Shown: one piece after another, positions 1-64,000 of the stretch | Position numbering within the stretch: the first letter of the stretch is position 1 | Layout: every line of letters starts with the position of its first letter | DNA from: Clostridiales bacterium CHKCI006 | Lineage (GTDB): Bacteria; Bacillota_I; Bacilli_A; Erysipelotrichales; Coprobacillaceae | Reading direction: 5' to 3' | Assembly: GCA_900018345.1 (NCBI GenBank) | Contig: FCNA01000021.1 | Coordinates: forward strand, 1 to 64,000 | Length of the DNA: 64,000 bases | The notes under the pieces: model-generated | The model's input: only the letters and a program-made list of their open reading frames with translations | Database searches by the model: none | Told to the model about the DNA's origin: nothing | Position numbers and translations under genes: made by a program

Positions 1-32
1 AAAAACTGTGTCTTATCATAAGTTAATCGCAT
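1..32 (-). CDS. 5' end of an unknown gene, cut by the window edge
   Basis: An ATG at 32 on the minus strand follows a strong AGGAGG Shine-Dalgarno site (about 41-46) and a TATAAT-like box just upstream near 53-58. It opens a frame beginning MRLTYDKTQF that runs off the window. Ten residues are too few to identify the product. It is divergent from the gene at 188. Confidence 0.45.
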   Translation of the reverse strand, partial: MRLTYDKTQF

Positions 33-122
33 ATTCTTTTCCTCCTAGTTCCATTATAACGGATTTCGATGGCAAAAAAAATGAAAAAACGTATGGGTAT
101 GGCTTTTAGACGTGAGGTTTGT

Positions 123-128
123 TATAAT
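123..128 (+). promoter_or_regulatory. -10 box of the gene at 188
   Basis: A TATAAT box lies 59 bases before the ATG at 188 and implies a leader of about 52 bases. No good -35 hexamer is visible, so the promoter is called on the -10 box alone. Confidence 0.45.
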
Positions 129-187
129 AGGAAGGAAAGATGTCGAAAGACTTTTTTTATTTCATGGATTGAAAGGGAGTCATACGC

Positions 188-1450
188 ATGAAAAAAAGAA
201 AAAGAAAAACTGAAAAGAACAATTCCTTCCTTTTTCAGGTCGTCGCCTGTGTCGTCGTCTTTGTTCTGTTATATATCGGTATCCCGCGCATCTACGGATT
301 AATGAAAGAGTCCAGCTTTCGTGAGACCATGAGCAGTCTGGAAAGCAATATTCCGGTCAGTACCGATCTAAGCGAACTGGTCAATCGGACCGCAGTCGAA
401 AATCATTGTTACATTCAGATTACGAATCAGGACGGAACGCTGAACTACCAGTCACCGGTCATCGCCATGAATCAAAGCCAGCTCTACGAAACGAATTCGA
501 CCACTTCCGGTGGTACCGCTGTGCAAGTCAGTGTTCAATTCTCACAGGATGATGTCCTCTTCCTGAATCGTGTCCTGCTCATTAGTTTGCCCCTCATTGG
601 TTTGATCCTGATTGGCATCCTGGCACTCATTCAGTATCTGCGGCGCTCTTCCAGCCAGGATGATTTTACCAGCCTGCGGCAAGCCAGCGAAGACATGCTG
701 GCCTTAAAACCACGGGCCCGGCTCAAACTGGCAGGTGCCAGCGGCAACAAAAAGCGCTTTGTGGATAATATAAATGCCCTCTATCAGCAGCTCATCTTCA
801 GTTTAGAGACCAACTCCAACCAGTCTAAAGAAAACAGGGATACAGAAGAAAAAACGCTCCACGCCTTGAAGGCTGCCAGCCAAAAACTCAAGGTTCCCGT
901 GGATGATTTGATCACTCTTGTCAACAATATGATTCAAAACAAAGGTCAGTACCGCAATCATCAGGTTTATCTGATCGAAGCAAAGGTCAAGCTCGAAGAT
1001 CTCAAAGAGACACTGACACAAACGCTGGAAAATGGCCTGACTGAAAGCGAGGCCATTACGATTCAAGTGGATTTAAAAGATTACTTTGCCCGTTTGGCCA
1101 GTCAATACAAAACCCATAGTTTGCACAAGAAAGTGCATATTCAATGTCAGATCGAAGATCATCTGCCGATGGAAGTCAATGACTTGCTTTTCCGCAAGGC
1201 CTTTGATCACATGATGCATTTCATCCTCGCTCAAGTCGAGGAACAGTCCACCATCATCATTCAGAATGATCACTATGAAATTACCATTGCTTATCAAGGC
1301 GCCTGCCTGACCAACAAGAGCATCCAGACCGTTTTAGATCAGGATGAAGACCTGAAACAATTCCATCAGTTACTGCAAACGCTGCAATTCTATTGTGATT
1401 TTGAACGAACCCCTAAAAAAGACGGAATGCAATTTATCTTCCATTTTTAA
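188..1450 (+). CDS. Degenerate sensor histidine kinase-like membrane protein
   Basis: This 420-residue protein has the layout of a membrane sensor kinase: a basic N-terminus, a transmembrane segment at about 15-37, an extracytoplasmic part to about 125, a second transmembrane segment at about 127-150 and a cytoplasmic half. Residues 231-238 read SQKLKVPV and align with the HisKA H-box pattern SHELKTPL, but the phospho-acceptor histidine is Gln232. The region around 340-370 resembles an HATPase N-box without the asparagines, and no DxGxG motif follows. The protein therefore probably cannot autophosphorylate and may sense or scaffold. No response regulator gene is adjacent on this side. The ATG follows GAAAGGGAG. 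The family assignment is inferred from layout and the H-box remnant. Confidence 0.75.
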   Translation: MKKRKRKTEKNNSFLFQVVACVVVFVLLYIGIPRIYGLMKESSFRETMSSLESNIPVSTDLSELVNRTAVENHCYIQITNQDGTLNYQSPVIAMNQSQLYETNSTTSGGTAVQVSVQFSQDDVLFLNRVLLISLPLIGLILIGILALIQYLRRSSSQDDFTSLRQASEDMLALKPRARLKLAGASGNKKRFVDNINALYQQLIFSLETNSNQSKENRDTEEKTLHALKAASQKLKVPVDDLITLVNNMIQNKGQYRNHQVYLIEAKVKLEDLKETLTQTLENGLTESEAITIQVDLKDYFARLASQYKTHSLHKKVHIQCQIEDHLPMEVNDLLFRKAFDHMMHFILAQVEEQSTIIIQNDHYEITIAYQGACLTNKSIQTVLDQDEDLKQFHQLLQTLQFYCDFERTPKKDGMQFIFHF

Positions 1451-1474
1451 AGACCCTGGCCAGGGTCTTTTTTA
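1451..1474. terminator. Bidirectional terminator between converging genes
   Basis: A near-perfect inverted repeat AAGACCCTGG/CCAGGGTCTT, flanked by T-rich sequence on both strands, sits between the stop at 1450 and the converging gene that ends at 1472. Confidence 0.85.
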
Positions 1475-2212
1475 GATTTGGCCTTTTATTTTGGCCTTGA
1501 GGTAGGCAAAATACTCTCGGGTATAAAACACCGGGCTGGTCAGATGTGGCGCTGAGGTTCCAAATCCATATGCCTCCAGTCCAAGCTGACGAGCCATTCT
1601 GACCGAACGACAAAGGTGAAAGGAATTCGTGACGATCCCCACTCGCCACCCAGATAAATCAAAACGGGAAATGGCGAAACTGAGATTCTCATAGGTGGAA
1701 GTGGACTGATCTTCCTGTAGGATCCGCTCACTAGAAATGCCATGGGCAACCAGATAATCATGCATGGCCTGCGCTTCACTGATCCACTCATCCGGCCCCT
1801 GTCCCCCGCAAACGATAAAGAAGGCCTGGGGATGATCCTGCCCGACGCGTAACGCTTCATCCAGGCGTCGCTTTAACGAAAGGGATAAACGATCCCCAAA
1901 TAAGCCTGCACCTAAAATAATTAGTGCATCCAGCGATTCAGGTTTCTTTTCATGGGCGCTCAAAACAAGTCGCCGTTCCACCCAGACAAAAGAGATGAGA
2001 AAAAGGATCAGTACAATACGAACCAACCACAACAGAAAGTCTGGTAAAACCAGCCATCCCATCACATGAAGCAATCCATAGAGAAAAAGAAGCAGACCCG
2101 CAAAAGCAAAGAAACGGGCAAAGCTGACACGTCTACGCATGATCTTTAACACAAGATAATATCCGATACTCACTAAACCGCCAATCATCACGAGTATTTC
2201 AAACAACGTCAT
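1472..2212 (-). CDS. YdcF/SanA-family membrane protein (DUF218)
   Basis: The 246-residue protein has three hydrophobic segments at about 5-25, 34-54 and 56-77, then a DUF218 domain from about residue 94. Family motifs are visible: a GGQG turn at 136-139, an EAQAM segment near 146 and DQSTSTYEN near 168-176. Members of the ElyC/SanA/YdcF family are linked to envelope integrity, but their chemistry is poorly defined and no substrate can be read here. The purine-rich AAGGGGG lies very close to the ATG at 2212, so a TTG six bases further in is a possible alternative start. It lies downstream of cutC on the same strand, behind a hairpin. Confidence 0.8.
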   Translation of the reverse strand: MTLFEILVMIGGLVSIGYYLVLKIMRRRVSFARFFAFAGLLLFLYGLLHVMGWLVLPDFLLWLVRIVLILFLISFVWVERRLVLSAHEKKPESLDALIILGAGLFGDRLSLSLKRRLDEALRVGQDHPQAFFIVCGGQGPDEWISEAQAMHDYLVAHGISSERILQEDQSTSTYENLSFAISRFDLSGWRVGIVTNSFHLCRSVRMARQLGLEAYGFGTSAPHLTSPVFYTREYFAYLKAKIKGQI

Positions 2213-2226
2213 TCCCCCTTAGCTAA

Positions 2227-2250
2227 ATAACCGCCACTAAAGGCGGTTAT
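2227..2250 (-). terminator. Hairpin terminator after cutC
   Basis: The stem ATAACCGCC/GGCGGTTAT with a six-base loop directly follows the cutC stop. The following T stretch is short, so termination may be partial. Confidence 0.6.
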
Positions 2251-2252
2251 GA

Positions 2253-2996
2253 TCAAATACTATTCACTAATTCTTTGACGAGATCCAGACTCACCAGATC
2301 ATAGCAGTCTGCGAACTCCCCTGTCGCATAGGCATAGGTGACTTTTTCATTGATGTGGGTCGTTGGATCCTTGCGCCATGCCTTGCAGGAAGAATGCACC
2401 TGGAAAATGCCTGTGTCGTCCATCAGTTTTCTGGCATTCGTAGCATTCACGCCGCTGCCAGCCAAAATCTCGATCTGATCCCCGAACCGGCTTTGCAGCT
2501 GGGCGATCAGCGCACTGCCTTCAGGTGCTTTGGCCGCTAGCCCGCTTGTCAAAACACGATCCGCCCCTAATGCAATCAGCTGTTCCATGGTTGTAAAAGG
2601 ATCTTTGCAGCAGTCAAAGGCACGATGGAAAACGGCTTCTTTGCCATACTGATGAATCAACGTGATCATCGCCTGGTTTCGATCGACATCCAGACTGCCG
2701 TCTTCATTTAAGAAGCCAAAAGCAATCCCGTCTGCGCCGGCTTCCAGCAGCTCCTTTGCCTCTGCCATCATGACCTCTGCCTCTTTCTCACTATAGCAGA
2801 AGCCTGCACCGCGCGGACGCACCATGGCAATGACCGGGATACTCACTGCCGCTTTGGTCAGCTTTAAGGTTCCGGTACTTGGTGTTAAGCCGCCTAAATG
2901 CAGCGCACTATTCAATTCAATGCGGTCAGCGCCGCCTAAATGAGCCTGCAGGGCATCCTCATAGCTCCCGCAGCATACTTCAATGATTCTTTTCAT
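2253..2996 (-). CDS. cutC: CutC family protein
   Basis: The protein begins MKRIIEVCCGS and has the CutC TIM-barrel pattern, including GGADRIELNSAL, a PRGAGFCYS segment and a FHRAFD motif. CutC was named for copper homeostasis, but its biochemical role is unsettled. The frame opens further upstream at a TTG, but the ATG at 2996 has a GGGGGA ribosome site eight bases before it and matches the family N-terminus, giving 247 residues. It follows nadE by about 30 bases and is probably cotranscribed with it. Confidence 0.88.
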   Translation of the reverse strand: MKRIIEVCCGSYEDALQAHLGGADRIELNSALHLGGLTPSTGTLKLTKAAVSIPVIAMVRPRGAGFCYSEKEAEVMMAEAKELLEAGADGIAFGFLNEDGSLDVDRNQAMITLIHQYGKEAVFHRAFDCCKDPFTTMEQLIALGADRVLTSGLAAKAPEGSALIAQLQSRFGDQIEILAGSGVNATNARKLMDDTGIFQVHSSCKAWRKDPTTHINEKVTYAYATGEFADCYDLVSLDLVKELVNSI

Positions 2997-3026
2997 TCTG
3001 ATTCCCCCATTTCTATTCAATGATCC

Positions 3027-4928
3027 TCAATTGTCTTCTTCCTCTATCTGTTCGAGCCACAGACGGCTGCTTGCTTCACTAGGCATACGCCAGTCTGCCC
3101 TTGGACTCAGGGACACACTGCCGACCTTGATACCATCCGGTACACAGTTGCGCTTGAACTGCTGGGCAAAGAAACGGCGATAGAAGATCTTCATGGTTTC
3201 TCTGATCTCTGTCTTCTTGTCTTCCCCGAATGCCAGTTTGGCTAAAAGGTCGATCTTTTCAGGTGTGAAATGATGACGTAAGAAGTAATAAAGGAAGAAA
3301 TCATGATAAATATACTGTCCAATGGTCTTTTCTGTTTTCTGTACGATCTGGCCGCTCTCATCCGGTGGTAATAATTCTGGTGAGACCGGTGTATCCATAA
3401 TGTCCAATAAGGTCTGTTTCAATTTCTCTGAAGCAAATTCATGCGCATAGGTATTCACCAGATAACGCACTAAGGTCTTAGGAATCGAAGCATTCACGGC
3501 ATACATGGACATATGATCCCCGTTATAAGTACAGAAACCCAAAGCCATCTCAGAAAGATCGCCTGTTCCAATGACGATCCCGCCTTCCTGATTGGCCAGA
3601 TCCATTAAGATCTGCGTTCTCTCACGTGCCTGCACATTCTCATAAGTGACATCGTGATCGTTGATATCATGACCGATATCCTTCATATGTACCTTGCAGG
3701 CTTCAACGATACTGATTTCCTTTAAGGTCGCGCCCATCTCCCGAATCATGCTCAACGCATTCTGATAAGTTCGATCCGTGGTCCCAAAACCAGGCATGGT
3801 GACCGCGATAATGCCCTTTGGATCAAGCTGGTTTTGCTGGAAGGCCTGATAGGTGATCAGCAGCGCCAAGGTGGAATCCAAACCGCCGGAAATCCCGATC
3901 ACGGCTTTTCGACAATGGATCTTTTTTAAGCGCATCGCCAAGGCTTTCGACTGGATCCGCATGATCTCCAGACAGCGTTCACGACTCGAACGCGGTACAA
4001 ATGGAGTTGGTGAGATGGCATAAGTTGGCTGGACAGAAACAGGCGTAGAAGCAATTCTGACAATCAGCGCCTCCTGTGTACTGCCCTCTTCACTCATTGT
4101 TTGAAATTTCTCACGTTCCTTATTGGCTTTCTCCAGATCGATCTCTGAGCTGACGATGGTCTTGTCGATAGTGGAGACACGCAGCTTAGACCCATCGGCA
4201 ATCATCAGATGGCCGCAGCACAGCATATCACTCGTGCTTTCGTATTCTCCCTGACTGGCATACACATAACCAAAGGCACATTTACTGGCCTGCATCCGCA
4301 CCAGCATCTCGCGGTAGGCTTTCTTGCCGATCAGTTCGTCACTGGCAGACAGATTGACCACCACATTTGCTCCGCGCAGAAAATGATTGGTTGAAACCGG
4401 TGTGCTGACCCAGAGATCCTCACAGATCTCGGCCGCAACCTTAGCTCCCGTCGTTATATCCTCGATCATCAGACGGTTGGAAAAAGGAATCTTTTCTCCC
4501 TGCCATTCATGCATCTCATTTTTGATCTCACGGGCTGAACTGAACCAACGCCGTTCATAGAACTCATTATAGCCTGGCAGGAAGGTTTTCGCCTGAAAGC
4601 CCAGCACTTTCCCCTGAAAAATAAAGGCAGCCGTATTATATAATTTCCCTTCATGACGCATGGGCAGTCCTACCGCCACTAACATATTGCCGGGTAATTG
4701 CTCACATAAGGTTTTCAGCCCCTGTTCACAGGCCTGCTGCAGCAATGTCTCATAAAAAAGATCCTGACAGCTATAACCGCATAAGGATAATTCTCCAAAG
4801 ACTAATAGCTGTGTTTGACCTTCTAGACGTTTTGCAACCTCGATCATTTTTTCAACATTATGCTTCACATCCGCGATCTCCGTCTGAATGCAGGCGGCAC
4901 TGACGCGATAAAATCCATGATTCAACAT
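3027..4928 (-). CDS. nadE: Glutamine-dependent NAD+ synthetase
   Basis: This two-domain enzyme makes NAD+ from deamido-NAD+, ATP and glutamine in the cytosol. The N-terminal nitrilase-type glutaminase carries a Glu-Lys-Cys triad in GELSLCGY, FQAKTFLPGYNE and AAEICEDLW. The C-terminal ATP-pyrophosphatase domain shows SGGLDST and a GTGDLSE motif. The length of about 633 residues fits the long glutamine-using form. A GTG twelve bases upstream overlaps the ribosome site AAGGAG, so the ATG at 4928 is preferred. cutC follows closely on the same strand. Confidence 0.95.
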   Translation of the reverse strand: MLNHGFYRVSAACIQTEIADVKHNVEKMIEVAKRLEGQTQLLVFGELSLCGYSCQDLFYETLLQQACEQGLKTLCEQLPGNMLVAVGLPMRHEGKLYNTAAFIFQGKVLGFQAKTFLPGYNEFYERRWFSSAREIKNEMHEWQGEKIPFSNRLMIEDITTGAKVAAEICEDLWVSTPVSTNHFLRGANVVVNLSASDELIGKKAYREMLVRMQASKCAFGYVYASQGEYESTSDMLCCGHLMIADGSKLRVSTIDKTIVSSEIDLEKANKEREKFQTMSEEGSTQEALIVRIASTPVSVQPTYAISPTPFVPRSSRERCLEIMRIQSKALAMRLKKIHCRKAVIGISGGLDSTLALLITYQAFQQNQLDPKGIIAVTMPGFGTTDRTYQNALSMIREMGATLKEISIVEACKVHMKDIGHDINDHDVTYENVQARERTQILMDLANQEGGIVIGTGDLSEMALGFCTYNGDHMSMYAVNASIPKTLVRYLVNTYAHEFASEKLKQTLLDIMDTPVSPELLPPDESGQIVQKTEKTIGQYIYHDFFLYYFLRHHFTPEKIDLLAKLAFGEDKKTEIRETMKIFYRRFFAQQFKRNCVPDGIKVGSVSLSPRADWRMPSEASSRLWLEQIEEEDN

Positions 4929-4985
4929 CTTGATCTTCACTCCTTCTCTATGTTTATTCTATACGAAAGAAAGACAAGATGCAAA

Positions 4986-5014
4986 TAAAAAAGAGACTCC
5001 TCAAAGGAGCCTCT
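4986..5014 (-). terminator. Terminator after the rubrerythrin gene
   Basis: Read on the minus strand, the stem AGAGGCTCC/GGAGTCTCT with a five-base loop is followed by six T residues directly downstream of the stop at 5023. Confidence 0.9.
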
Positions 5015-5022
5015 GATTTAGC

Positions 5023-5568
5023 TTAACCGAAATATCTCTTTAATAAACCAGCAAAAGCTTTACCATGTCTAGCTTCATCTCTAGCCATTTCATGAACAGT
5101 GTCATGGATGGCATCTAAGTTCGCTTCTTTAGCACGTTTTGCTAAGTCTACTTTACCAGCGGTTGCACCATTTTCAGCAGCAACACGTAATTCCAGGTTT
5201 TTCTTCGTAGAATCGGTTACCACTTCACCTAATAATTCAGCGAATTTCGCAGCATGTTCAGCTTCTTCCCAAGCCGCTTTTTCATAGTATAAACCGATTT
5301 CTGGGTAACCTTCACGATGTGCAACACGAGCCATTGCTAAGTACATACCAACTTCTGAGCATTCACCTTCAAAGTTAGAACGTAAATCTGCGATGATGTC
5401 TTCAGAAACACCTTTCGCAACACCAACAACGTGTTCTGCTGCCCAAGTCATCTCAGTATCTTCCTGTTTGATGAATTTTTCTTTACCTACTTTACAAACT
5501 GGGCATACTTCAGGTGCTTCGTCACCTTCGTAAACATAACCGCAAACACTACATACAAATTTTGCCAT
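5023..5568 (-). CDS. Reverse rubrerythrin
   Basis: The 181-residue protein reduces peroxide in anaerobes. Its rubredoxin domain is at the N-terminus (CSVCGY and CPVCK within residues 6-26), followed by a ferritin-like four-helix diiron domain with E-E/ExxH motifs such as EAEHAAKF and DEARHGKAF. In classical rubrerythrin the rubredoxin is C-terminal, so this is the reverse type described in clostridia. The ATG follows AGGAGG. A TATAAT box lies at 5589-5594 on the minus strand, and the gene is monocistronic with its own terminator. Oxygen or peroxide control is likely from family knowledge but not proven here. Confidence 0.93.
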
Positions 5569-5588
5569 TTTGATTTCCTCCTTTTACA

Positions 5589-5594
5589 ATTATA
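5589..5594 (-). promoter_or_regulatory. -10 box of the rubrerythrin gene
   Basis: TATAAT on the minus strand lies about 20 bases before the start codon. The surrounding AT-rich sequence only partly resembles a PerR box (about 10 of 15 positions), so no operator is claimed. Confidence 0.4.
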
Positions 5595-5618
5595 GTTTAA
5601 TGCATTTTCCATTTTTTG

Positions 5619-5642
5619 AAAAGGTATTTGCACCTTTTTTTT
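5619..5642 (+). other. Terminator-like hairpin upstream of rubrerythrin
   Basis: On the plus strand, AAAAGGT-six bases-ACCTTTT is followed by several more T residues, which is the form of a Rho-independent terminator. No plus-strand gene precedes it. It lies just upstream of the minus-strand rubrerythrin promoter, so it could insulate that promoter, be an operator, or end an unseen antisense RNA. Confidence 0.45.
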
Positions 5643-5733
5643 ACAAATTATTGCATCTACAGCCTGACGTGGCAAAAAAAATCCGCTAAGCATGGAGATT
5701 TTTTAAAAAAATCCTTTATCTATCGAAATTTTC

Positions 5734-5742
5734 TGATATAAT
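5734..5742 (+). promoter_or_regulatory. Extended -10 promoter of the queuosine gene cluster
   Basis: TGATATAAT is an extended -10 element about 45 bases before the ATG at 5787. The -35 region is poor, as is usual for extended -10 promoters. Confidence 0.5.
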
Positions 5743-5786
5743 AGTGGACGGTATTTCGTCATTTTTGTTTGAAGGAGAGTTGATTT

Positions 5787-6125
5787 ATGGATAGTATGAT
5801 TACACAATGTTTGAATAAGACTGAAATCACAGCACCATGCAATCAAAATAGCCATTTTGATTCATTATCAAAAGAAAAACAGGAACAGCTCATCGAATGG
5901 TGCAAAGCAAATTTCAATGCAATTAAGACATTTAATGATGGCGTCACCTCATTTGATCTGAAAAAAGCCTTCTCTTGTGATCCTAAAGGATTTTATATTA
6001 CCAATGGACAGTTGAAGGGCGCCATGGAAAAAGCCGGTTTCTCATTAAAAGCAACCCGCGATGGGGTCAATGCGAAATTCAATATTTCCAAAACTTCACC
6101 GTTCTTTAAAAAAGAAACTGTGTAA
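5787..6125 (+). CDS. Small hypothetical protein ahead of tgt
   Basis: I do not recognise this 112-residue protein. It is soluble, with a short middle segment (about 60-90) containing YITNGQLKGAMEKAGF, which resembles small phage-type proteins whose function is unknown. It has a good Shine-Dalgarno site (GAAGGAGAG) and its own extended -10 promoter. A weak hairpin, AAACTG/CAGTTT followed by T residues, overlaps its stop, and tgt begins 37 bases later. It may therefore be the first gene of the tgt transcript or a separate short transcript. Confidence 0.75.
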   Translation: MDSMITQCLNKTEITAPCNQNSHFDSLSKEKQEQLIEWCKANFNAIKTFNDGVTSFDLKKAFSCDPKGFYITNGQLKGAMEKAGFSLKATRDGVNAKFNISKTSPFFKKETV

Positions 6126-6149
6126 ACAGTTTTTTTCTTTATCATGTAA

Positions 6150-7298
<1,149 letters not shown>

Positions 7299-7299
7299 T

Positions 7300-8328
7300 A
7301 TGATGAAATTAAGTGATTTTGATTTTGATCTGCCTGAAGAACTGATTGCCCAGACCCCTTTAGATAAACGGGATCATTCCCGTTTGATGATCGTCGATCG
7401 CGCAAATCAAAAGATCGAGGATAAACATTTCTATGATATCCTCGATTATCTCAAACCAACGGACATTCTGGTACGTAATAATACCAAGGTCATCCCGGCG
7501 CGCTTATACGGAACCAAAGAAGAAACCAACGGTCATGTTGAAGTGCTGCTGCTCAAAGATCTGGGTCATTCCAGGTGGGAGTGTCTGGTGGGGAATGCCA
7601 AGATCGTGAAGGTAGGAACGATCATTACTTTTGGTAATGGTGAACTGAAGGCGAAGTGTCTTGAAGTCAGAGATGAAGGGATTCGTATCTTTGAGATGAT
7701 CCATGAAGGTATTTTCTATGAAGTCCTTGATCACCTGGGAACCATGCCGCTTCCGCCTTATATCAAGGCAAAGTTAAAAGATCCTGATCGTTATAATACG
7801 GTCTATGCCAAAGTGGAAGGCTCTGCCGCTGCGCCAACGGCCGGCTTGCATTTTACCGATGAGATCCTTGCCAAGATCAAAGCAAAAGGCATTCAGATCG
7901 TGGATGTGACGCTGCATGTCGGACTGGGAACCTTCCGTCCGGTCAAAACAGACAATGTTTTGGAACATCACATGCATAGCGAATTTTATATGATCTCCAA
8001 GGAAGCCGCCGATACGCTCAATCAGGCGAAGGCGAATGGTCAGCGCATCATTGCGGTGGGAACGACTTCAACCCGTGTTTTAGAATCCTGCTATACCAAA
8101 TATCACTGTTTCAAAGAGACGGCAGAGGACACGGATATCTTTATCTATCCGGGCTACACCTACAAAGCCATCGATGGCCTGATCACAAATTTCCATCTGC
8201 CTAAGTCGACTTTGATCATGCTGGTGAGCGCATTGGCAGGAAAAGAGCTGATCATGAAAGCTTATCATCATGCCGTTGAAGAACGTTATCGCTTCTTCTC
8301 GTTTGGCGATTCCATGTTGATCCTATGA
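7300..8328 (+). CDS. queA: S-adenosylmethionine:tRNA ribosyltransferase-isomerase
   Basis: QueA moves the ribosyl group of SAM to preQ1-tRNA to form epoxyqueuosine. The 342-residue protein begins [18 protein letters not shown] and contains the family stretches [20 protein letters not shown] and [12 protein letters not shown]. The ATG at 7300 is preceded nine bases upstream by GAAAGGG inside tgt; an ATG three bases later is also possible. The gene ends in an ATGA overlap with queH. Confidence 0.96.
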
Positions 8329-8972
8329 TAAACAAGCTCCCACAAAATATTTATAACGCACAGCTCAAAGAACTCTATGCCATCCATCAAAGCGGACGCA
8401 AACCGCGCCTGCTTCTGCATGCCTGCTGTGGTCCCTGTGCATCCAGTGTGCTGGTACAGCTCTATGACTATTTTGATATCACGATCTTTTACACGAATTC
8501 CAATATCTATCCGGCCAGTGAATATACACGCCGTTTAGCGGAGCTCAAAGCTTTCCTGCCTCACTTCAATCAAGACTACCATGCCAATGTCAAACTGATT
8601 GAGGATGTCTATGACCCACAGGCGGCACTTAAGATCTTAGCACCGCATGCTCACGACAAAGAAGGCGGCCAGCGCTGCCATCTCTGCTATGAGATGCGGA
8701 TCCGCAAAGCCATGGCATATGCCAGTGCGCATCATTTTGAATACTGCACCACCGTGCTGACTTTGAGCCGTTTAAAAAATTCACGGGTGATCAACGAGAT
8801 TGCCCTGAAAGTCAGTCAGGATTATCCGGAAGTACATTATTTCTTTTCAGACTTTAAAAAAAATAAAGGGATCGATCTATCCATTGATCTGACCACCCTC
8901 TATGATATGTACCGCCAGGATTATTGCGGCTGTGTTTACAGTTATCACAAAAACAGCGAATCAACCAAATGA
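8325..8972 (+). CDS. queH: Epoxyqueuosine reductase QueH
   Basis: QueH (DUF208) performs the last step to queuosine, reducing epoxyqueuosine in tRNA, and replaces QueG in many anaerobes. The 215-residue protein has paired cysteines in [10 protein letters not shown] (about residues 32-41), a CHLCYEMR segment and a C-terminal YCGCVYSY motif, consistent with the iron-sulfur and diiron sites of the family. Its ATG overlaps the queA stop by four bases. The earlier preQ1-making genes (queC/D/E/F) are not in this window. Confidence 0.93.
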
Positions 8973-8986
8973 TTCGCTGTTTTTAT
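8951..8986. terminator. Bidirectional terminator after queH
   Basis: The stem AAACAGCGAATCA/TGATTCGCTGTTT is flanked by A and T runs and serves both queH and the converging gene that ends at 8983. Confidence 0.92.
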
Positions 8987-9423
8987 GTGTCCTGTGCTTC
9001 CTTGCTTTCCAGCCAATGACGAAAACGTCGATAGCTGGTATTTCCCTTACAGAAGTCCAGGATGCCTAATGAATCATCGATCCGAATGCGATGATCCTCC
9101 ATAATTTTTTCCATCTCGCCTAAAAACGGCAAGGCTTTCTGGCAGACCATGGAGACATTCTGACGATCCTTTAAGTCAAAGTCAATACGGATATGATAGA
9201 AGATGCGGTCCCCCTTACCGGCAGAACGGCGATACCCTAAACGCACCCCGTTCAAGTCGTCATACGAAATGGTTTCCAGATGTGTTTCCTGCCCCTCATC
9301 CAAGACATACTGGATATGATCATGACCGATTCGACAAATTTCCTTAATTCTTCTCCCTAAACTTGTCAACCGTTTTTTGATCTGCAGAGGTTCGTCGCCA
9401 ATCTCAAGATATACGCCTAACAT
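8983..9423 (-). CDS. Hypothetical protein
   Basis: I do not recognise this 146-residue cytosolic protein. It is rich in charged residues, has no transmembrane segment or signal peptide, and no clear catalytic motif. The start follows AGAAGGTG, and a near-consensus promoter lies upstream (9450-9478). It is a single-gene transcript bounded by the shared terminator with queH. Confidence 0.75.
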   Translation of the reverse strand: MLGVYLEIGDEPLQIKKRLTSLGRRIKEICRIGHDHIQYVLDEGQETHLETISYDDLNGVRLGYRRSAGKGDRIFYHIRIDFDLKDRQNVSMVCQKALPFLGEMEKIMEDHRIRIDDSLGILDFCKGNTSYRRFRHWLESKEAQDT

Positions 9424-9449
9424 AAATACACCTTCTTTCTGTAAAAAAT

Positions 9450-9478
9450 ATTATACAATGAAGCAGTCTAAAAGACAA
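9450..9478 (-). promoter_or_regulatory. Promoter of the hypothetical gene at 8983
   Basis: On the minus strand TTGTCT, a 17-base spacer and TATAAT are present about 27 bases before the start codon. Confidence 0.7.
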
Positions 9479-9580
9479 GTAATATGAGAAAGATTTCACA
9501 AATATTTAACTATATTTCTAAATATTTCATTACTTTTATATGATTTTCTATAATTTTTTGTCTAAATTATTTTATGCATG

Positions 9581-9614
9581 AAAAAAAAGAAGGTGAAAAG
9601 CATCCACCTTCTTC
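9581..9614 (-). terminator. Terminator after the tandem EIIB gene
   Basis: On the minus strand the stem GAAGGTG/CACCTTC with a nine-base loop is followed by eight T residues, directly after the stop at 9621. Confidence 0.85.
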
Positions 9615-9620
9615 ATTTAT

Positions 9621-10280
9621 TTATGCCTGAACCGCTTTGTCAACTAACGCATCAATTTCCAGAATATTGAAATCGGATAAGCCTAATTCTACAATGACTG
9701 CGGAATCTTTGACAGTCTCACGAATCTTATCCATGAAAACCTTATTTTCAGGTCCGACCAGTAAGACATCGAAAGATCCAACACGGCTCGCTAAACTACT
9801 TAAGCTTCCACCCGTTGCATTCATTGCAATACCACGGCGATGTGCAGATTCGTTCATCTTCACTGCAAAGGCATTGCTTGTAATACCACTACCACAAATC
9901 ATTAACACTTTACACATGCTGCGTGGCTGCTTTGGTTCTGCCTTGCTTTCTTCCTGAACCACTGGTTCTTCTTTGGTTTCCTTACCTGCATTCATCGCTT
10001 TGTCTACCAGACCATCGATTTTCAGGATGTTGAAGTCTTCAATATCAAGTAAAACAACCTCAGCTTTATCACCAACAGTTTCTTTGATCTTGTCTAAGAA
10101 TGCTTTACTCTGAGGACCAACTAATAATACATCAAAAGTACCAACCAGCTTGTCAAGAGTAGAAACGGATCCGCCTGTTGCGTTCATCTCGATTCCTCTT
10201 TTTTGTGCAGATTCGTTCATCTTCACTGCAAAGGCATTACTTGTAATACCGCTCGCACATAACATCAATACTTTTTTCAT
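9621..10280 (-). CDS. Tandem-duplicated PTS EIIB-like protein
   Basis: The 219-residue protein consists of two copies of a lactose/cellobiose-type EIIB domain joined by an acidic linker rich in Glu and Lys (about residues 96-118). Each copy opens with a phosphocysteine loop, LCASGITSN in the first and ICGSGITSN in the second, and shares the stretches AFAVKMNESA and FDVLLVGP. EIIB passes phosphate from EIIA to the sugar held by EIIC. No EIIA, EIIC or HPr gene is adjacent, so this is an orphan and may act in regulation. The frame opens upstream, but the ATG at 10280 has TAAGGAGGAG before it. A strong promoter and a direct repeat lie upstream. Confidence 0.85.
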   Translation of the reverse strand: MKKVLMLCASGITSNAFAVKMNESAQKRGIEMNATGGSVSTLDKLVGTFDVLLVGPQSKAFLDKIKETVGDKAEVVLLDIEDFNILKIDGLVDKAMNAGKETKEEPVVQEESKAEPKQPRSMCKVLMICGSGITSNAFAVKMNESAHRRGIAMNATGGSLSSLASRVGSFDVLLVGPENKVFMDKIRETVKDSAVIVELGLSDFNILEIDALVDKAVQA

Positions 10281-10307
10281 TGATATCTCCTCCTTAACTT
10301 CGCCATC

Positions 10308-10336
10308 ATAATAATACAAAAATTTCTAAATGTAAA
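10308..10336 (-). promoter_or_regulatory. Promoter of the tandem EIIB gene
   Basis: On the minus strand TTTACA, exactly 17 bases and TATTAT precede the start at 10280 by about 28 bases. Confidence 0.75.
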
Positions 10337-10360
10337 GTGTTTTTTATAGATATTTTCGAT

Positions 10361-10392
10361 TGTTACCGTTAACATTTCCAGTGGTAGCGTTA
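10361..10392 (+). promoter_or_regulatory. Tandem direct repeat upstream of the EIIB promoter
   Basis: TGTTACCGTTA at 10361-10371 and TGGTAGCGTTA at 10382-10392 match at nine of eleven positions and are offset by 21 bases, two helical turns. They lie upstream of the -35 box. The 9-base cores with a 12-base gap resemble LytTR-type activator sites, but this is inference. Confidence 0.4.
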
Positions 10393-10413
10393 CTATCATT
10401 TTTGAAAGAGGAT

Positions 10414-10905
10414 TCACTTTTTGAGCACATAGAGACAATCATCATGGACCTTATTGCCATAACCTCTGATGGCCTGCGTTAAGATCCCTTCGAGCTGAAA
10501 ACCTAGACGCTCCAATAGGCGGCAACTTACCTCATTATCTTTAAAGGCCCGCGCACTAATACAATCATAACGTTCAAATAACTGCCTGATCACCTCTTCC
10601 AGTGCCTCACTCATATATCCCTGATGGCTGTATGCTTCACCCAAATAATACGAGATCTCACAGGAGTTGACCCCAAAGCGCAAAGAATCCTCACCGGCAT
10701 AGATGGCACCAATCAGACTACCATCAATCAGCCTTTCGATATACCAGACATTGGCTGACTGGGCATCCTGGCTCACCATTTCCTCTAACTGCTTATCGTT
10801 CAGTTCCTGCATACAGTTATAAGCTAAAACAAAAGCACTATTCCGTATCGGCTTGATTGCCTGCCAATCCTTAGCACGCGCCCGTCTTAATCGAATCCGT
10901 TTCAT
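10414..10905 (-). CDS. GNAT-family N-acetyltransferase (RimJ-like)
   Basis: The protein of 163 residues has the GNAT fold of RimJ/RimL-type enzymes, which move acetyl from acetyl-CoA to an amine. Visible hallmarks are a mid-protein SCEISYYLGEAYSHQGYMSEAL segment and the C-terminal RLLERLGFQLEG motif. The substrate is unknown. The ATG at 10905 follows AAGGAG; a GTG nine bases upstream is less well spaced. It follows guaB closely but is separated by a terminator. Confidence 0.85.
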   Translation of the reverse strand: MKRIRLRRARAKDWQAIKPIRNSAFVLAYNCMQELNDKQLEEMVSQDAQSANVWYIERLIDGSLIGAIYAGEDSLRFGVNSCEISYYLGEAYSHQGYMSEALEEVIRQLFERYDCISARAFKDNEVSCRLLERLGFQLEGILTQAIRGYGNKVHDDCLYVLKK

Positions 10906-10959
10906 CACGTTCACTCCTTAGTCTGCATATTTGTTGATAAAAGATCCCTTCCTGCGGAT

Positions 10960-10984
10960 AAAAATGATAGACGCATGGTCTATC
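10960..10984 (-). terminator. Terminator at the end of guaB
   Basis: On the minus strand GATAGAC-five bases-GTCTATC is followed by ATTTTTAT and overlaps the guaB stop codon. Confidence 0.75.
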
Positions 10985-12494
10985 TTTCTAAAGCATCGAT
11001 CGTTTTATCTTTGACAACCACGTCATGTGCGCCACCCTCAACAATCGACGTTGCAGAAACCAGCGTTAAACGGGCTTTCTGCTGTAATTCTTCAATCGTC
11101 AAAGCACCGCAGTTACACATCGTGGATTTGATCTTACTTAAGGTCATTTGAACATTATCATGTAAGAAACCTGCATATGGTACATAAGAATCGACACCTT
11201 CTTCGAATGACAGCTTCTTGTCACCACCCAGGTCATATCGCTGCCAGTTGCGTGCACGGTTGCTGCCTTCGCCCCAGTATTCTTTCATATAGGTACCATT
11301 GACTGTAACTTTTTTCGTAGGTGATTCCTCAAAGCGAGAGAAATAACGACCCAACATCACGAAATCTGCCCCCATCGCTAAAGCCAGCGTCATATGATAG
11401 TCATAAACGATTCCACCATCTGAACAGATTGGGATGTAGATACCTGTTTCTTTAAAGTATTCGTCACGTGCTTTGGCTACTTCGATGACAGCCGTTGCCT
11501 GTCCGCGTCCAATTCCCTTGGTTTCACGGGTAATACAAATAGAACCGCCGCCAATACCGATCTTAACAAAGTCAGCACCAGCTTTAGCTAAGAAGAGGAA
11601 ACCATCACGATCGACGACATTTCCTGCACCCACCTTGACGCTGTCACCATAATGTTCGCGGATCCAGGCGATCGTACGTGCCTGCCATTCTGAAAAACCT
11701 TCTGAAGAATCGATACAGAGCACATCCACCCCTGCTTCAACCAGGGCAGGAACACGCGTTTCATAGTCTCGCGTATTGATACCGGCACCCACAATATAGC
11801 GTTTGCCTTCATCCAATAATTCATTCTGATTCTCTTTGTGATCATCATAATCTTTACGGAAAACCAGATATTTTAAACACTGATTCTCATCAACGATAGG
11901 TAAGGTGTTCAGCTTGTGATCCCAGATCATGTTATTGGCTTCTTTCAAAGTGATGCCTTCCTTAGCATAGACCAGATCTTCAAATTTTGTCATGAATTCA
12001 GATACCTTTGTATCGCCAGACATTCTGGAAACACGATAGTCACGGCTGGTTACCAGACCCACTAAACGACCGTCAGCCTGACCATTTTCAGTTACCGCCA
12101 TCGTCGAATGACCTGTTTTTTCTAAAAGATCCAGAACATCCTGTAAAGTCGCATCTGGAGCGATATTAGAATCGCTGACAACAAAACCTGCCTTGTAGTT
12201 TTTGACACGGGCTACCATCGCCGCTTCACTGCTGGCTGACTGAGACCCATAGATGAATGCCACGCCGCCTTCTTTCGCTAAAGCGATGGCTAAGCGTTCA
12301 CCGGATACAGCCTGCATAATGGCAGATACCATTGGGATGTTCATTGTTAACGGACATTCTTCCTGTCCTTTTTTATATTTCACTAAAGGCGTTTTCAAGC
12401 TTACATTGGCAGGTACATGCTCAGCTGAAGAATAACCAGGTACAAGTAAGTATTCGCCAAATGTATGCGAAGGTTGATCAAAATAGTAAGCCAT
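10980..12494 (-). CDS. guaB: Inosine-5'-monophosphate dehydrogenase
   Basis: IMPDH oxidises IMP to XMP with NAD+, the committed step to GMP. The 504-residue protein has the TIM barrel interrupted by a pair of CBS domains (about residues 95-215). The catalytic loop is [10 protein letters not shown] near residue 320, followed by RGQATAV and the SDGGI phosphate-binding motif. The start ATG follows AAAGGAGACTTGAGAA. It has its own promoter and terminator, so it is a single-gene unit. No riboswitch is visible in its short leader. Confidence 0.96.
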
Positions 12495-12547
12495 TTCTCA
12501 AGTCTCCTTTTCTTTCATTGTCTTTGTCTTGTTAATTGATTTTTCTA

Positions 12548-12576
12548 ATTATAATCTATTCGTGTTCAAAGCGCAA
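12548..12576 (-). promoter_or_regulatory. guaB promoter
   Basis: On the minus strand TTGCGC, 17 bases and TATAAT lie about 54 bases before the start codon, giving a leader of about 47 bases. Confidence 0.75.
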
Positions 12577-12600
12577 TAGATTTTTTCAATTTTATATGAT

Positions 12601-12622
12601 AATTTCAATAAAATTTGAAATT
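12601..12622. repeat. AT-rich inverted repeat between plsC and guaB
   Basis: AATTTCAA and TTGAAATT form a perfect 8-base inverted repeat with a six-base loop. No T run follows on the minus strand, so it is a poor terminator. It may be an operator near the guaB promoter or a 3' hairpin of the plsC transcript. Confidence 0.4.
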
Positions 12623-12697
12623 CGACCTATCCGTCAAACGGCCTTTCTGACTTCTTCTATTACTTAAATGAGTTGGCTGATTTCGAAAAATCAAAAA

Positions 12698-13411
12698 CTA
12701 TTGTCCTAAACGTTCGGCAATTTTCTCTTCGATACGGTGTTGTACGAGAGCGGCAATTTCGTTTGAGCTCAGATCCTGATATTCTTCATAAGGAATCGGT
12801 TTGAGATAATGTACCTCTGGGTAGACCTTACGAATACTTTTACGGTCAAAGACCTGAAAACTGTTGATCAAAGCCACCGGTACAATGGTAGCCTTGGCAT
12901 TGGAAGCACTTTTGAATGTTCCGCCTTTAAACTCCCCTAAATGATTGCCATTTTTAGAACGGGTCCCTTCCGGGAAAATAATGTAGTTAATGCCTTTTTT
13001 GAGATCTTTACTGACTTCATGAATGACCCGAATAGACTGACGCAGATTATCACGCTCCATTCCACGTGCCTGCAGCAGATCGACGAGATCCTTGACAAAG
13101 AAAGTTTGGGTCAGTTCGATCTTGACCACTGCCGTTGTAAAATGTGGATGGGTATAACAGATCAGGACCGGATCAAAAAGCCCCTGGTGATTAGGTGCCA
13201 ACAGATAGCCATCTTCATCAGGCAGATTTTCAACCCCGCTCACAATCGGTTTGATCGAACCATGTTTAATGATCCAATTGCAAATGCGTTTAGCTAAACG
13301 ATACCGCTCATCTAAGCTGACGTTGGGATCGTCCTTGATCTTTTTTAACTGGGAATACCAGCCTGGCAGACTGAAGATTCCTCTAATGACAAGCATGACA
13401 ATTCTAAGCAT
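12698..13411 (-). CDS. plsC: 1-acyl-sn-glycerol-3-phosphate acyltransferase
   Basis: PlsC makes phosphatidic acid from lysophosphatidic acid at the membrane. The 237-residue protein carries the acyltransferase motifs NHQGLFD (HX4D, near residue 78) and FPEGTRSKNG (near 150), with a hydrophobic N-terminal stretch. Its start overlaps the end of dfrA by eight bases, so it is the last gene of the long operon that begins at potB. Its link to nucleotide metabolism is positional only. Confidence 0.92.
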   Translation of the reverse strand: MLRIVMLVIRGIFSLPGWYSQLKKIKDDPNVSLDERYRLAKRICNWIIKHGSIKPIVSGVENLPDEDGYLLAPNHQGLFDPVLICYTHPHFTTAVVKIELTQTFFVKDLVDLLQARGMERDNLRQSIRVIHEVSKDLKKGINYIIFPEGTRSKNGNHLGEFKGGTFKSASNAKATIVPVALINSFQVFDRKSIRKVYPEVHYLKPIPYEEYQDLSSNEIAALVQHRIEEKIAERLGQ

Positions 13412-13883
13412 ATGGCTTCCTCCGATAGATTTCTAATGTAAATGTTTCTTTAGGTTCACAGTGATCCAGCTCGAAATAAGCACTGAAATCAGCCAACCAG
13501 GCATCCCCTTGATGATCGCCTGGAATACGCGATAACAGGATCTGATCCGCCCAGGGATAACACTGCTTATAGATCGAAGCCCCACCGCAAATATAAAGTT
13601 CCTCTTTGGACTGGCGATAAGCTTGCAGCACTTCTTCTAAAGAGCTGACCCAGCGCGCACCTTCAGGCAGATCTAAAGGCTGACTGGAGAGCACCAGCGT
13701 CTGGCGTTTTGGTAAAGGACGTCCGATCGCTTCATAGGTCTTTCGCCCCATCAGGATCGTATGATTCAGTGTCGTCTTTTTGAAATGGGCAAAATCCTCC
13801 GCATGATGCCAGGGCATGCCTGAGGGACTCTGACTGTCTCCAATCAGGTTATGCCGGTCACAGGCAACGATGATCGTAATCAT
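13404..13883 (-). CDS. dfrA: Dihydrofolate reductase
   Basis: DHFR reduces dihydrofolate to tetrahydrofolate with NADPH. The 159-residue protein begins [15 protein letters not shown] and has the MPWHHAEDFAHFKKTT helix (acidic residue for substrate binding), the GRKTYEAIG NADPH motif and a GGASIY stretch. The start codon overlaps the thyA stop in TAATG, so the two are translationally coupled, as is usual for the thyA-folA pair that regenerates folate used by ThyA. Confidence 0.95.
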   Translation of the reverse strand: MITIIVACDRHNLIGDSQSPSGMPWHHAEDFAHFKKTTLNHTILMGRKTYEAIGRPLPKRQTLVLSSQPLDLPEGARWVSSLEEVLQAYRQSKEELYICGGASIYKQCYPWADQILLSRIPGDHQGDAWLADFSAYFELDHCEPKETFTLEIYRRKPYA

Positions 13884-14770
13884 TAGACACTGACCTTCCC
13901 TTTCAAACGCCCGTGGCTGCGATAGTTGACAATCTGGATATCTTCGATCTTGAAATCAAAGATGGACTTCACTTCCGGATTCAAAACGAGCTGACATTTT
14001 GGATACGGTTCACGCTCCAGCTGTTGTCTGATGACCTCAATGTGATCTTTATAGATGTGGGCATCACCGATCGTATGGATAAATTCCTTTGCCTGGTAAC
14101 CGCAAACCTGAGCCAGCATTGCCGTAAACAGGGCATAGGAGGCAATATTAAACGGCACGCCTAAAAATGTATCTGCGCTGCGCTGATAGAGCTGACTAGA
14201 TAAATACTTGCGGTCATGGGATACATAGAACTGTATAAATGCGTGACAAGGCGGTAAGGCCATCTCATCAACCTGCGCCGGATTCCAGGCACAGATGATA
14301 TGCCGACGTGAAAACGGATTGTTTTTCAGACTGTCTACCAGCTTGGCCAGCTGATCAACGCCCTGATCATTAAAGTTACGCCACTGATGTCCATAGACCG
14401 GACCGAGCTCACCGTATTTAACCACAAAAGGATCATCAGCCGGGAGGGCTTTGATCTTTGCAACGAATTCCTCCATGCTCTCTCCCTGGTAATCCGCTGA
14501 TTTTGTGTATGCCTCATATGGCCAATCATTCCAGATCTTCACATTACGATCGACCAGATACTTAATATTCGTATCTCCCTTGATAAACCAAAGGAGCTCT
14601 TCGGCAATTGGTCTTAAATACATTTTCTTTGTCGTCAATAAAGGAAAACCATCGTCAAGACGATAACGGGTCTGATAACCAAAGACGCTGCGCGTCCCGG
14701 TTCCCGTACGATCATCACGATCTTCACCGTTTTCCAGAATATAACGGCACATGTCTAAATATTCTTTCAT
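13883..14770 (-). CDS. thyA: Thymidylate synthase
   Basis: ThyA methylates dUMP to dTMP using methylene-tetrahydrofolate. The 295-residue protein shows the RTGTGT N-terminal loop, the catalytic cysteine in [10 protein letters not shown], the [19 protein letters not shown] stretch and the HIYKDHIE motif. The GTG nine bases upstream overlaps the GGGGTG ribosome site, so the ATG at 14770 is preferred. It starts 18 bases after the amidohydrolase stop, which places it in the same transcript. Confidence 0.96.
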
Positions 14771-14788
14771 TATATTCACCCCAGTCCA

Positions 14789-16123
14789 TTATACTATATT
14801 TTTTTCTTCGTTTAAACTAGCGGACCTTTTTTTTGCCTCAGCACTGAAGGTCGTCATTTGACTGGCTAGATCCTGGCGAAGCTGCGCCAGATCCTGATGC
14901 ACTAAACGATGCTCATGCACCAGCAGGTTTCCATTGACATAGACTTCCTGCACATTGGAGGCATTGGCACTGTAGACCAGCACGGCATAAGGATCGTGAA
15001 CAGGAAACATATTCACGCCATCCATATCCATCAGGATAAAATCGGCTTTCTTGCCTGCTTCCAGTGAGCCGATCTGTTGGGCCAGCCCGAGCGCCTCTGC
15101 TCCGCCGTAAGTCGCTAAGCGTACCACCTGACTGGCTGGAAAAATGGATCGATCATGAAGCCAGGTCTTTTGAAAACTCGGAATTAGACGCATCTGTACA
15201 AACAGATCCAGGGTATTCCCACTGGAGGGGCCATCTGTGCCCAGCCCAACACGTACCCCGGCGGCTAGAAGCTGATCTAAAGGCGCCACGCCTTTGCCGG
15301 CTTTTGTATTGGCTCCGATACAATGGATCAGGGAAACATCATGCTGCTTCATCAGTTCAATATCATGCGGTGTTAAATGAATGCCATGGACCATGATCAA
15401 CCGTGAGCTCAAGACACCGATATGATCTAAATATTCAACCGGTGTCATGGCATAGTTTTCCTCAAATGCCTGCATCTCATAATCCATTTCAGATACATGC
15501 ATCATCCAGGGAATCTGATAAGCCTGGCTCAAAGCATCGACCTGCTGCAACACTTCCTTAGGATTCGTATTGGTCGCATGTGGGGCAATCATGACCCGCA
15601 GTAAAGGATGAGCAGGATAAGCGGCCATTTTTTGGGCTATCTCCAGTCCCCCAAAAGGACGGGTCGTATCACAGGTGGCAAAATCGATGATCGTTTCACC
15701 TAGCAGGGCCCGCATCCCCATCTCACTTGCTGCCTTGTAAACAGCATCTTCAAAATAGTACATATCTGCCACACAGGTCACCCCGCCAAGCAGCATTTCC
15801 GCCATGGCGTATTTCGTGCTGGCCACGACCAGTTCAGAGGTCATGCAGGCATTCTCTAATGGAAATAGGAAGCGGCGTAAGCGATCAGGACAATCATCCC
15901 CCAAAGAGCGAAAAGGGATCATCCCCAGGTGGCTATGTCCATTGACAAACCCCGGCAATAACAGGCGATGCTTGCCATGAATGATCCTGCCCTCAAAATT
16001 GGCGGGCGGGATTTGTCCGACTTCGATGATCGTGTCATCCTCAAAAATCAGATAGCCATCCTCAAAAACATCCATCTTGGCATTCATGGTCAGAATATAC
16101 GCCTGGTCAATCATTGTCTTCAT
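14789..16123 (-). CDS. Amidohydrolase, MtaD-like purine/aminohydrolase
   Basis: This 444-residue metal-dependent hydrolase has the first metal site NGHSHLGM near residue 61, further histidines in PHATNTN and MMHVSEMDYE, and the catalytic aspartate in LGTDGPSSGNTLD. The layout matches the 5'-methylthioadenosine/S-adenosylhomocysteine deaminase branch (MtaD/SsnA/guanine deaminase). The position right after adenine deaminase and under a guanine riboswitch supports a purine or purine-nucleoside deaminase. The exact substrate cannot be read. Its start overlaps the end of ade by 17 bases. Confidence 0.85.
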   Translation of the reverse strand: MKTMIDQAYILTMNAKMDVFEDGYLIFEDDTIIEVGQIPPANFEGRIIHGKHRLLLPGFVNGHSHLGMIPFRSLGDDCPDRLRRFLFPLENACMTSELVVASTKYAMAEMLLGGVTCVADMYYFEDAVYKAASEMGMRALLGETIIDFATCDTTRPFGGLEIAQKMAAYPAHPLLRVMIAPHATNTNPKEVLQQVDALSQAYQIPWMMHVSEMDYEMQAFEENYAMTPVEYLDHIGVLSSRLIMVHGIHLTPHDIELMKQHDVSLIHCIGANTKAGKGVAPLDQLLAAGVRVGLGTDGPSSGNTLDLFVQMRLIPSFQKTWLHDRSIFPASQVVRLATYGGAEALGLAQQIGSLEAGKKADFILMDMDGVNMFPVHDPYAVLVYSANASNVQEVYVNGNLLVHEHRLVHQDLAQLRQDLASQMTTFSAEAKKRSASLNEEKNIV

Positions 16124-17831
16124 CTGTCAACACCCTTTCTATACATGGTATGATTTGTTGTCGGCGACAGTCAATCAAGCCGGCATCCGTGATCTTCAGT
16201 TCCGGTGAAACAGGCAAGGATAAAGTCGCAAATGACATGATCGGATGATCATGGACATACCCGGCCTGACGCATGCGCCGGGTCACTTCTTCGAGTTCGC
16301 TGGCAGTGACTGCAAGCGGACCATCGCTGATGATCCCACCTACCGGAAGATGAACCATAGCCTGACCGTGGTCATCAACAATGCCATAGCCTCCCTGACA
16401 GGCTATGACTTGATTAGCGATCTTGCACATTTTTTTGGCATCATTTCCCATTACCATCAGATTATGATGATCATGAGCCCAGCTGGTCGCTAATGCCGCA
16501 GAGGACTGGAGCGCGTTTCGTACAAAGCCGAAAGCATGCTGACCATTTTTGCCATAGCGCTCAAATACCATGACTAGATTCAAGCCGACCTTTTCATAGG
16601 CGATCTGGCCATTGATGATCGGAATGCTTTCGATCACGCGATGTGTAAAGGTAGAATGCGGTTCGATGACCATCACGTTTGCCTGCACTGCCTTCCCCTG
16701 ATAACCATGTAATTGGAAGATCTCCTCCGTGAGCGGATCTAAGTGAATAGAATGATAGAGAGATAAAGAAAAGGAAGCTTCAGGAATAGGGTAGGATGCT
16801 ATCGGCTTGCCATCCTTAAAGACAGCTTCGATCTGCCAGCTGGCGATATCTCGCAGCAAGACCAGATCCGCTTTCTTACCCGGGGCAATCATCCCTCGAT
16901 CGTCCAAATGCATACGTCTGGCTGGAGTATAGGTCGCACAGTAGATGGCTTGGGTCTGCGGCATCCCGTATGCCATCGCCTTTTTGACCACCTCGTTGAG
17001 ATGTCCTTTCGCATAGAGCTTATCGGCCATGCAATCATCTGTCACAAAGCAGAAATGGTCGTAAAGCGCATGCGTAACCAGGGTTTGGACATTCTCAGGT
17101 GTCACGGATTTATCCTGAATCTCTAAGAACATCCCCTTGGCTGCCTTCTCTAGGATTGAGGCAGGTGTCTGGTGCGTATGATCCGCATCGACGCCGGCAG
17201 CTAAATAGATGGACAGATCCTGACCTGTGAGTTTAGGACAATGTCCTTCAATCAAAAAATCAGGACGCATTTGTTTACATAATTGAATCAGACGTCTTGT
17301 CTTTGAATCTTCCTGTTTCAGATCATTAAAATTCATCACTTCACCCAGACAGCGCATATGTGGATCTTTCAACAGCTCGGACACCTCTCCCTCATCCAGG
17401 ATGCCCCCTGTTGTTTCCAGATCCTCTCGTGTTGATGGAACAGAAGAAGGGATACCAAAAAAAATATCCAATGACAAAGCATTGGATATCATCTCATGAA
17501 TTCCCTCCAGACCAGCCACATTGGCAATTTCGTGAGGATCCGCAACAAGCGTTGTTGTTCCCCAACGTAAGGCCTGCTTGTAAAAAGCGCCGGGCCAGGT
17601 CATTGAACTTTCAATATGCATATGAATGTCAACCAGTCCCGGAATGAGATACATACCACTGCCATCAAGCGTTTTCTGGCTGTCTAAGGCAAGTGCCTTG
17701 TCGACATCCACGATGAGACCATCCTTAACGGCGACATCTTTTTGGACGAATCGGCACAAGGCACTTTCAAAGACATATGCGTTTTGAATCAAAAGATCAC
17801 AGGATCTTAACCATTTAAGGTTTGATTCCAT
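16107..17831 (-). CDS. ade: Adenine deaminase
   Basis: Ade converts adenine to hypoxanthine and ammonia. The protein has the bacterial Ade signature: metal-binding HMHIESS near residue 75, DPHEIANVAG, the GHCPKL stretch and a second half with a DHHNLMVMGN motif and GPLAVTASELEEV. Its length of about 574 residues is typical. The start is uncertain: the ATG at 17831 and a GTG at 17843 both lie inside the 3' end of potD and neither has a strong Shine-Dalgarno site, so coupling to potD translation is likely. Confidence 0.93.
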   Translation of the reverse strand: MESNLKWLRSCDLLIQNAYVFESALCRFVQKDVAVKDGLIVDVDKALALDSQKTLDGSGMYLIPGLVDIHMHIESSMTWPGAFYKQALRWGTTTLVADPHEIANVAGLEGIHEMISNALSLDIFFGIPSSVPSTREDLETTGGILDEGEVSELLKDPHMRCLGEVMNFNDLKQEDSKTRRLIQLCKQMRPDFLIEGHCPKLTGQDLSIYLAAGVDADHTHQTPASILEKAAKGMFLEIQDKSVTPENVQTLVTHALYDHFCFVTDDCMADKLYAKGHLNEVVKKAMAYGMPQTQAIYCATYTPARRMHLDDRGMIAPGKKADLVLLRDIASWQIEAVFKDGKPIASYPIPEASFSLSLYHSIHLDPLTEEIFQLHGYQGKAVQANVMVIEPHSTFTHRVIESIPIINGQIAYEKVGLNLVMVFERYGKNGQHAFGFVRNALQSSAALATSWAHDHHNLMVMGNDAKKMCKIANQVIACQGGYGIVDDHGQAMVHLPVGGIISDGPLAVTASELEEVTRRMRQAGYVHDHPIMSFATLSLPVSPELKITDAGLIDCRRQQIIPCIERVLTDEDND

Positions 17832-18871
17832 TTCGTTGTCCACTCATCAAGCAGAGGGAGTACGAAAGTGTAATCAACTGTTTTGGCGTTGTTCTTCACA
17901 ACATTGAAGGTTGTTTCTACGTTTGTACCTTCAGTAACCTGTACATTACCATTCGTAGGAACTTCACCTAAACCATCATTTTCTAATGACTGTGTTCTTG
18001 TCTGTGTTTCTGCACTCAAGCGATAGTTGATCCATTCATAAGCTAAATCCAGGTTCTTACAGTTTTTCGTAATTTCAATCGTGTTGAAGCTTACATAGCT
18101 GCCGCTTTCAGGGTAAACCAGTTTGGCATCTGGACAAGCACCGATCACGGTGTTATAAGCATAGTCACCGATTACGGCCACAGCAATCTCACCACTGGAG
18201 AACATATTCGCAACATCTGCAGATTTAGAATAAGTCTTGACAATATTTGGTTTCAGCTCAGCTAACGCAGCAAAAGCGGCTTCACCATTGTCAGATTTAA
18301 TATCGACACCTGCATAATCACTGGCAACATGTACCATGGCAGGACCAAATGTATTACTGATGACAGGAATCGCAATCTTACCTTTTAATTCTGGTCTCCA
18401 TAAATCAGCCCATTCGGTGATTTCAAAACCAACAGCTTCTTCATCATAGATAATACCCATGGCATTGACCGTATAAGGTAAACCATATCCGCCTGAATCA
18501 ATATTTAACTGTTTTGCGATATCGATCAAAGCATCATAGTTTTCAATTCTGGAAGTATCAATTTTCTGGAACAAGCCATCAGCATAGCCTTCAGCGGCTT
18601 TAGCCTGAGATAATTCCATCACATCAATCTCAGAGTTATCCGGATTGGCTTCCAGTTTCGTATAACGGTCAGAAACTAAGCCTAATTCCTTGACAACCGA
18701 ACAATCGAATGCTTCTTCGAAAGGCCCGAAAACATCTCTCGCTGTTGTATCTTCAGCTAAGTTGAAGCTGGAAACATAGAGCTGAGGTTTTCCGCTGTCA
18801 CTGCTGCCACAGCCAGTCATCGTGATAGCCATTGCGCATGCTAATGCACCTGCAATCCATTTTTTCTTCAT
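17807..18871 (-). CDS. potD: PotD-like extracellular substrate-binding lipoprotein
   Basis: The 354-residue protein has a lipoprotein signal peptide ending MTGC at Cys21, then a periplasmic-binding fold of the spermidine/putrescine (PotD/PotF) type, with stretches such as GLPYTVNAMGIIYD and GEIAVAVIGDY. It delivers solute to PotB/PotC. The name follows the family; because the operon is led by a guanine riboswitch and followed by purine deaminases, the real substrate is probably a purine or nucleoside. The ATG follows GAAGGAGAAGGAG. The 3' end overlaps ade. Confidence 0.88.
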   Translation of the reverse strand: MKKKWIAGALACAMAITMTGCGSSDSGKPQLYVSSFNLAEDTTARDVFGPFEEAFDCSVVKELGLVSDRYTKLEANPDNSEIDVMELSQAKAAEGYADGLFQKIDTSRIENYDALIDIAKQLNIDSGGYGLPYTVNAMGIIYDEEAVGFEITEWADLWRPELKGKIAIPVISNTFGPAMVHVASDYAGVDIKSDNGEAAFAALAELKPNIVKTYSKSADVANMFSSGEIAVAVIGDYAYNTVIGACPDAKLVYPESGSYVSFNTIEITKNCKNLDLAYEWINYRLSAETQTRTQSLENDGLGEVPTNGNVQVTEGTNVETTFNVVKNNAKTVDYTFVLPLLDEWTTKWNQTLNG

Positions 18872-18895
18872 TTTTTCTCCTTCTCCTTCATCTTT

Positions 18896-19933
18896 TTATA
18901 CTAAGACAATTTTGCCTTTTGGTAAGGATACACATACTGTATCCTGTGCCTGCAAGACATGATCACTCGATCCGTTGACCACGATCACCCCTAAAGGCGT
19001 ATCTAATTCATACTGATAGCTCTTACCGAGGAAAGTACGAACGATGACCTTACCGGTAATCTTGTTTTCAACGTTATCCTGTGAAGACACGATCTGAATA
19101 TCCTCTGGACGAATCGTTCCTTTTGGATCTTCTTTGTCGCATCCATTGTCTACTACAAATTCACTGCCGTCACTCGCAATATAAGTATGTGCATCTTTTC
19201 GTTTTAAATCAATAAAGTTTTCAAAGCCAATAAAACGAGCAACGAATTCAGTTTTTGGCGTACGATAGATGTTTTCAGGCGTATCGTACTGCTCGATCAC
19301 ACCGCCGTTCATAACAGCGACTTTATCTGAAATTGAGAAACATTCTTCCTGATCATGTGTAACAAAGATCGTCGTGATGCCCAGCTTACGCTGCAGACGT
19401 TTGATCTCCACACGCATGTTGATTCTTAATTTTGCATCCAGATTACTTAACGGTTCATCCAGCAGCAACAATTTTGGTTCAACGACCAGGGCTCTCGCTA
19501 AAGCGACACGCTGTCTTTGTCCACCGGAAAGCTGTTTAGGGAAACGTTTTTCGAATCCTTTCAGATCGCAGACCTCCAAAATATTTTCAACGCGCTTCTT
19601 GATTTCTTCCTTAGAAACTTTTTGCAGTTTCAAACCAAAAGCCACATTATCAAAAACACTTAAATGTGGGAACAGTGCATAGCTCTGGAACACCAGACCG
19701 AAATTACGTTTATGCACCGGAACCTTGGTCATATCCGTGTCATCCAGAATAAACTGCCCATGCGTTGGTTCGATGAAACCCGCCACGACACGCAGCGTTG
19801 TCGTCTTACCACAACCACTTGGTCCAAGCAAGCTGACTAACTCGCCTTTTTCAATTTCCAGATTCAAACCTTCCAAAATATTGTTTTTCTTGTCATAGCT
19901 GACATTGATATCCTGCAGATTAAAAAATGCCAT
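18896..19933 (-). CDS. potA: PotA-like ABC transporter ATPase
   Basis: The 345-residue ATPase powers the PotBC permease. It shows Walker A GPSGCGKTT (about 36-44), the LSGGQRQRVALARAL signature (about 133-147), Walker B LLLLDEPLSNLD and a C-terminal TOBE-type regulatory domain. Length and domain order fit PotA. Its ATG follows TAGGAGGAG, 12 bases after the potC stop. See potD for the substrate question. Confidence 0.93.
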   Translation of the reverse strand: MAFFNLQDINVSYDKKNNILEGLNLEIEKGELVSLLGPSGCGKTTTLRVVAGFIEPTHGQFILDDTDMTKVPVHKRNFGLVFQSYALFPHLSVFDNVAFGLKLQKVSKEEIKKRVENILEVCDLKGFEKRFPKQLSGGQRQRVALARALVVEPKLLLLDEPLSNLDAKLRINMRVEIKRLQRKLGITTIFVTHDQEECFSISDKVAVMNGGVIEQYDTPENIYRTPKTEFVARFIGFENFIDLKRKDAHTYIASDGSEFVVDNGCDKEDPKGTIRPEDIQIVSSQDNVENKITGKVIVRTFLGKSYQYELDTPLGVIVVNGSSDHVLQAQDTVCVSLPKGKIVLV

Positions 19934-19945
19934 CGCAATCTCCTC

Positions 19946-20728
19946 CTATTTTGATAACGCTGCAATACCCAGCGTCTTTTCAACTACGAACATGATGCCG
20001 ATCGTTGCAAGCATCATTAAGACAGAGAATGCTGGAACGGTTGGATCATAACCGGATTCCAGATAACCCATCAATGTCGCAGGAAGTGTCGTTGTCCCCG
20101 GACCAATCAGGAACATGGAAACAGGAACATTATTAAATGAATTGATAAATGCTAACAGGAACGCAGAACTGATTCCTGAAGTGATGTTAGGTAAAACAAT
20201 CGTGAAGAACGTTTTGATCTTTCCGCAGCCAAGCGTCCAGGCAGCTTCTTCAATGGAAAAATCAAACTGTTCCAAGGAACTGCCGACAATTCGAATGACA
20301 TATGGCAGGACGATCAAAAAGTGTCCGAATAACAGACCGATATCATAAGGAATCTGCAACTGAACCACGATGACCTGGAACAAAGCAAAACCTAAGACCG
20401 TTCCCGGTACGATGGTTGGTGATAAGAAGAAGCTCTTGATCAGCTGTTTTCCCTTGATGGAATAACGCGCCAACGCATATGCTCCCGGGATCCCCACCAG
20501 CAATGCCAGCAGAGTGGCCACTAAAGCTAAACGCAAACTGTAAAAGCAGGCACTCATAAAGGAATTAGAACTCAAAGCCTTACCGAACCATTTGAAAGTA
20601 AAGCCCTGAATAGGGAACTGAACGACATTCGCTTCACCGAAGGCCGTAATGGTCACAATGACCAGAGGCAGAAGTAAAAAGGCAAAAACCAGCACCGTCC
20701 AGACACCCAAAAAACGATTCTTACGCAT
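19946..20728 (-). CDS. potC: PotC-like ABC permease
   Basis: This 260-residue membrane protein has six predicted transmembrane segments and the cytoplasmic EAA loop (EEAAWTLGCGKIKTFFTIVLP, about residues 165-185) that contacts the ATPase. It matches the PotC half of a Pot-type permease. The ATG at 20728 overlaps the potB stop by eight bases and has GAGGTGGAG upstream; the GTG further upstream is unlikely. Confidence 0.92.
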   Translation of the reverse strand: MRKNRFLGVWTVLVFAFLLLPLVIVTITAFGEANVVQFPIQGFTFKWFGKALSSNSFMSACFYSLRLALVATLLALLVGIPGAYALARYSIKGKQLIKSFFLSPTIVPGTVLGFALFQVIVVQLQIPYDIGLLFGHFLIVLPYVIRIVGSSLEQFDFSIEEAAWTLGCGKIKTFFTIVLPNITSGISSAFLLAFINSFNNVPVSMFLIGPGTTTLPATLMGYLESGYDPTVPAFSVLMMLATIGIMFVVEKTLGIAALSK

Positions 20729-21557
20729 TGTCTCCACCTCGCTTATCTAAACGATTGGCAATCGTATTGAGAACTTTCATTGCGATTACCGTCGTAATGA
20801 TCATAATCACGGCAATGACACTGGTTCCTTCCCAGTCACCAAGTGACATTGACTTCTCATATATAAAGGTCGCCATGACCGTATTGGAATTTCCACCTAA
20901 TAACTGTGGGGTCGTATAAGCACTCAATGTTCCCGTAAACACTAAGGTGCTGCCAACGATGATGCCCGGCAAGCTTAATGGCAGAATGACTTTCAGGAAG
21001 GCAACCAGACGATTGGCTCCGAGGCTTTCCGCTGCTTCCATCATATCATTCTCGATATTGTCCATGACACCAGCCAATGTTGTCAGCATCAATGGCAAAA
21101 ATAAATAAACTGAACCAATCACAATCGCAAATTCAGTGTAAAGCATCTGGATCGGTTCTTCCACAATCCCGATACTTGTCAGGATCTGATTAATGATACC
21201 ATTGCGTCCTAAGATTGTGATCCATGCAAAGCTGCGGATAACGGAGTTCGTCAACAGCGGGAAGATCGAAATCGTCATCAGGATCCCTTTGACTGACTGC
21301 TTGCAGCGAGACATATAATATGCCGCTGGCACAGCCAGGAAGACACAGATAATGGTTGTAATCAAGGCTACTCTCAATGTCCGGATAAAGATCCTCACAT
21401 TTAACGGATCCTGGAAGAACTGAATATAACTATCCAGGGTAACTCCGGCCTCTGTAAAGATCGTCGGCAGGAAGATGGAAAGCAGCGGCATTACAAGAAA
21501 GACCGCAAGCAAAATAATGCCCGGTACTAATAACAGATATTTCATCTGGTTTTTCAT
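20721..21557 (-). CDS. potB: PotB-like ABC permease
   Basis: The 278-residue protein has six transmembrane segments and an EAA loop (MEAAESLGANRLVAFLKVILP). It is the first gene of the operon. The upstream frame overlaps the attenuator hairpin, so the ATG at 21557, preceded by GGAGGGAGAG, is the real start. Its expression is governed by the guanine riboswitch just upstream. Confidence 0.93.
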   Translation of the reverse strand: MKNQMKYLLLVPGIILLAVFLVMPLLSIFLPTIFTEAGVTLDSYIQFFQDPLNVRIFIRTLRVALITTIICVFLAVPAAYYMSRCKQSVKGILMTISIFPLLTNSVIRSFAWITILGRNGIINQILTSIGIVEEPIQMLYTEFAIVIGSVYLFLPLMLTTLAGVMDNIENDMMEAAESLGANRLVAFLKVILPLSLPGIIVGSTLVFTGTLSAYTTPQLLGGNSNTVMATFIYEKSMSLGDWEGTSVIAVIMIITTVIAMKVLNTIANRLDKRGGDNA

Positions 21558-21576
21558 TGTAACTCTCCCTCCAAAA

Positions 21577-21607
21577 TAAAAAAGTTGCATTACCTGATCT
21601 GCAACCT
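21577..21607 (-). terminator. Riboswitch attenuator terminator
   Basis: On the minus strand AGGTTGCA and TGCAACTT form an 8-pair stem with one wobble, followed by six T residues. The 5' arm GTTGCA can alternatively pair with TGCGAC just upstream (an antiterminator), and that TGCGAC can in turn extend helix P1 of the aptamer. The three mutually exclusive pairings fit a ligand-dependent off switch. Confidence 0.88.
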
Positions 21608-21617
21608 AAAAAAGTCG

Positions 21618-21694
21618 CATAATCATAGTCTGAAAATTTACGGTTTTCAGGTAGAAACGTTTGCCCCGTATTGGCAAATATATATGATAATACT
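21618..21694 (-). ncRNA. Guanine-type purine riboswitch
   Basis: Read on the minus strand, the sequence has all conserved parts of the purine aptamer: helix P2 TTTGCC/GGCAAA with the L2 loop AATACGG, the J2/3 core GTTTCTACC, helix P3 CTGAAAA/TTTTCAG closing the L3 loop CCGTAAA, and the 3' P1 strand GACTATG. The residue equivalent to position 74 is C (GACTATG, not GATTATG), which in known purine riboswitches specifies guanine or hypoxanthine over adenine. It lies between a near-consensus promoter and an attenuator ahead of potB. High guanine should stop transcription of the importer operon. Confidence 0.95.
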
Positions 21695-21702
21695 ACAGTC
21701 AA

Positions 21703-21731
21703 ATTATACCACCCCGTTTTAGGGTTGTCTA
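21703..21731 (-). promoter_or_regulatory. Promoter of the riboswitch-potB operon
   Basis: On the minus strand TAGACA, 17 bases and TATAAT lie just upstream of the aptamer, so transcription begins at its 5' edge. Confidence 0.85.
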
Positions 21732-21934
21732 CGAATTTTCGCCTGTACACGACAAAATTTGACTTTATTCTGGCTTTTTTTGACGCTGTTTTTCACATTT
21801 TGATAACAATTATTTAAACGTATGCGGTTTCATCGTAAAATCTTTTCAAAATATTTCGAAATTTTTAAAGAGCATTTAAACCAGACTGCTTCTTTTTTGC
21901 ATTAATTGAAAATAAAACCATCTTTCATTTATGC

Positions 21935-21963
21935 TTGAGACTCCAAAACGCCCGTCGTATAAT
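21935..21963 (+). promoter_or_regulatory. Promoter of the chloride channel gene
   Basis: TTGAGA, 17 bases and TATAAT precede the ATG at 21985. Between this promoter and the divergent potB promoter (about 21732-21934) I see only AT-rich sequence. Confidence 0.82.
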
Positions 21964-21984
21964 GAATTTGGAGGGGGAATCCGA

Positions 21985-23295
21985 ATGTCGTTACATCATT
22001 TCAAACACACCATCCAGACCCATCGAGGTCTGATGCATTTATTGATCTTTTTAAAGTGGCTGCTGCTTTCCGGTCTGGCCGGACTGGTTGCCGGTTTTAT
22101 CGCCTGCCTGTTCTCAATAAGTCTAGGCTTTGTCACGACCTGCTTTCAGACATATCCCTGGCTTGTCTTTGGTTTACCTGTCGGGGGACTCGCCATCGTA
22201 GCGCTGTATCATTTAGCCGGGATCCAGAAAAGCCGCGGAACAAATCTGGTCTTCAGCGCTATTCACCGTCAGGAAAAGATTCCATTGGTCATGGCCCCGC
22301 TCATCTTTCTGTCCACCGTCATCACCCATCTTTTTGGCGGATCAGCCGGACGTGAAGGGGCGGCTTTGCAGCTTGGCGGAAGTATTGCACAAAATTTGGG
22401 GAGCGCGCTCCACCTCAAACCAAAGGATCTAAATATTCTTGTCATGTGCGGTATGAGCGCCGCTTTCGCGGCACTGTTCGGCACCCCGGTCACGGCGGCC
22501 ATCTTTGCCATGGAAGTGGTCAGTGTGGGGATCATGCACTATTCTGCCCTGGTCCCAACAGCCATCGCTTCCTTTACAGCTGTCGAGATCGCCCAGTGGA
22601 TGGGACTTGAAGCTGAACATTTTCAGGTGGGACCTTTGCCTCCTACCACATTGGATATGGTCGCTCGGGTCGCCCTTTTGGCCTTGCTGCTAGCATGGCT
22701 CAGCATCCTTTTTTGCAACGTCATGCACGAAGTCTCACATTTTCTCGAAAAACATTTTCCGAATCCTTATGGGCGCGTCCTGGCAGGCAGTCTGGTCCTG
22801 ATCGTACTGACCCTGATCTTTGGTACAGACTATAATGGCGCCGGCATGCCCGTTATCACACGCGCCATTGAACAGTCCACGACTAGACCCGAGGCTTTTT
22901 TGCTGAAGATCCTTTTCACTAGCATCACCTTAGGCTGTGGTTTCAAAGGCGGTGAAATTGTCCCCAGCTTCTATATCGGCGCCTGTTTTGGCTGTCTGGT
23001 TGCCCCTTATCTAGGCATTCCGGCTCAGTTTGGTGCCGTGATCGGTCTGATGATCCTTTTTTGCGGGGTGACCAACTGTCCGATGACTTCCATGTTTTTG
23101 GTCATCGAGCTCTTTGGCTATCATGAGCTGATCTTGATCCTGGTCGCCAATGCCATCGGCTATATGCTTTCAGGCTACCATGGCTTATATAGCGAACAGA
23201 AAATCATGTACTCTAAATTCTCGACCACATTCATTGACAATCCGACCAACCAGGCCCCGGAGGTCGAGCAAACCACCAACTTTCTAGACAATTAA
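21985..23295 (+). CDS. ClC-family chloride channel/antiporter
   Basis: The 436-residue protein has about ten membrane helices and the ClC signatures GGSAGREGAALQ (about 118-129) and a later NCPMTSMFLVIELFG stretch. The gating glutamate is kept in GREGA, as in chloride/proton exchangers. It has no C-terminal CBS domains. The open frame extends upstream to 21931, but the promoter overlaps that part; the ATG at 21985 follows GGAGGGGGA. It may aid acid tolerance or ion balance; this is family inference. Confidence 0.93.
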   Translation: MSLHHFKHTIQTHRGLMHLLIFLKWLLLSGLAGLVAGFIACLFSISLGFVTTCFQTYPWLVFGLPVGGLAIVALYHLAGIQKSRGTNLVFSAIHRQEKIPLVMAPLIFLSTVITHLFGGSAGREGAALQLGGSIAQNLGSALHLKPKDLNILVMCGMSAAFAALFGTPVTAAIFAMEVVSVGIMHYSALVPTAIASFTAVEIAQWMGLEAEHFQVGPLPPTTLDMVARVALLALLLAWLSILFCNVMHEVSHFLEKHFPNPYGRVLAGSLVLIVLTLIFGTDYNGAGMPVITRAIEQSTTRPEAFLLKILFTSITLGCGFKGGEIVPSFYIGACFGCLVAPYLGIPAQFGAVIGLMILFCGVTNCPMTSMFLVIELFGYHELILILVANAIGYMLSGYHGLYSEQKIMYSKFSTTFIDNPTNQAPEVEQTTNFLDN

Positions 23296-23313
23296 AGTGG
23301 AACATGCTACAAT
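23285..23313 (+). promoter_or_regulatory. Promoter of the trigger factor-like gene
   Basis: TAGACA, 17 bases and TACAAT start inside the last codons of the channel gene. The transcript would begin near 23320, which rules out the upstream start codon of the next frame. Confidence 0.75.
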
Positions 23314-23342
23314 GGGGAAGAAAATATGGAAAGGATGTCAAT

Positions 23343-24308
23343 ATGAGCAAAGTAATCAAATTAGGAAATTATAAAGGAATTCAGGCAACAGTTCATATAA
23401 GACCAGTCACACAATCTGAGATCGATCGTGAAGTGCAGCTCTTCTTAGACGAACGTGCCACCCTGAAAAGTAAACTGGGACCGGTCGTAGAAGGGGATCT
23501 GACAACGATTGATTTTGAAGGATTCAAAGACGGAGTGCCTTTTGAAGGTGGAAAAGCTGAAGGTTTCCAACTCGAGATTGGCTCCGGCCAGTTTATTCCT
23601 GGCTTTGAAGAACAAATGATCGGCATGGAACGCGGTGAGACACGCGATCTGCATCTGACTTTCCCAGCCAACTATCCGGCGCCTGAATTAGCCGGCGCAC
23701 CAGTCATCTTTAAAGTGAAACTGCACGCGATCCAGACCAAAGAACAACCCGTCTTAGATGATGCCTTTATTATGAGCCTGGGTGCACCAGAAATTAAAAA
23801 CGTCGATGATTTTCTGGCTGCCGTCAAAGCGAGTCTGGAAGCCAAACACGCCGATGAGCAGCAGACTGAAAAAGAAAATGCAGTTCTGGGTGCGCTGATC
23901 GACAGCAGTGAAGTTGAGATCAGCGAAGAAGATACTGCCCGTGCTATCGAGCAGCATATCACGCATATTGAAATGCAGTTAGCTTCGCAGCAGATGACAC
24001 TCGAACAATATTTAACCATCATGGGAATGGATGAAGCCAGCTTGCGCCAGCAGATCATTCCGGTTGCCAAACAGCAGGCCAAGTTCGAAGCCATCATCGA
24101 TGAAGTCATCAAAGTCGAAGGCTTAGAGACAAGCGATGATGAGGTCAACACGCAGATCGATCTGTTAGCCCAAAATAATCAGATCAGTCGTGAAGACGTC
24201 TTAGGCAAGATCGATCCAGCGGATCTGAAACGCGATTTCACTCGCGTCAAAGCCAGTCAGCTGATCTTGAATCATGCCCAATTTACAGAAGTTGAAAACG
24301 ACGCTTAA
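23343..24308 (+). CDS. Short trigger factor-like FKBP prolyl isomerase
   Basis: The 321-residue protein has an FKBP-type peptidyl-prolyl isomerase domain (about residues 45-135; FEGFKDGVPFEGG, GSGQFIPGFEEQMIGM) and a helical C-terminal arm like trigger factor (about 140-315). Full trigger factor is about 430 residues and begins with a ribosome-binding domain with a GFRxG signature; that domain is absent here. A short N-terminal linker replaces it. It may be a ribosome-independent chaperone paralogue, or a degenerate sole Tig. The ATG follows GAAAGGATG. Confidence 0.87.
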   Translation: MSKVIKLGNYKGIQATVHIRPVTQSEIDREVQLFLDERATLKSKLGPVVEGDLTTIDFEGFKDGVPFEGGKAEGFQLEIGSGQFIPGFEEQMIGMERGETRDLHLTFPANYPAPELAGAPVIFKVKLHAIQTKEQPVLDDAFIMSLGAPEIKNVDDFLAAVKASLEAKHADEQQTEKENAVLGALIDSSEVEISEEDTARAIEQHITHIEMQLASQQMTLEQYLTIMGMDEASLRQQIIPVAKQQAKFEAIIDEVIKVEGLETSDDEVNTQIDLLAQNNQISREDVLGKIDPADLKRDFTRVKASQLILNHAQFTEVENDA

Positions 24309-24332
24309 GAGGGATCACACGATCCCTTTTTG
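24309..24332 (+). terminator. Terminator after the trigger factor-like gene
   Basis: AGGGATC-ACAC-GATCCCT followed by TTTT lies directly after the stop. Confidence 0.88.
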
Positions 24333-24365
24333 TATACAAGAAAACACCGCCTTTTCCTAACGCGC

Positions 24366-24371
24366 TATAAT
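24366..24371 (+). promoter_or_regulatory. -10 box of the recombinase gene
   Basis: TATAAT lies 23 bases before the ATG at 24394. No clear -35 hexamer is seen. Confidence 0.4.
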
Positions 24372-24393
24372 AAGGGAAAAGGAGGAAAGAAAA

Positions 24394-25284
24394 ATGGAAA
24401 AGGAATTAATTACACAGTACCTCAATCAGTGCCGAACCCTGAAAGGCTTAAATGCCAAGACCCTGAAAGCCTATCGGATCGATCTGAACCAGTATGCACG
24501 CTTTATGGCGGACGCTGATCTCATGGACCGCCAGCGGATCATTCAATATCTCAGTTTACTGCATGAAAAATATAAACCTAAGACCGCCAAGCGTAAGATT
24601 GCATCCCTTAAAGCCTTTTACCACTATCTCGTTTACGAGGAAATCATTGCCTTCCACCCCTTTACAAAGATCGATACCCATTTTAAAGAACCCCTCTTAC
24701 TGCCCCGCACGATTGACCTGTCTGATCTCTCGCGCCTTTTAGGCTGTGTCTATCAGTCACACAATACACGGGATATCGCCATTTTGGAAATGCTGGTGAC
24801 GACCGGACTGAGAGTCAGTGAGATTGCCAAGATCAAAACCAGCGAACTGGGAGAAGATACCTTGCGCATTCACGGCAAAGGCAATAAAGAGCGCATCATT
24901 TTTCTTGAAGACACCCATCTCAAAAGTGCGCTGGTCGCCTATTACCATGAATACCAAACCTATATCGAAAGAAGCGACTATTTTTTCATCAATCGCTCAC
25001 ACAATCCCATCTCCGAACAGTCTATTCGCCTGATGGTCAAAAAATATGCCCGGAATGCCGGTATCGATAAAAACATCACCCCCCATATGTTTCGCCACAC
25101 GTTTGCGACAATGCTGCTTGAAGAAGATGTGGATATTCGCTATATCCAGCATATCCTAGGTCACAGTTCCATTGTTACCACCCAGATCTATACACATGTC
25201 GTCAATGAGAAACAAAAAAAGATCATGCGCGAAAAAAATCCCCGCAAACACATTATGACCAAAAATGACAACGAATACGCTTGA
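24394..25284 (+). CDS. XerC/XerD-type tyrosine recombinase
   Basis: The 296-residue protein has an N-terminal SAM-like DNA-binding domain and a C-terminal catalytic domain with the R-H-R-H-Y set: GLRVSEI, HMFRHTFATML, LGHSSI and the nucleophile in YTHV. Size fits chromosomal XerC/D, which resolve chromosome dimers, and there are no mobile genes beside it, so a housekeeping role is likely. The start follows GGAGGAAAG. It may be XerD or a close paralogue. Confidence 0.88.
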   Translation: MEKELITQYLNQCRTLKGLNAKTLKAYRIDLNQYARFMADADLMDRQRIIQYLSLLHEKYKPKTAKRKIASLKAFYHYLVYEEIIAFHPFTKIDTHFKEPLLLPRTIDLSDLSRLLGCVYQSHNTRDIAILEMLVTTGLRVSEIAKIKTSELGEDTLRIHGKGNKERIIFLEDTHLKSALVAYYHEYQTYIERSDYFFINRSHNPISEQSIRLMVKKYARNAGIDKNITPHMFRHTFATMLLEEDVDIRYIQHILGHSSIVTTQIYTHVVNEKQKKIMREKNPRKHIMTKNDNEYA

Positions 25285-25285
25285 C

Positions 25286-25314
25286 TTGAATTATTTGTTT
25301 TTTCATGCTATCCT
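25286..25314 (+). promoter_or_regulatory. Promoter of the DtxR-like regulator
   Basis: TTGAAT, 17 bases and TATCCT precede the ATG at 25334. The promoter begins right at the stop of the recombinase gene. Confidence 0.65.
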
Positions 25315-25333
25315 TTATAAAAGGAGTGATTTC

Positions 25334-25717
25334 ATGGCCATTCAAGAATCAGGCGAAATGTATTTAGAAAATATCCTCGTCCTGCAAAAGCAAAAAGGGG
25401 AAGTACGTTCAATCGATGTGGCACATTATTCCGGCTATAGCAAACCTAGCGTGAGTCGTGCCATGAATATTTTAAAAAAGGACGGATTGATCACGATCGA
25501 TCAGGATGGTTTCATTCATTTTACCGATACAGGTTACCAGATTGCCCATTCAATCTATGAAAGACACGTTGTGCTGACACGTTTTTTAACTGCTATCGGT
25601 GTGGATGAGAAAATCGCAGCCGAGGATGCCTGTAAGATCGAACATGATCTGAGCTCGGAGACTTTCGAACGCCTTAAAGAACATATTGCCAAAACCATTG
25701 ATCATAAAGAAGCTTAG
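25334..25717 (+). CDS. DtxR/MntR-family metal-dependent regulator
   Basis: The 127-residue protein begins MAIQESGEMYLENIL and has the winged helix of the DtxR family (VAHYSGYSKPSVSRAMNILKKDGLI, about 27-51) followed by the metal-binding dimerisation domain (HVVLTRFLTAIGVDEKIAAEDACKIEHDLS). It lacks the C-terminal SH3-like domain, so it resembles MntR or short iron regulators that repress metal uptake when loaded. No transporter gene is adjacent. The ATG at 25334 follows AAGGAGTG; the longer frame overlaps the promoter. Confidence 0.9.
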   Translation: MAIQESGEMYLENILVLQKQKGEVRSIDVAHYSGYSKPSVSRAMNILKKDGLITIDQDGFIHFTDTGYQIAHSIYERHVVLTRFLTAIGVDEKIAAEDACKIEHDLSSETFERLKEHIAKTIDHKEA

Positions 25718-25732
25718 GCTTCTTTATTTTTT
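25706..25732 (+). terminator. Terminator overlapping the regulator stop
   Basis: AAAGAAGC-TTAG-GCTTCTTT followed by ATTTTTT; the stem includes the stop codon. Confidence 0.82.
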
Positions 25733-25734
25733 GA

Positions 25735-25763
25735 TTGACCTTTGCCGCTGGCACGTCTATAAT
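25735..25763 (+). promoter_or_regulatory. Promoter of the acetyltransferase/DUF1275 pair
   Basis: TTGACC, 17 bases and TATAAT lie just upstream of the ATG at 25788. Confidence 0.82.
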
Positions 25764-25787
25764 AGGCTCGCTGAAAGGATGTTGAAA

Positions 25788-26186
25788 ATGATTACTTATC
25801 GTCAAACCAAAACACTTGCTCCTGATGACCTGGAAAAACTGTTTTTATCCGTCAACTGGGAATCAGGCCGGCATAAAGACAAACTAAGTCAGGCTTTAGC
25901 CAACTACGGCTATGTTCTCACCGCCTGGGATCAAGACCGGCTGGTGGGACTGATAGGCGCCATGGATGATGGCATCATGACTGCCTATGTTCACTATCTC
26001 TGTGTCGATCCGGCATATCAAAAACACGGTATCGGACAAACACTGATCCGTCAACTGAAAGACCATTATCAGGATTATTTGAAGATCTGTCTGTGTGCGG
26101 TCAACACCTATGTCCCATTCTATGAACAGCAGGGCTTTGTCATCGACCAGACCGAAACAGCCATGGCCATCTCCCGCTTTGAATAG
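25788..26186 (+). CDS. GNAT-family N-acetyltransferase
   Basis: This compact 132-residue GNAT shows the acetyl-CoA site in VHYLCVDPAYQKHGIGQTLIRQL (about residues 66-88) and a PFYEQQGFV ending typical of the fold. The substrate is not visible. An ATG nine bases upstream touches the AAAGG ribosome site, so 25788 is preferred. The end overlaps the DUF1275 gene. Confidence 0.85.
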   Translation: MITYRQTKTLAPDDLEKLFLSVNWESGRHKDKLSQALANYGYVLTAWDQDRLVGLIGAMDDGIMTAYVHYLCVDPAYQKHGIGQTLIRQLKDHYQDYLKICLCAVNTYVPFYEQQGFVIDQTETAMAISRFE

Positions 26187-26793
26187 AAAAGCACTCATCT
26201 CCGGACTGCTGCTGACCTATGTCGGCGGTTTTCTGGATGGTTATACCTATCTAGGTCGGGGGCATGTCTTTGCGAATGCCCAAACCGGCAATATGGCGCT
26301 GCTGGGCATCTCTCTTTTTCGAGGGGATGGCATGCAGGTACTGCATTATCTCCTACCGATCAGCGCCTTTGCCCTGGGCAGTCTGCTTACCAAACAGCTG
26401 GAAAGAACGACTTTTTCTAAACGTTTGGTCAGCGCCATTGAAATTCTGATCTTAGCCTTTGTTGCCCTGGCCGGTTCCGGGCTGGCCGATCAGTACGCCA
26501 ATATGCTGATTTCATTTGTCTGTGCCATGCAGGTCACGGCTTTTCGTCAGATCGACGGTCTGCCCTACGCCTCGACCATGTGCACCGGCAACCTGCGTTC
26601 AGCCATGGAAAAAGTGGATCTCTTTCTCTTAGAGAAAGATCTGTACCAGCTCAAACAAGCAGCAAAATATTTTCTTGTCATTGGCTGCTTTATGCTTGGC
26701 GCCGGCTGTTCCTTTGTGGCTTTGTCCTTATGGGGGCTCTCAAGCCTCTATTTAGCCTGTTTGATCCTGCTATGTCATATCGTGTTGATCTAG
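26179..26793 (+). CDS. YoaK-family membrane protein (DUF1275)
   Basis: The protein of about 205 residues has six hydrophobic segments and the DUF1275 features GGFLDGYTYL, ANAQTGNMALLG and MCTGNLRSAM. The function of this widespread membrane family is unknown. The start is uncertain: a TTG at 26179 overlaps the acetyltransferase stop without a clear ribosome site, and the frame extends upstream, so coupled translation is likely. Confidence 0.8.
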   Translation: MNRKALISGLLLTYVGGFLDGYTYLGRGHVFANAQTGNMALLGISLFRGDGMQVLHYLLPISAFALGSLLTKQLERTTFSKRLVSAIEILILAFVALAGSGLADQYANMLISFVCAMQVTAFRQIDGLPYASTMCTGNLRSAMEKVDLFLLEKDLYQLKQAAKYFLVIGCFMLGAGCSFVALSLWGLSSLYLACLILLCHIVLI

Positions 26794-26814
26794 AGCGTTT
26801 CCAACGCTCTTTTC
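26792..26814 (+). terminator. Terminator after the DUF1275 gene
   Basis: AGAGCGTT-TCC-AACGCTCT followed by TTTT, right at the stop codon. Confidence 0.88.
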
Positions 26815-26821
26815 GTTTACA

Positions 26822-26846
26822 CAAAAAAAGGTGGTCAAACCACCTT
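26822..26846 (-). terminator. Terminator after the NlpC/P60 gene
   Basis: On the minus strand AAGGTGG-TTTGA-CCACCTT is followed by seven T residues; the stem begins at the stop codon. Confidence 0.85.
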
Positions 26847-28161
26847 AATCAAAATGCCCATAACCCTCAATGCGGCTTGCCCAGTAAGAATTAGACAAGC
26901 TGGCAATATAAACACCCGTACTTGAAGAACCGGCATGAATAAACTGATTATTGCCTATGTAGATCCCGACATGTGTCAGATGCCCAGTCGTATTGAAGAA
27001 GACCAAATCACCGGGCTGTGGTGATGAGACAAGCGTACAGGCATAATACTGCAGCGTCACTGTACGTGGGATCGCGATCCCTGCCTGACGATAAGACCAC
27101 TGTGCCAGACCGGAACAGTCAAAGACATTCGGACCGGTGCCGCCATAGACATAACGACAGCCATTTTTAGAGAGCGCCGCCTGTACGATACCGGAATGAC
27201 CCGAATAATTCGGTGTTGACGAAGATGAGGAACCACCCGAAGATCCACTGCCTCCCGAAGAAGATGAACCACCATTGCCTGAGGAAGATGAACCACTGCC
27301 TCCCGATGATGAAGATCCATTATTCGAAGAAGACGCCTGTTGCTGTTGCTCCTGCTCCTGTTTTAAACGTTCTTCTTCTTTCTGACGTTCCTCTTCTGCC
27401 AGAATGCGTTTTTCGTTTTCTGTCAAAGACTCGTCAATGGCCCCGATCTCCACATTATAATTATTCATGACAGCGGTCTGTTCATCCAGCGTAGACTGGT
27501 AGCTGTCCGCCTGTTCACTCAACGCATTTTCTAGCTCGGTCTGCTGTGTCTGCAGGACGAAAAGACTGTCATAACTCTCCTGCACGGCAACTTCTTTTTC
27601 TTCCAGTTCCTTTTTATCGTTAGCCAGACCGGTAATCAACTCTTTATCATAGCTTGTCAATTCTTCAACAGACTGCATGCGGTTCAGCAATTCATCAAAG
27701 CTGCCTGCACTTAAGATCACGTTGATCAACTGACCGCCATTGACATAGGACTGCATGATATAGAGACGATCCGCCAATTTGGTTTCCTTGTCCTGGATAT
27801 CGGTATTCAGCTGAGCGATGCTTCCCTGTAATACTTCCAGCTCGTTTTGCACAGAGGCGATCTGCTGATTTGTCGTTTCAAGCTGGGTCTGTACCGCCGC
27901 GAGATCAGACATGGTCGTATCCAGCTGTCCCTGTGTATCCGCAATCGAAGATTTAATGCTTTCGTTTTTTTCTTTTAAATAATCACTAAACTCGGAACAA
28001 ACATTCAGATCACTGCGTGATAAGGATGTCGTATTTTTACATTTCTCTGTGTATTCGTCCTCCTTGCCGGCAAAATTCGTTGCCTGCACTGTTTCACTTG
28101 GATGACAGATGACCCCCAGGGCCAAACATCCGGCTAATAAAAGCCCGAACTTTTTCTTCAT
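26845..28161 (-). CDS. Secreted NlpC/P60 peptidoglycan endopeptidase with coiled coil
   Basis: The 438-residue protein has a signal peptide (about 1-27, ending VQA), a long coiled coil (about 60-260) like PcsB/CwlO-type proteins, a Gly/Ser-rich linker (about 270-315) and a C-terminal NlpC/P60 domain with the catalytic Cys in FDCSGLAQW, His in LTHVGIYIG and a third polar/His residue in FIHAG. It probably cuts stem peptides during growth and division, perhaps activated through FtsEX-like partners; that part is family inference. The ATG follows GGGGAGGAAG, and a TATAAT box lies upstream near 28190. Confidence 0.93.
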   Translation of the reverse strand: MKKKFGLLLAGCLALGVICHPSETVQATNFAGKEDEYTEKCKNTTSLSRSDLNVCSEFSDYLKEKNESIKSSIADTQGQLDTTMSDLAAVQTQLETTNQQIASVQNELEVLQGSIAQLNTDIQDKETKLADRLYIMQSYVNGGQLINVILSAGSFDELLNRMQSVEELTSYDKELITGLANDKKELEEKEVAVQESYDSLFVLQTQQTELENALSEQADSYQSTLDEQTAVMNNYNVEIGAIDESLTENEKRILAEEERQKEEERLKQEQEQQQQASSSNNGSSSSGGSGSSSSGNGGSSSSGGSGSSGGSSSSSTPNYSGHSGIVQAALSKNGCRYVYGGTGPNVFDCSGLAQWSYRQAGIAIPRTVTLQYYACTLVSSPQPGDLVFFNTTGHLTHVGIYIGNNQFIHAGSSSTGVYIASLSNSYWASRIEGYGHFD

Positions 28162-28355
28162 TTGTCTTCCTCCCCGTCTTAATCGACTCTATTATAACAC
28201 AAATCTATTTTTTTTCACTCGAATCAGTAAAAAATGATATTATCACATAAAATTATGCCCAACATAACGAATAACAGTCCCATCTATATGTTTCTACAAC
28301 AAACCATCCTGCACAGTGAGTCTTTTTCACTTCGCAGCAAAGCATTCATATATAT

Positions 28356-28383
28356 AAAAAACGAAGACCTTTCGATCTTCGCT
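28356..28383 (-). terminator. Terminator after tRNA-Gln
   Basis: On the minus strand GCGAAGA and TCTTCG form a stem that is followed by TTTTT, 10 to 40 bases after the tRNA 3' end. Between this and the NlpC/P60 start (28162-28355) I see only the NlpC promoter and AT-rich sequence. Confidence 0.82.
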
Positions 28384-28393
28384 GTATCTTCAT

Positions 28394-28469
28394 TGGCTGG
28401 GGTAGAAGGATTCGAACCTCCACAATGCTTGAGTCAGAGTCAAGTGCCTTACCGTTTGGCTATACCCCA
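28394..28469 (-). tRNA. tRNA-Gln (CTG)
   Basis: Read on the minus strand the gene folds as a cloverleaf. The acceptor arms TGGGGTA/TACCCCA pair fully, the D arm is normal, the anticodon stem is CTTGA/TCAAG with loop CTCTGAC (anticodon CTG), and the T arm contains GGTTCGAATCC. The CCA end is encoded. It decodes CAG. A terminator follows. Confidence 0.96.
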
Positions 28470-28545
28470 ATTTCTTCTGTATCGCTCACTGCTCGTATAT
28501 AATACACTTTTTTAAAACGAAAGTCAACAGGATTTTTAAAAAAAA

Positions 28546-28579
28546 TGATTTTTTTAAAGGGAACCCAAAGGGCTCCCCT
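28546..28579 (-). terminator. Terminator after the hydrogenase-like gene
   Basis: On the minus strand GGGGAGCCC-TTT-GGGTTCCC, with G-T wobbles, is followed by a mixed A/T run containing several T residues. It begins at the stop codon. Confidence 0.7.
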
Positions 28580-30086
28580 ATTCTTCTACCAGTTCTTCCA
28601 GACGCTCCACATAATCGCTCTCGCTGGAAACCTTCTTGGCAGCCGTATTTTTGAAACGATTCACGGCCGCTTTGGCACGAACGATCGGCTGCAGCGTTCC
28701 AGCTCCGGCAATACAGCCACCAGGACACGCCATTCCTTCAAGCAAATAGCCATCATATTTGCCCTTTTGGGCGTCCCTAAGCATCATATAACAATTCTTC
28801 AGGCCTTCTTCTGCATGCACCTTGACTTCCATCTCCGGATGTTTTTGGTGAATACAGTTGACGACGGCCTGTGCGACACCGCCGCTGACAGCAAATCCGC
28901 GGCCATCGGCCGTTGCCTGCTGTAAAGGACTTTCATCGGTCAGCTCATCAAAGGAAATGTCTTTGGCTTCAAACATCCCCATGACTTCTTCAAAGGTCAA
29001 TACAAAATCGACATCACTGCGTACCGATTTCCGGGAAGCTTCAAGTTTTTTGGCTGAGCATGGTCCGATAAAGACCACCTTGCAGTCCGGATGATCTTTT
29101 TTGATCATACGCGCCGTCAGTACCATTGGCGTCAGTGCCATGGAAATATACGATTTAAACTCTGGAAATTCTTTTTTAGCCATTACAGACCAGGACGGAC
29201 AGCAGGAAGTGCCCATGAATGGCTGTTGGGCAGGAACTTTCTCCAGGAAATCCTCCGCCTCTTCCACCGTGCATAGATCAGCACCGACAGCGACTTCTAC
29301 CACATCTTCAAAGCCCAGCTTTTTCATGGCTCCACGCAACTTTTCCGGTGTTACCTTAGGACCCAACTGACCGACAAAGGCAGGTGCAATGGCAGCATAC
29401 ACATGGTATCCCTGTTTGATCGCCGTAATCAGTTGGAAGATCTGTCCCTTATCACTGATGGCACCAAATGGGCAGTTGACTAAACACATCCCACAGGAAA
29501 CACATTTGTCATAGTCGATCTTGGCATGCCCGTTTTCATCCGAATGGATCGCATCCATACCGCAGGCCTTGGCGCATGGTCGCTCTAATTTCATGATGGC
29601 CCCATATGGACAGTTTTTCATACACAATCCACATTTGACACATTTGGACTGGTCAATGACACTGCGGCCATTGATAATCGAAATGGCATCCTTAGGACAG
29701 ACTTCAACACATGGATGCGCCAAACAGCCCTGGCAGGCATCAGTGACCCGCACCTCATTATCCGGACAGGCATGACAGGCAAACTTAATAATATTGATAA
29801 GTGGAGGTTCATAATACTTCTCGGCAATAATACTTTCACTGATTCCCTGCGTCAAAGGCGCATGCTGGTCGATCGGACGTAAAGGCAGTCCCATCGCTAA
29901 GCGTAAACGCTCACCGACGATTGCACGCTCCAAAAAGATACTTTCTCTTAGCGTTGCGACTTCTCCCGGAATGATCTTGTAAGGCAATTCCTCGATTACC
30001 GAATAGTCACCGTTATAAGCCATTCGTGCAATCTCGGTAAAGATCTTTCTTCGAATGTCTGTAATTGAAGATTGAATTCCTCTCAT
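28578..30086 (-). CDS. Monomeric [FeFe] hydrogenase-like protein
   Basis: The 502-residue protein has three to four ferredoxin-type clusters between residues 100 and 215 (CHACPDN, CQGCLAHPCVEVCP, CVKCGLCMKNCP, CVSCGMCLVNCP) and then an H-cluster domain with TSCCPSW, GPCSAKKLE and EGMACPGGCIAGAG. These are the L1, L2 and L3 motifs, including the two L1 cysteines and the L3 cysteines that hold the active iron site. L2 reads GPC rather than the MPC of classical enzymes, as in divergent (group B-like) members. It may make or sense H2. Maturases HydE/F/G are not in this window. The ATG follows AAGGAGG. Confidence 0.88.
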   Translation of the reverse strand: MRGIQSSITDIRRKIFTEIARMAYNGDYSVIEELPYKIIPGEVATLRESIFLERAIVGERLRLAMGLPLRPIDQHAPLTQGISESIIAEKYYEPPLINIIKFACHACPDNEVRVTDACQGCLAHPCVEVCPKDAISIINGRSVIDQSKCVKCGLCMKNCPYGAIMKLERPCAKACGMDAIHSDENGHAKIDYDKCVSCGMCLVNCPFGAISDKGQIFQLITAIKQGYHVYAAIAPAFVGQLGPKVTPEKLRGAMKKLGFEDVVEVAVGADLCTVEEAEDFLEKVPAQQPFMGTSCCPSWSVMAKKEFPEFKSYISMALTPMVLTARMIKKDHPDCKVVFIGPCSAKKLEASRKSVRSDVDFVLTFEEVMGMFEAKDISFDELTDESPLQQATADGRGFAVSGGVAQAVVNCIHQKHPEMEVKVHAEEGLKNCYMMLRDAQKGKYDGYLLEGMACPGGCIAGAGTLQPIVRAKAAVNRFKNTAAKKVSSESDYVERLEELVEE

Positions 30087-30156
30087 TCGTTTTATCCTCC
30101 TTCTACTCTACTCTCCACACCTCTATTATAATACAATTTCCGCACTTTTCATCAAA

Positions 30157-30184
30157 AAAAGAGAAGTCCTGCCAGACTTCTCTA
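30157..30184 (-). terminator. Terminator after rpoE
   Basis: On the minus strand AGAGAAGTC-TGGCAG-GACTTCTCT is followed by seven T residues and starts at the stop codon. Confidence 0.92.
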
Positions 30185-30559
30185 ATCATCAAAGGAATCG
30201 GTATCCGCAAATGTTCCGTCATCCTGTTCTTCTTCATCGAAGAATTCTTCCTCTTCTTCACTATTTGGATCGCGATCATCATCATCCTGATAATCAGCGT
30301 AAATATCGTTCATATCGATGTGTACATCTTCGAATTTATGACGTTCACGCAGATCCCAGCGATTTTCACCAGTCGTAATAAAACGACCATCCAAAGTAAT
30401 GTTCGTATAGAATAATGACTGGTTTTCCTGGCTTGCTGCTTCATCAAAGCCTTTGATCTCACAGACTTCTTTATAAAGCTTATTGAAATCAACAGCTTTT
30501 TTCTTATGCATCATTAAATCATATGCAACATCCAACATCGAAACCTGACTGTAATCCAT
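30182..30559 (-). CDS. rpoE: RNA polymerase delta subunit
   Basis: The 125-residue protein has the folded N-terminal HARE domain (about 1-80, ending NRWDLRERHKF) and a strongly acidic tail (Asp/Glu runs from about 86 on). Delta is found in Firmicutes, speeds RNA polymerase recycling and helps respond to nucleotide levels. It lies 14 bases after argS on the same strand and is probably cotranscribed with it. Confidence 0.93.
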   Translation of the reverse strand: MDYSQVSMLDVAYDLMMHKKKAVDFNKLYKEVCEIKGFDEAASQENQSLFYTNITLDGRFITTGENRWDLRERHKFEDVHIDMNDIYADYQDDDDRDPNSEEEEEFFDEEEQDDGTFADTDSFDD

Positions 30560-30573
30560 CTTTTCTCCTCCTC

Positions 30574-32235
30574 TTACATTTTACGTGGGGCACTGACCCC
30601 GATCAAATTCAACGCATTCGCTAAAGTGATCCGGCTGGCCTCTACTAACGCCAGACGCTCCTGACTCAATGTCAGATTCGCTGGATCAACGACCTTGCAT
30701 TCGTTATAGAAGCTGTGGAACAGGGCCGCTAAACGCTGAATATAAGTGGCAATCTTGTGAGGTGCCCGCAGCTTGGCGGCATCAATCACGGTATTTCTGA
30801 ATTCATTGATATGTTTTAATAATTCGATTTCCTTAGGATGACCCAGATCTTCATAGTGGTCCGCTAACTGCATACCGGCTTTTTGCGCCATCTCTTCAAT
30901 GGAGCACATTCTGGCATGCGCGTACTGCGCATAATAGACCGGATTGTCATTGGTCTTGCTGGTGGCAAGATCCAGATCAAAATCAAACATCGAGCTGCCG
31001 GCCTTGCTGGCAAAGAAGTAACGCGTCGCATCCACACCGATCTCTTCCATCAGGTCACGAATCGTTACCGCATTACCGGTACGCTTGGACATTTTGACTT
31101 CCTGTCCATCCCGCACTAAACGCACCATCTGCATGATGTCCACTTCCAGCTGATCTGGCTGATAACCAAAGGCCTGAATGCTGGCCTTCAAACGAGCAAT
31201 GTAACCATGGTGATCGGCCCCCAGCAGATCGACCAAGTAATCATAACCGCGGGACAGCTTATTTAAATGATAGCTGATATCCGGCGTCAGATAGGTGTAG
31301 CTGCCATCACTTTTGACCAGGACACGATCCTTATCATCACCAAACGCTGTCGTTTTAAACCAAAGCGCGCCATCCTTTTCATAGGTCAGCCCTTTGGCCT
31401 TCAGTTCTTCGACCCGTTTTGCGACCTCTCCGGATTCATAAAGAGAGGTTTCTGAAAACCAGACATCAAAAGAGACACCAAAGTCCTTCAGTACACCTTT
31501 GAGTTTTTCCAGCTCATGATCGACTCCGACTTTGCGGAAATACTGATAAGCTTCTTTGGAATCGTCATTCAGATAACGATCGCCGATCTCTTCTTTGATC
31601 TTACCTGCAATGCCAATGACATCCTTACCATAATAACCGTCTTCAGGCATTGCTTTCTCAACACCAAAAGCCTGATGATAGCGGGCAATCAAAGAAAGCG
31701 CGAGATTATCGATCTGCTTACCGGCATCGTTGATATAATACTCGCTGGTCACCTCATAACCGGCAGCACGCATGATCCGGCAGATACTGTCCCCAAGACT
31801 CGCTCCGCGCGCATGTCCCAGATGCAGATCACCAGTTGGGTTCGCTGAAACAAATTCCACATTATAGCGCACTGGCTTAGCTTGCGTGGTATGACCATAA
31901 TGTTCTTTTTCTTTTAAAACTTCCCCGATCACTGACGTCAGGGCATCACTTTTCATAAAGCAATTAATAAAACCGGGACCCGCAATCTCCACACGGTCAA
32001 TATTGGCCTGATCCAGGTCGATTGCCTCGACGATGGCATTGGCAATCTCGCGTGGATTACGACGCAGCTGACGTGTCAATTGCATCGCAATATTGGATGA
32101 GTAGTCACCGTTTTGTGTATTTTTAGGAATCTCAATGACGATGGTCTGCGGATCCTGATGATCGACCAATCCCGCTTTTTCCACCGCCTGAGCCAGGCTC
32201 AGCTTGAGTGCTTCCTCAATTTTGTTTACTGACAT
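30574..32235 (-). CDS. argS: Arginyl-tRNA synthetase
   Basis: The class I enzyme charges tRNA-Arg. It shows the N-terminal additional domain (about 1-110), the HIGH-type motif HLGHARGA after SANPTGD (about 127-140), KMSKRTGN and the C-terminal anticodon-binding helical domain. The ATG at 32235 follows GAGGAGGCAAG and yields 553 residues; the longer frame adds 17 residues upstream without support. rpoE follows. Confidence 0.96.
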   Translation of the reverse strand: MSVNKIEEALKLSLAQAVEKAGLVDHQDPQTIVIEIPKNTQNGDYSSNIAMQLTRQLRRNPREIANAIVEAIDLDQANIDRVEIAGPGFINCFMKSDALTSVIGEVLKEKEHYGHTTQAKPVRYNVEFVSANPTGDLHLGHARGASLGDSICRIMRAAGYEVTSEYYINDAGKQIDNLALSLIARYHQAFGVEKAMPEDGYYGKDVIGIAGKIKEEIGDRYLNDDSKEAYQYFRKVGVDHELEKLKGVLKDFGVSFDVWFSETSLYESGEVAKRVEELKAKGLTYEKDGALWFKTTAFGDDKDRVLVKSDGSYTYLTPDISYHLNKLSRGYDYLVDLLGADHHGYIARLKASIQAFGYQPDQLEVDIMQMVRLVRDGQEVKMSKRTGNAVTIRDLMEEIGVDATRYFFASKAGSSMFDFDLDLATSKTNDNPVYYAQYAHARMCSIEEMAQKAGMQLADHYEDLGHPKEIELLKHINEFRNTVIDAAKLRAPHKIATYIQRLAALFHSFYNECKVVDPANLTLSQERLALVEASRITLANALNLIGVSAPRKM

Positions 32236-32324
32236 AACTTGCCTCCTCACTCTTTTTGCACTATATACAATATCACAAACGCTCACTAAAAAAAAGAAAA
32301 AAAGTGTTCATCTCGTGCGTTTTT

Positions 32325-32708
32325 TTAACGAAGGACCAGGGTGAGATAAACTTTGCTGATAAGCGTCTTGCGATCATACAGACGATAGGCCAGCTTGAGT
32401 CGTTGATCATCCCAGGCATACTGGACAAGCTCACTTTCCAGATCCAGAATGCCATAGGCTGTCTGGTAAGCGACCGGGATCCGTTGATCCCTTCGCAGTT
32501 TCAGATGGCTCTTGTCATGATAAAGATGCACCTCGTCCTTTTCCAGGTAAAAACGCATCTGTCCATGCTCGGATGACTCGACCGTCCAGATCTCACTGTT
32601 GTTTTTTGTTTCACGGCTGCCTTCTGCTTCAAAATGACTGCTTATGCGATCATCCTCATGAACGATCACAGACTGATAGTAAAATTTCGTTTTCTTTTTC
32701 AAATGCAT
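32325..32708 (-). CDS. DUF1934 (YwiB-like) beta-barrel protein
   Basis: The 127-residue protein is rich in beta strands and matches the small DUF1934/YwiB family often located next to argS in Firmicutes. Function is unknown, with a calycin-like barrel expected. It lies directly upstream of argS. The ATG at 32708 has no Shine-Dalgarno site and is only about 12 bases from a TATAAT box, so the mRNA may be nearly leaderless. Confidence 0.75.
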   Translation of the reverse strand: MHLKKKTKFYYQSVIVHEDDRISSHFEAEGSRETKNNSEIWTVESSEHGQMRFYLEKDEVHLYHDKSHLKLRRDQRIPVAYQTAYGILDLESELVQYAWDDQRLKLAYRLYDRKTLISKVYLTLVLR

Positions 32709-32719
32709 CACCAAAGTAT

Positions 32720-32725
32720 ATTATA
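32720..32725 (-). promoter_or_regulatory. -10 box of the DUF1934-argS-rpoE operon
   Basis: TATAAT on the minus strand just upstream of the DUF1934 start. TTGACA occurs only nine bases further upstream, too close to serve as its -35 box. Confidence 0.45.
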
Positions 32726-32765
32726 GCAGAAAGCTGTCAAAAGTATAGTTTGAGGTGAGCTTTCC

Positions 32766-34670
32766 ATGAGAAAAGTCATCAAAATCATGGGTATTATTCT
32801 AGGCAGCCTGACAAGTCTAGTCGTCCTGCTGTACGGGATTGCTTTTCTAGCCGGTAAACCCGAGATCGGGATAGCCCAATCATTAGAGATGGTCGATCGC
32901 GATGGCGAGACCTTCTATGTTTCTATCAACGACAGCACCAGCGAATGGGTCACGCTGGAGGAGGTCAGCCCTTATTTCATCGATGCCCTGCTTGATACCG
33001 AAGATCAGTATTTCTACTGGCATCCCGGCTTCGATCTGATCGGAATTGCCCGTGCGGCCATGATCGATCTCAAAAATATGAATCTCAACCAGGGCGCCAG
33101 CACGATCACCCAACAATATGTCAAGAATCTTTTTCTGACGAACGAAAAAAGCTGGACGCGCAAATTCAAGGAAGCTTTTTTGACCATGCAGGTGGAGACG
33201 CATTACAGTAAAGACGAGATCTTAGAAGGTTATCTGAACACTGTTTATTTTGGCCATGGCTGCTATGGTCTGGAAGCTGCCAGCCAATATTATTTCAGTC
33301 AATCCAGTCAGTCGCTCAACCTTAGCCAGGCAAGTCTTCTGGCCGGGATGGTCAACGGTCCGGAGCTCTATTCGCCCATCAAGAATCCGGAGCTTGCCAA
33401 AGAGAGACAAAGCGTGGTCCTGAATGCCATGAAAAACCATGGGCATATTAATGAGCTGGAATATGAAGCCACGCTGGCCAGCCCGATCGAACTACAGGTG
33501 CAGGACCAGGAAGATGAAAATGTCACGGAAGGCTATTATGTCGATTATGTCAAAAGTGAATTGGCCAGACTGGGATTTGATGATGAGAAATATCGCTCCC
33601 AGGGGCTCAAAGTCTATACGACCATGGATACCGAGCTCCAGCTGACCCTCTCCCGCGCTATCACAAAGTATCTGGGAGAGGATGAACTGCAAAATGCCGT
33701 CGTCTGTCTGAAACCGTACACCAGTGAGATCCTGGCGCTCTCGGGCGGAAATAACTATCAGGATTCGCAATACAATCGTGCCCTCTACGCCAAAAGACAA
33801 ATGGCTTCAACGGTCAAGCCCCTGCTTTATTATGACGCTTTAGCGAACGGTATGGATCCGCTCACTACCTTTATGAGCGAAAAAACAACCTTTCAATTAG
33901 CCAATCATGAAACCTACAGTCCGCAAAACTTTAATGATGCCTACCCGAACCAGGAAATCACGATGATCAATGCCCTGGCGACTTCGGACAACATCTATGC
34001 CGTCAAGACGCATTTATTTTTAGGCACGAACCAGTTAGCCCAATCACTGAAAGATTTTGGTTTTAGTGAAGTCAAAGACAATGCTTCCCTGGCCTTAGGG
34101 ACGGTGGATACCTCGATCCTGCAGCTGGCCGGCATGTATAATACATTTGCCAGTGAGGGAATGTATCAGGAGCCTTATGCGATTACCCGCATTGAAAACC
34201 GGAATGGCGAAGTGCTTTATACGCATCAGGAAAAGACCGAAGAAAAACTGGATCAGGACCTTTGTCTGGTCATGAATCAGATGATGACAGCCACTTTTGA
34301 TGCCAGTCTTGTCGGTTATGCCACCCCAACCATGCTCTCTTTTAAGACCGATCACACCTTTGCCGCCAAAACAGGCAGCAGTGACTGGGACAGCTGGGTG
34401 GTTGGCTTTAATCCGGAGATCCTGGTTGGCGTCTGGACAGGCTATGACGATATGTCGCCTTTCCCTGAGGAGCACAAGACCGTTGCCCGGGAAATCTTTC
34501 GGGATCTGACCAGCTTCTATATGGAAGGTCAAGAGGATGTCTGGTATCAGCCGACTGCCAATCTGGTTCAGGTTCCGATCGATCCTGCCGATGGTACCCT
34601 GGATCCTAACGGCAGCATCTACTGGTTTTACAACCGTCCCGGCGATCTGCAAATCCCCGATCCTACTTAA
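32766..34670 (+). CDS. Class A penicillin-binding protein
   Basis: This bifunctional wall-synthesis enzyme has an N-terminal membrane anchor (about 7-29), a glycosyltransferase 51 domain (EDQYFYWHPGFD, QGASTITQQYVKN, RKFKEA) and a transpeptidase domain with the SxxK motif in MASTVKPLLY (near residue 348), SDN near 405 and KTGSSD near 537. It polymerises glycan strands and cross-links peptides outside the membrane. At 634 residues it is a short PBP1/PBP2A-like form without a long C-terminal tail. GAGGTGAG precedes the ATG. It is divergent from the DUF1934-argS operon. Confidence 0.94.
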   Translation: MRKVIKIMGIILGSLTSLVVLLYGIAFLAGKPEIGIAQSLEMVDRDGETFYVSINDSTSEWVTLEEVSPYFIDALLDTEDQYFYWHPGFDLIGIARAAMIDLKNMNLNQGASTITQQYVKNLFLTNEKSWTRKFKEAFLTMQVETHYSKDEILEGYLNTVYFGHGCYGLEAASQYYFSQSSQSLNLSQASLLAGMVNGPELYSPIKNPELAKERQSVVLNAMKNHGHINELEYEATLASPIELQVQDQEDENVTEGYYVDYVKSELARLGFDDEKYRSQGLKVYTTMDTELQLTLSRAITKYLGEDELQNAVVCLKPYTSEILALSGGNNYQDSQYNRALYAKRQMASTVKPLLYYDALANGMDPLTTFMSEKTTFQLANHETYSPQNFNDAYPNQEITMINALATSDNIYAVKTHLFLGTNQLAQSLKDFGFSEVKDNASLALGTVDTSILQLAGMYNTFASEGMYQEPYAITRIENRNGEVLYTHQEKTEEKLDQDLCLVMNQMMTATFDASLVGYATPTMLSFKTDHTFAAKTGSSDWDSWVVGFNPEILVGVWTGYDDMSPFPEEHKTVAREIFRDLTSFYMEGQEDVWYQPTANLVQVPIDPADGTLDPNGSIYWFYNRPGDLQIPDPT

Positions 34671-34694
34671 AAAAGACCATTAAAGGTCTTTTAA
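34668..34694. terminator. Bidirectional terminator between the PBP and the glycosylase
   Basis: AAAAGACC-ATTAAA-GGTCTTTT lies between the converging stop codons at 34670 and 34680 and has A/T flanks suitable in both directions. Confidence 0.82.
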
Positions 34695-35162
34695 AATGAT
34701 GCGATAAGCCTCACAGAGCATGTCTAGAGACATGCGGCAGTTAGCCGGACTGGTGGAAGGCAGACTGACGGCATGCAGTCCTGTCAGCGGGTATTGATAA
34801 CGTTCGTATAACTGATAAGCTTTCTTGCCAGTTGTATAGATGCTCTTAATCTGACTTTGACTGAGCAGTGGCTGCAGATTGGCTGGTACGACCCTGGCAA
34901 TTGACTGATCCGCAGCCCCTTTGATATCACAGGCTTCCAGCACATCGTATAAAGCGATGTGCTTTTCATGCAGAAAAGCCGCCTGATCTTCCGGACACTT
35001 CAAGCTGACATCGAACAATGCTTCCATTACCCGCCAGAAACGATTTTGCGGATGACCATAATAGAAGCCAACCTCACGCGATTTAGGCGAAGGCATGGTC
35101 CCCAAAATCAGGATCTTCGAAGCGGCATCATAGATGGGAGAAAGCGTATGGGTCACTCTCAT
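34680..35162 (-). CDS. Mug/HDG-type DNA-deoxyinosine glycosylase
   Basis: The 160-residue protein belongs to the uracil-DNA glycosylase superfamily. It shows ILGTMPSPKSRE near the N-terminus, the YGHPQNRFW substrate-pocket stretch and a late LPSTSPAN motif, the pattern of family 6 (hypoxanthine/deoxyinosine) glycosylases. It likely removes deaminated purines from DNA. Its ATG overlaps the RNase H stop in ATGA. Confidence 0.87.
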   Translation of the reverse strand: MRVTHTLSPIYDAASKILILGTMPSPKSREVGFYYGHPQNRFWRVMEALFDVSLKCPEDQAAFLHEKHIALYDVLEACDIKGAADQSIARVVPANLQPLLSQSQIKSIYTTGKKAYQLYERYQYPLTGLHAVSLPSTSPANCRMSLDMLCEAYRIILKDL

Positions 35163-35746
35163 CCATCCAACCCCAGGGCTTTTTTGGCCAAGGCATCCGC
35201 CTCATCATTGAGCGGATGATTCGAATGGCTCTTGATCTTGCGAAAACGGATCTGCATCGCTTGGGACATCTGTAAATAGAAATCCCGATAAGCTTTCGTT
35301 CCCGCTTTGTTGGCCTGCCATTGTCCCGTGCACCAGTTTTCGATCCCCGCATAATCGTAGCAGATTTCCAGGCTCTGACACTGATGATCGTAGGCAAACT
35401 GCATGGCTTTCTTGGCCCCTTCGATCTCCCCGGCCACATTGCGCATGGACATCATCTCAGGATCACGCAGCATCATCGAAAAAGTATATTTCTTCTGCTG
35501 ATAAAACAGAACGACCCCATAACTATAACAAAATGTGCTTTGATCAAAGCTGCCATCCACATAGGCAACACATTCAGCCTGTTCCGTGGTTGCCTTGGCT
35601 TCCGGTGCCATAAACTGTTTGGCGGCTTCTAAGGTCGTAAAACTTTTATATTTGGCATTCGGATAGCCGTTTACCTGCGCCTTACATTCATCCCAGGACG
35701 AATAGATGCCCGGTTGACGGCCGACCCGCACCGCATAATATTTCAT
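35159..35746 (-). CDS. Ribonuclease H with viroplasmin-type N-terminal domain
   Basis: The 195-residue protein has an N-terminal viroplasmin/hybrid-binding domain (about 1-48, KYYAVRVGRQPGIYSSWDEC) and an RNase H1 domain with catalytic acids in YVDGSFD, EIEGAKKA, CYDYAGIENW and NDEADALA. It removes RNA from RNA-DNA hybrids. It lies four bases after the flippase gene and overlaps the glycosylase gene, so the three form one transcript. Confidence 0.92.
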   Translation of the reverse strand: MKYYAVRVGRQPGIYSSWDECKAQVNGYPNAKYKSFTTLEAAKQFMAPEAKATTEQAECVAYVDGSFDQSTFCYSYGVVLFYQQKKYTFSMMLRDPEMMSMRNVAGEIEGAKKAMQFAYDHQCQSLEICYDYAGIENWCTGQWQANKAGTKAYRDFYLQMSQAMQIRFRKIKSHSNHPLNDEADALAKKALGLDG

Positions 35747-35750
35747 AATA

Positions 35751-37286
35751 TCACCTCATTGATGGAAAGATACGTTCTAAAAAACCAAAGACCGTATGCT
35801 GCTCGCGCCGATTCATGCTCCACTTCAGGATGCTGACACAATACGTCACCACGATCAGTAACCCACATAGGATCATACTGACAAACGAATCCGGCACAAT
35901 GACATAATGGACGATCAGGGTACAGCACAGCGGCAGCACAAAACCGCGCATGATCCGCAACATATTGCGCCAGAAATAACGCATATCCAAACCGACCCGC
36001 GTATGATAATACCAGTTCAGTGCCATGTTTCCCAGCACATTCATGATCAGCGTGCCCAAAGCGGCTCCGGTAGGACCCCACATCAGACTTAACGGGATCG
36101 AACAGATCGCATTGGAAAGCACAATGGCCAGATTCGCAAATGCCTTGAAGCGATGCATGTTTTTGGCCTGCAGAATCGGAATGGCCATATACTGAATGGC
36201 CGGAATGAGCACGGCAAAGAAAAGGATCATCGTCACCCTGTAAACCTCATGATAGTTCTCACTGGCAGCTCCATACAAACTGGAGAAATACTCGCCCACT
36301 CCAAAAAAGCCAAAAATGATCAGCGACAACACCATGAACTGAATGCGGGCCACTTGCGTAAACAGGCGCGTCAGTTCCCAATCATCCGATCCACTGGCGA
36401 CAATACGGTGGATCTTCGGCGTAAAGACATCGGAGATCGTCGAAGAGAAATTGAAAAAGTAACGGCTCAGCTGATCGGCCAGACTGTAGATCGTTACCGC
36501 ACTGGCGGAAACCAGCGATCCTAAAAGAATACGATCCAGGCTCCAGTTGATCTGGTCAACGATCAGATTGATCATGACAAAGAATGAGAAACCAAAGATC
36601 TCTCTCAAATCAGCCAGTCTAGGAATATAGAACTTAAAGCGGATCTTCAATACCTTAAAGCAATAAACGATATAGATCACGCTCGTCGTCATCGTTACAG
36701 CCATGGTCGCTAAAGAAAGCGACATGTTGCCAAATCCCAGAAACAGTAATGGCAAGCTTAAAAGCGGATTACAGATCTGGCGCAGGATCGTGATGGCCCG
36801 CAGCAAAATAAACTGTTCACGGACCATGATATTCGATTCAAATATGTAGGTTGGAAAAGTAATACAGATGTTGATGATCATCACCAGCATCAATACCCGC
36901 GTCTGATTGATGAGCTCCGGATGACTGGCTATCTCAGACGGCCAGGCAATCAGTGTCCCGCTGATCTGCATCAATAAAAGACCGCAAATAAAGGCAATGA
37001 CTGCAATGACCAGATACATGCAAAGAAATAAACCATTGAGTCTGGCCAGTCCTTCTCTGTCTCTTTTTGCCTGCAGGCGGGAATAAAAACGTGTAAAAGT
37101 CGCATATAAGCCCATCTGGAATAAAGACAGGTTTTGGATGATCCCGAGTGCCCATGAATAGATACCGTAGTCAACTTCACCGACAATGCTGGTCATGACC
37201 GGCGTGTATAATAAAGTACTGATTAAGCCGATGGCTACGGAAATATAGGACATCGCTATCCCTATCCCTCTTTGACTTTTCGCCAT
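35751..37286 (-). CDS. Wzx-like polysaccharide flippase (MATE/MOP superfamily)
   Basis: The 511-residue membrane protein has about 12 to 14 transmembrane helices. It resembles polysaccharide export proteins (Wzx, RfbX), with the N-terminal IGIAMSYISVAIGLIS pattern. It probably moves lipid-linked glycans across the membrane; no glycosyltransferase genes are adjacent, so the glycan is unknown. The ATG follows GAGGAGG. It leads a transcript with RNase H and the glycosylase. Confidence 0.87.
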   Translation of the reverse strand: MAKSQRGIGIAMSYISVAIGLISTLLYTPVMTSIVGEVDYGIYSWALGIIQNLSLFQMGLYATFTRFYSRLQAKRDREGLARLNGLFLCMYLVIAVIAFICGLLLMQISGTLIAWPSEIASHPELINQTRVLMLVMIINICITFPTYIFESNIMVREQFILLRAITILRQICNPLLSLPLLFLGFGNMSLSLATMAVTMTTSVIYIVYCFKVLKIRFKFYIPRLADLREIFGFSFFVMINLIVDQINWSLDRILLGSLVSASAVTIYSLADQLSRYFFNFSSTISDVFTPKIHRIVASGSDDWELTRLFTQVARIQFMVLSLIIFGFFGVGEYFSSLYGAASENYHEVYRVTMILFFAVLIPAIQYMAIPILQAKNMHRFKAFANLAIVLSNAICSIPLSLMWGPTGAALGTLIMNVLGNMALNWYYHTRVGLDMRYFWRNMLRIMRGFVLPLCCTLIVHYVIVPDSFVSMILCGLLIVVTYCVSILKWSMNRREQHTVFGFLERIFPSMR

Positions 37287-37365
37287 GTATTAACCTCCTC
37301 AAAAGTAGTTATCATGTCTATTTTACTCTGATTGCTTCAAAAAGACAATCCATATAATGAGCATA

Positions 37366-37436
37366 AAATAAAAACAGGCTGGTTAGAGCCTGTTTTTCTG
37401 GCATGGGAAAATTGGGAGAGGGGTAAACCATGCCGT
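37366..37436 (-). ncRNA. Candidate small RNA 1 with C-rich loop
   Basis: On the minus strand a TATAAT box (37443-37448) sets a start near 37436. Two bases in, GGCATGG/CCATGCC (37428-37434 with 37400-37406) makes a perfect 7-pair hairpin whose 21-base loop contains ACCCCTCTCCC. A strong terminator hairpin AAAAACAGGCT/AGCCTGTTTTT (37370-37397) follows after a few bases. The result is a compact RNA of about 65-70 bases with no ORF of note. The C-rich loop is complementary to Shine-Dalgarno-like G-rich sequence. It is a candidate from sequence only. Confidence 0.65.
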
Positions 37437-37442
37437 GTCTTC

Positions 37443-37471
37443 ATTATATCCTTTGACATGATTTATTATAA
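37443..37471 (-). promoter_or_regulatory. Promoter of small RNA 1
   Basis: On the minus strand TTATAA, 17 bases and a perfect TATAAT. The -35 box matches the consensus at four of six positions. Confidence 0.6.
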
Positions 37472-37521
37472 GACAGTTTTATGAATCATATATGAACATA
37501 AACAAAAACTTCATTTCTTTT

Positions 37522-37585
37522 TCCAAAGAAAAAGTAGCACCAGGTGCTACGGGGAGGAATTAGTGCTCATCACTTCACTAACTTC
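37522..37585 (-). ncRNA. Candidate small RNA 2 with C-rich linker
   Basis: On the minus strand an extended -10 box (TGATATGAT) sets a start near 37585. The RNA would begin with the hairpin AGTTAGTG/CACTAATT (one wobble, ten-base loop, 37558-37583), continue through a single-stranded CCTCCCC (37551-37557) and end in the terminator GTAGCACC-T-GGTGCTAC followed by TTTTTCTTT (37525-37550). Size about 62 bases. The plan, a 5' hairpin plus C-rich stretch plus terminator, repeats that of RNA 1 although the sequences differ. Confidence 0.6.
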
Positions 37586-37591
37586 AAGCAC

Positions 37592-37600
37592 ATCATATCA
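37592..37600 (-). promoter_or_regulatory. Extended -10 promoter of small RNA 2
   Basis: TGATATGAT on the minus strand, an extended -10 element. The -35 region falls within the palindrome at 37614-37634. Confidence 0.5.
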
Positions 37601-37613
37601 ACCCTATTTGAAC

Positions 37614-37634
37614 TATATGTGAACAATTCACATA
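37614..37634. repeat. Perfect palindrome over the small RNA 2 -35 region
   Basis: ATATGTGAA-CAA-TTCACATAT has nine-base perfect arms. Its position over the expected -35 region suggests an operator. The TGTGA...TCACA halves recall CRP/FNR-type sites, but the gap is five rather than six bases. Confidence 0.5.
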
Positions 37635-37659
37635 TTTCTCAAACATTTTTCTTTTTTTG

Positions 37660-38550
37660 TTAAGCCTGCTGGCTTTGTGCATAGAGCACAGCACCCAACA
37701 GATTCGCATCATTACTGAAAAGGCAGCGATCGATCTTCGTCGTCACCAGATCCGGAAAACTGAATTTCGCTTCTTTATAGGTCGCCCGAATTTTTTCGAT
37801 AAACCAGTCTTCTTCTGAGATCCCCCCGCCCAGACAAATGATCTCTGGATTATAGAAGATCACAATGGCATGCAGGCCCATGGCGATATTGCGGCACCAT
37901 TCATTCATCGCTTCAACCGCTTCCGGATCATTTTCCAGATAAAGCTGACTGATCTCCGTTCCGTATTTCAGCTGACGTTCACAAGGAACTTTGGCATTAT
38001 AGATATGAATCAGGGCATCCATGCTGGCAAGACTAGCCAGGCCAATGACTTTGCCGTTTTCATCAAAACCTGCTGGCAGACTGGAAAATTCACCGGCAAT
38101 TCCGTCTACGCCCTGGATAACACCGTTTTTGTCACAAACACAACCGCCGATCCCCGTTCCAATCACAAAATAGACACTGGACTGACTGTGTTGTCCATTA
38201 CCGATCCGCATCTCACAATAGCCTGCCGCCTTTGCATCATTCATCGTATACGTCGGTTTATTCAGACGTTTCATCACTTCCTGATTAACATTCGTACCCA
38301 GCATGATGCGAACTGTTCGGGCTGCTTTGGAAAGCACCTGTGAATCCGAACGGATCACTCCTGGTGCGGATACCCCGATCAAATCAATTTCGTCTAAATG
38401 GTCGATATCGGCACACACATAATCATAGAACTGTTCAGGTGTCTCACATAATCGCGTCTCTTTTTTCCACTTCTTCACAATCGTGGTCTCTCCCTCAATC
38501 AGGGCATATTTAATAAACGTCCCCCCAATATCGATTCCTAAATGATACAT
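37660..38550 (-). CDS. ROK-family sugar kinase
   Basis: The 296-residue protein has the ATP-binding DIGGTFIKYALI motif at residue 6 and a GTGIGGCV loop near 130, the ROK fold of glucokinases and N-acetylhexosamine kinases. The usual CxCGxxGCxE zinc motif of ROK proteins is not present, so the substrate may differ. It has no N-terminal winged helix, so it is an enzyme rather than a repressor. It follows tdk by three bases with AAAGGAGG before its ATG. Confidence 0.88.
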   Translation of the reverse strand: MYHLGIDIGGTFIKYALIEGETTIVKKWKKETRLCETPEQFYDYVCADIDHLDEIDLIGVSAPGVIRSDSQVLSKAARTVRIMLGTNVNQEVMKRLNKPTYTMNDAKAAGYCEMRIGNGQHSQSSVYFVIGTGIGGCVCDKNGVIQGVDGIAGEFSSLPAGFDENGKVIGLASLASMDALIHIYNAKVPCERQLKYGTEISQLYLENDPEAVEAMNEWCRNIAMGLHAIVIFYNPEIICLGGGISEEDWFIEKIRATYKEAKFSFPDLVTTKIDRCLFSNDANLLGAVLYAQSQQA

Positions 38551-38553
38551 TGC

Positions 38554-39171
38554 TTATTCCTCCTTTTCATGCTTCTTTAACGAATAGTGGCGTGGCCGAT
38601 CCATGACTTCATGACAATGCCGACAGCGCGGTTCATAGCTGTCCTTCGCACCGATCATGATCACCGGGTCATCAAAAGCCGCCGGTTTTCCATTGACTAG
38701 ACGCTGCGTTCGCGTTGCCGGCGCCCCACAGCGTGCGCAAACCGCGGTCAGCTTGCTGACAAACTCCGCTTTGGTTAAAAGCTGCGGCATGACCCCAAAC
38801 GGTTCACCGCGAAAATCTGTATCCAGGCCCGCAATCATGACGCGCTTGCCTAGGTCAGCCAGATACTCACAGATGTCGACGATCTCCTCATCGAAGAACT
38901 GGGCTTCATCGATGGCAATGACCTCATCATCTTCATCAACATATTCGAGGATCTCCTTCGCCTCCTTCACAACAAGACAGGGGATATGCATGCCGGCATG
39001 ACTGACGATCTCCGTCTCACTATACCGATTATCCACTTGCGGTTTAAATACCTTGATTCTTTTTTTCGCAAAGCTGAGCACATGGATCCGCCGAATCAGC
39101 TCTTCTGTCTTCCCGGCGAACATACAGCCGCTAATGGCTTCGATCCAGCCTTCTTTATACTGATGATACAA
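38554..39171 (-). CDS. tdk: Thymidine kinase
   Basis: Tdk phosphorylates thymidine. It shows the P-loop GCMFAGKTEEL near the N-terminus, the Walker B/DEAQFF motif, the zinc site CARCG...CRHCH and a lid segment. The frame has an ATG at 39195, but that ATG lies within a TATAAT box and has no ribosome site; the TTG at 39171 is eight bases after AAAGGGG and matches where Tdk proteins begin, so it is chosen here. The ATG would give 213 residues rather than 205. Confidence 0.92.
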   Translation of the reverse strand: MYHQYKEGWIEAISGCMFAGKTEELIRRIHVLSFAKKRIKVFKPQVDNRYSETEIVSHAGMHIPCLVVKEAKEILEYVDEDDEVIAIDEAQFFDEEIVDICEYLADLGKRVMIAGLDTDFRGEPFGVMPQLLTKAEFVSKLTAVCARCGAPATRTQRLVNGKPAAFDDPVIMIGAKDSYEPRCRHCHEVMDRPRHYSLKKHEKEE

Positions 39172-39192
39172 AAAAACATCCCCTTTCTTCTT

Positions 39193-39198
39193 CATTAT
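39193..39198 (-). promoter_or_regulatory. -10 box of tdk
   Basis: TATAAT on the minus strand spans the first ATG of the tdk frame and supports the downstream TTG start. The -35 region is weak. Confidence 0.4.
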
Positions 39199-39214
39199 AC
39201 ACGATTTTAAGCCT

Positions 39215-39242
39215 ACAAAAAAGAGGAAGCACTTACTTCCTC
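39215..39242 (-). terminator. Terminator after dnaB
   Basis: On the minus strand GAGGAAG-six bases-CTTCCTC is followed by six T residues and overlaps the end of dnaB. Confidence 0.87.
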
Positions 39243-40597
39243 AAATCTTTTGACTGACTGATGCCCGGTTCAGCCATTCTGGCCAGATCACTAAAACGGC
39301 TGTAGTTCTTCTCCAGCGCCAGTTCCACCTTGCCGGTAGGCCCATTTCGATGTTTGGCCACATTGACTTCGACAATGCCGGTATCCGAGCCTTTATCGGC
39401 CTGTTGATCATAGTAGCCTTCGCGGTATAAGAAAATAATGATATCCGCATCCTGCTCGATGGCTCCGGATTCACGCAGGTCCGACATCATCGGACGCTTG
39501 TCATCACGCCGTTCAAGTGAACGAGAGAGCTGTGACAAGGCAATCAGCGGTACCTCCAGCTCACGCGCGAGCCCCTTGAGCTGACGTGAAATGTCGGAAA
39601 CCTCCTGCTGCCTGGACTCCTTGCCGTTACCGACGATCAGCTGCAGATAGTCGATCAGGATCATCTTCAGCCCGTGATCCTGTTTCAATCGTCTGGCCTT
39701 GGCAATCAGATCGTTGATCTTAATTCCTGGTGTATCATCAATATATAAGTTACATTCACTGACCCTTTCGGTTGCCGCATAATACTTGTTGGCATCATTG
39801 GTCAGGATCTCCCCGTTTCTGAGCTGGCCGCCCTCAATGCCGCCCATAGCGGAAATACAACGTTTGATCAGCTGTTCGGCAGGCATCTCCAAAGAGAAAA
39901 AAGCAACGGCTTCGTCACTCTTGTGTGCCACATTTGTCGCGATATTCAAGGCAAACGCCGTCTTACCAACGGATGGACGGGCTCCGATGATAATGAGATC
40001 CCCCGGCTGAAAGCCCTGGGTAATATGATCAAGATCGCGGAATTTCGTAGCGATGCCGGCGACTTCCCCCCGGTTCTGAGAATTGAGCATCAGCTGATTG
40101 GTGACCTCGCGGATGACTGAATGCACATCTTTGAACTCGCCGGTCGTTCGATCACGCGTCACCTTCAGCATATCCTGTTCAGATTGACTGATAAAATCAT
40201 CGATATTTTCCAATTCACCGTAAGCCCCCTCGACAATCCGCTCAGACTGACGGATCAGGCGACGCAGGACCGCTTTATCTTCAATGATCTTGCAGTAAAA
40301 AGGGGTATGTTTAATGGTTGGGACCGATTCACTCAACTGAAAGAGATATTCGACACCACCTGTTTTTTCTAACTGATTTAAATTACGCAAATAAGCCGTC
40401 ACTGTTGTCACATCAACCGGCTGATTTTGGGCATACAGGGCACTCATCGCACTAAAGATCAGGCGATGCGGTTCCTGATAAAAATCCTCCGGGTGCAGCT
40501 TTCCCAAAGCTTCACTGCAGGCATTTTTGCTCATCAGCATGGAGCCTAGAACTGACCGTTCAGCATCTAAATCATTTGGCATTACTCTAGCTGGCAT
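39233..40597 (-). CDS. dnaB: Replicative DNA helicase
   Basis: This RecA-fold hexameric helicase unwinds DNA at the fork. It shows the N-terminal primase-binding domain (PNDLDAERSVLGSML), Walker A GARPSVGKTAFALN (about 206-219), Walker B MILIDYLQLI and the RESGAIEQDADI stretch. Length 454 is typical. It is the last gene of yybS-gdpP-rplI-dnaB, with 14 bases after rplI. Confidence 0.96.
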   Translation of the reverse strand: MPARVMPNDLDAERSVLGSMLMSKNACSEALGKLHPEDFYQEPHRLIFSAMSALYAQNQPVDVTTVTAYLRNLNQLEKTGGVEYLFQLSESVPTIKHTPFYCKIIEDKAVLRRLIRQSERIVEGAYGELENIDDFISQSEQDMLKVTRDRTTGEFKDVHSVIREVTNQLMLNSQNRGEVAGIATKFRDLDHITQGFQPGDLIIIGARPSVGKTAFALNIATNVAHKSDEAVAFFSLEMPAEQLIKRCISAMGGIEGGQLRNGEILTNDANKYYAATERVSECNLYIDDTPGIKINDLIAKARRLKQDHGLKMILIDYLQLIVGNGKESRQQEVSDISRQLKGLARELEVPLIALSQLSRSLERRDDKRPMMSDLRESGAIEQDADIIIFLYREGYYDQQADKGSDTGIVEVNVAKHRNGPTGKVELALEKNYSRFSDLARMAEPGISQSKDLRK

Positions 40598-40611
40598 AAC
40601 CTTCGCTTCCT

Positions 40612-41058
40612 TTATTTCTCTGTCGTATGCACTCTAAATTGTGCGACAACACCTTTGTACAGTTCCACTTTGACCTGTGTATAGCCTAAAGCATGAATCG
40701 GATAAAAATCGATAAATTTACGTTTATCCACCCGAATATCATACTGTTCACGCAAGGCTTCCGTAATCTGCTTGATAGAAATACCACCAAACACACGGCC
40801 ATTCGTACCGCCTGACAGCTTAAATTCAAGCACGAGATCGGCCATACGTTTGGCTAAGGCCTCGGCATCAGCCTTCTTTTGTTTTTCAATCTCTGCCTGT
40901 TTCTCCTCATCTCTCTTTAAAGCAGCTCTGCCCTGAGCAGTAGCCATCACAGCCAGCTTATTTTTGATCAGATAGTTCTGGCCATAGCCATCGGCCACCT
41001 TAACAATCTCGCCTTTTTTTCCTACTTTACGTACATCCTGAAGTAAAATGACTTCCAT
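40612..41058 (-). CDS. rplI: 50S ribosomal protein L9
   Basis: The 148-residue protein begins MEVILLQDVRKVGKKGEIV and has the family GYGQNYLIKNKLA signature, a long charged central helix and the C-terminal domain with SGGTNGRVFGGIS. It lies three bases after gdpP and before dnaB, the standard Firmicutes order. Confidence 0.97.
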   Translation of the reverse strand: MEVILLQDVRKVGKKGEIVKVADGYGQNYLIKNKLAVMATAQGRAALKRDEEKQAEIEKQKKADAEALAKRMADLVLEFKLSGGTNGRVFGGISIKQITEALREQYDIRVDKRKFIDFYPIHALGYTQVKVELYKGVVAQFRVHTTEK

Positions 41059-41061
41059 TCT

Positions 41062-43017
41062 TTATTCCTCTCTTTCACTGTAATATTCATCTAATTTCTC
41101 AACCAGACGCTTTCTCACATCCATCACACTGCTATTTTTTACCTGGCAGGCCGCCATACTGAAATGACCGCCACCCCCCATTTTTTCCATGATGACCTGG
41201 ACATTGATCTTGCCATTGCTGCGGCTGGAGATGGCCACCGTGCCCTCATCCACCCGACCGATCACAAAGCTTGCTTCGGTCTCATTGATATCCAGTAATT
41301 CATTACCGACCTTCGCTAACATGACACGACTGTAAGTGACATCCTCACGTCCGCAGGCAATCAGCACCTTCTCGTTATAACGGGCAGCGCTCTGGACAAA
41401 TTCCGCTTTCTTTAAAGTGAAAACATAATCATCCTGCAGCAGTTCTGTGGCATGAGAGACATTCGCTCCCAGTTCTTTCAACGTGGCTGCTACCCGGAAG
41501 GTACGCACCCCCGTGCGGGTCTTAAAGCTTGAAGTATCCACCAGCAGACCGGCATACATGATGGTGGCCTCCAGCTCACTTAAGTGAACCGGATGATCCA
41601 TATATTCATAAAACTCCGTAATCAGTTCCACCGTACTGGAAGCCGCCGGTTCCAGATAAGTCAGGATCGGTCGAGCCATAAATTCCTCACCACGACGGTG
41701 GTGATCGATCACGACAATATTGCTGCAGGCTTCCACCAGTTCCTTGGCAATCGCCAGACTTGGCTTATGGTTATCCACGCTGATCAAAAGACTTTCTTTA
41801 TTGATCAGTTCCATCGCTCTGGCCGGTGTGATCAGGCGCTCACTATAATCTTCCTGCTTTTGCAACAGATGAAAGGCGCGACGCGTCTTATCCTCCATCG
41901 AATCCGGATCAATGATGATATAAACATCCTTTTGGGCCATTCGGGCAATTCTGGCCATACCGATGCTGGCTCCAAACGAATCCAGATCCGACTCCTTATG
42001 TCCCATGACAAAGACATTGCTGGCGGGTTTAAATAAGCCATTCAACGAGTTGGCAATCACGCGCACACGCACACGATTATTTTTGGCATAGGTCTCACTG
42101 TTGCCGCCAAAGAAACGTAAAGGCTCGCCTTCGGTCTTGACCACGACCTGATCTCCGCCGCGGCTAAAAGCCAGACTCAGGGCATCATTGGCATCCTCAT
42201 CCATATTTTTCAATCCGTTTGTCTTAGAGATCCCGATACTTAAAGACATCACTGCCCCAAGTGACGAGGCCTGTTCACGGACCCGGTTCAAAATCACAAA
42301 TTTACTATCCACCAGGGCCGAAAAGATCTTATCATTCAAAAAGCCAATATAGTTTTCCTGGCGGTATCTTTTCAAAACGATCTGATATTCCTTGGCCCAT
42401 TGCGCCAGGGTCGTTCGGATCGATGACTGCAGCAGGGCACCTTTCTGTTCATCAACGCTGTTGATGACCTCGTCAAAATTGTCCACCGATAAATACAGCA
42501 TGACCGGTTTCTGTTCACGATAGGCCTTATAAAGCGTGGTGTAGTTGGACACATCCTTTAAATAAAGCATGTGGGAATCCTGATTATTGTACACCTCATA
42601 ATAACGCCCCTCGATCTCCATGGTAGTCACTTCATCATCATCAAATGTGTTGCGAAAACGCGGCTGCCAGTCTTCCAGCTTCATACCCAGCACATGCCAG
42701 TCGAGCTCATCGAAAAGTTCCGAAGCCCAGGTAATGACATGCTTATCATCATACATGATCATCCCCACAAAACCAAACAGAAAAGCATTCTTGGCATCCG
42801 TTCCAATGGCTTTTGAGATGGTCATCGCATCATCTTCCACCTGACGGAACAGACGTAAAAAGATGGCCCCTAATAGTAGACTGCTCAGTAAGACAACAAC
42901 CATGAAGAGCGCAAAAGCCAGTTCCTGAAACAAGAGAAAAAGAAGGGCACTGATGATGACCTCAAAAATCAGGACAGCCAAAAGGTGCTGCTTGTATTTT
43001 AATAACTTCTCTGTCAT
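41062..43017 (-). CDS. gdpP: Cyclic-di-AMP phosphodiesterase GdpP
   Basis: The 651-residue protein degrades c-di-AMP at the membrane. It has two N-terminal transmembrane helices (about 10-55), a PAS-like region, a degenerate GGDEF domain (about 170-300) and DHH/DHHA1 domains with GHKESDLDSFGA, DHHRRGEEF and a late GGGGHFSMAA motif. This is the full GdpP/YybT layout. It sits between yybS and rplI. Confidence 0.95.
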   Translation of the reverse strand: MTEKLLKYKQHLLAVLIFEVIISALLFLLFQELAFALFMVVVLLSSLLLGAIFLRLFRQVEDDAMTISKAIGTDAKNAFLFGFVGMIMYDDKHVITWASELFDELDWHVLGMKLEDWQPRFRNTFDDDEVTTMEIEGRYYEVYNNQDSHMLYLKDVSNYTTLYKAYREQKPVMLYLSVDNFDEVINSVDEQKGALLQSSIRTTLAQWAKEYQIVLKRYRQENYIGFLNDKIFSALVDSKFVILNRVREQASSLGAVMSLSIGISKTNGLKNMDEDANDALSLAFSRGGDQVVVKTEGEPLRFFGGNSETYAKNNRVRVRVIANSLNGLFKPASNVFVMGHKESDLDSFGASIGMARIARMAQKDVYIIIDPDSMEDKTRRAFHLLQKQEDYSERLITPARAMELINKESLLISVDNHKPSLAIAKELVEACSNIVVIDHHRRGEEFMARPILTYLEPAASSTVELITEFYEYMDHPVHLSELEATIMYAGLLVDTSSFKTRTGVRTFRVAATLKELGANVSHATELLQDDYVFTLKKAEFVQSAARYNEKVLIACGREDVTYSRVMLAKVGNELLDINETEASFVIGRVDEGTVAISSRSNGKINVQVIMEKMGGGGHFSMAACQVKNSSVMDVRKRLVEKLDEYYSEREE

Positions 43018-43031
43018 TGTTCATCACCTAC

Positions 43032-43886
43032 TTATCTTTTATTATACATGATTTTGTAACGTTTTTCACTAAATATATCGACCAGGCCAAACACAACCAG
43101 ATAAAGATTCAGCACTGGGATAAAAAGAGAGAGAAGAAAAACCAGCATCGCATAACGCTTTTGGGCAAATATGGCCCATAGGCACAAAAAGGAGAGTCCC
43201 TGGATCCCTAAAAGAATATAACAGATGATCCCCACAAAAACAGCCAGATCAAATGGGCAAAGAAACCCCAGGCAGCCCAGCAGTAAAACAAGGCCGCTGC
43301 GCTTAGAAAAATGCAAATAAACAAAGTGAAAATGCTCAACAAAAGAAAGCTTCAAACGCAAACAGACCACCTCTGCCAGATTGAGCAGTACATAGGTCTC
43401 CATCAGCCCCAGCACAAAGGCTGTCAGCGGAATCACTAAGCGGACCCAATTGGCAAGGGCCGGAAAATAAGCCACCAGACTGGCATACTCTCTTTCTATA
43501 TCATAACCAAACAAACCGGCCAAAAGCGTCATACTGGCCAGCTCCGCAATGATCATCATGACCAGGGTCGCCAAAAACAGACGCTGACTGGACCAGTGCC
43601 TGCGGCTGCCGTGAATCATGACAAAGCTCACTAAACCAGCCACCAGTGCGTAGAAGATGGTTTCCGGCAGACCTAAGAAGAGAGCCAGGATCATTTCACA
43701 GATCCACAAGATCACACTTGCCTTCAGCCCATTTTTCAAACCGTAGACAAGTAATGGCAAAGGCATCAGCATAAACAGGATCACATTGAGCATGCTTCCG
43801 GTATACGTATCGAACAAAACGAGAATGCCAAACAGCGCCAGCATCATCGCACCGTTCACTAATTCTTTGATCTTCTTTTGCTGCAT
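43032..43886 (-). CDS. yybS: YybS-family membrane protein (DUF2232)
   Basis: The 284-residue protein has about eight hydrophobic segments and the DUF2232 pattern seen immediately upstream of gdpP in Firmicutes. Role unknown, perhaps related to ECF-like transport. The ATG at 43886 has GGAGG six bases upstream; the ATG at 43892 touches the ribosome site and is unlikely. It starts its own transcript. Confidence 0.85.
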   Translation of the reverse strand: MQQKKIKELVNGAMMLALFGILVLFDTYTGSMLNVILFMLMPLPLLVYGLKNGLKASVILWICEMILALFLGLPETIFYALVAGLVSFVMIHGSRRHWSSQRLFLATLVMMIIAELASMTLLAGLFGYDIEREYASLVAYFPALANWVRLVIPLTAFVLGLMETYVLLNLAEVVCLRLKLSFVEHFHFVYLHFSKRSGLVLLLGCLGFLCPFDLAVFVGIICYILLGIQGLSFLCLWAIFAQKRYAMLVFLLSLFIPVLNLYLVVFGLVDIFSEKRYKIMYNKR

Positions 43887-43907
43887 GTTCATCCTCCTTC
43901 CCTATCC

Positions 43908-43936
43908 ATTATAGCTTAAATCCCCACAAATGTAAA
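43908..43936 (-). promoter_or_regulatory. Promoter of yybS-gdpP-rplI-dnaB
   Basis: On the minus strand TTTACA, 17 bases and TATAAT. The block thus has an independent promoter although it is separated from rpsF-ssb-rpsR. Confidence 0.85.
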
Positions 43937-44099
43937 AAAGGATCCAATGAATCCCCGGAAAAATCCCGCCCCGTCTGGATTGGCAGTTGTCCTCACCTGT
44001 TGAATGATGAGCTTTTTTTCAGTTTAGAGAAAATCGATAGTGACCAAAGAGCAGTCAACCCATTTCAAGCCAGCCTCCATTCTGCCTGTTTGTCAACAC

Positions 44100-44127
44100 A
44101 AAAAAAATCGAGACCACTTGGATCCCG
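44100..44127 (-). terminator. Terminator after the cytidylyltransferase gene
   Basis: On the minus strand CGGGATC and GGTCTCG pair (with two G-T pairs) around a short loop and are followed by eight T residues. From here to the yybS promoter (43937-44099) I see no gene. Confidence 0.72.
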
Positions 44128-44134
44128 AATTCAT

Positions 44135-45040
44135 TTAAAGCTGATAAGAAGCATCGAGTATCTGCAATTCTTTAAAGGTATCCACCTCGATAATATCCGT
44201 CGCTTCACAAGGACGAACATAAATCTGATAATGAGAACGACAGGCGTCTAAGGCCACCATATCCCAATACTTTTCTTTCCCGCCTGGGCTCAGAAAAACA
44301 TTTTCAATATCCTTTGTCATGCGCTGCCCATCTGCCTCGCTCCAATAAGAAATACCAACCATCTGATAACAGTCCAGGGCACCGACACAGACCTTTTCGA
44401 TCCGACGGCCTTTTGTCAAAAAGGACCAGTCATCTGAACGCTCCTTCTTGATTCCCAGATAATTCGTATGATATTCATATTTACGGATCAGCTGAGGATT
44501 GGAGAGCACCAGATCTGCTTCAAGCACATAGCTGGAAGCAAAAAGATCTCTGGCGTAGTAAGCACTCGATATATTATTGGATTCATTATACAGCGGATTG
44601 TCTAAAAAGCGCAGCATCGGATAACGGGGCAAAAGCAGGTCAAACTGCTCTTTCAAATACCCTCTCACAATATAGATTTCTTCAATGCCGGCTGCCACGA
44701 TCGCATCCAGCAAAGTTTCGATCATCGGTTTGCCGTGCACACGCACGAGCGGTTTAGGTGTATTTAAAGTCACCGGAACCAGCCGTGATCCAAATCCGGC
44801 CGCAAAAAAGATTGCACGTTTCACTCGATACGGCGCTAATACCGCATAACCGGCTTCACTCAGGATATAGGTGCGATCCGCATTTTCTACTATCCAATGC
44901 GCATCCAGCAGTTCGTGGATCACCCGGTTCACGGTTCCCACCGAAAGATCCAAAGTCTTCGCCAAGGCACGCTGGGCAATCTTTTCATCAGGATGACTTT
45001 CAATATATACCAGCACTTCAAACTGACTTTCCTTCAGCAT
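44135..45040 (-). CDS. Winged-helix/LicC-type cytidylyltransferase fusion
   Basis: The 301-residue protein joins an N-terminal MarR-like winged helix (about 1-70; LAKTLDLSVGTVNRVIHELL) to a nucleotidyltransferase of the phosphocholine cytidylyltransferase (LicC) type. The latter opens with FFAAGFGSRLVPVTLNTPKPLV (about 78-98), the CTP-binding motif, and has a LEADLVLSNP metal stretch near 178. LicC-like enzymes activate phosphocholine or aminoethylphosphonate (PntC) as CMP derivatives. Its ATG overlaps the permease stop in TAATG, so it belongs to the transporter operon. The DNA-binding domain suggests that it also regulates. Substrate inferred, not shown. Confidence 0.85.
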   Translation of the reverse strand: MLKESQFEVLVYIESHPDEKIAQRALAKTLDLSVGTVNRVIHELLDAHWIVENADRTYILSEAGYAVLAPYRVKRAIFFAAGFGSRLVPVTLNTPKPLVRVHGKPMIETLLDAIVAAGIEEIYIVRGYLKEQFDLLLPRYPMLRFLDNPLYNESNNISSAYYARDLFASSYVLEADLVLSNPQLIRKYEYHTNYLGIKKERSDDWSFLTKGRRIEKVCVGALDCYQMVGISYWSEADGQRMTKDIENVFLSPGGKEKYWDMVALDACRSHYQIYVRPCEATDIIEVDTFKELQILDASYQL

Positions 45041-46626
45041 TAATGATACTCCTTCGCAATCACATATTTCTTAATAAGATAGATCAGTACTTTCAAGATC
45101 ACATTGACCGCCAGGATCACGATCGAGATAAAGGCGGTGGCTTCAATCAACGACTGGGAATCAAATTGCGGAATCAGCAGTGCCAATGGCATGTTTTTAA
45201 AGCTCGCCAAAAAGCTGACCGCGGAAATCGTCATCATCGAATTGACAAACATATAGCTATACATCTCCACAATGGTATCCATGGTAGATGGTAAATAAAC
45301 GTCTTTGAGCATGCGCAGCTTCGAAATTCCCAAAGACTGCGCCACATCCTCAAAGTTCGCGTTGAACTGTGTCAGGGAATTATAAGCTAATAGATAAGGC
45401 GATGCAAAGAAATGGATCGTATTGACCACGATCAGAATGGCCAGCGTGCCATAGATCAGGCTTCCCTTGAAAAAGAGCACGTAGGATAAACCAAGGACGA
45501 TCCCCGGAATAGCCAGGGAAAGCATCGAGATCAGATGCAGGACCATGGTTGAGAAGGTACGCTTGCTGCGGGCTGTCATATAGGCTGTCAGATAGCTGAT
45601 ACAAGTCCCTAAAAGCGCCGTACACATCGCAATCGCTAAAGAGTTCAGCAGGTAATTATCCACGCCCAGCTGCATCGCCTCAATAATGTTATCCAGTGAA
45701 AAGCTCAGATCGTTCGGATATTGTTTGACGACCGAGAGGAACATGAAGGTCAAGATCGGCAGGCAGACGCAACTGACCACTAAGATACAAACAATATAGC
45801 AAAGGGTATCTCTTTTTTTATTGACAGACACCTGATAAGGTTTGACAACCGTCGAATTGGATACCGTGGTATTGTTTTTGAGATCCAGTATAAAGGCAAT
45901 GAAGGCCGGCAGTAAAAGGACCACCCCAATGACTGCCCCTTTAGAATAGTTAAGCAGACCGACCACTTCACGATACATATAGACCGGCAGCGTCGTTACC
46001 TTTCCGCCGACAACCAGCGGTACCCCATAATCAGTAAAGATCATCGTAAAGACCGCAAAGACCACTGAAACAAGCGGACGCTTCAAATTAGAAAGCGTGA
46101 TTTGCGTAAATTGCTGCCATTTGGACAGTCCCAACACTTCTGCGGATTCATAAATCGTATAATCTTCATATTTAAAGATATCAGTCAGCATCAAAAAAGC
46201 AACCGGGAAAGAATAGAGCACAGAGCCAAGAATGATCCCGACTGCACCATAGATATGTAGGTTGATCCCGGTCCAGTTCGTGAATAATCCATTGTCCCCA
46301 AACAGCAGGACCAGCCCCATCCCATGGGAGATAGAAGGAATCAACATCGGTAGTGTAAAAAGTAATGAAAACATCGCTTTATAACGAATATGACTGCGAT
46401 TGATCATCCAGGCCAGCACGAAAGCTAGCAGAACGGAGATCAGCGTCGATGCCAGCGTGAGACTAACCGAATTGATCAGCATGGTACTAAAGCCATCGTT
46501 CGCCACGACTTTTTGCATGTCTTCGAACGTCATATGCGTAAATAAGCTCAATAAAGGAAGTAAAACAGAAACGACCAGGAAACAGAGAACCAGCACTTTC
46601 AGGGCTGAATAAGATCTATTCTTCAT
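45040..46626 (-). CDS. Fused two-domain ABC permease (Fe3+/AEP type)
   Basis: The 528-residue protein has two permease halves, each with about six transmembrane helices and an EAA-like loop (SAEVLGLSKWQQFTQITLSNL and AQSLGISKLRMLKDVYLPS). Single-chain permeases of this kind occur in iron(III)-type and putative 2-aminoethylphosphonate importers. The start overlaps the ATPase gene by 11 bases. The neighbouring cytidylyltransferase favours a phosphonate or choline-phosphate-like substrate. Confidence 0.88.
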   Translation of the reverse strand: MKNRSYSALKVLVLCFLVVSVLLPLLSLFTHMTFEDMQKVVANDGFSTMLINSVSLTLASTLISVLLAFVLAWMINRSHIRYKAMFSLLFTLPMLIPSISHGMGLVLLFGDNGLFTNWTGINLHIYGAVGIILGSVLYSFPVAFLMLTDIFKYEDYTIYESAEVLGLSKWQQFTQITLSNLKRPLVSVVFAVFTMIFTDYGVPLVVGGKVTTLPVYMYREVVGLLNYSKGAVIGVVLLLPAFIAFILDLKNNTTVSNSTVVKPYQVSVNKKRDTLCYIVCILVVSCVCLPILTFMFLSVVKQYPNDLSFSLDNIIEAMQLGVDNYLLNSLAIAMCTALLGTCISYLTAYMTARSKRTFSTMVLHLISMLSLAIPGIVLGLSYVLFFKGSLIYGTLAILIVVNTIHFFASPYLLAYNSLTQFNANFEDVAQSLGISKLRMLKDVYLPSTMDTIVEMYSYMFVNSMMTISAVSFLASFKNMPLALLIPQFDSQSLIEATAFISIVILAVNVILKVLIYLIKKYVIAKEYH

Positions 46627-47395
46627 AAGCTCTCCCTGTGCACTTACATAAAGAGGCGTATTTCTGATTCAGATGATCGACCACAAACTCCTGGATATAC
46701 TGATTGGCCGGATGCTGGTAAATTTCTGTCGGTACATCGATCTGTTCGATCGTGCCTTCGCTCATGACCATGATCCGATCAGAAAGGAAGAAGGCCTCTT
46801 CCTGATCATGGGTAATATAAATCATGGTTGCTTTGAACTTTCGCTGAATTTCTTTTAATTCCTTTTTCATGATTTCTCGATTGGTCACATCCAAAGCCGA
46901 GATAGGCTCATCGAGCAGGATGACTTTTGGATTCAAGGCCAAGGTACGTGCAATCGCCACGCGCTGCTGCTGTCCGCCTGACAGTTGGGAAGGCTTTTTA
47001 TTCAGCTGATCTTCCATACCAATCTGGACCAGGGTCTTGCGTGCGATCTCACGCGCCGTCTTCGCTGTTTCTTTTTTGATCTTTAAAGCATACTCGACAT
47101 TCTCTAAGACTGTCATATTCGGAAAGAGGGCATAGTTCTGAAAGACGATTCCCATCTCACGCTGACTGGATGGCATTTTGGAGATCTCGCGTCCATCCAA
47201 ATAGATCTCTCCGCTGTTTTGATGATCCAGCCCGATCAAAATACGCAGCAGCGTTGTTTTCCCGCATCCGGAAGGGCCTAATACAGATAAAAACTCCCCT
47301 TCATAGACATCAAAAGAAATATGATCCAGAATTGTTTTGCCATCCATTTGTTTAAATAATTCTTTGACTTCCACTTTTTTATTTAGTACTTCCAT
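46616..47395 (-). CDS. ABC transporter ATPase (Fe3+/AEP/PotA type)
   Basis: The 259-residue ATPase shows Walker A GPSGCGKTT (about 41-49), the LSGGQQQRVAIARTL signature and Walker B VILLDEPISALD. It has a short C-terminus without a TOBE domain. It overlaps the binding-protein gene (13 bases) and the permease gene (11 bases), so all four genes are coupled. Confidence 0.92.
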   Translation of the reverse strand: MEVLNKKVEVKELFKQMDGKTILDHISFDVYEGEFLSVLGPSGCGKTTLLRILIGLDHQNSGEIYLDGREISKMPSSQREMGIVFQNYALFPNMTVLENVEYALKIKKETAKTAREIARKTLVQIGMEDQLNKKPSQLSGGQQQRVAIARTLALNPKVILLDEPISALDVTNREIMKKELKEIQRKFKATMIYITHDQEEAFFLSDRIMVMSEGTIEQIDVPTEIYQHPANQYIQEFVVDHLNQKYASLCKCTGRAYEE

Positions 47396-48357
47396 AACTC
47401 AAGCAACCTTTCTTTTTCTTGAATATCCCCAACGCCGGTCATATCTGCATAAGTAATGTTCTGCGGATAATTAGGAATCGTATTCTCTTGACCAACTAAG
47501 ACCGTCTCCGGGCTAAAATGTTCTTTATCATAAACCACATACTCGTTCGCAATGTATTCAAAGACCCGTACGACATCTGGATTCTTCTCACGTCCTTTGA
47601 TCATCGCAATCGAATCGAGGGAGTAAGGGGATCCAAACTCCGGAGTAATGATGGTAAAATCATGACCATTATTGATCTCATCGACCGCCTGAAAAGTAAG
47701 GGCAAAACCAATCGCCACCTCACCCTGAATCAACAGCTTGATAGGGCCTGAACCAGACTCCGTAAACTGTTTGATATTCGCATATAACTGGTCAAAATAA
47801 TCTAGCGTCTTTTCTTCTCCCCAGACATTCACTAGCCCTTTGTAGAAGAAATAACCTGTTCCACTGGATTTAGGATCGGGCATCGCGATCAGCCCCTTAT
47901 ACATTGGATCGAGCAGGTCCTCATAAGTCTGCGGCATCGGTAAATTGTATTTTGCCAGCACTTCGTTATTCACAACGATGGACCCTGCCTGACGTTCCAA
48001 TATCAGATATTTCGGATCCATGTTTTTAAAATCAGGCATATAATCCAGATGACTGTACGCAGACACATCCGCAAAGTTATCCTTGATCATTTCCACATAG
48101 GCATTATCCAATCCAACCACGATATCTGCGTCCGTTCCTGTCTTCTCAGCATCGATCTTAGACGCCACCTTGGCTGTTGAAACATACATGACGCGCACAT
48201 TCAAATCGGGAAATTCCTCGTTGAGCTGTGCCTGCAGTGCATTGGCACGGAACTGCTCCAGACAGGAATAAATAATAATGGTATTTTTCTCACCCATACT
48301 TGCCATCGCTGTCACGACAAAAGTTAACGCCAGCAAAGCCACCAATATCTTCTTCAT
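47383..48357 (-). CDS. Extracellular solute-binding protein (Fe3+/AEP type)
   Basis: The 324-residue protein has an N-terminal hydrophobic signal (about 1-22) and a type 2 periplasmic-binding fold (IIIYSCLEQFRANALQ, GTDADIVVGLDN, DPKSSGTGYFFYKG) like iron(III) and putative 2-aminoethylphosphonate binding proteins. No lipobox cysteine follows the signal, unlike most Gram-positive binding proteins, so it may be held by an uncleaved signal or be released. The ATG at 48357 follows GCGAGGTG. It is the first gene of the operon. Confidence 0.87.
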   Translation of the reverse strand: MKKILVALLALTFVVTAMASMGEKNTIIIYSCLEQFRANALQAQLNEEFPDLNVRVMYVSTAKVASKIDAEKTGTDADIVVGLDNAYVEMIKDNFADVSAYSHLDYMPDFKNMDPKYLILERQAGSIVVNNEVLAKYNLPMPQTYEDLLDPMYKGLIAMPDPKSSGTGYFFYKGLVNVWGEEKTLDYFDQLYANIKQFTESGSGPIKLLIQGEVAIGFALTFQAVDEINNGHDFTIITPEFGSPYSLDSIAMIKGREKNPDVVRVFEYIANEYVVYDKEHFSPETVLVGQENTIPNYPQNITYADMTGVGDIQEKERLLELWKY

Positions 48358-48379
48358 ATTCACACCTCGCAATAACCCT

Positions 48380-48407
48380 ATGATACCACAGCTCTTTTAC
48401 AATTCAA
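48380..48407 (-). promoter_or_regulatory. Promoter of the binding-protein operon
   Basis: On the minus strand TTGAAT, 16 bases and TATCAT lie about 22 bases before the start codon. Confidence 0.6.
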
Positions 48408-48409
48408 CA

Positions 48410-48640
48410 TTTTAGTTCATTTTTTTAACATATTTTTAAAATTTGAACATCTAAGCCTCGAAAAAGTGCCTTTTTTAGCTTTCAAAACCATTGATTGAAT
48501 CATCAAAATGAACGTTTTTTTAAATTTAGATCAAGAAAGTGTGGTAAAAGCTTGCGCGTGCAGATGATTGGATCTCACACAAGCGCTGCTTCACGATATC
48601 CCCTTTGACTTGGTCAGACCAGATGATACTTTTGAGCTAA
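48410..48640. other. AT-rich intergenic stretch without recognised gene
   Basis: The region between the operon promoter and the hairpin at 48643 has no ORF with a ribosome site or family motif. Short inverted repeats are present, but none of terminator quality. Confidence 0.5.
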
Positions 48641-48642
48641 AG

Positions 48643-48670
48643 AAAAAATCTTGAACGCGTCAAGATTTTA
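48643..48670 (-). terminator. Terminator downstream of the acetyltransferase gene
   Basis: AAAATCTTGA-ACGCG-TCAAGATTTT is a perfect 10-pair hairpin; on the minus strand six T residues follow. It lies about 70 bases after the stop at 48738. Confidence 0.8.
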
Positions 48671-48737
48671 AACACTGCAAGTCCATGCATCCCGTTTTGC
48701 GACGAACCCTTAAATACAGCCTTTTTGGATGAGGGCA

Positions 48738-49313
48738 CTATACATTTTCTTCTATGAAATGATTCTCATACATCTCCCAGTATTTTTTATAGACAAAGTG
48801 ATCCCCTTCATTAAAATTGTGCTGATACATTCTAAATTGAACCAGGATATTTTTAGGCTGCCATTGTTCTTCATAAGTATATTGATAGGACATGCCGATG
48901 GATTTCATCACATAGCCGCTATGCGGATTACGCACATCATGCGTAGCGGTGATGTAACGAAGGCCCTCTTTTTTGAGTTGGGCAAGCACGGCACGACAGG
49001 CTTCACTCACGATTCCCTGACGCCAATAGGCTTCTAATAGACCATAACCAAAGTCATGACTCTCATTCATGGAAACATTCACATAACCAATCGGAATGTT
49101 ATCTTCTTTTAAGCATATTGCATAGCGATAGTCCTTTGAATGCGCATATCTTTTTTCATAAAACTGTTTGGCTTCCTCTTTTGTTTGAACGGGATACCAG
49201 GGTAAGAACTGATTGACCTTTTTATCGCTGTAGATTCGAAAAAAGGCATCCAGATCATTTTCGTTAAAAGGGCGTAAGATCAAACGCTCTGTTTCTAATG
49301 TTACAATATTCAT
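48738..49313 (-). CDS. GNAT-family N-acetyltransferase (RimJ/RimL-like)
   Basis: The 191-residue protein begins MNIVTLETERLILRPFNENDLDAFFR, the typical start of RimJ/RimL enzymes, and contains DFGYGLLEAYWRQGIVSEACRAV as acetyl-CoA site. Its substrate is unknown. The gene is a single unit inside the accessory block. The ATG follows AAAGGAAAAG. Confidence 0.88.
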   Translation of the reverse strand: MNIVTLETERLILRPFNENDLDAFFRIYSDKKVNQFLPWYPVQTKEEAKQFYEKRYAHSKDYRYAICLKEDNIPIGYVNVSMNESHDFGYGLLEAYWRQGIVSEACRAVLAQLKKEGLRYITATHDVRNPHSGYVMKSIGMSYQYTYEEQWQPKNILVQFRMYQHNFNEGDHFVYKKYWEMYENHFIEENV

Positions 49314-49351
49314 TATGCTTTTCCTTTCTTTTTAGGGATGAAATTGTGTGC

Positions 49352-49780
49352 TTACAAGGCATAGGTGACCCCGCCATGTTGTGTATTCTTAGACATAAAC
49401 GTGACTTTATCCACAAGATTCCTCAGCCGCTTTCCGATCAAAATACTGTTCCCGGCAGCCAGCTGCATTTCCTCATCATTATTGCTGTCACCAAACGCAT
49501 AGTCATTTTGATGATCGATATTGAAATACTGCAATCAAAAAGTCATAGCTTTGCCTTTAGAATAGCCTTTCAGAACGACTTCGGTCTCATCCTCATTTCA
49601 CTTGATACAATCAAAATACTTCTCCATTTCGCTTTCAAAATGAACTCTTGCATCCTCATCAGGATAATGCACGGACAGCTTGATAAAGTGGAAGGTCGGA
49701 TCCTGCGTATCCCGGAATGCCAGTCCTCTTTTGACAATACTCTCAATCTGACCTTTATCCATTATGTGGAATTCCACATA
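49352..49780 (-). pseudogene. Cof-type HAD hydrolase, C-terminal remnant
   Basis: On the minus strand the frame shows the last third of a Cof/HAD hydrolase: LKGYSKGKAM, then YAFGDSNNDEEMQLAAG and a closing TQHGGVTYAL. Two in-frame TGA codons interrupt it, after CIK and after KAMTF, and the 5' two thirds are missing where IS21 sequence begins. It cannot make a working enzyme. Confidence 0.82.
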
Positions 49781-49781
49781 A
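49762..49781. repeat. 20-base perfect palindrome at the HAD/IS21 junction
   Basis: TTATGTGGAATTCCACATAA is a perfect palindrome located exactly where HAD homology ends and IstA homology begins. Confidence 0.7.
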
Positions 49782-50581
49782 AAAGTAAGGCGGCGGTAGA
49801 AGGGACAGTATATTATTCAACGATCGCTATTGTTGGTAAACTTAGAAACAGAAAATTCTTTTCTTTTGATGAATTAAATAGTGCGATAAGAAAAGAACTC
49901 GAAAAGCTTAATTCTACTCCCTTTCAGAAAAGGGAAGGATCAAGAAAATCGGTTTATCTGGAAGAAGAACTGCCTTTCATGCAAAAACTTCCATTGATCC
50001 CTTTTGAACTCAGTGAGTGGAAAAAAGCGAAAGTGCAGTTGAACTATCACATCTCTGTAGCGAAAATGAATTACTCAGTCCCATATGAATATGTTGGAAA
50101 ATATGTTGATGTAAAACTGACGAACAGTAGTGTCACTGTTTTCTATAAGTCGAATCAGATTTGCTCCCATAAGCGGTTATATGGCCGTGTGAATCAGTAT
50201 TCCACTGAGGAAAGTCATATGCCAGAGAATCATCAATTATTCCAATGAAATAAAAATAGATTCATTGATTGGTCCATCAAAATTGGCCCATATACAAATG
50301 CTGTCATAGCGAAGATGTTTGATCGCTATAGGTTTGAGGAGCAGGCATACAGCGGGTGTATGTCCCTGTTACAATTATCTGGTAAATATGGAAAAGCCAG
50401 ACTGGAGAATGCTTGTGAGTTGTCGCTACAACACATTGCTTCACCTGGCTATAAAAATATTAGAATGATTCTTGAATCAAATCAAGATATCAAAGAAAAT
50501 AAGGTAAATGATGACCAATGCTCAGATGTGCAGGCATTCGTTCGTGGTGCTGATTATTATGGAGGAAAGAATAATGAATAA
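49780..50581 (+). pseudogene. istA: istA transposase remnant
   Basis: The frame preserves the C-terminal part of IstA (KAAVEG, LRNRKFFSFDELN, PFQKREGSR, NYHISV, YSVPYEYV and RLYGRVNQYSTEESHMPEN). The N-terminal DNA-binding and DDE portions are missing. A TGA at 50246 replaces the tryptophan usually found here, and the same frame then continues to 50581. Both truncation and nonsense make it non-functional. Confidence 0.87.
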
Positions 50582-51320
50582 CTCAGAGATTGTGGACAAA
50601 TTAAAACAGATGAAACTGTCAGTTATGGCTTCTCAGTTTGAACTTCAGGAGAGCGATCCAGCCTTCGCTCAACTCTCCTTTTCTGAAAGACTGGGTCTAC
50701 TGGTGGATAGGGAGTATGAAAGTAGACTGAATAATACCATTGCCAAGATGATCAAGCGTGCTCACTTTGCTTACTCGTCTGCTTGTATAGAGAACATTAA
50801 CTATGACCCGGAAAGACGTTTAGATCGCTCTTATATTGAAGAATTAGCTACAAATCGTTATATTGATAAAGGATTAAATATCATCCTTGTAGGTGCCTCT
50901 GGGAGCGGGAAAACATGGTTATCAAATGCGTTTGGCGTGAATGCCTGCAGGAGTAGATATAAGACTTTGTATATTAGACTCCCTGAATTGTTTTCTAAAA
51001 TTGAAGAAATGCGAATTCAGGGAAAATATCATGATTATATGAATCAGCTTAAGAAATTTGATCTACTGATCCTTGATGAATATCTTTTGAAACCAACCAA
51101 CGATTCCGAAAGATCAGATCTTCTGGAAGTGATTGAAATGAGATGTGACCATAAATCGATCATATTTTGTAGTCAGTATACATATGATGGCTGGCATAGA
51201 TTGCTTAATGGTGGGCCGATTGCGGATGCAATTCTTGACAGAATCGTTAACAGCTCTTATCTAATTACTTTAAATGGAAAATCATTAAGAGAGGTTTATT
51301 CTAAAATAAAACAGCAATAA
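50574..51320 (+). CDS. istB: IS21 helper ATPase
   Basis: The 248-residue AAA+ protein begins MNNSEIVDKLKQMKLSVMASQ and has Walker A GASGSGKTWLSNAFG (about 108-122) and Walker B LLILDEYLL. IstB loads IstA onto target DNA. The ATG at 50574 follows TGGAGG and overlaps the istA stop by eight bases. It looks intact although its partner is broken. Confidence 0.9.
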   Translation: MNNSEIVDKLKQMKLSVMASQFELQESDPAFAQLSFSERLGLLVDREYESRLNNTIAKMIKRAHFAYSSACIENINYDPERRLDRSYIEELATNRYIDKGLNIILVGASGSGKTWLSNAFGVNACRSRYKTLYIRLPELFSKIEEMRIQGKYHDYMNQLKKFDLLILDEYLLKPTNDSERSDLLEVIEMRCDHKSIIFCSQYTYDGWHRLLNGGPIADAILDRIVNSSYLITLNGKSLREVYSKIKQQ

Positions 51321-51349
51321 GTAACATGACATATATGGGGTTCACTTCT

Positions 51350-51477
51350 GTGGTGAGCCTCATTATTTGGGTGGCCCTGAACCACGTATTCTGTTATGAA
51401 AAAAAGTGGCCCTGGAAAACGTATTGGGTGGTCCTCTCCAGCGTATCGTGTGGTCACCTCCGGGCGGAATACTCAGC
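51350..51477 (+). repeat. IS21 right-end repeats
   Basis: GTGGCCCTGAACCACGTATT, GTGGCCCTGGAAAACGTATT and GTGGTCCTCTCCAGCGTATC start at 51371, 51406 and 51428, each with CGTAT 14 bases after GTGG. GTGGTGAGCC (51350) and GTGGTCACCTCCGGG (51450) are weaker flanking copies. IS21 elements carry such multiple transposase-binding repeats at their ends. Confidence 0.75.
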
Positions 51478-51488
51478 TAATTCCTTTG

Positions 51489-51701
51489 TCAGCAGCTCAA
51501 AATTGGGCAGGAAATAATCTTGATGACACCTACTGGAAGCAGGGCATTAAAGTGTTCGTTTAACATCTGATCATTCAAATTTCTGACTTCGTCATCAGTC
51601 GATCCTGCTTCATTAATCTGCTTGATGATCTTATTGACCGTGTTACGTGTATATCCGGTCTTCTCTGCAACACCTCTATTGCTCACCCCTTTACTTTTCA
51701 T
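51489..51701 (-). pseudogene. IstA-like N-terminal fragment, inverted
   Basis: A 70-codon minus-strand frame begins MKSKGVSNRGVAEKTGYTRNTVN, a helix-turn-helix like the N-terminus of IS21-type transposases, then loses similarity. It lies opposite to the other istA/istB genes, so it comes from another copy or from a rearrangement. The rest of 51702-52035 is AT-rich with no gene I can support. Confidence 0.45.
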
Positions 51702-52040
51702 TCGGCTATCTCTCTTATCTTCTGCATATCAAAGCACCTCTTTTTAGGGCAACAGCTAAACGAGAAAAGTGCTGTCGCTTACTCACATTTTACCTAAAAG
51801 ATGGCAGCACAATAAAGAGCGATATAGGTGGCTTAAAGCAGCCGCCGTTTCAACAAAAGCAGAAAAATGGTTATCTACACATGAACAGTTAAAACTGTTA
51901 TTAGAAAACACCTATGACTGTATAGACTGCGTCATCTTTTCAATTTTATACTGGTATGAGAAAAGGAGAACTCTTTGCTTTCAAAAAGACATAGATTTAA
52001 ATTAAGGTATTATCAATACCAACAAATCATATCAAAAAGA

Positions 52041-52066
52041 AAAAACCTTGACCAAGTCAAGGTTTT
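52041..52066 (-). terminator. Terminator after rpsR
   Basis: On the minus strand AAAACCTTGA-CTTGG-TCAAGGTTTT is followed by more T residues, about ten bases after the rpsR stop. Confidence 0.92.
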
Positions 52067-52075
52067 AAGTATTCA

Positions 52076-52306
52076 TTAGTCACCAACGTATGGTAATAAA
52101 GCCATCTGTCTAGCGCGTTTGATCGCTGTTGCTAATTCTCTCTGGTATTTTGCAGAAGTACCAGTTACACGTCTAGGGATGATCTTTCCGTTAGCGGAAA
52201 TAAATCTTCTTAATAATTCAACATCTTTGTAGTCGATGTATGTGATTTTGTTTTTAGTAAAATAACATACTTTTCTTCTACCTGTTCTCTGTTTTCTGTA
52301 TGCCAT
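52076..52306 (-). CDS. rpsR: 30S ribosomal protein S18
   Basis: The 76-residue protein contains the S18 core [24 protein letters not shown] and a C-terminal [10 protein letters not shown]. It closes the rpsF-ssb-rpsR operon and ends at a strong terminator, so the operon does not read on into yybS. Confidence 0.96.
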
Positions 52307-52324
52307 GGTTACAACATCCTTTCT

Positions 52325-52804
52325 TTAGAATTGAATATCATCATCCATGATATCATAAGTATCCATCGAATTATCGAAGTCCTTTTGCATATCATTATTT
52401 CTCACATCATAGAATGATGAATCATCGAACTGATTGCTGGTTTGCGGCATCTGATCCATCATCGTATTACGCTGACTGGACATTGCTCTTGTTTCAAGGA
52501 ACTGCACACTATCGCAAATCACTTCGATCACACTTACTCTGCGCCCGTCCTGGTTCTGATAGCTTCTGGACTGTAACCGTCCATCCACTCCAACCAATGA
52601 GCCTTTTGAACAATATTTTGCCGTATTTTCAGCGGCTTTATTCCATACAACACATGGAATAAAATCGGCCTGGCGTTCGCCATTCTGGCTCGAGAAATTA
52701 CGATTCATCGCTAAAGTGAAGCTCGCTACCGGTGTCCCGTTTGCGGTTCTTCTCAGTTCTGGATCGCGGGTCATTCTGCCAACTAAAACTACTCTGTTCA
52801 ACAT
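52325..52804 (-). CDS. ssb: Single-stranded DNA-binding protein
   Basis: The 159-residue protein has an OB-fold ([34 protein letters not shown]) and an acidic tail ending DDDIQF, close to the DDDIPF partner-binding tip of SSB. It lies between rpsF and rpsR as in other Firmicutes. The start follows AAGGAGG. Confidence 0.95.
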
Positions 52805-52823
52805 GTTACCATCCTCCTTGATC

Positions 52824-53105
52824 TTAGCGGCGGATAGTCATCTGACGTAATACATTAGCGTTGATTCTCGCAATACGGTCAAACTCGATGACTGCAGCAG
52901 CAGGAGCCGTTACATCTAAAATCGTGTAATAACCTTTTTTGAAATCCTGAATTTCATAAGCGAATTCGCGTAAACCCCATTCGTTCACGTTGTCCACTGT
53001 TCCACCACCGTTAGTGATTACACCTTTTAAAGTTTCTAACAGTTTCGCACGTGCGTCATCTTCTACATTAGGTTTTACGATAAACATGATTTCATATTTG
53101 TTCAT
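52824..53105 (-). CDS. rpsF: 30S ribosomal protein S6
   Basis: The 93-residue protein begins [17 protein letters not shown] and has the S6 stretches [19 protein letters not shown] and ending VLRQMTIRR. First gene of rpsF-ssb-rpsR; preceded by GGGAGGTGC. Confidence 0.96.
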
Positions 53106-53132
53106 CTTCTTGCACCTCCCTATGGTCTAATG

Positions 53133-53151
53133 GCTTATCTTTTCGATAAGC
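53133..53151 (-). other. Hairpin in the rpsF leader
   Basis: GCTTATC/GATAAGC forms a perfect 7-pair stem with a five-base loop in the leader. It sits where S6:S18 leader elements are found, but I cannot recognise the conserved loop motif, so the role is open. Confidence 0.4.
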
Positions 53152-53181
53152 AGGCAGTAAAAACTCTTTACATGCCTGGCT

Positions 53182-53210
53182 ATTATAGCATGACGTCCAT
53201 CAAAAAGCAA
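53182..53210 (-). promoter_or_regulatory. Promoter of rpsF-ssb-rpsR
   Basis: On the minus strand TTGCTT, 17 bases and TATAAT, about 77 bases before the rpsF start. Confidence 0.75.
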
Positions 53211-53237
53211 TGATTTTTTCTTTATTTTTCAAATTTA

Positions 53238-53879
53238 TTACCGAACGTCCTCCGGTGTCGTGATCTTCAGATTGGCATAATCCCCTTCCACCGCATAGAC
53301 ATCTAGGCTGCCATACCGTTCGTATAGACTGGCATCATCTGTCGCCTGGATGCCTTCTTGCCGCGCTTGGATATGACAAGCCAGAATCGCCTGGGTATGA
53401 AAGGCCTGCGGGGTTTGTGAAGCCATCATTTCCTCACGTGGTGGTGTGGAAATGACCTTTCCTTCGCGAACGATCTTGATGGTGTCTTTGCACGGCACCA
53501 TCAGCAGGCACGCTTCATGCTGCGCCAATGTTTTTAACAGCCGATCGATACAATCCTGGGACAGATAGGGCCTGGCCCCATCATGGATCAATACATTCGG
53601 GTAACTCACCTTTTGTAAGCCGTGATAAACACTTTCCTGACGGGTACTGCCTCCCATTGCATAAACGATCCGCTCATCCGAAAATAACGGTTTGACTAAT
53701 GGCTGTTCCGCCTCTTTGGTTACCAGGACGATCTCACGACAGTTCGGGTCATTGAGAAAAACGCTGACTGTTGTCTCTATGACCGAACGCCCTGTGGCAA
53801 GTTTTAAGAAAAGTTTATTATAACCTAGCTTCATCCTTTCCCCCATGCCTGCACAGCATATAACAACACTATATTCCAT
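53238..53879 (-). CDS. ispD: 2-C-methyl-D-erythritol 4-phosphate cytidylyltransferase
   Basis: IspD makes CDP-methylerythritol in the non-mevalonate isoprenoid pathway. The 213-residue protein shows the CTP-binding start VVICCAGMGERMKLGYNK, the HDGARPYLS motif and the ATDDASLYE stretch. The glycine-rich loop reads CCAGMGERM rather than the usual LAAGxGxRM, with the key glycines kept. The ATG at 53879 follows GGAAGGTGAGAG; the longer frame has no support. A TACAAT box lies upstream at 53901-53906. Confidence 0.93.
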   Translation of the reverse strand: MEYSVVICCAGMGERMKLGYNKLFLKLATGRSVIETTVSVFLNDPNCREIVLVTKEAEQPLVKPLFSDERIVYAMGGSTRQESVYHGLQKVSYPNVLIHDGARPYLSQDCIDRLLKTLAQHEACLLMVPCKDTIKIVREGKVISTPPREEMMASQTPQAFHTQAILACHIQARQEGIQATDDASLYERYGSLDVYAVEGDYANLKITTPEDVR

Positions 53880-53932
53880 TCTCTCACCTTCCTTGCCTTT
53901 ATTGTACACAAAACCAAAACATAAAACCACAA

Positions 53933-53957
53933 AAAAAGGTCTCGCCAAAGCGATGAC
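53933..53957 (-). terminator. Terminator after the Clp ATPase gene
   Basis: On the minus strand AGGTCATCGC-TTTG-GCGAGACCT, with one bulge, is followed by seven T residues. Confidence 0.75.
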
Positions 53958-53966
53958 CTAAATCTT

Positions 53967-56030
53967 TTATACCTTTTCCAGATAATGTGCAAATAAATAG
54001 TGTTTAAGGGAACGCTGAAGCGCTCTGGCGCCATATCGCTCCACTTGGCTAGCGGCAATGATTTCTTCCATCTCGGAGGTCGAAAGCTGGATCTCCCGAT
54101 GCAATTTCTCATTATACGCCTTTAAATTATTTTCAATGATCTGACAACAGACTTCCCGGCTTAATGGCTGAAAATAAAAAATCTGATCAATACGATTCAT
54201 GAACTCATAGGAGAAATAGTTTTCCAGGATCTGTTGGGTGGGATGCGTGGCCTGCTGAAAACCAAGATGCTTAGGTGCCTGCAGATGATGACCGATGTTG
54301 CTTGTCATAATAATGATACAGTCTCGAAAGGAAACGGGCTGCTTACGGCTGTCCGTCAGTTCCCCTTCATCAAAGACCTGCAGGAATAAATGCAGGACAT
54401 CCCGATGCGCTTTTTCAATTTCATCTAATAACACTACGCTGTGGGGTTGGCGGCGGATCGTCGATAACAGCGGGGAAGGATCTTCATAACCGACATAACC
54501 GGGCGGGGCCCCCAGGATCTTCGCCACAGCCGAAGCTTCGCGGTATTCGGACATATCTAAACGAACCAGATACTGGGCACTGCCATAATAAGTGCGTGCG
54601 ATCCATTTGGCCATCTCGGTCTTGCCAACACCCGTCGGACCCACAAACAGAAAGACAGCTCTTGGCTGACTGGCAACATTAAGACCGGCCTCCATCATCG
54701 TTAAATGCTCAATAACGCCATCGATCACTGCATCCTGACCCAAAAGCACCGCATGCAGCTTGTTTGCCAGTCGACTCAACGGCTGATCCTGATGAAGATT
54801 CACACCGCTTAATTTCTCAACCACCTCCAAAACATCCTGTTTTGAGAGCTGGGAGAGGTGGGCCATTCTGGCATGCACACAGGCGAGATCGAGCACATCC
54901 AGCGCTTTATCCGGCTGATGGCGTTCATTGAGATAACGGTTGGAATCATCGACAATCTCAGGCAGGAGTTCATCGGGGATCGTGATCTCGTGATAGCTCT
55001 CATACTGACTTTTGAGCCCGCTTAGGATCCGGCAGACATTTTCGCGGCCTTCTTCTTTCAGATCGATCTTTTGAAAGCGGCGATTGAGCGCCCGATCCTT
55101 TTCGAACAGACGCACATATTCTTCATAAGTGGTGGCACCGATACACGTAATTTCTCCACGTGCCAGGTAGGGTTTGAGAATATTGGAGGCATCGATGGCT
55201 CCTTCGGCGCCGCCAGCCCCGACCAGATTATGGATCTCATCAATAAATAAGATGACCTGTCCATCTTCTTTGACCTTCCGAATGATCTTTTTGAGTTTAT
55301 CTTCAAATTCGCCACGATACTTCGTACCGGCGACCACACTGGCGAGATCCAATTCATAAAGCATTTTGTCGGCAAGCTGAGGCGGCACTTCCTGATGATT
55401 CATCATCTGGGTCAGTTTTTCAACCAATGCGGTTTTCCCGACGCCGGCATCCCCGACGATCAGGGCATTATTTTTCTCTTTACGGCATAAGATCTCAATC
55501 AGCATCCCCACTTCCTGCTCACGTCCGATGACATGCACCGGCTTTTTAGCCAACTTACGATTCAGATTGATCAGATCATCAATGGCATCCAACTGCTCAT
55601 GGCTGATTCCCTGACTTTTCAGTTCATCCTCCAGCCAGTCAAAATCCAGATCGTAGCCCGCCAGGATCTCATGTGCTACACTCTCCTTTTGGATAAGCAG
55701 GGCATAGCTCAGCGTTTGCAGAGATACTTTTTTTTCGTGATGCTCACCCGCCTCCAAAACTGCGTTTTCAAGTATCTGTTTAAATACCTGCGTATATTCC
55801 ATATAATAAGGGCGTGTCTCCACACGTCCAAACAGACGCACCAGATCCGCTTCAACGGCTTCCTCACTGACGCCCTGACTGGCTAACAGGCTAGCCAGTT
55901 TTGCTTCTTTCATTCTTAAAAGAGAAAGAAGCAGATGCTCGCTTCCCACGTTCTGATGGCCAAGGTCAAAAGCGATGCTCTCTGCCACCACGATGGCCTT
56001 CTGCGCTTTCTCTGAGAATTTCATTAACAT
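53967..56030 (-). CDS. clpC: ClpC/ClpA-like AAA+ unfoldase
   Basis: The 687-residue protein has the Clp N-domain (two repeats within 1-140), a first AAA+ domain with GDAGVGKTALVEKL and DEIHNLVG, and a second with GPTGVGKTEMAKWIA and LLDEIEKAH. An LGF tripeptide in the second domain (PKHLGFQQ) matches the ClpP-binding loop. The middle coiled-coil UVR region of ClpC is essentially missing, so the protein is over 100 residues shorter than typical ClpC and in that respect like ClpA. No CtsR site was found upstream. The ATG at 56030 follows AGGTGTG; one at 56024 is possible. Confidence 0.87.
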   Translation of the reverse strand: MLMKFSEKAQKAIVVAESIAFDLGHQNVGSEHLLLSLLRMKEAKLASLLASQGVSEEAVEADLVRLFGRVETRPYYMEYTQVFKQILENAVLEAGEHHEKKVSLQTLSYALLIQKESVAHEILAGYDLDFDWLEDELKSQGISHEQLDAIDDLINLNRKLAKKPVHVIGREQEVGMLIEILCRKEKNNALIVGDAGVGKTALVEKLTQMMNHQEVPPQLADKMLYELDLASVVAGTKYRGEFEDKLKKIIRKVKEDGQVILFIDEIHNLVGAGGAEGAIDASNILKPYLARGEITCIGATTYEEYVRLFEKDRALNRRFQKIDLKEEGRENVCRILSGLKSQYESYHEITIPDELLPEIVDDSNRYLNERHQPDKALDVLDLACVHARMAHLSQLSKQDVLEVVEKLSGVNLHQDQPLSRLANKLHAVLLGQDAVIDGVIEHLTMMEAGLNVASQPRAVFLFVGPTGVGKTEMAKWIARTYYGSAQYLVRLDMSEYREASAVAKILGAPPGYVGYEDPSPLLSTIRRQPHSVVLLDEIEKAHRDVLHLFLQVFDEGELTDSRKQPVSFRDCIIIMTSNIGHHLQAPKHLGFQQATHPTQQILENYFSYEFMNRIDQIFYFQPLSREVCCQIIENNLKAYNEKLHREIQLSTSEMEEIIAASQVERYGARALQRSLKHYLFAHYLEKV

Positions 56031-56112
56031 ATCACACCTGCTTTCTCTACACATCTTATTCATTACCTTTTAAATTATTAACACTCTGGCATTTTTTAAA
56101 CAGGCAAAAATA

Positions 56113-56121
56113 TGCTACAAT
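56113..56121 (+). promoter_or_regulatory. Extended -10 promoter of the nuclease-helicase gene
   Basis: TGCTACAAT is an extended -10 element 25 bases before the ATG at 56146. Confidence 0.55.
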
Positions 56122-56145
56122 AAAGATATCAAAGAAGGTGTTACC

Positions 56146-58494
56146 ATGTTGGAAATGAGGATCTCCGTCCGTGAGCTCGTCGAGTTTATCAGCCGTGGCG
56201 GGAGCATTCAAAATGAATTGACGAATCCGGTGCGTGCCCTGGAAGGGACCCGCATCCATCAAATGCTGCAAAAAAAGCAGGCTGAACAGTACCATAGCGA
56301 AATCAGCCTGACCTATACCCATGCTTTTGATGAGAACACACGACTAATCTTACAGGGACGTGCTGACGGCATCATCATCGATGAAACAGGCGTCACCATT
56401 GACGAGATCAAATCCACTTCCGAACCGCTTGAAGAGATCACGCACATCACCCATCATATGGTGCATTATGACCAGGCCAGAATGTATGCCTATATTTATG
56501 CCATCCAGCATGAGCTCACTGCCATTTCTGTTCAGCTGACTTATTATCAGGTGGACACAAATGCGCTCAAACAGCTCAAAGAGACCCTCTCGATCGGCGA
56601 ACTTTGTGCCTTCTTTCAAGAAAAGATGAATGCCTACTATCGCTTTATACATAATATAGACCAGTATCAGCAGCTGCGTGATGCTTCCCTGCACGATCTG
56701 CCCTTCCCTTATGCCACCTATCGCGTCGGTCAAAAGGAAATGGCAGTGTCTGTCTTTAATGCCATCGTCAAAAAAGAAAACCTCTTCATTCAGGCCGCTA
56801 CCGGCATCGGCAAGACGATGTCTACACTTTATCCGAGCCTGCGTGCTTTAGAAAGAGGCTACACGTCCAAGATCATGTATCTGACGGCCAAGACCATTAC
56901 ACGCCAGGTTGCCGAGGATTCCTTAAATGATCTGCGCCGTCTGCAGGTCCATATCCGCTCGGTGACGCTGACAGCCAAAGAAAAGATCTGTTTCATGGAA
57001 GAAGTCGCCTGTCATCCCAAAAGCTGTCCCTATGCCAACCGCCATTATGACCGTGTTAATGATGCCCTTTATGACATTTTAGTGCATGAAGAAAACTTTG
57101 AGCGTGCCGTGATCGAAAACTATGCCCGCAAACATCGCGTCTGTCCGTTTGAATTTTCCCTGGACCTCTTCAATTTCTGTGATATTTCCATCAGTGACTA
57201 TAATTATGCTTTCGACCCTAAGGTCTACTTGAAACGGGCTTTTGAAACCGGAAACGATTATACCTTGCTGGTGGATGAGGCCCACAACCTGGTCGATCGG
57301 GCCCGTCAGATGTACTCCGCCACGCTTTCCCTGAACACGATCCAAGCCTGTCTCAAAGCTTTCAGTCCTAAAAAAGGCAAGCTCTATCAGGCCACACGCA
57401 AACTCTCCCTCTATCTTAAAGACCTGCAGAAGCAAAATAGAGCAAAACCCGTTCGTTATGCCGCCGTCCCGACCGAGCTGATCGACCTAATGAGTCGCTG
57501 GATCGGACTGGCGCGTCCCGTTCTGCCCGAATTGGAAGATGAAAAGCTCCAGCCTGTTCTCCAGGATCTCTATTTCATGGTACTGGATGTACAGCGCATC
57601 CTGGATCTTTATCACGAGCAATACATCACCTATTTAGAGGAAACCAAGGAAGATACTCGGCTCGTCCTCTTCTGTTTGAACCCCCAAAAACCCCTTCGGC
57701 AGATCTATCGCAAGGTCAATAGTGTGATCCTCTTTTCAGCTACCCTGATCCCGATTACCTATTTTTATGATCTATTGGGCGGCAAGGCCCCCGATCGCAA
57801 GCTGTATTTTGCTTCGCCCTTTCCACCTGAACATAAATGCCTGTTAGTGGCCCGCGATTTTAAAGCGACCTATCGTTATCGCGAATCCTATCTGCCAAAC
57901 TTAAATCAATATCTCAAAAAGGTCACGACCTACCGCCAGGGACATTATCTCGTCTTTTTCCCATCCTATCAGTATCTTGATAAGGCATGGGAAGCTTTTC
58001 AACAGCAATATCCTGACATTCATGTTGAAAAACAGGATCCTAACCTCACAGAAGAACAAAAAAGCGATTTTTTAAATCAATTCAGGCAAAATACGCATGA
58101 GACCACTCTCTTTTTCTGCGTGCTGGGCGGTCTATTCTCCGAAGGACTCGACTTCAAAGGTGATCAGGTCATCGGCGTCATTATTGTCAGTGTGGGACTG
58201 CCCCAACTTTCCTTAGAAAGAGATCTGATCAAACAGCACTTTGATCAGGAGGATAAAGGATACGCATATGCCTATGTCTATCCCGGCTTCAACAAAGTGC
58301 TCCAGGCTGCCGGACGACTGATCCGCCACGAAGAAGATCGCGGGATCATCCTGCTGCTTGATGAACGCTATCAAAGAGATCCTTATCCTCAGCTCTTCCC
58401 ATCTGAGTGGTCCAATGTCCGACTGACAACACTTCAAACCATTGAACAGCAAGTGTCAAATTTCGCAAGTATTTTCATTGAAAACAATGAATAA
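56146..58494 (+). CDS. Cas4-like nuclease/XPD-type Fe-S helicase fusion
   Basis: The 782-residue protein begins with a PD-(D/E)XK nuclease domain (about 1-175; LQGRADGIIID and TIDEIKS give the D and E-x-K residues). A Rad3/XPD/DinG-like helicase follows, with Walker A QAATGIGKTMSTLYP, four cysteines suited to an iron-sulfur cluster (ICF, ACHPKSC, VCPF), DEAHNL and late motifs VLGGLFSEGLDFKGD and QAAGRLIR. It likely unwinds and cuts DNA in repair. It is divergent from the Clp gene. This fusion type occurs in Firmicutes; its precise role is not known to me. Confidence 0.88.
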   Translation: MLEMRISVRELVEFISRGGSIQNELTNPVRALEGTRIHQMLQKKQAEQYHSEISLTYTHAFDENTRLILQGRADGIIIDETGVTIDEIKSTSEPLEEITHITHHMVHYDQARMYAYIYAIQHELTAISVQLTYYQVDTNALKQLKETLSIGELCAFFQEKMNAYYRFIHNIDQYQQLRDASLHDLPFPYATYRVGQKEMAVSVFNAIVKKENLFIQAATGIGKTMSTLYPSLRALERGYTSKIMYLTAKTITRQVAEDSLNDLRRLQVHIRSVTLTAKEKICFMEEVACHPKSCPYANRHYDRVNDALYDILVHEENFERAVIENYARKHRVCPFEFSLDLFNFCDISISDYNYAFDPKVYLKRAFETGNDYTLLVDEAHNLVDRARQMYSATLSLNTIQACLKAFSPKKGKLYQATRKLSLYLKDLQKQNRAKPVRYAAVPTELIDLMSRWIGLARPVLPELEDEKLQPVLQDLYFMVLDVQRILDLYHEQYITYLEETKEDTRLVLFCLNPQKPLRQIYRKVNSVILFSATLIPITYFYDLLGGKAPDRKLYFASPFPPEHKCLLVARDFKATYRYRESYLPNLNQYLKKVTTYRQGHYLVFFPSYQYLDKAWEAFQQQYPDIHVEKQDPNLTEEQKSDFLNQFRQNTHETTLFFCVLGGLFSEGLDFKGDQVIGVIIVSVGLPQLSLERDLIKQHFDQEDKGYAYAYVYPGFNKVLQAAGRLIRHEEDRGIILLLDERYQRDPYPQLFPSEWSNVRLTTLQTIEQQVSNFASIFIENNE

Positions 58495-58506
58495 TTTATT
58501 TATAAT
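58478..58506 (+). promoter_or_regulatory. Promoter of the membrane protein gene at 58531
   Basis: TTGAAA, 17 bases and TATAAT, beginning within the last codons of the helicase gene. Confidence 0.85.
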
Positions 58507-58530
58507 AAAAGAAATGAAAGGATGATAGCA

Positions 58531-59043
58531 ATGGGAAACATAGGTGAAATTATCAATATGATCCTGCCTTGGATTTTATTACTATTCCTGCTCTATTTCA
58601 CACTAGTCTTAATTTCTTATGGTATTGGTTTAATTAGAGCGCGCAAAAAGGATAACTCGATCCGCTTAGCCTTGAACACTTTAGGAAAGGTCTTTTTTGG
58701 TGCCCTGCTGGTGCTCTATCTGATCATTCTCTTGAATACGATTCGTTTAGAGATCCTCATTTGGTCACAGCCAGGAGAGTTAGAAACCAAGATCCAGGCA
58801 GCTTTACAGGTACCTAACCTGCTTACTGTCTTCACACTGCTTTTCGCCACTGAAACGCAGGACATTTTCTTTATTGGTAAGAAGAACGTATTGATAGGGA
58901 ACAGTATGTTTGAGTTCCGTCGTATGAAAAGAATTCAATATCCTAAAAAGCATAAGATCTCTTTTATCTACGGACAAAAACAGTACACCTACTCTATTCG
59001 ATTTGTGGATATTTCACAATTAAAAATGAAGATCACAAAATAA
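58531..59043 (+). CDS. Small membrane protein of unknown function
   Basis: I do not recognise this 170-residue protein. It has two strong N-terminal transmembrane segments (about 8-35 and 50-72), perhaps a third near 95-110, and a basic C-terminal cytosolic part rich in Lys and Tyr. The ATG at 58531 follows AAAGG; the ATG nine bases upstream touches the ribosome site. It has its own promoter and terminator. Confidence 0.75.
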   Translation: MGNIGEIINMILPWILLLFLLYFTLVLISYGIGLIRARKKDNSIRLALNTLGKVFFGALLVLYLIILLNTIRLEILIWSQPGELETKIQAALQVPNLLTVFTLLFATETQDIFFIGKKNVLIGNSMFEFRRMKRIQYPKKHKISFIYGQKQYTYSIRFVDISQLKMKITK

Positions 59044-59063
59044 GGATCGACGGATCCTTTTTA
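59042..59063 (+). terminator. Terminator after the membrane protein gene
   Basis: AAGGATC-GACG-GATCCTT followed by TTT, overlapping the stop codon. Confidence 0.85.
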
Positions 59064-59068
59064 AATGG

Positions 59069-59104
59069 AAACAACCAGTTGTCAAACGCCAACTGGTTGT
59101 TTTG
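59069..59104. terminator. Strong second hairpin, likely bidirectional terminator
   Basis: AACAACCAGTTG and CAACTGGTTGTT form a perfect 12-pair stem with T-rich sequence after it on the plus strand. On the minus strand it lies downstream of the flavodoxin remnant and may have been that gene's terminator. Confidence 0.75.
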
Positions 59105-59179
59105 TTTAGAGCAAACGCCTCTTCTTAACAAAAACTGCTTTAAGCATATCAACCGGATCATGAGAGCGATCTTACAAGC

Positions 59180-59423
59180 TATCGTTGCTTTTCGATTTCT
59201 TCAACCCAACGACCGACCTCTTCTTTCTTAGCAAATGCATGGAAGACCTTTCCTTCGATCCAGTTCGCATTCGGACAGCATCCTTTTAATTGATGTAAGG
59301 TCTCTCCCATCCCGCTGCCGCCGGAAGTGGCAAAGATCACAATGGTCTTCCCCTTAAAATCAGCGCTCTCTAAAAAAGTTGAAATGATCCGGGGCGCTTC
59401 ATACCACCAGATAGGATATTAAA
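59180..59423 (-). pseudogene. Flavodoxin, 3' remnant
   Basis: The minus-strand frame reads YPIWWYEAPRIISTFLES, then KGKTIVIFATSGGSGMGETL and a closing WVEEIEKQR, the C-terminal half of a flavodoxin with its second FMN loop. The frame begins abruptly near 59420 next to recombinase-element sequence; the N-terminal half, with the first phosphate loop, is absent. Confidence 0.85.
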
Positions 59424-59599
59424 ATGTAGCCCGTCCTCTCCAGCCCTTGAAAACACTGGGCTTAACGGCTTACACAAGTGTGTTTTCTGTTCTTTTTTAG
59501 TAGCATATTGCTCCGACCTTTCCCATTTATTGTACTCTGCTTCACCCGTTTATACAAATACCTATGTTTAATGCTTTTCCATACGTTTTGTGAATGATA

Positions 59600-59630
59600 A
59601 GAGACAGCGGTTGGTTGATCCGCTGTCTCT
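59600..59630. repeat. Hairpin downstream of the recombinase operon
   Basis: AGAGACAGCGG and CCGCTGTCTCT are a perfect 11-base inverted repeat with a nine-base loop. Neither strand shows a strong T run, so it may be a terminator or a recombinase-end feature. The rest of 59424-59654 has no gene. Confidence 0.6.
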
Positions 59631-59654
59631 ATGTATTTTCCTATATTTTATTTT

Positions 59655-60038
59655 TTACAGGTTTCGAAATTCACTCCGGCTTTTCTTGCTGATAATCTTC
59701 TGTAATCTCTGATTTTCAGCATGGAGTGCCTGATTTTCCTGCCGGAGTCGGAAAATTTCTTCTTGAAGGAGATCTATCCGTCCTTCCATTGCTTTGTCTA
59801 AAATGCCTCTACGGGGATTGATGGTTCCGGCCTGCTGTTCCATAGCCCGGTCAATCTCAGCCCTCACGATGGGATTCTTATAGAAGAATCCTCTGGAAGC
59901 GCCTGTCATTTTTACGAGCTGCGGAACCGATACCCTCTCTCCCTGATCCAACAGTTTACGGATCGCCCGTTTCGCTGCGGATATCTTTTCATCACTTCGT
60001 TCCCGGTTCATTTCAATCATCCTGTCGTATTTGTTCAT
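59655..60038 (-). CDS. tnpC: TnpC-like transposition protein (DUF6262)
   Basis: The 127-residue protein has an N-terminal helix-turn-helix-like part (SVPQLVKMTGASRGFFYKNPIVR, about 38-60) and a C-terminal coiled coil (RIDLLQEEIFRLRQENQALHAENQRL). Size and pattern match TnpC of Tn554, a helper that influences orientation and efficiency of integration. The ATG at 60038 follows TGGGGTG and overlaps the upstream recombinase gene. Confidence 0.83.
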   Translation of the reverse strand: MNKYDRMIEMNRERSDEKISAAKRAIRKLLDQGERVSVPQLVKMTGASRGFFYKNPIVRAEIDRAMEQQAGTINPRRGILDKAMEGRIDLLQEEIFRLRQENQALHAENQRLQKIISKKSRSEFRNL

Positions 60039-61521
60039 ATTCTTCACCCCATCCATCTAAATTTGCAAGCAGGATTCTGGTCTGTTGTTCCCGTGCTTTT
60101 CGGGTTTCTTCAGCCAGAAGTTGATTACTCATTTTTCTGTAATGCTTTACTGCGCTTATGTTTTTATGCCCCAGAAGTTTTGCTATCGTCCAGTCATCCA
60201 AATGCATTTCTGTCAACTTAACTCCGTAAGACCGCCGGAACATATGGGAACTGAATTGAAACAGTTTCCCATCATCATCCCGTAGATCCTCACTTTTTAT
60301 CAACCGCAGCACCTTGTGCTTTATGGTTGTATATTGAAGCGGGCGGCTGGGAGCTTTGGCATCCACGAAGATATACTCGGTTTTACCATACTGATCGTAA
60401 GTACAATCGATGGCTTTCTGGATCAGAGCTACCAATTCTGCACTGATAGGCTTTTCGAATGTTCGTGTTTTTACCTGATCGATCCGGATAATATCCAGCC
60501 CATTTCTCTTTGACAGGCAGTCTGTATGCAGTGTCAGCGTATCAGAGATTCTTGTACCAAGCATTTGGTGGATTACCATACATCGTGCCAACTGGATATC
60601 CAGTTTTGTGATATGAGCGTTCAGCCGCTTCAGTTCCTCATCGGAATAAGCTCGGAATACTGGCTGCACTTCCGGCGGGATATCTGTGTTGATGAATAAG
60701 GATTCCAGATGGCTGTATCCATATAGTTTGCCGATACTTTCCAATACTGCCCTCAGTTTCAGAATGTCATCGCTGTTTCCTCTGCCGAATGAACCATTGG
60801 TGTTGATATAGACAAGATATTCTTCCAGCAGATCCCGGTCAACATCGGCGCAGGAATTGATCTTTACGCCTTTCTCCATCAGGTATCCGGAAAACTTCCG
60901 GATGGAAGTCAGCTCCCGTTTCACGGTTCCGATTTTTTCATATTTTATATGCAGGAAAATTGCCTGTTTCACTTCCTCCCTTAGACCTTCCTGCAAGATT
61001 CCGGTAAAATCCAGAGTTTCCGTTTTATAAATCGGATTTTCTTTAATAGGGATATCCAGTTTTTTCAGAGCCCATATATCCTTTTCCCGCTCCGGTCGCA
61101 TATCCTCCGGCTGAATGAAACGCAGGAAGCGTTTCAGGTGCTGAAGCACAGGAGCATCCGTCCGGCATATCGTTCCATACAAAGTTTCCTTCTCTTTATA
61201 AAATGGGATACCATTCTGCAGCATCCATATCTTTAACAGTTCGATCCATTTGGATGGCTGCCAGCCGAGGAAGCTGTCAGGTATGTTTTTTCGCAATTGA
61301 AGGGCTTGGCACACCTGTTTGTAATATGCTTTTTCATGGCAGATGGTGTTCAGTGACACCTGGCCGCCCCTGTACAGGAAGTAGCGTCTGTATTCTTCCC
61401 GCATGGTTTCTTTGGGAAGAAGGGAAAGGTCAATAAAATTACTTTTTCCAATGGCTCTTTGCGGCAGATTTCCGGAAGTTCCATAGCATGCCAGCTCCCA
61501 ATAGTACAATCTATTTTCCAT
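60013..61521 (-). CDS. Tyrosine recombinase, third of trio
   Basis: The 502-residue protein has a long N-terminal DNA-binding part (to about 290) and a C-terminal catalytic domain with Arg in LGTRISDTL, HxxR in SHMFRRSYG, His in LLGHKNI and the tyrosine in KHYRKMS. It resembles the TnpB branch of Tn554 recombinases. The start follows GAAAGGAGG and overlaps the preceding gene by 11 bases. Confidence 0.87.
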   Translation of the reverse strand: MENRLYYWELACYGTSGNLPQRAIGKSNFIDLSLLPKETMREEYRRYFLYRGGQVSLNTICHEKAYYKQVCQALQLRKNIPDSFLGWQPSKWIELLKIWMLQNGIPFYKEKETLYGTICRTDAPVLQHLKRFLRFIQPEDMRPEREKDIWALKKLDIPIKENPIYKTETLDFTGILQEGLREEVKQAIFLHIKYEKIGTVKRELTSIRKFSGYLMEKGVKINSCADVDRDLLEEYLVYINTNGSFGRGNSDDILKLRAVLESIGKLYGYSHLESLFINTDIPPEVQPVFRAYSDEELKRLNAHITKLDIQLARCMVIHQMLGTRISDTLTLHTDCLSKRNGLDIIRIDQVKTRTFEKPISAELVALIQKAIDCTYDQYGKTEYIFVDAKAPSRPLQYTTIKHKVLRLIKSEDLRDDDGKLFQFSSHMFRRSYGVKLTEMHLDDWTIAKLLGHKNISAVKHYRKMSNQLLAEETRKAREQQTRILLANLDGWGEEYEQIRQDD

Positions 61522-63268
61522 CTCTGCCTCCTTTCTTTCTCAAACCAGCCGCCAGATTATGTTCCGGCTTTTGGAAAAATCCCATATTCTCTTTTGCAAT
61601 CTTTTTGGGCATGTAGTCTATATACTGTTCTGTCATTTCCAGATAATCATGTCCCAGGTAATCCCGTACTCCCTGTATGGATACGCCATTGTCATAAAGC
61701 ATCGTCGCCACTGTATGGCGGTAATCATGGGACTGGAACAGGTAATCCCCGCCGTCAATCTCATGGTCTTCGCAGAACTTTTTCATCTGATGACGGAAAG
61801 TCATGCTCCGGTAAGGGCCGCCGTTTTTGTTCGTAAACAGGTAGTCATCCGGCCCGATCTGGTGGGTTTTTATATAAACTTCCATGATCCTATACAGGCC
61901 CTCTGCTATGGGAATCCGCTTATAATTCTTCATCTTTACCTGATACACCTGAATCCAGGTATCATGGTTCTGGCGATAATAGGCATTTCCCTTCAGGGTA
62001 CATACCTCGCTGATCCGCAGGCCCAGACACCAGAGATGGAGGTACATGCAGCGAAGGTGATCCGGGAGCAGATGCAGCTTACCCAACACTTCTTCGCAGA
62101 CCTCCGGTGAAACGCTCCGGTCATGATGTTTGACGATTATCTTTTTTTGATAAAGCTCTGGCTGGAACGGCATCGTTTCCCGATAATTTCGGGCGATGAG
62201 GAACCGGAAGAAATGATTCAGCCCGGATATATATGCATTAAAGGATTTTGCGGAAATCCCGCTTTCCTGCAATTCACCGAGGTAATCTTCAATCTGTTTT
62301 GTCGTACAGCTTGCGGCATCCTGACCTTGTTCCGATAAACGTACCAGGAAACGCTCCAACAGGCAGTATCTTGTCGTTATCGTGCTGATGGCCTGACCGG
62401 TAACGCCGATCTGGTATTTCATATATTCCTTGGCGTACCTGCGGTTTTCCTTGTGACTGATCTCTGTGAAGGACACACTGGTCACTGAACTGCTCCGATT
62501 CAGCCGATGCTCCGCAATTCTCAATCCATCCAGGTACCAGATATTCGCCTGCCAGTTAATCTGTGCATTATGCAGGAAGACTGTTTTCCGGCATAAATTC
62601 AGGATCGCAAGCATCTGGTGTTTATAAGTTTCACTGGGAGTGTGTTCGGTCAGATAAGCGTTGAACATCTGCTCCTGTGCCAAGTCCATATCCTCAATAT
62701 CCTGGATCGCCTGCTCGGTACAGAAATCGTACAGATACTGTAGTCCAGTCAATCGTTGTCTCCGTTGGATTGAATTTTTCGTAATGGCAAGGATTTCATT
62801 CAGTGTCGTAAAAACCTGTTCTTTTACATGCCATGCACAGGGTTTTGTGAAATCCCAGACCATATTTGGGCGGTTCCTGACGGAATCCAGTTCCATCGCC
62901 AGTTCCTGATCCGGATGATAGGGAAGGAACAGAATTGTTTCTTCCAGCCGCCACCGGCATTGATTCTTTCCTGCCAGGGTTTTCATCCGTCTGCGGATAT
63001 CCGCCTGTTTTGTCCTGTCATACGCAAGGAGATAACGGTCAGCCGATTGGATCTGGCAGGCGGAGAACAGATAGTTCTGGTATGCTTTCCGCAGTGGATA
63101 GTCCATCTCCAGAATATCCTGAATCCCCATTTCTGCCAGGAACTTCTTCAGCCTGCTTTTGGCGGTCTTGGCTACATCTTCGCAGGAATCAATGGTTTCA
63201 ATGATCTGCTCCGGCAACGCTTTGGGTTTTTCTTCCTGCCGCCATTCCCGTATTGCATAGGCAGGCAT
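61511..63268 (-). CDS. tnpB: Tyrosine recombinase, second of trio (TnpB-like)
   Basis: The 585-residue protein has a large N-terminal region, a core-binding domain (about 290-390) and a catalytic domain with GLRISEVCTL, SHDYRHTVATML, YLGHDYLEMTEQY and the nucleophile in that last stretch. Length and order fit Tn554 TnpB. It begins 16 bases after the first recombinase gene, with GGAGGTGATAGG before its ATG. Confidence 0.88.
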   Translation of the reverse strand: MPAYAIREWRQEEKPKALPEQIIETIDSCEDVAKTAKSRLKKFLAEMGIQDILEMDYPLRKAYQNYLFSACQIQSADRYLLAYDRTKQADIRRRMKTLAGKNQCRWRLEETILFLPYHPDQELAMELDSVRNRPNMVWDFTKPCAWHVKEQVFTTLNEILAITKNSIQRRQRLTGLQYLYDFCTEQAIQDIEDMDLAQEQMFNAYLTEHTPSETYKHQMLAILNLCRKTVFLHNAQINWQANIWYLDGLRIAEHRLNRSSSVTSVSFTEISHKENRRYAKEYMKYQIGVTGQAISTITTRYCLLERFLVRLSEQGQDAASCTTKQIEDYLGELQESGISAKSFNAYISGLNHFFRFLIARNYRETMPFQPELYQKKIIVKHHDRSVSPEVCEEVLGKLHLLPDHLRCMYLHLWCLGLRISEVCTLKGNAYYRQNHDTWIQVYQVKMKNYKRIPIAEGLYRIMEVYIKTHQIGPDDYLFTNKNGGPYRSMTFRHQMKKFCEDHEIDGGDYLFQSHDYRHTVATMLYDNGVSIQGVRDYLGHDYLEMTEQYIDYMPKKIAKENMGFFQKPEHNLAAGLRKKGGRDGK

Positions 63269-63284
63269 CTCCTATCACCTCCCC

Positions 63285-64000
63285 CTATAAAAGTTCTTTC
63301 ACACCATACAAGGCGGAATGCTTGGCGTAGAACTCCTGGCTGGCTTCGATCAGCTCGTCATCCATGATGTTCAGATAGCGTATGGTTGTATTCAGATGCT
63401 TATGCCCCAGGGCCTGCTGGATCAGCTCCAGCCGCCATCCGTCTTTCCGGCGTATATTGGCAAAGTACCGCCGAAGCATATGCGGAGTCAGATCAATCCC
63501 TGTCTTTTTCTCCATCCGTTTCAGCATGTCATAGACGCTGTCCACTTTTAAAGGCTGTCCGGCGGTCTTTCCCGCGATATTGATGAACAGATAATTCTGA
63601 TGCTGCAATAGTTTTCTGTACTCAGCCAGATAGTACATCAGGAAATCGAAGGAGTCATCGCTGATCCTGGCTTTTCGATATTCTGCGTTTTTAGCTCTGG
63701 CATCATTTTCGTTATCTTCACGGAAATAAACGCCAATCATGCGGTTCCGGTAATCAATGTCGTGGACATAGTCTACACCAAGGATTTCCCCGATTCGGAA
63801 TCCGGTTTCCGCAAGCAGCAGGATGAGGAGTTGATCCCGGCAGTTGGTACACGCCTGAAGGACTGTGATAATTTCATCGTGTTCCGCAGGCCGCACGTTC
63901 CGTTCTTCTTCCTGCAGGTAACCTTTGAACGCCTGAAAGCGGAGCCTCTTTTTTACGCCTACCGCATTGACTGCGAAGTGGTAATTATAGGACAGCACCT
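63285..64000 (-). CDS. tnpA: Tyrosine recombinase, first of trio (TnpA-like), 5' end missing
   Basis: At least 237 residues of a tyrosine recombinase are in the window; the N-terminus lies beyond the edge. Catalytic residues are seen in ETGFRIGEILG, HMLRRYFANIRR, LGHKHLNTTIRYLNI. The FREDNENDARAKNAEYRKA segment is characteristic of TnpA of Tn554-like elements (about 360 residues when complete). The apparent start at 63998 is not taken as real. Confidence 0.88.
   Translation of the reverse strand, partial: VLSYNYHFAVNAVGVKKRLRFQAFKGYLQEEERNVRPAEHDEIITVLQACTNCRDQLLILLLAETGFRIGEILGVDYVHDIDYRNRMIGVYFREDNENDARAKNAEYRKARISDDSFDFLMYYLAEYRKLLQHQNYLFINIAGKTAGQPLKVDSVYDMLKRMEKKTGIDLTPHMLRRYFANIRRKDGWRLELIQQALGHKHLNTTIRYLNIMDDELIEASQEFYAKHSALYGVKELL

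Follow-up and report, generated by a model that had tools for sequence, protein, structure and literature searches.

The intergenic gap between a flippase gene (Polysacc_synt) and a ROK gene, at 37287–37659 of the window (the whole 64,000-nt stretch of DNA that we analysed), carries two tandem minus-strand units, A and B, which we assign, with a probability of roughly three in four, to a response-regulator-controlled, multicopy system of small RNAs (sRNAs) with C-rich anti-Shine-Dalgarno sequences; unit A would be a member of the sRNA family itself and unit B an additional sRNA within its regulon. A preliminary description of this DNA had proposed two minus-strand sRNA genes of common plan in a gap of 373 bases. 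The length agrees, and the proposal is strengthened by a regulatory promoter that both units share and by family-wide conservation with covariation.

Both units have the promoter TTCAYA-N5-TTCAWA-N9-TANNAT at the same distance, a module in which two direct-repeat half-sites, 11 bp apart, stand 9 nt before the -10 element (promoter and RNA features are on the minus strand throughout). In unit A, the box is an exact match to the pattern, TTCATA-TATGA-TTCATA with an 11-bp period (37480–37496), and the -10 element TATAAT follows 9 nt past it (37465–37470), a spacing identical in all box matches in the genome and the family; the module in full reads TTCATA-TATGA-TTCATA-AAACTGTCT-TATAAT. The predicted RNA A, a member of the family-wide sRNA family of about 95 nt (37365–37459), is the best window match of covariance models built without it. 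It begins with a 5' mini-hairpin, AUGUC-AAAG-GAUAU (37446–37459; UGUC...GACA in the family), which appears in the fold and corresponds to helix 1 of alignment A3, where 93% of cells are paired. A second stem-loop, with GGCATGG and CCATGCC closing a 21-nt loop (37400–37434), was found by folding and has a covarying stem; it displays the C-rich element CCCCTCTCCC (37414–37423), near-invariant in the family. The Rho-independent terminator (37370–37397) was recovered by both terminator scan and folding.

These boundaries differ from those first proposed, in which this RNA started some 20 nt too far downstream and measured 60–75 nt. Since the model match begins at 37458 and the -10 element of the shared promoter is at 37470–37465, a length of about 95 nt is predicted instead. 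The -10 element originally used was evidently a second TATAAT (37443–37448), which lies inside the transcript leader and aligns, in the alignment to the models R1 and R2 described below, with the AU-rich AUAAUAAUA linker of the family. The C-rich segment, previously placed between hairpins, actually falls within the 21-nt loop of the second one. A 40-aa open reading frame across RNA A (37459–37337) reads through the terminator and was rejected as unsupported.

Unit B has the box TTCACA-TATAG-TTCAAA (37607–37623) and, identified from the sequence and the combined box and -10 match, the -10 element TATGAT (37592–37597) with TG-A before it (an extended -10); its module in full is TTCACA-TATAG-TTCAAA-TAGGGTTGA-TATGAT. 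RNA B, predicted by folding at about 58 nt (37529–37586), has the same promoter and plan as RNA A, with a C-rich unpaired segment, CCTCCCC (37551–37557), and a Rho-independent terminator (37534–37550). Both terminators stand as first described, and so do both C-rich stretches, which folding predicts to be unpaired. The 5' hairpin proposed for this RNA, GTGCTT/GAGCAC, fared less well: it begins 1 nt past the -10 element, which makes transcription of the whole hairpin unlikely, and an alternative 8-bp hairpin, GUUAGUG/CACUAAU, appears the likelier 5' hairpin from its predicted pairing. A palindrome in the sequence, ATATGTGAA-TTG-TTCACATAT (37615–37635), overlaps the first half of the unit B box, and the plus strand has a near-match of the box at 37627–37643.

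Compared with shuffled sequences, unit A folds with a z score of -5.0 (0 of 200 shuffles as good), and unit B moderately, with a z score of -2.35 (5 of 200). Searches of the gap against Rfam 15 returned nothing above threshold, the best sub-threshold matches being chance-like; weak matches to pT181 ctRNA, ncr1015 and ar14 were rejected as far below gathering scores. Comparing the whole gap with 60 relatives at the DNA level gave short chance-level matches only, and a genome-contig search with the flippase as bait returned only distant homologues without the locus. It took the promoter pattern and the covariance model to reveal conservation of the gap. We consider it extremely unlikely that the units are chance promoter- and terminator-like strings in AT-rich intergenic DNA. 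This would fit the unit B fold, only moderately above shuffles, and generic promoter and terminator scans of the gap, whose scores barely exceeded those of shuffles; it is at odds with the enrichment of the box, the confinement of covariance-model matches to the family and the covariation, all described below, and is already contradicted for unit A.

We searched the whole 3.3-Mb genome for the pattern TTCANA-N5-TTCANA-N9-TANNAT, finding five exact copies and none of the reversed-pattern control. Downstream of four of the five lie a short C-rich transcript and a terminator (units A–D), and the fifth precedes the gene for a 148–152-aa protein of unknown family. Units C and D are both sRNA-like. 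Unit C (G000:C4, L008 430–512), which follows a tRNA-like end, has the box, TTTTTTCTCCC and a terminator; unit D (G000:C8, L009 minus strand, box at 1135), which follows a D-Ala-D-Ala ligase-like gene, has a 5' hairpin, ATCTCCC and a terminator. The box with a subsequent TGTC occurs once in the genome, at unit A, and outside the taxonomic family this combined pattern was absent from all 118 genomes searched. Within the family, the box is present in 35 of 43 genomes, at about 107 sites versus about 12 for the reversed control. On the transcribed strand, a C-rich motif follows the box at 49 of 97 distinct sites; the opposite strand has one at 4 sites, and 16 sites have one upstream, a count partly due to tandem copies.

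To the RNAs themselves we fitted two covariance models, both excluding the window: R1, from 21 relatives, and the wider R2, from 41 sequences. The sRNAs of the family have a 5' UGUC...GACA mini-hairpin at the predicted start, the AU-rich linker AUAAUAAUA, a stem-loop with a stem of 7–13 bp around a 16–28-nt loop that carries CCCCUCUCCC or a closely similar sequence, and a terminator that commonly has UUCCCC as its loop. Unit A, matched here by models built only from relatives, was the top hit in the 64-kb window with R1 (37458–37365, minus strand, 28.4 bits, E = 0.018; next match 15.1 bits) and with R2 (36.0 bits, E = 6e-4; next match 18.1 bits), scores that become weak when scaled to the whole genome (E of about 1 for R1 and about 0.03 for R2). 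The family membership of unit A rests on model and promoter together, as the model score by itself would not stand out genome-wide. Unit B gave no match to either model up to E = 10 in the window, and units C and D also fail the covariance model (C reaches 20.3 bits, E = 0.23); for units B, C and D the assignment is by promoter and plan only, and unit B has nothing more than these in common with the family. The conservation expected of genuine sRNA genes in close relatives, and the recovery of the locus by a covariance model from related genomes, are therefore seen for the RNA of unit A, where hairpins and C-rich sequence have not been lost; for unit B, only promoter and general plan recur. 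Another model match in the same genome, at L310, has neither a terminator nor a C-rich stem-loop and was set aside as chance.

Across 295 genomes of the order, R1 matched 29 of the 43 members of the family, in nine genera, and none of the 252 others. In genus g11, R1 matches have a TTCATA-N5-TTCATA box upstream at the same position, which provides an independent check because R1 contains no promoter; the exact box pattern gave at most one match in the seven g11 genomes, at a different place. In a model-fitted alignment of 50 sequences, which leans towards its own structure, paired cells make up 91.7% of the total, compared with 38–56% in slid controls; both sides vary in 20 of the 24 pairs, and the covariation score was 0.424 versus 0.179 in shuffles (0 of 500 as high). 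Inspecting the stems independently of the model, we found 31 different stems around an almost constant C-rich loop, CCCCUCUCCC. Neighbour genes are shared among g6, g7, g8 and g19, between g4 and g11, and between g12 and g17, indicating that the RNA loci were inherited in place.

The surroundings of these loci also bear on whether the units are separate sRNA genes or, as we think very unlikely, 5' leaders or attenuators acting in cis on the flippase gene, combined with a 3' terminator of the ROK gene. Both units do lie on the coding strand between the two genes, and the unit B terminator, about 110 nt past the ROK stop codon, could terminate ROK transcription. The flippase has a separate promoter-like site, however, a sigma-70-like TTGTCT-17-TAAAAT (37320–37348, minus strand), downstream of the RNA A terminator, and the copies in relatives adjoin other genes, with neither ROK nor a flippase beside any family locus. 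What tandem and dispersed copies have in common is the promoter, not a downstream gene.

Some RNA copies in genus g4 lack the box and have a TTGACA-type promoter instead. The second g4 copy, with a CCCCUCUCCC loop (L110 1048–1142, L062 1391–1484, L117 892–985, L120 1050–1146), is boxless in this way, lies directly upstream of the box-driven copy and adjoins the CTP synthase gene pyrG. Genus g4 also has a longer variant (L061, L059, L060, L111), in which an extra hairpin with a UCCCCUC loop precedes a UCCCUCUCCC stem-loop and which is in tandem in G035.

The box is not confined to sRNAs, and many copies precede protein genes. In five genera (g6, g7, g8, g12 and g19), it precedes the start of a gene for an OmpR-class regulator (domains Response_reg and Trans_reg_C) by about 47 nt, with a kinase gene (HAMP and HisKA) downstream, and we infer that this regulator controls its own gene together with the sRNAs. 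Upstream of the box-bearing regulator gene lie prmC and a GNAT gene. Other genes preceded by the box encode MreB/Mbl, a Zn_peptidase_2 membrane peptidase, two Amidase_2 proteins and a surface polysaccharide deacetylase. These associations (mreB, zinc peptidase, amidases and the regulator operon) suggest that the activating signal is the state of the cell envelope. No close orthologue of the box-bearing regulator was found among the 17 OmpR-class regulators of the window's genome (best identity 36–37%), and considering these 17 proteins as candidate activators produced none that clearly fits. One OmpR-class regulator gene of this genome (L154, about 1444, G000:C146) has an 11-bp repeat of its own before the -10 element, TTCAATCCACCTTCAATC (TTCAAT-N5-TTCAAT), which by its sequence is probably a different autoregulatory box.

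The general repeat of PhoP-type regulators is TTHAYA with an 11-bp period. TTCAYA at that period fits it, and the best NCBIfam match of the box-bearing regulator is PhoB, though far below cut-off (179 versus 296 bits), so the box could be a Pho box through which PhoP or PhoB controls the sRNAs in phosphate starvation. We regard this as quite unlikely, as no pst or other phosphate gene was recognised at the inspected box sites and the protein-coding members are envelope genes.

In the reading that we favour, control of the sRNA genes by an envelope-responsive regulator, an OmpR/PhoB-class protein would bind the two TTCAYA half-sites, 11 bp apart and 9 nt before the -10 element, replacing a -35 box and switching the genes on. 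The resulting RNA of about 95 nt would comprise the 5' mini-hairpin, the AU-rich linker, the stem raising the CCCCUCUCCC loop, and the terminator. Its exposed C-rich loop would pair with purine-rich ribosome-binding sites and repress the mRNAs, and in many relatives the terminator loop UUCCCC could also pair with such sites.

We looked for mRNAs that these loops could recognise. In the window, predicted pairing of the RNA A loop is stronger at start regions (-9.8 kcal/mol) than within coding regions (-6.7 kcal/mol). Shuffled RNA A loops are at least as good as the real loop against start regions (mean -11.6 kcal/mol), and its best target in the window was equalled by 242 of 300 shuffles. The pairings reported earlier with GGGAGAG before potB and GGGGTGAA before thyA are present in the sequence, but these genes are unsupported as specific targets because shuffled loops pair equally well. 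The gene called potB (20721–21557) encodes the first permease of an ABC transporter; it lies behind a purine riboswitch and has deaminase-type genes downstream, so the label is probably wrong and a purine-type transporter likelier. The riboswitch (21606–21707, minus strand) leads a region at 13883–21590 with two ABC permeases, an ATPase, a binding protein, an adenine-deaminase-like gene, an amidohydrolase and thyA.

For RNA B, UUCCUCCCCGU pairs at 11 of 11 positions with the ribosome-binding region ACGGGGAGGAA of an NlpC/P60 hydrolase gene (26845–28161, minus strand), an energy reached by 4 of 300 shuffled loops; judged from complementarity, this pairing would fit an envelope regulon and is a lead, not proof. 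The hydrolase is a PcsB/RipC-like cell-wall enzyme. Shared targets sought through GGGAGAGG before ATG in the 43 genomes were mostly genus-limited and unconvincing. The only cross-genus pair was a D,D-carboxypeptidase-like protein in g9 and g11, and no target common to many genera was found in this set.

The stem of the family is free to change and the loop is frozen, raising the question of which partner fixes the decamer CCCCUCUCCC. It could be a protein or another RNA (a ribosome-associated factor or an sRNA sponge) instead of Shine-Dalgarno sequences. The decamer is far more constant than diverse mRNA targets require and differs from the classical anti-Shine-Dalgarno CCUCC, and the RNA A loop does no better than shuffled loops against start regions of the window. 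We nevertheless find such a partner unlikely: all studied Firmicutes C-rich sRNAs named in PMC4132741 pair with G-rich ribosome-binding sites, type II and type III copies alter the motif (UCCCUCUCCC and CCCUUCUUCCCC) and remain C-rich, and the 11-bp pairing of unit B with the cell-wall hydrolase site is perfect.

Pairing of C-rich loops with Shine-Dalgarno sequences is established for LhrC, RNAIII, RsaE, SprD and FsrA (PMC4132741), and we compared the units with the closest of the known systems. The csRNAs (Ccn) of streptococci are multicopy, sometimes tandem RNAs of about 60–220 nt that depend on CiaR, an OmpR-class two-component regulator; their promoters have a direct repeat, NTTAAG-N5-TTTAAG-N10, with an invariant G, close upstream of the -10 element, and the RNAs combine a terminator hairpin with an unpaired segment complementary to ribosome-binding sites (PMC3091779, PMC8186281). 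The family described here is csRNA-like in plan, being multicopy, with a hexamer-N5-hexamer repeat adjoining the -10 element and an anti-Shine-Dalgarno unpaired segment. It differs in the box itself, TTCAYA-N5-TTCAWA-N9 with half-sites TTCATA, TTCACA and TTCAAA, and in its lineage; its C-rich sequence is in a large stem-loop, whereas that of csRNAs is mainly between two hairpins, and no anti-AUG (CAU) requirement is seen. LhrC1-5 and relatives of Listeria are likewise multicopy, controlled by LisRK and linked to cell-envelope stress, and their UCCC motifs, in stem-loop and terminator loop, bind G-rich ribosome-binding sites (PMC4132741). The present RNAs share the copy number and the placement of UCCC in both loops, and probably two-component control, but the LisR-responsive element lies upstream of -53, whereas the box here is directly beside the -10 element, and the 5' mini-hairpin and stem sequences are unrelated. 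The Rfam LhrC model found nothing at the gathering threshold, nor at E <= 5 in the gap or E <= 1 in six relatives. RsaE/RoxS, also Firmicutes sRNAs, have a C-rich motif that pairs with Shine-Dalgarno sequences (PMC4132741); their secondary structure is different, the family here is multicopy with its own promoter box, and the RsaE/RoxS models matched neither the gap nor the relatives. The preliminary description knew of no matching family, a view borne out by Rfam and by the open-access papers searched, in which we found nothing on such an RNA in this lineage. We therefore regard this as a new sRNA family that works like csRNAs and LhrC while, as far as could be tested here, belonging to neither.

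We somewhat favour the broader view that, in a gut-type lineage, probably of the Erysipelotrichales, multicopy sRNAs under a dedicated two-component regulator form a family-wide system that controls translation of cell-envelope genes. This system would have evolved separately from csRNAs and LhrC and converged on their solution, with a response-regulator box beside the -10 element and an unvarying C-rich decamer displayed in the loops of stem-loop and terminator. If so, this bacterial family would gain its first trans-acting regulatory sRNA family on record (none was found in the literature searched), and CiaR-csRNA and LisR-LhrC would be joined by a third case in which an OmpR-class system drives redundant C-rich sRNAs. 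It would suggest a recurrent Firmicutes design rule, in which envelope sensing damps translation by way of a common C-rich decoy for ribosome-binding sites, and, as promoter box and candidate regulator come with the RNAs, the regulon would be testable at once. Elsewhere in the window, at 61511–63268 (minus strand), a gene encodes a protein of 585 aa whose C-terminal half contains a tyrosine recombinase domain (XerD/XerC-like); it is unusually long for that protein family.
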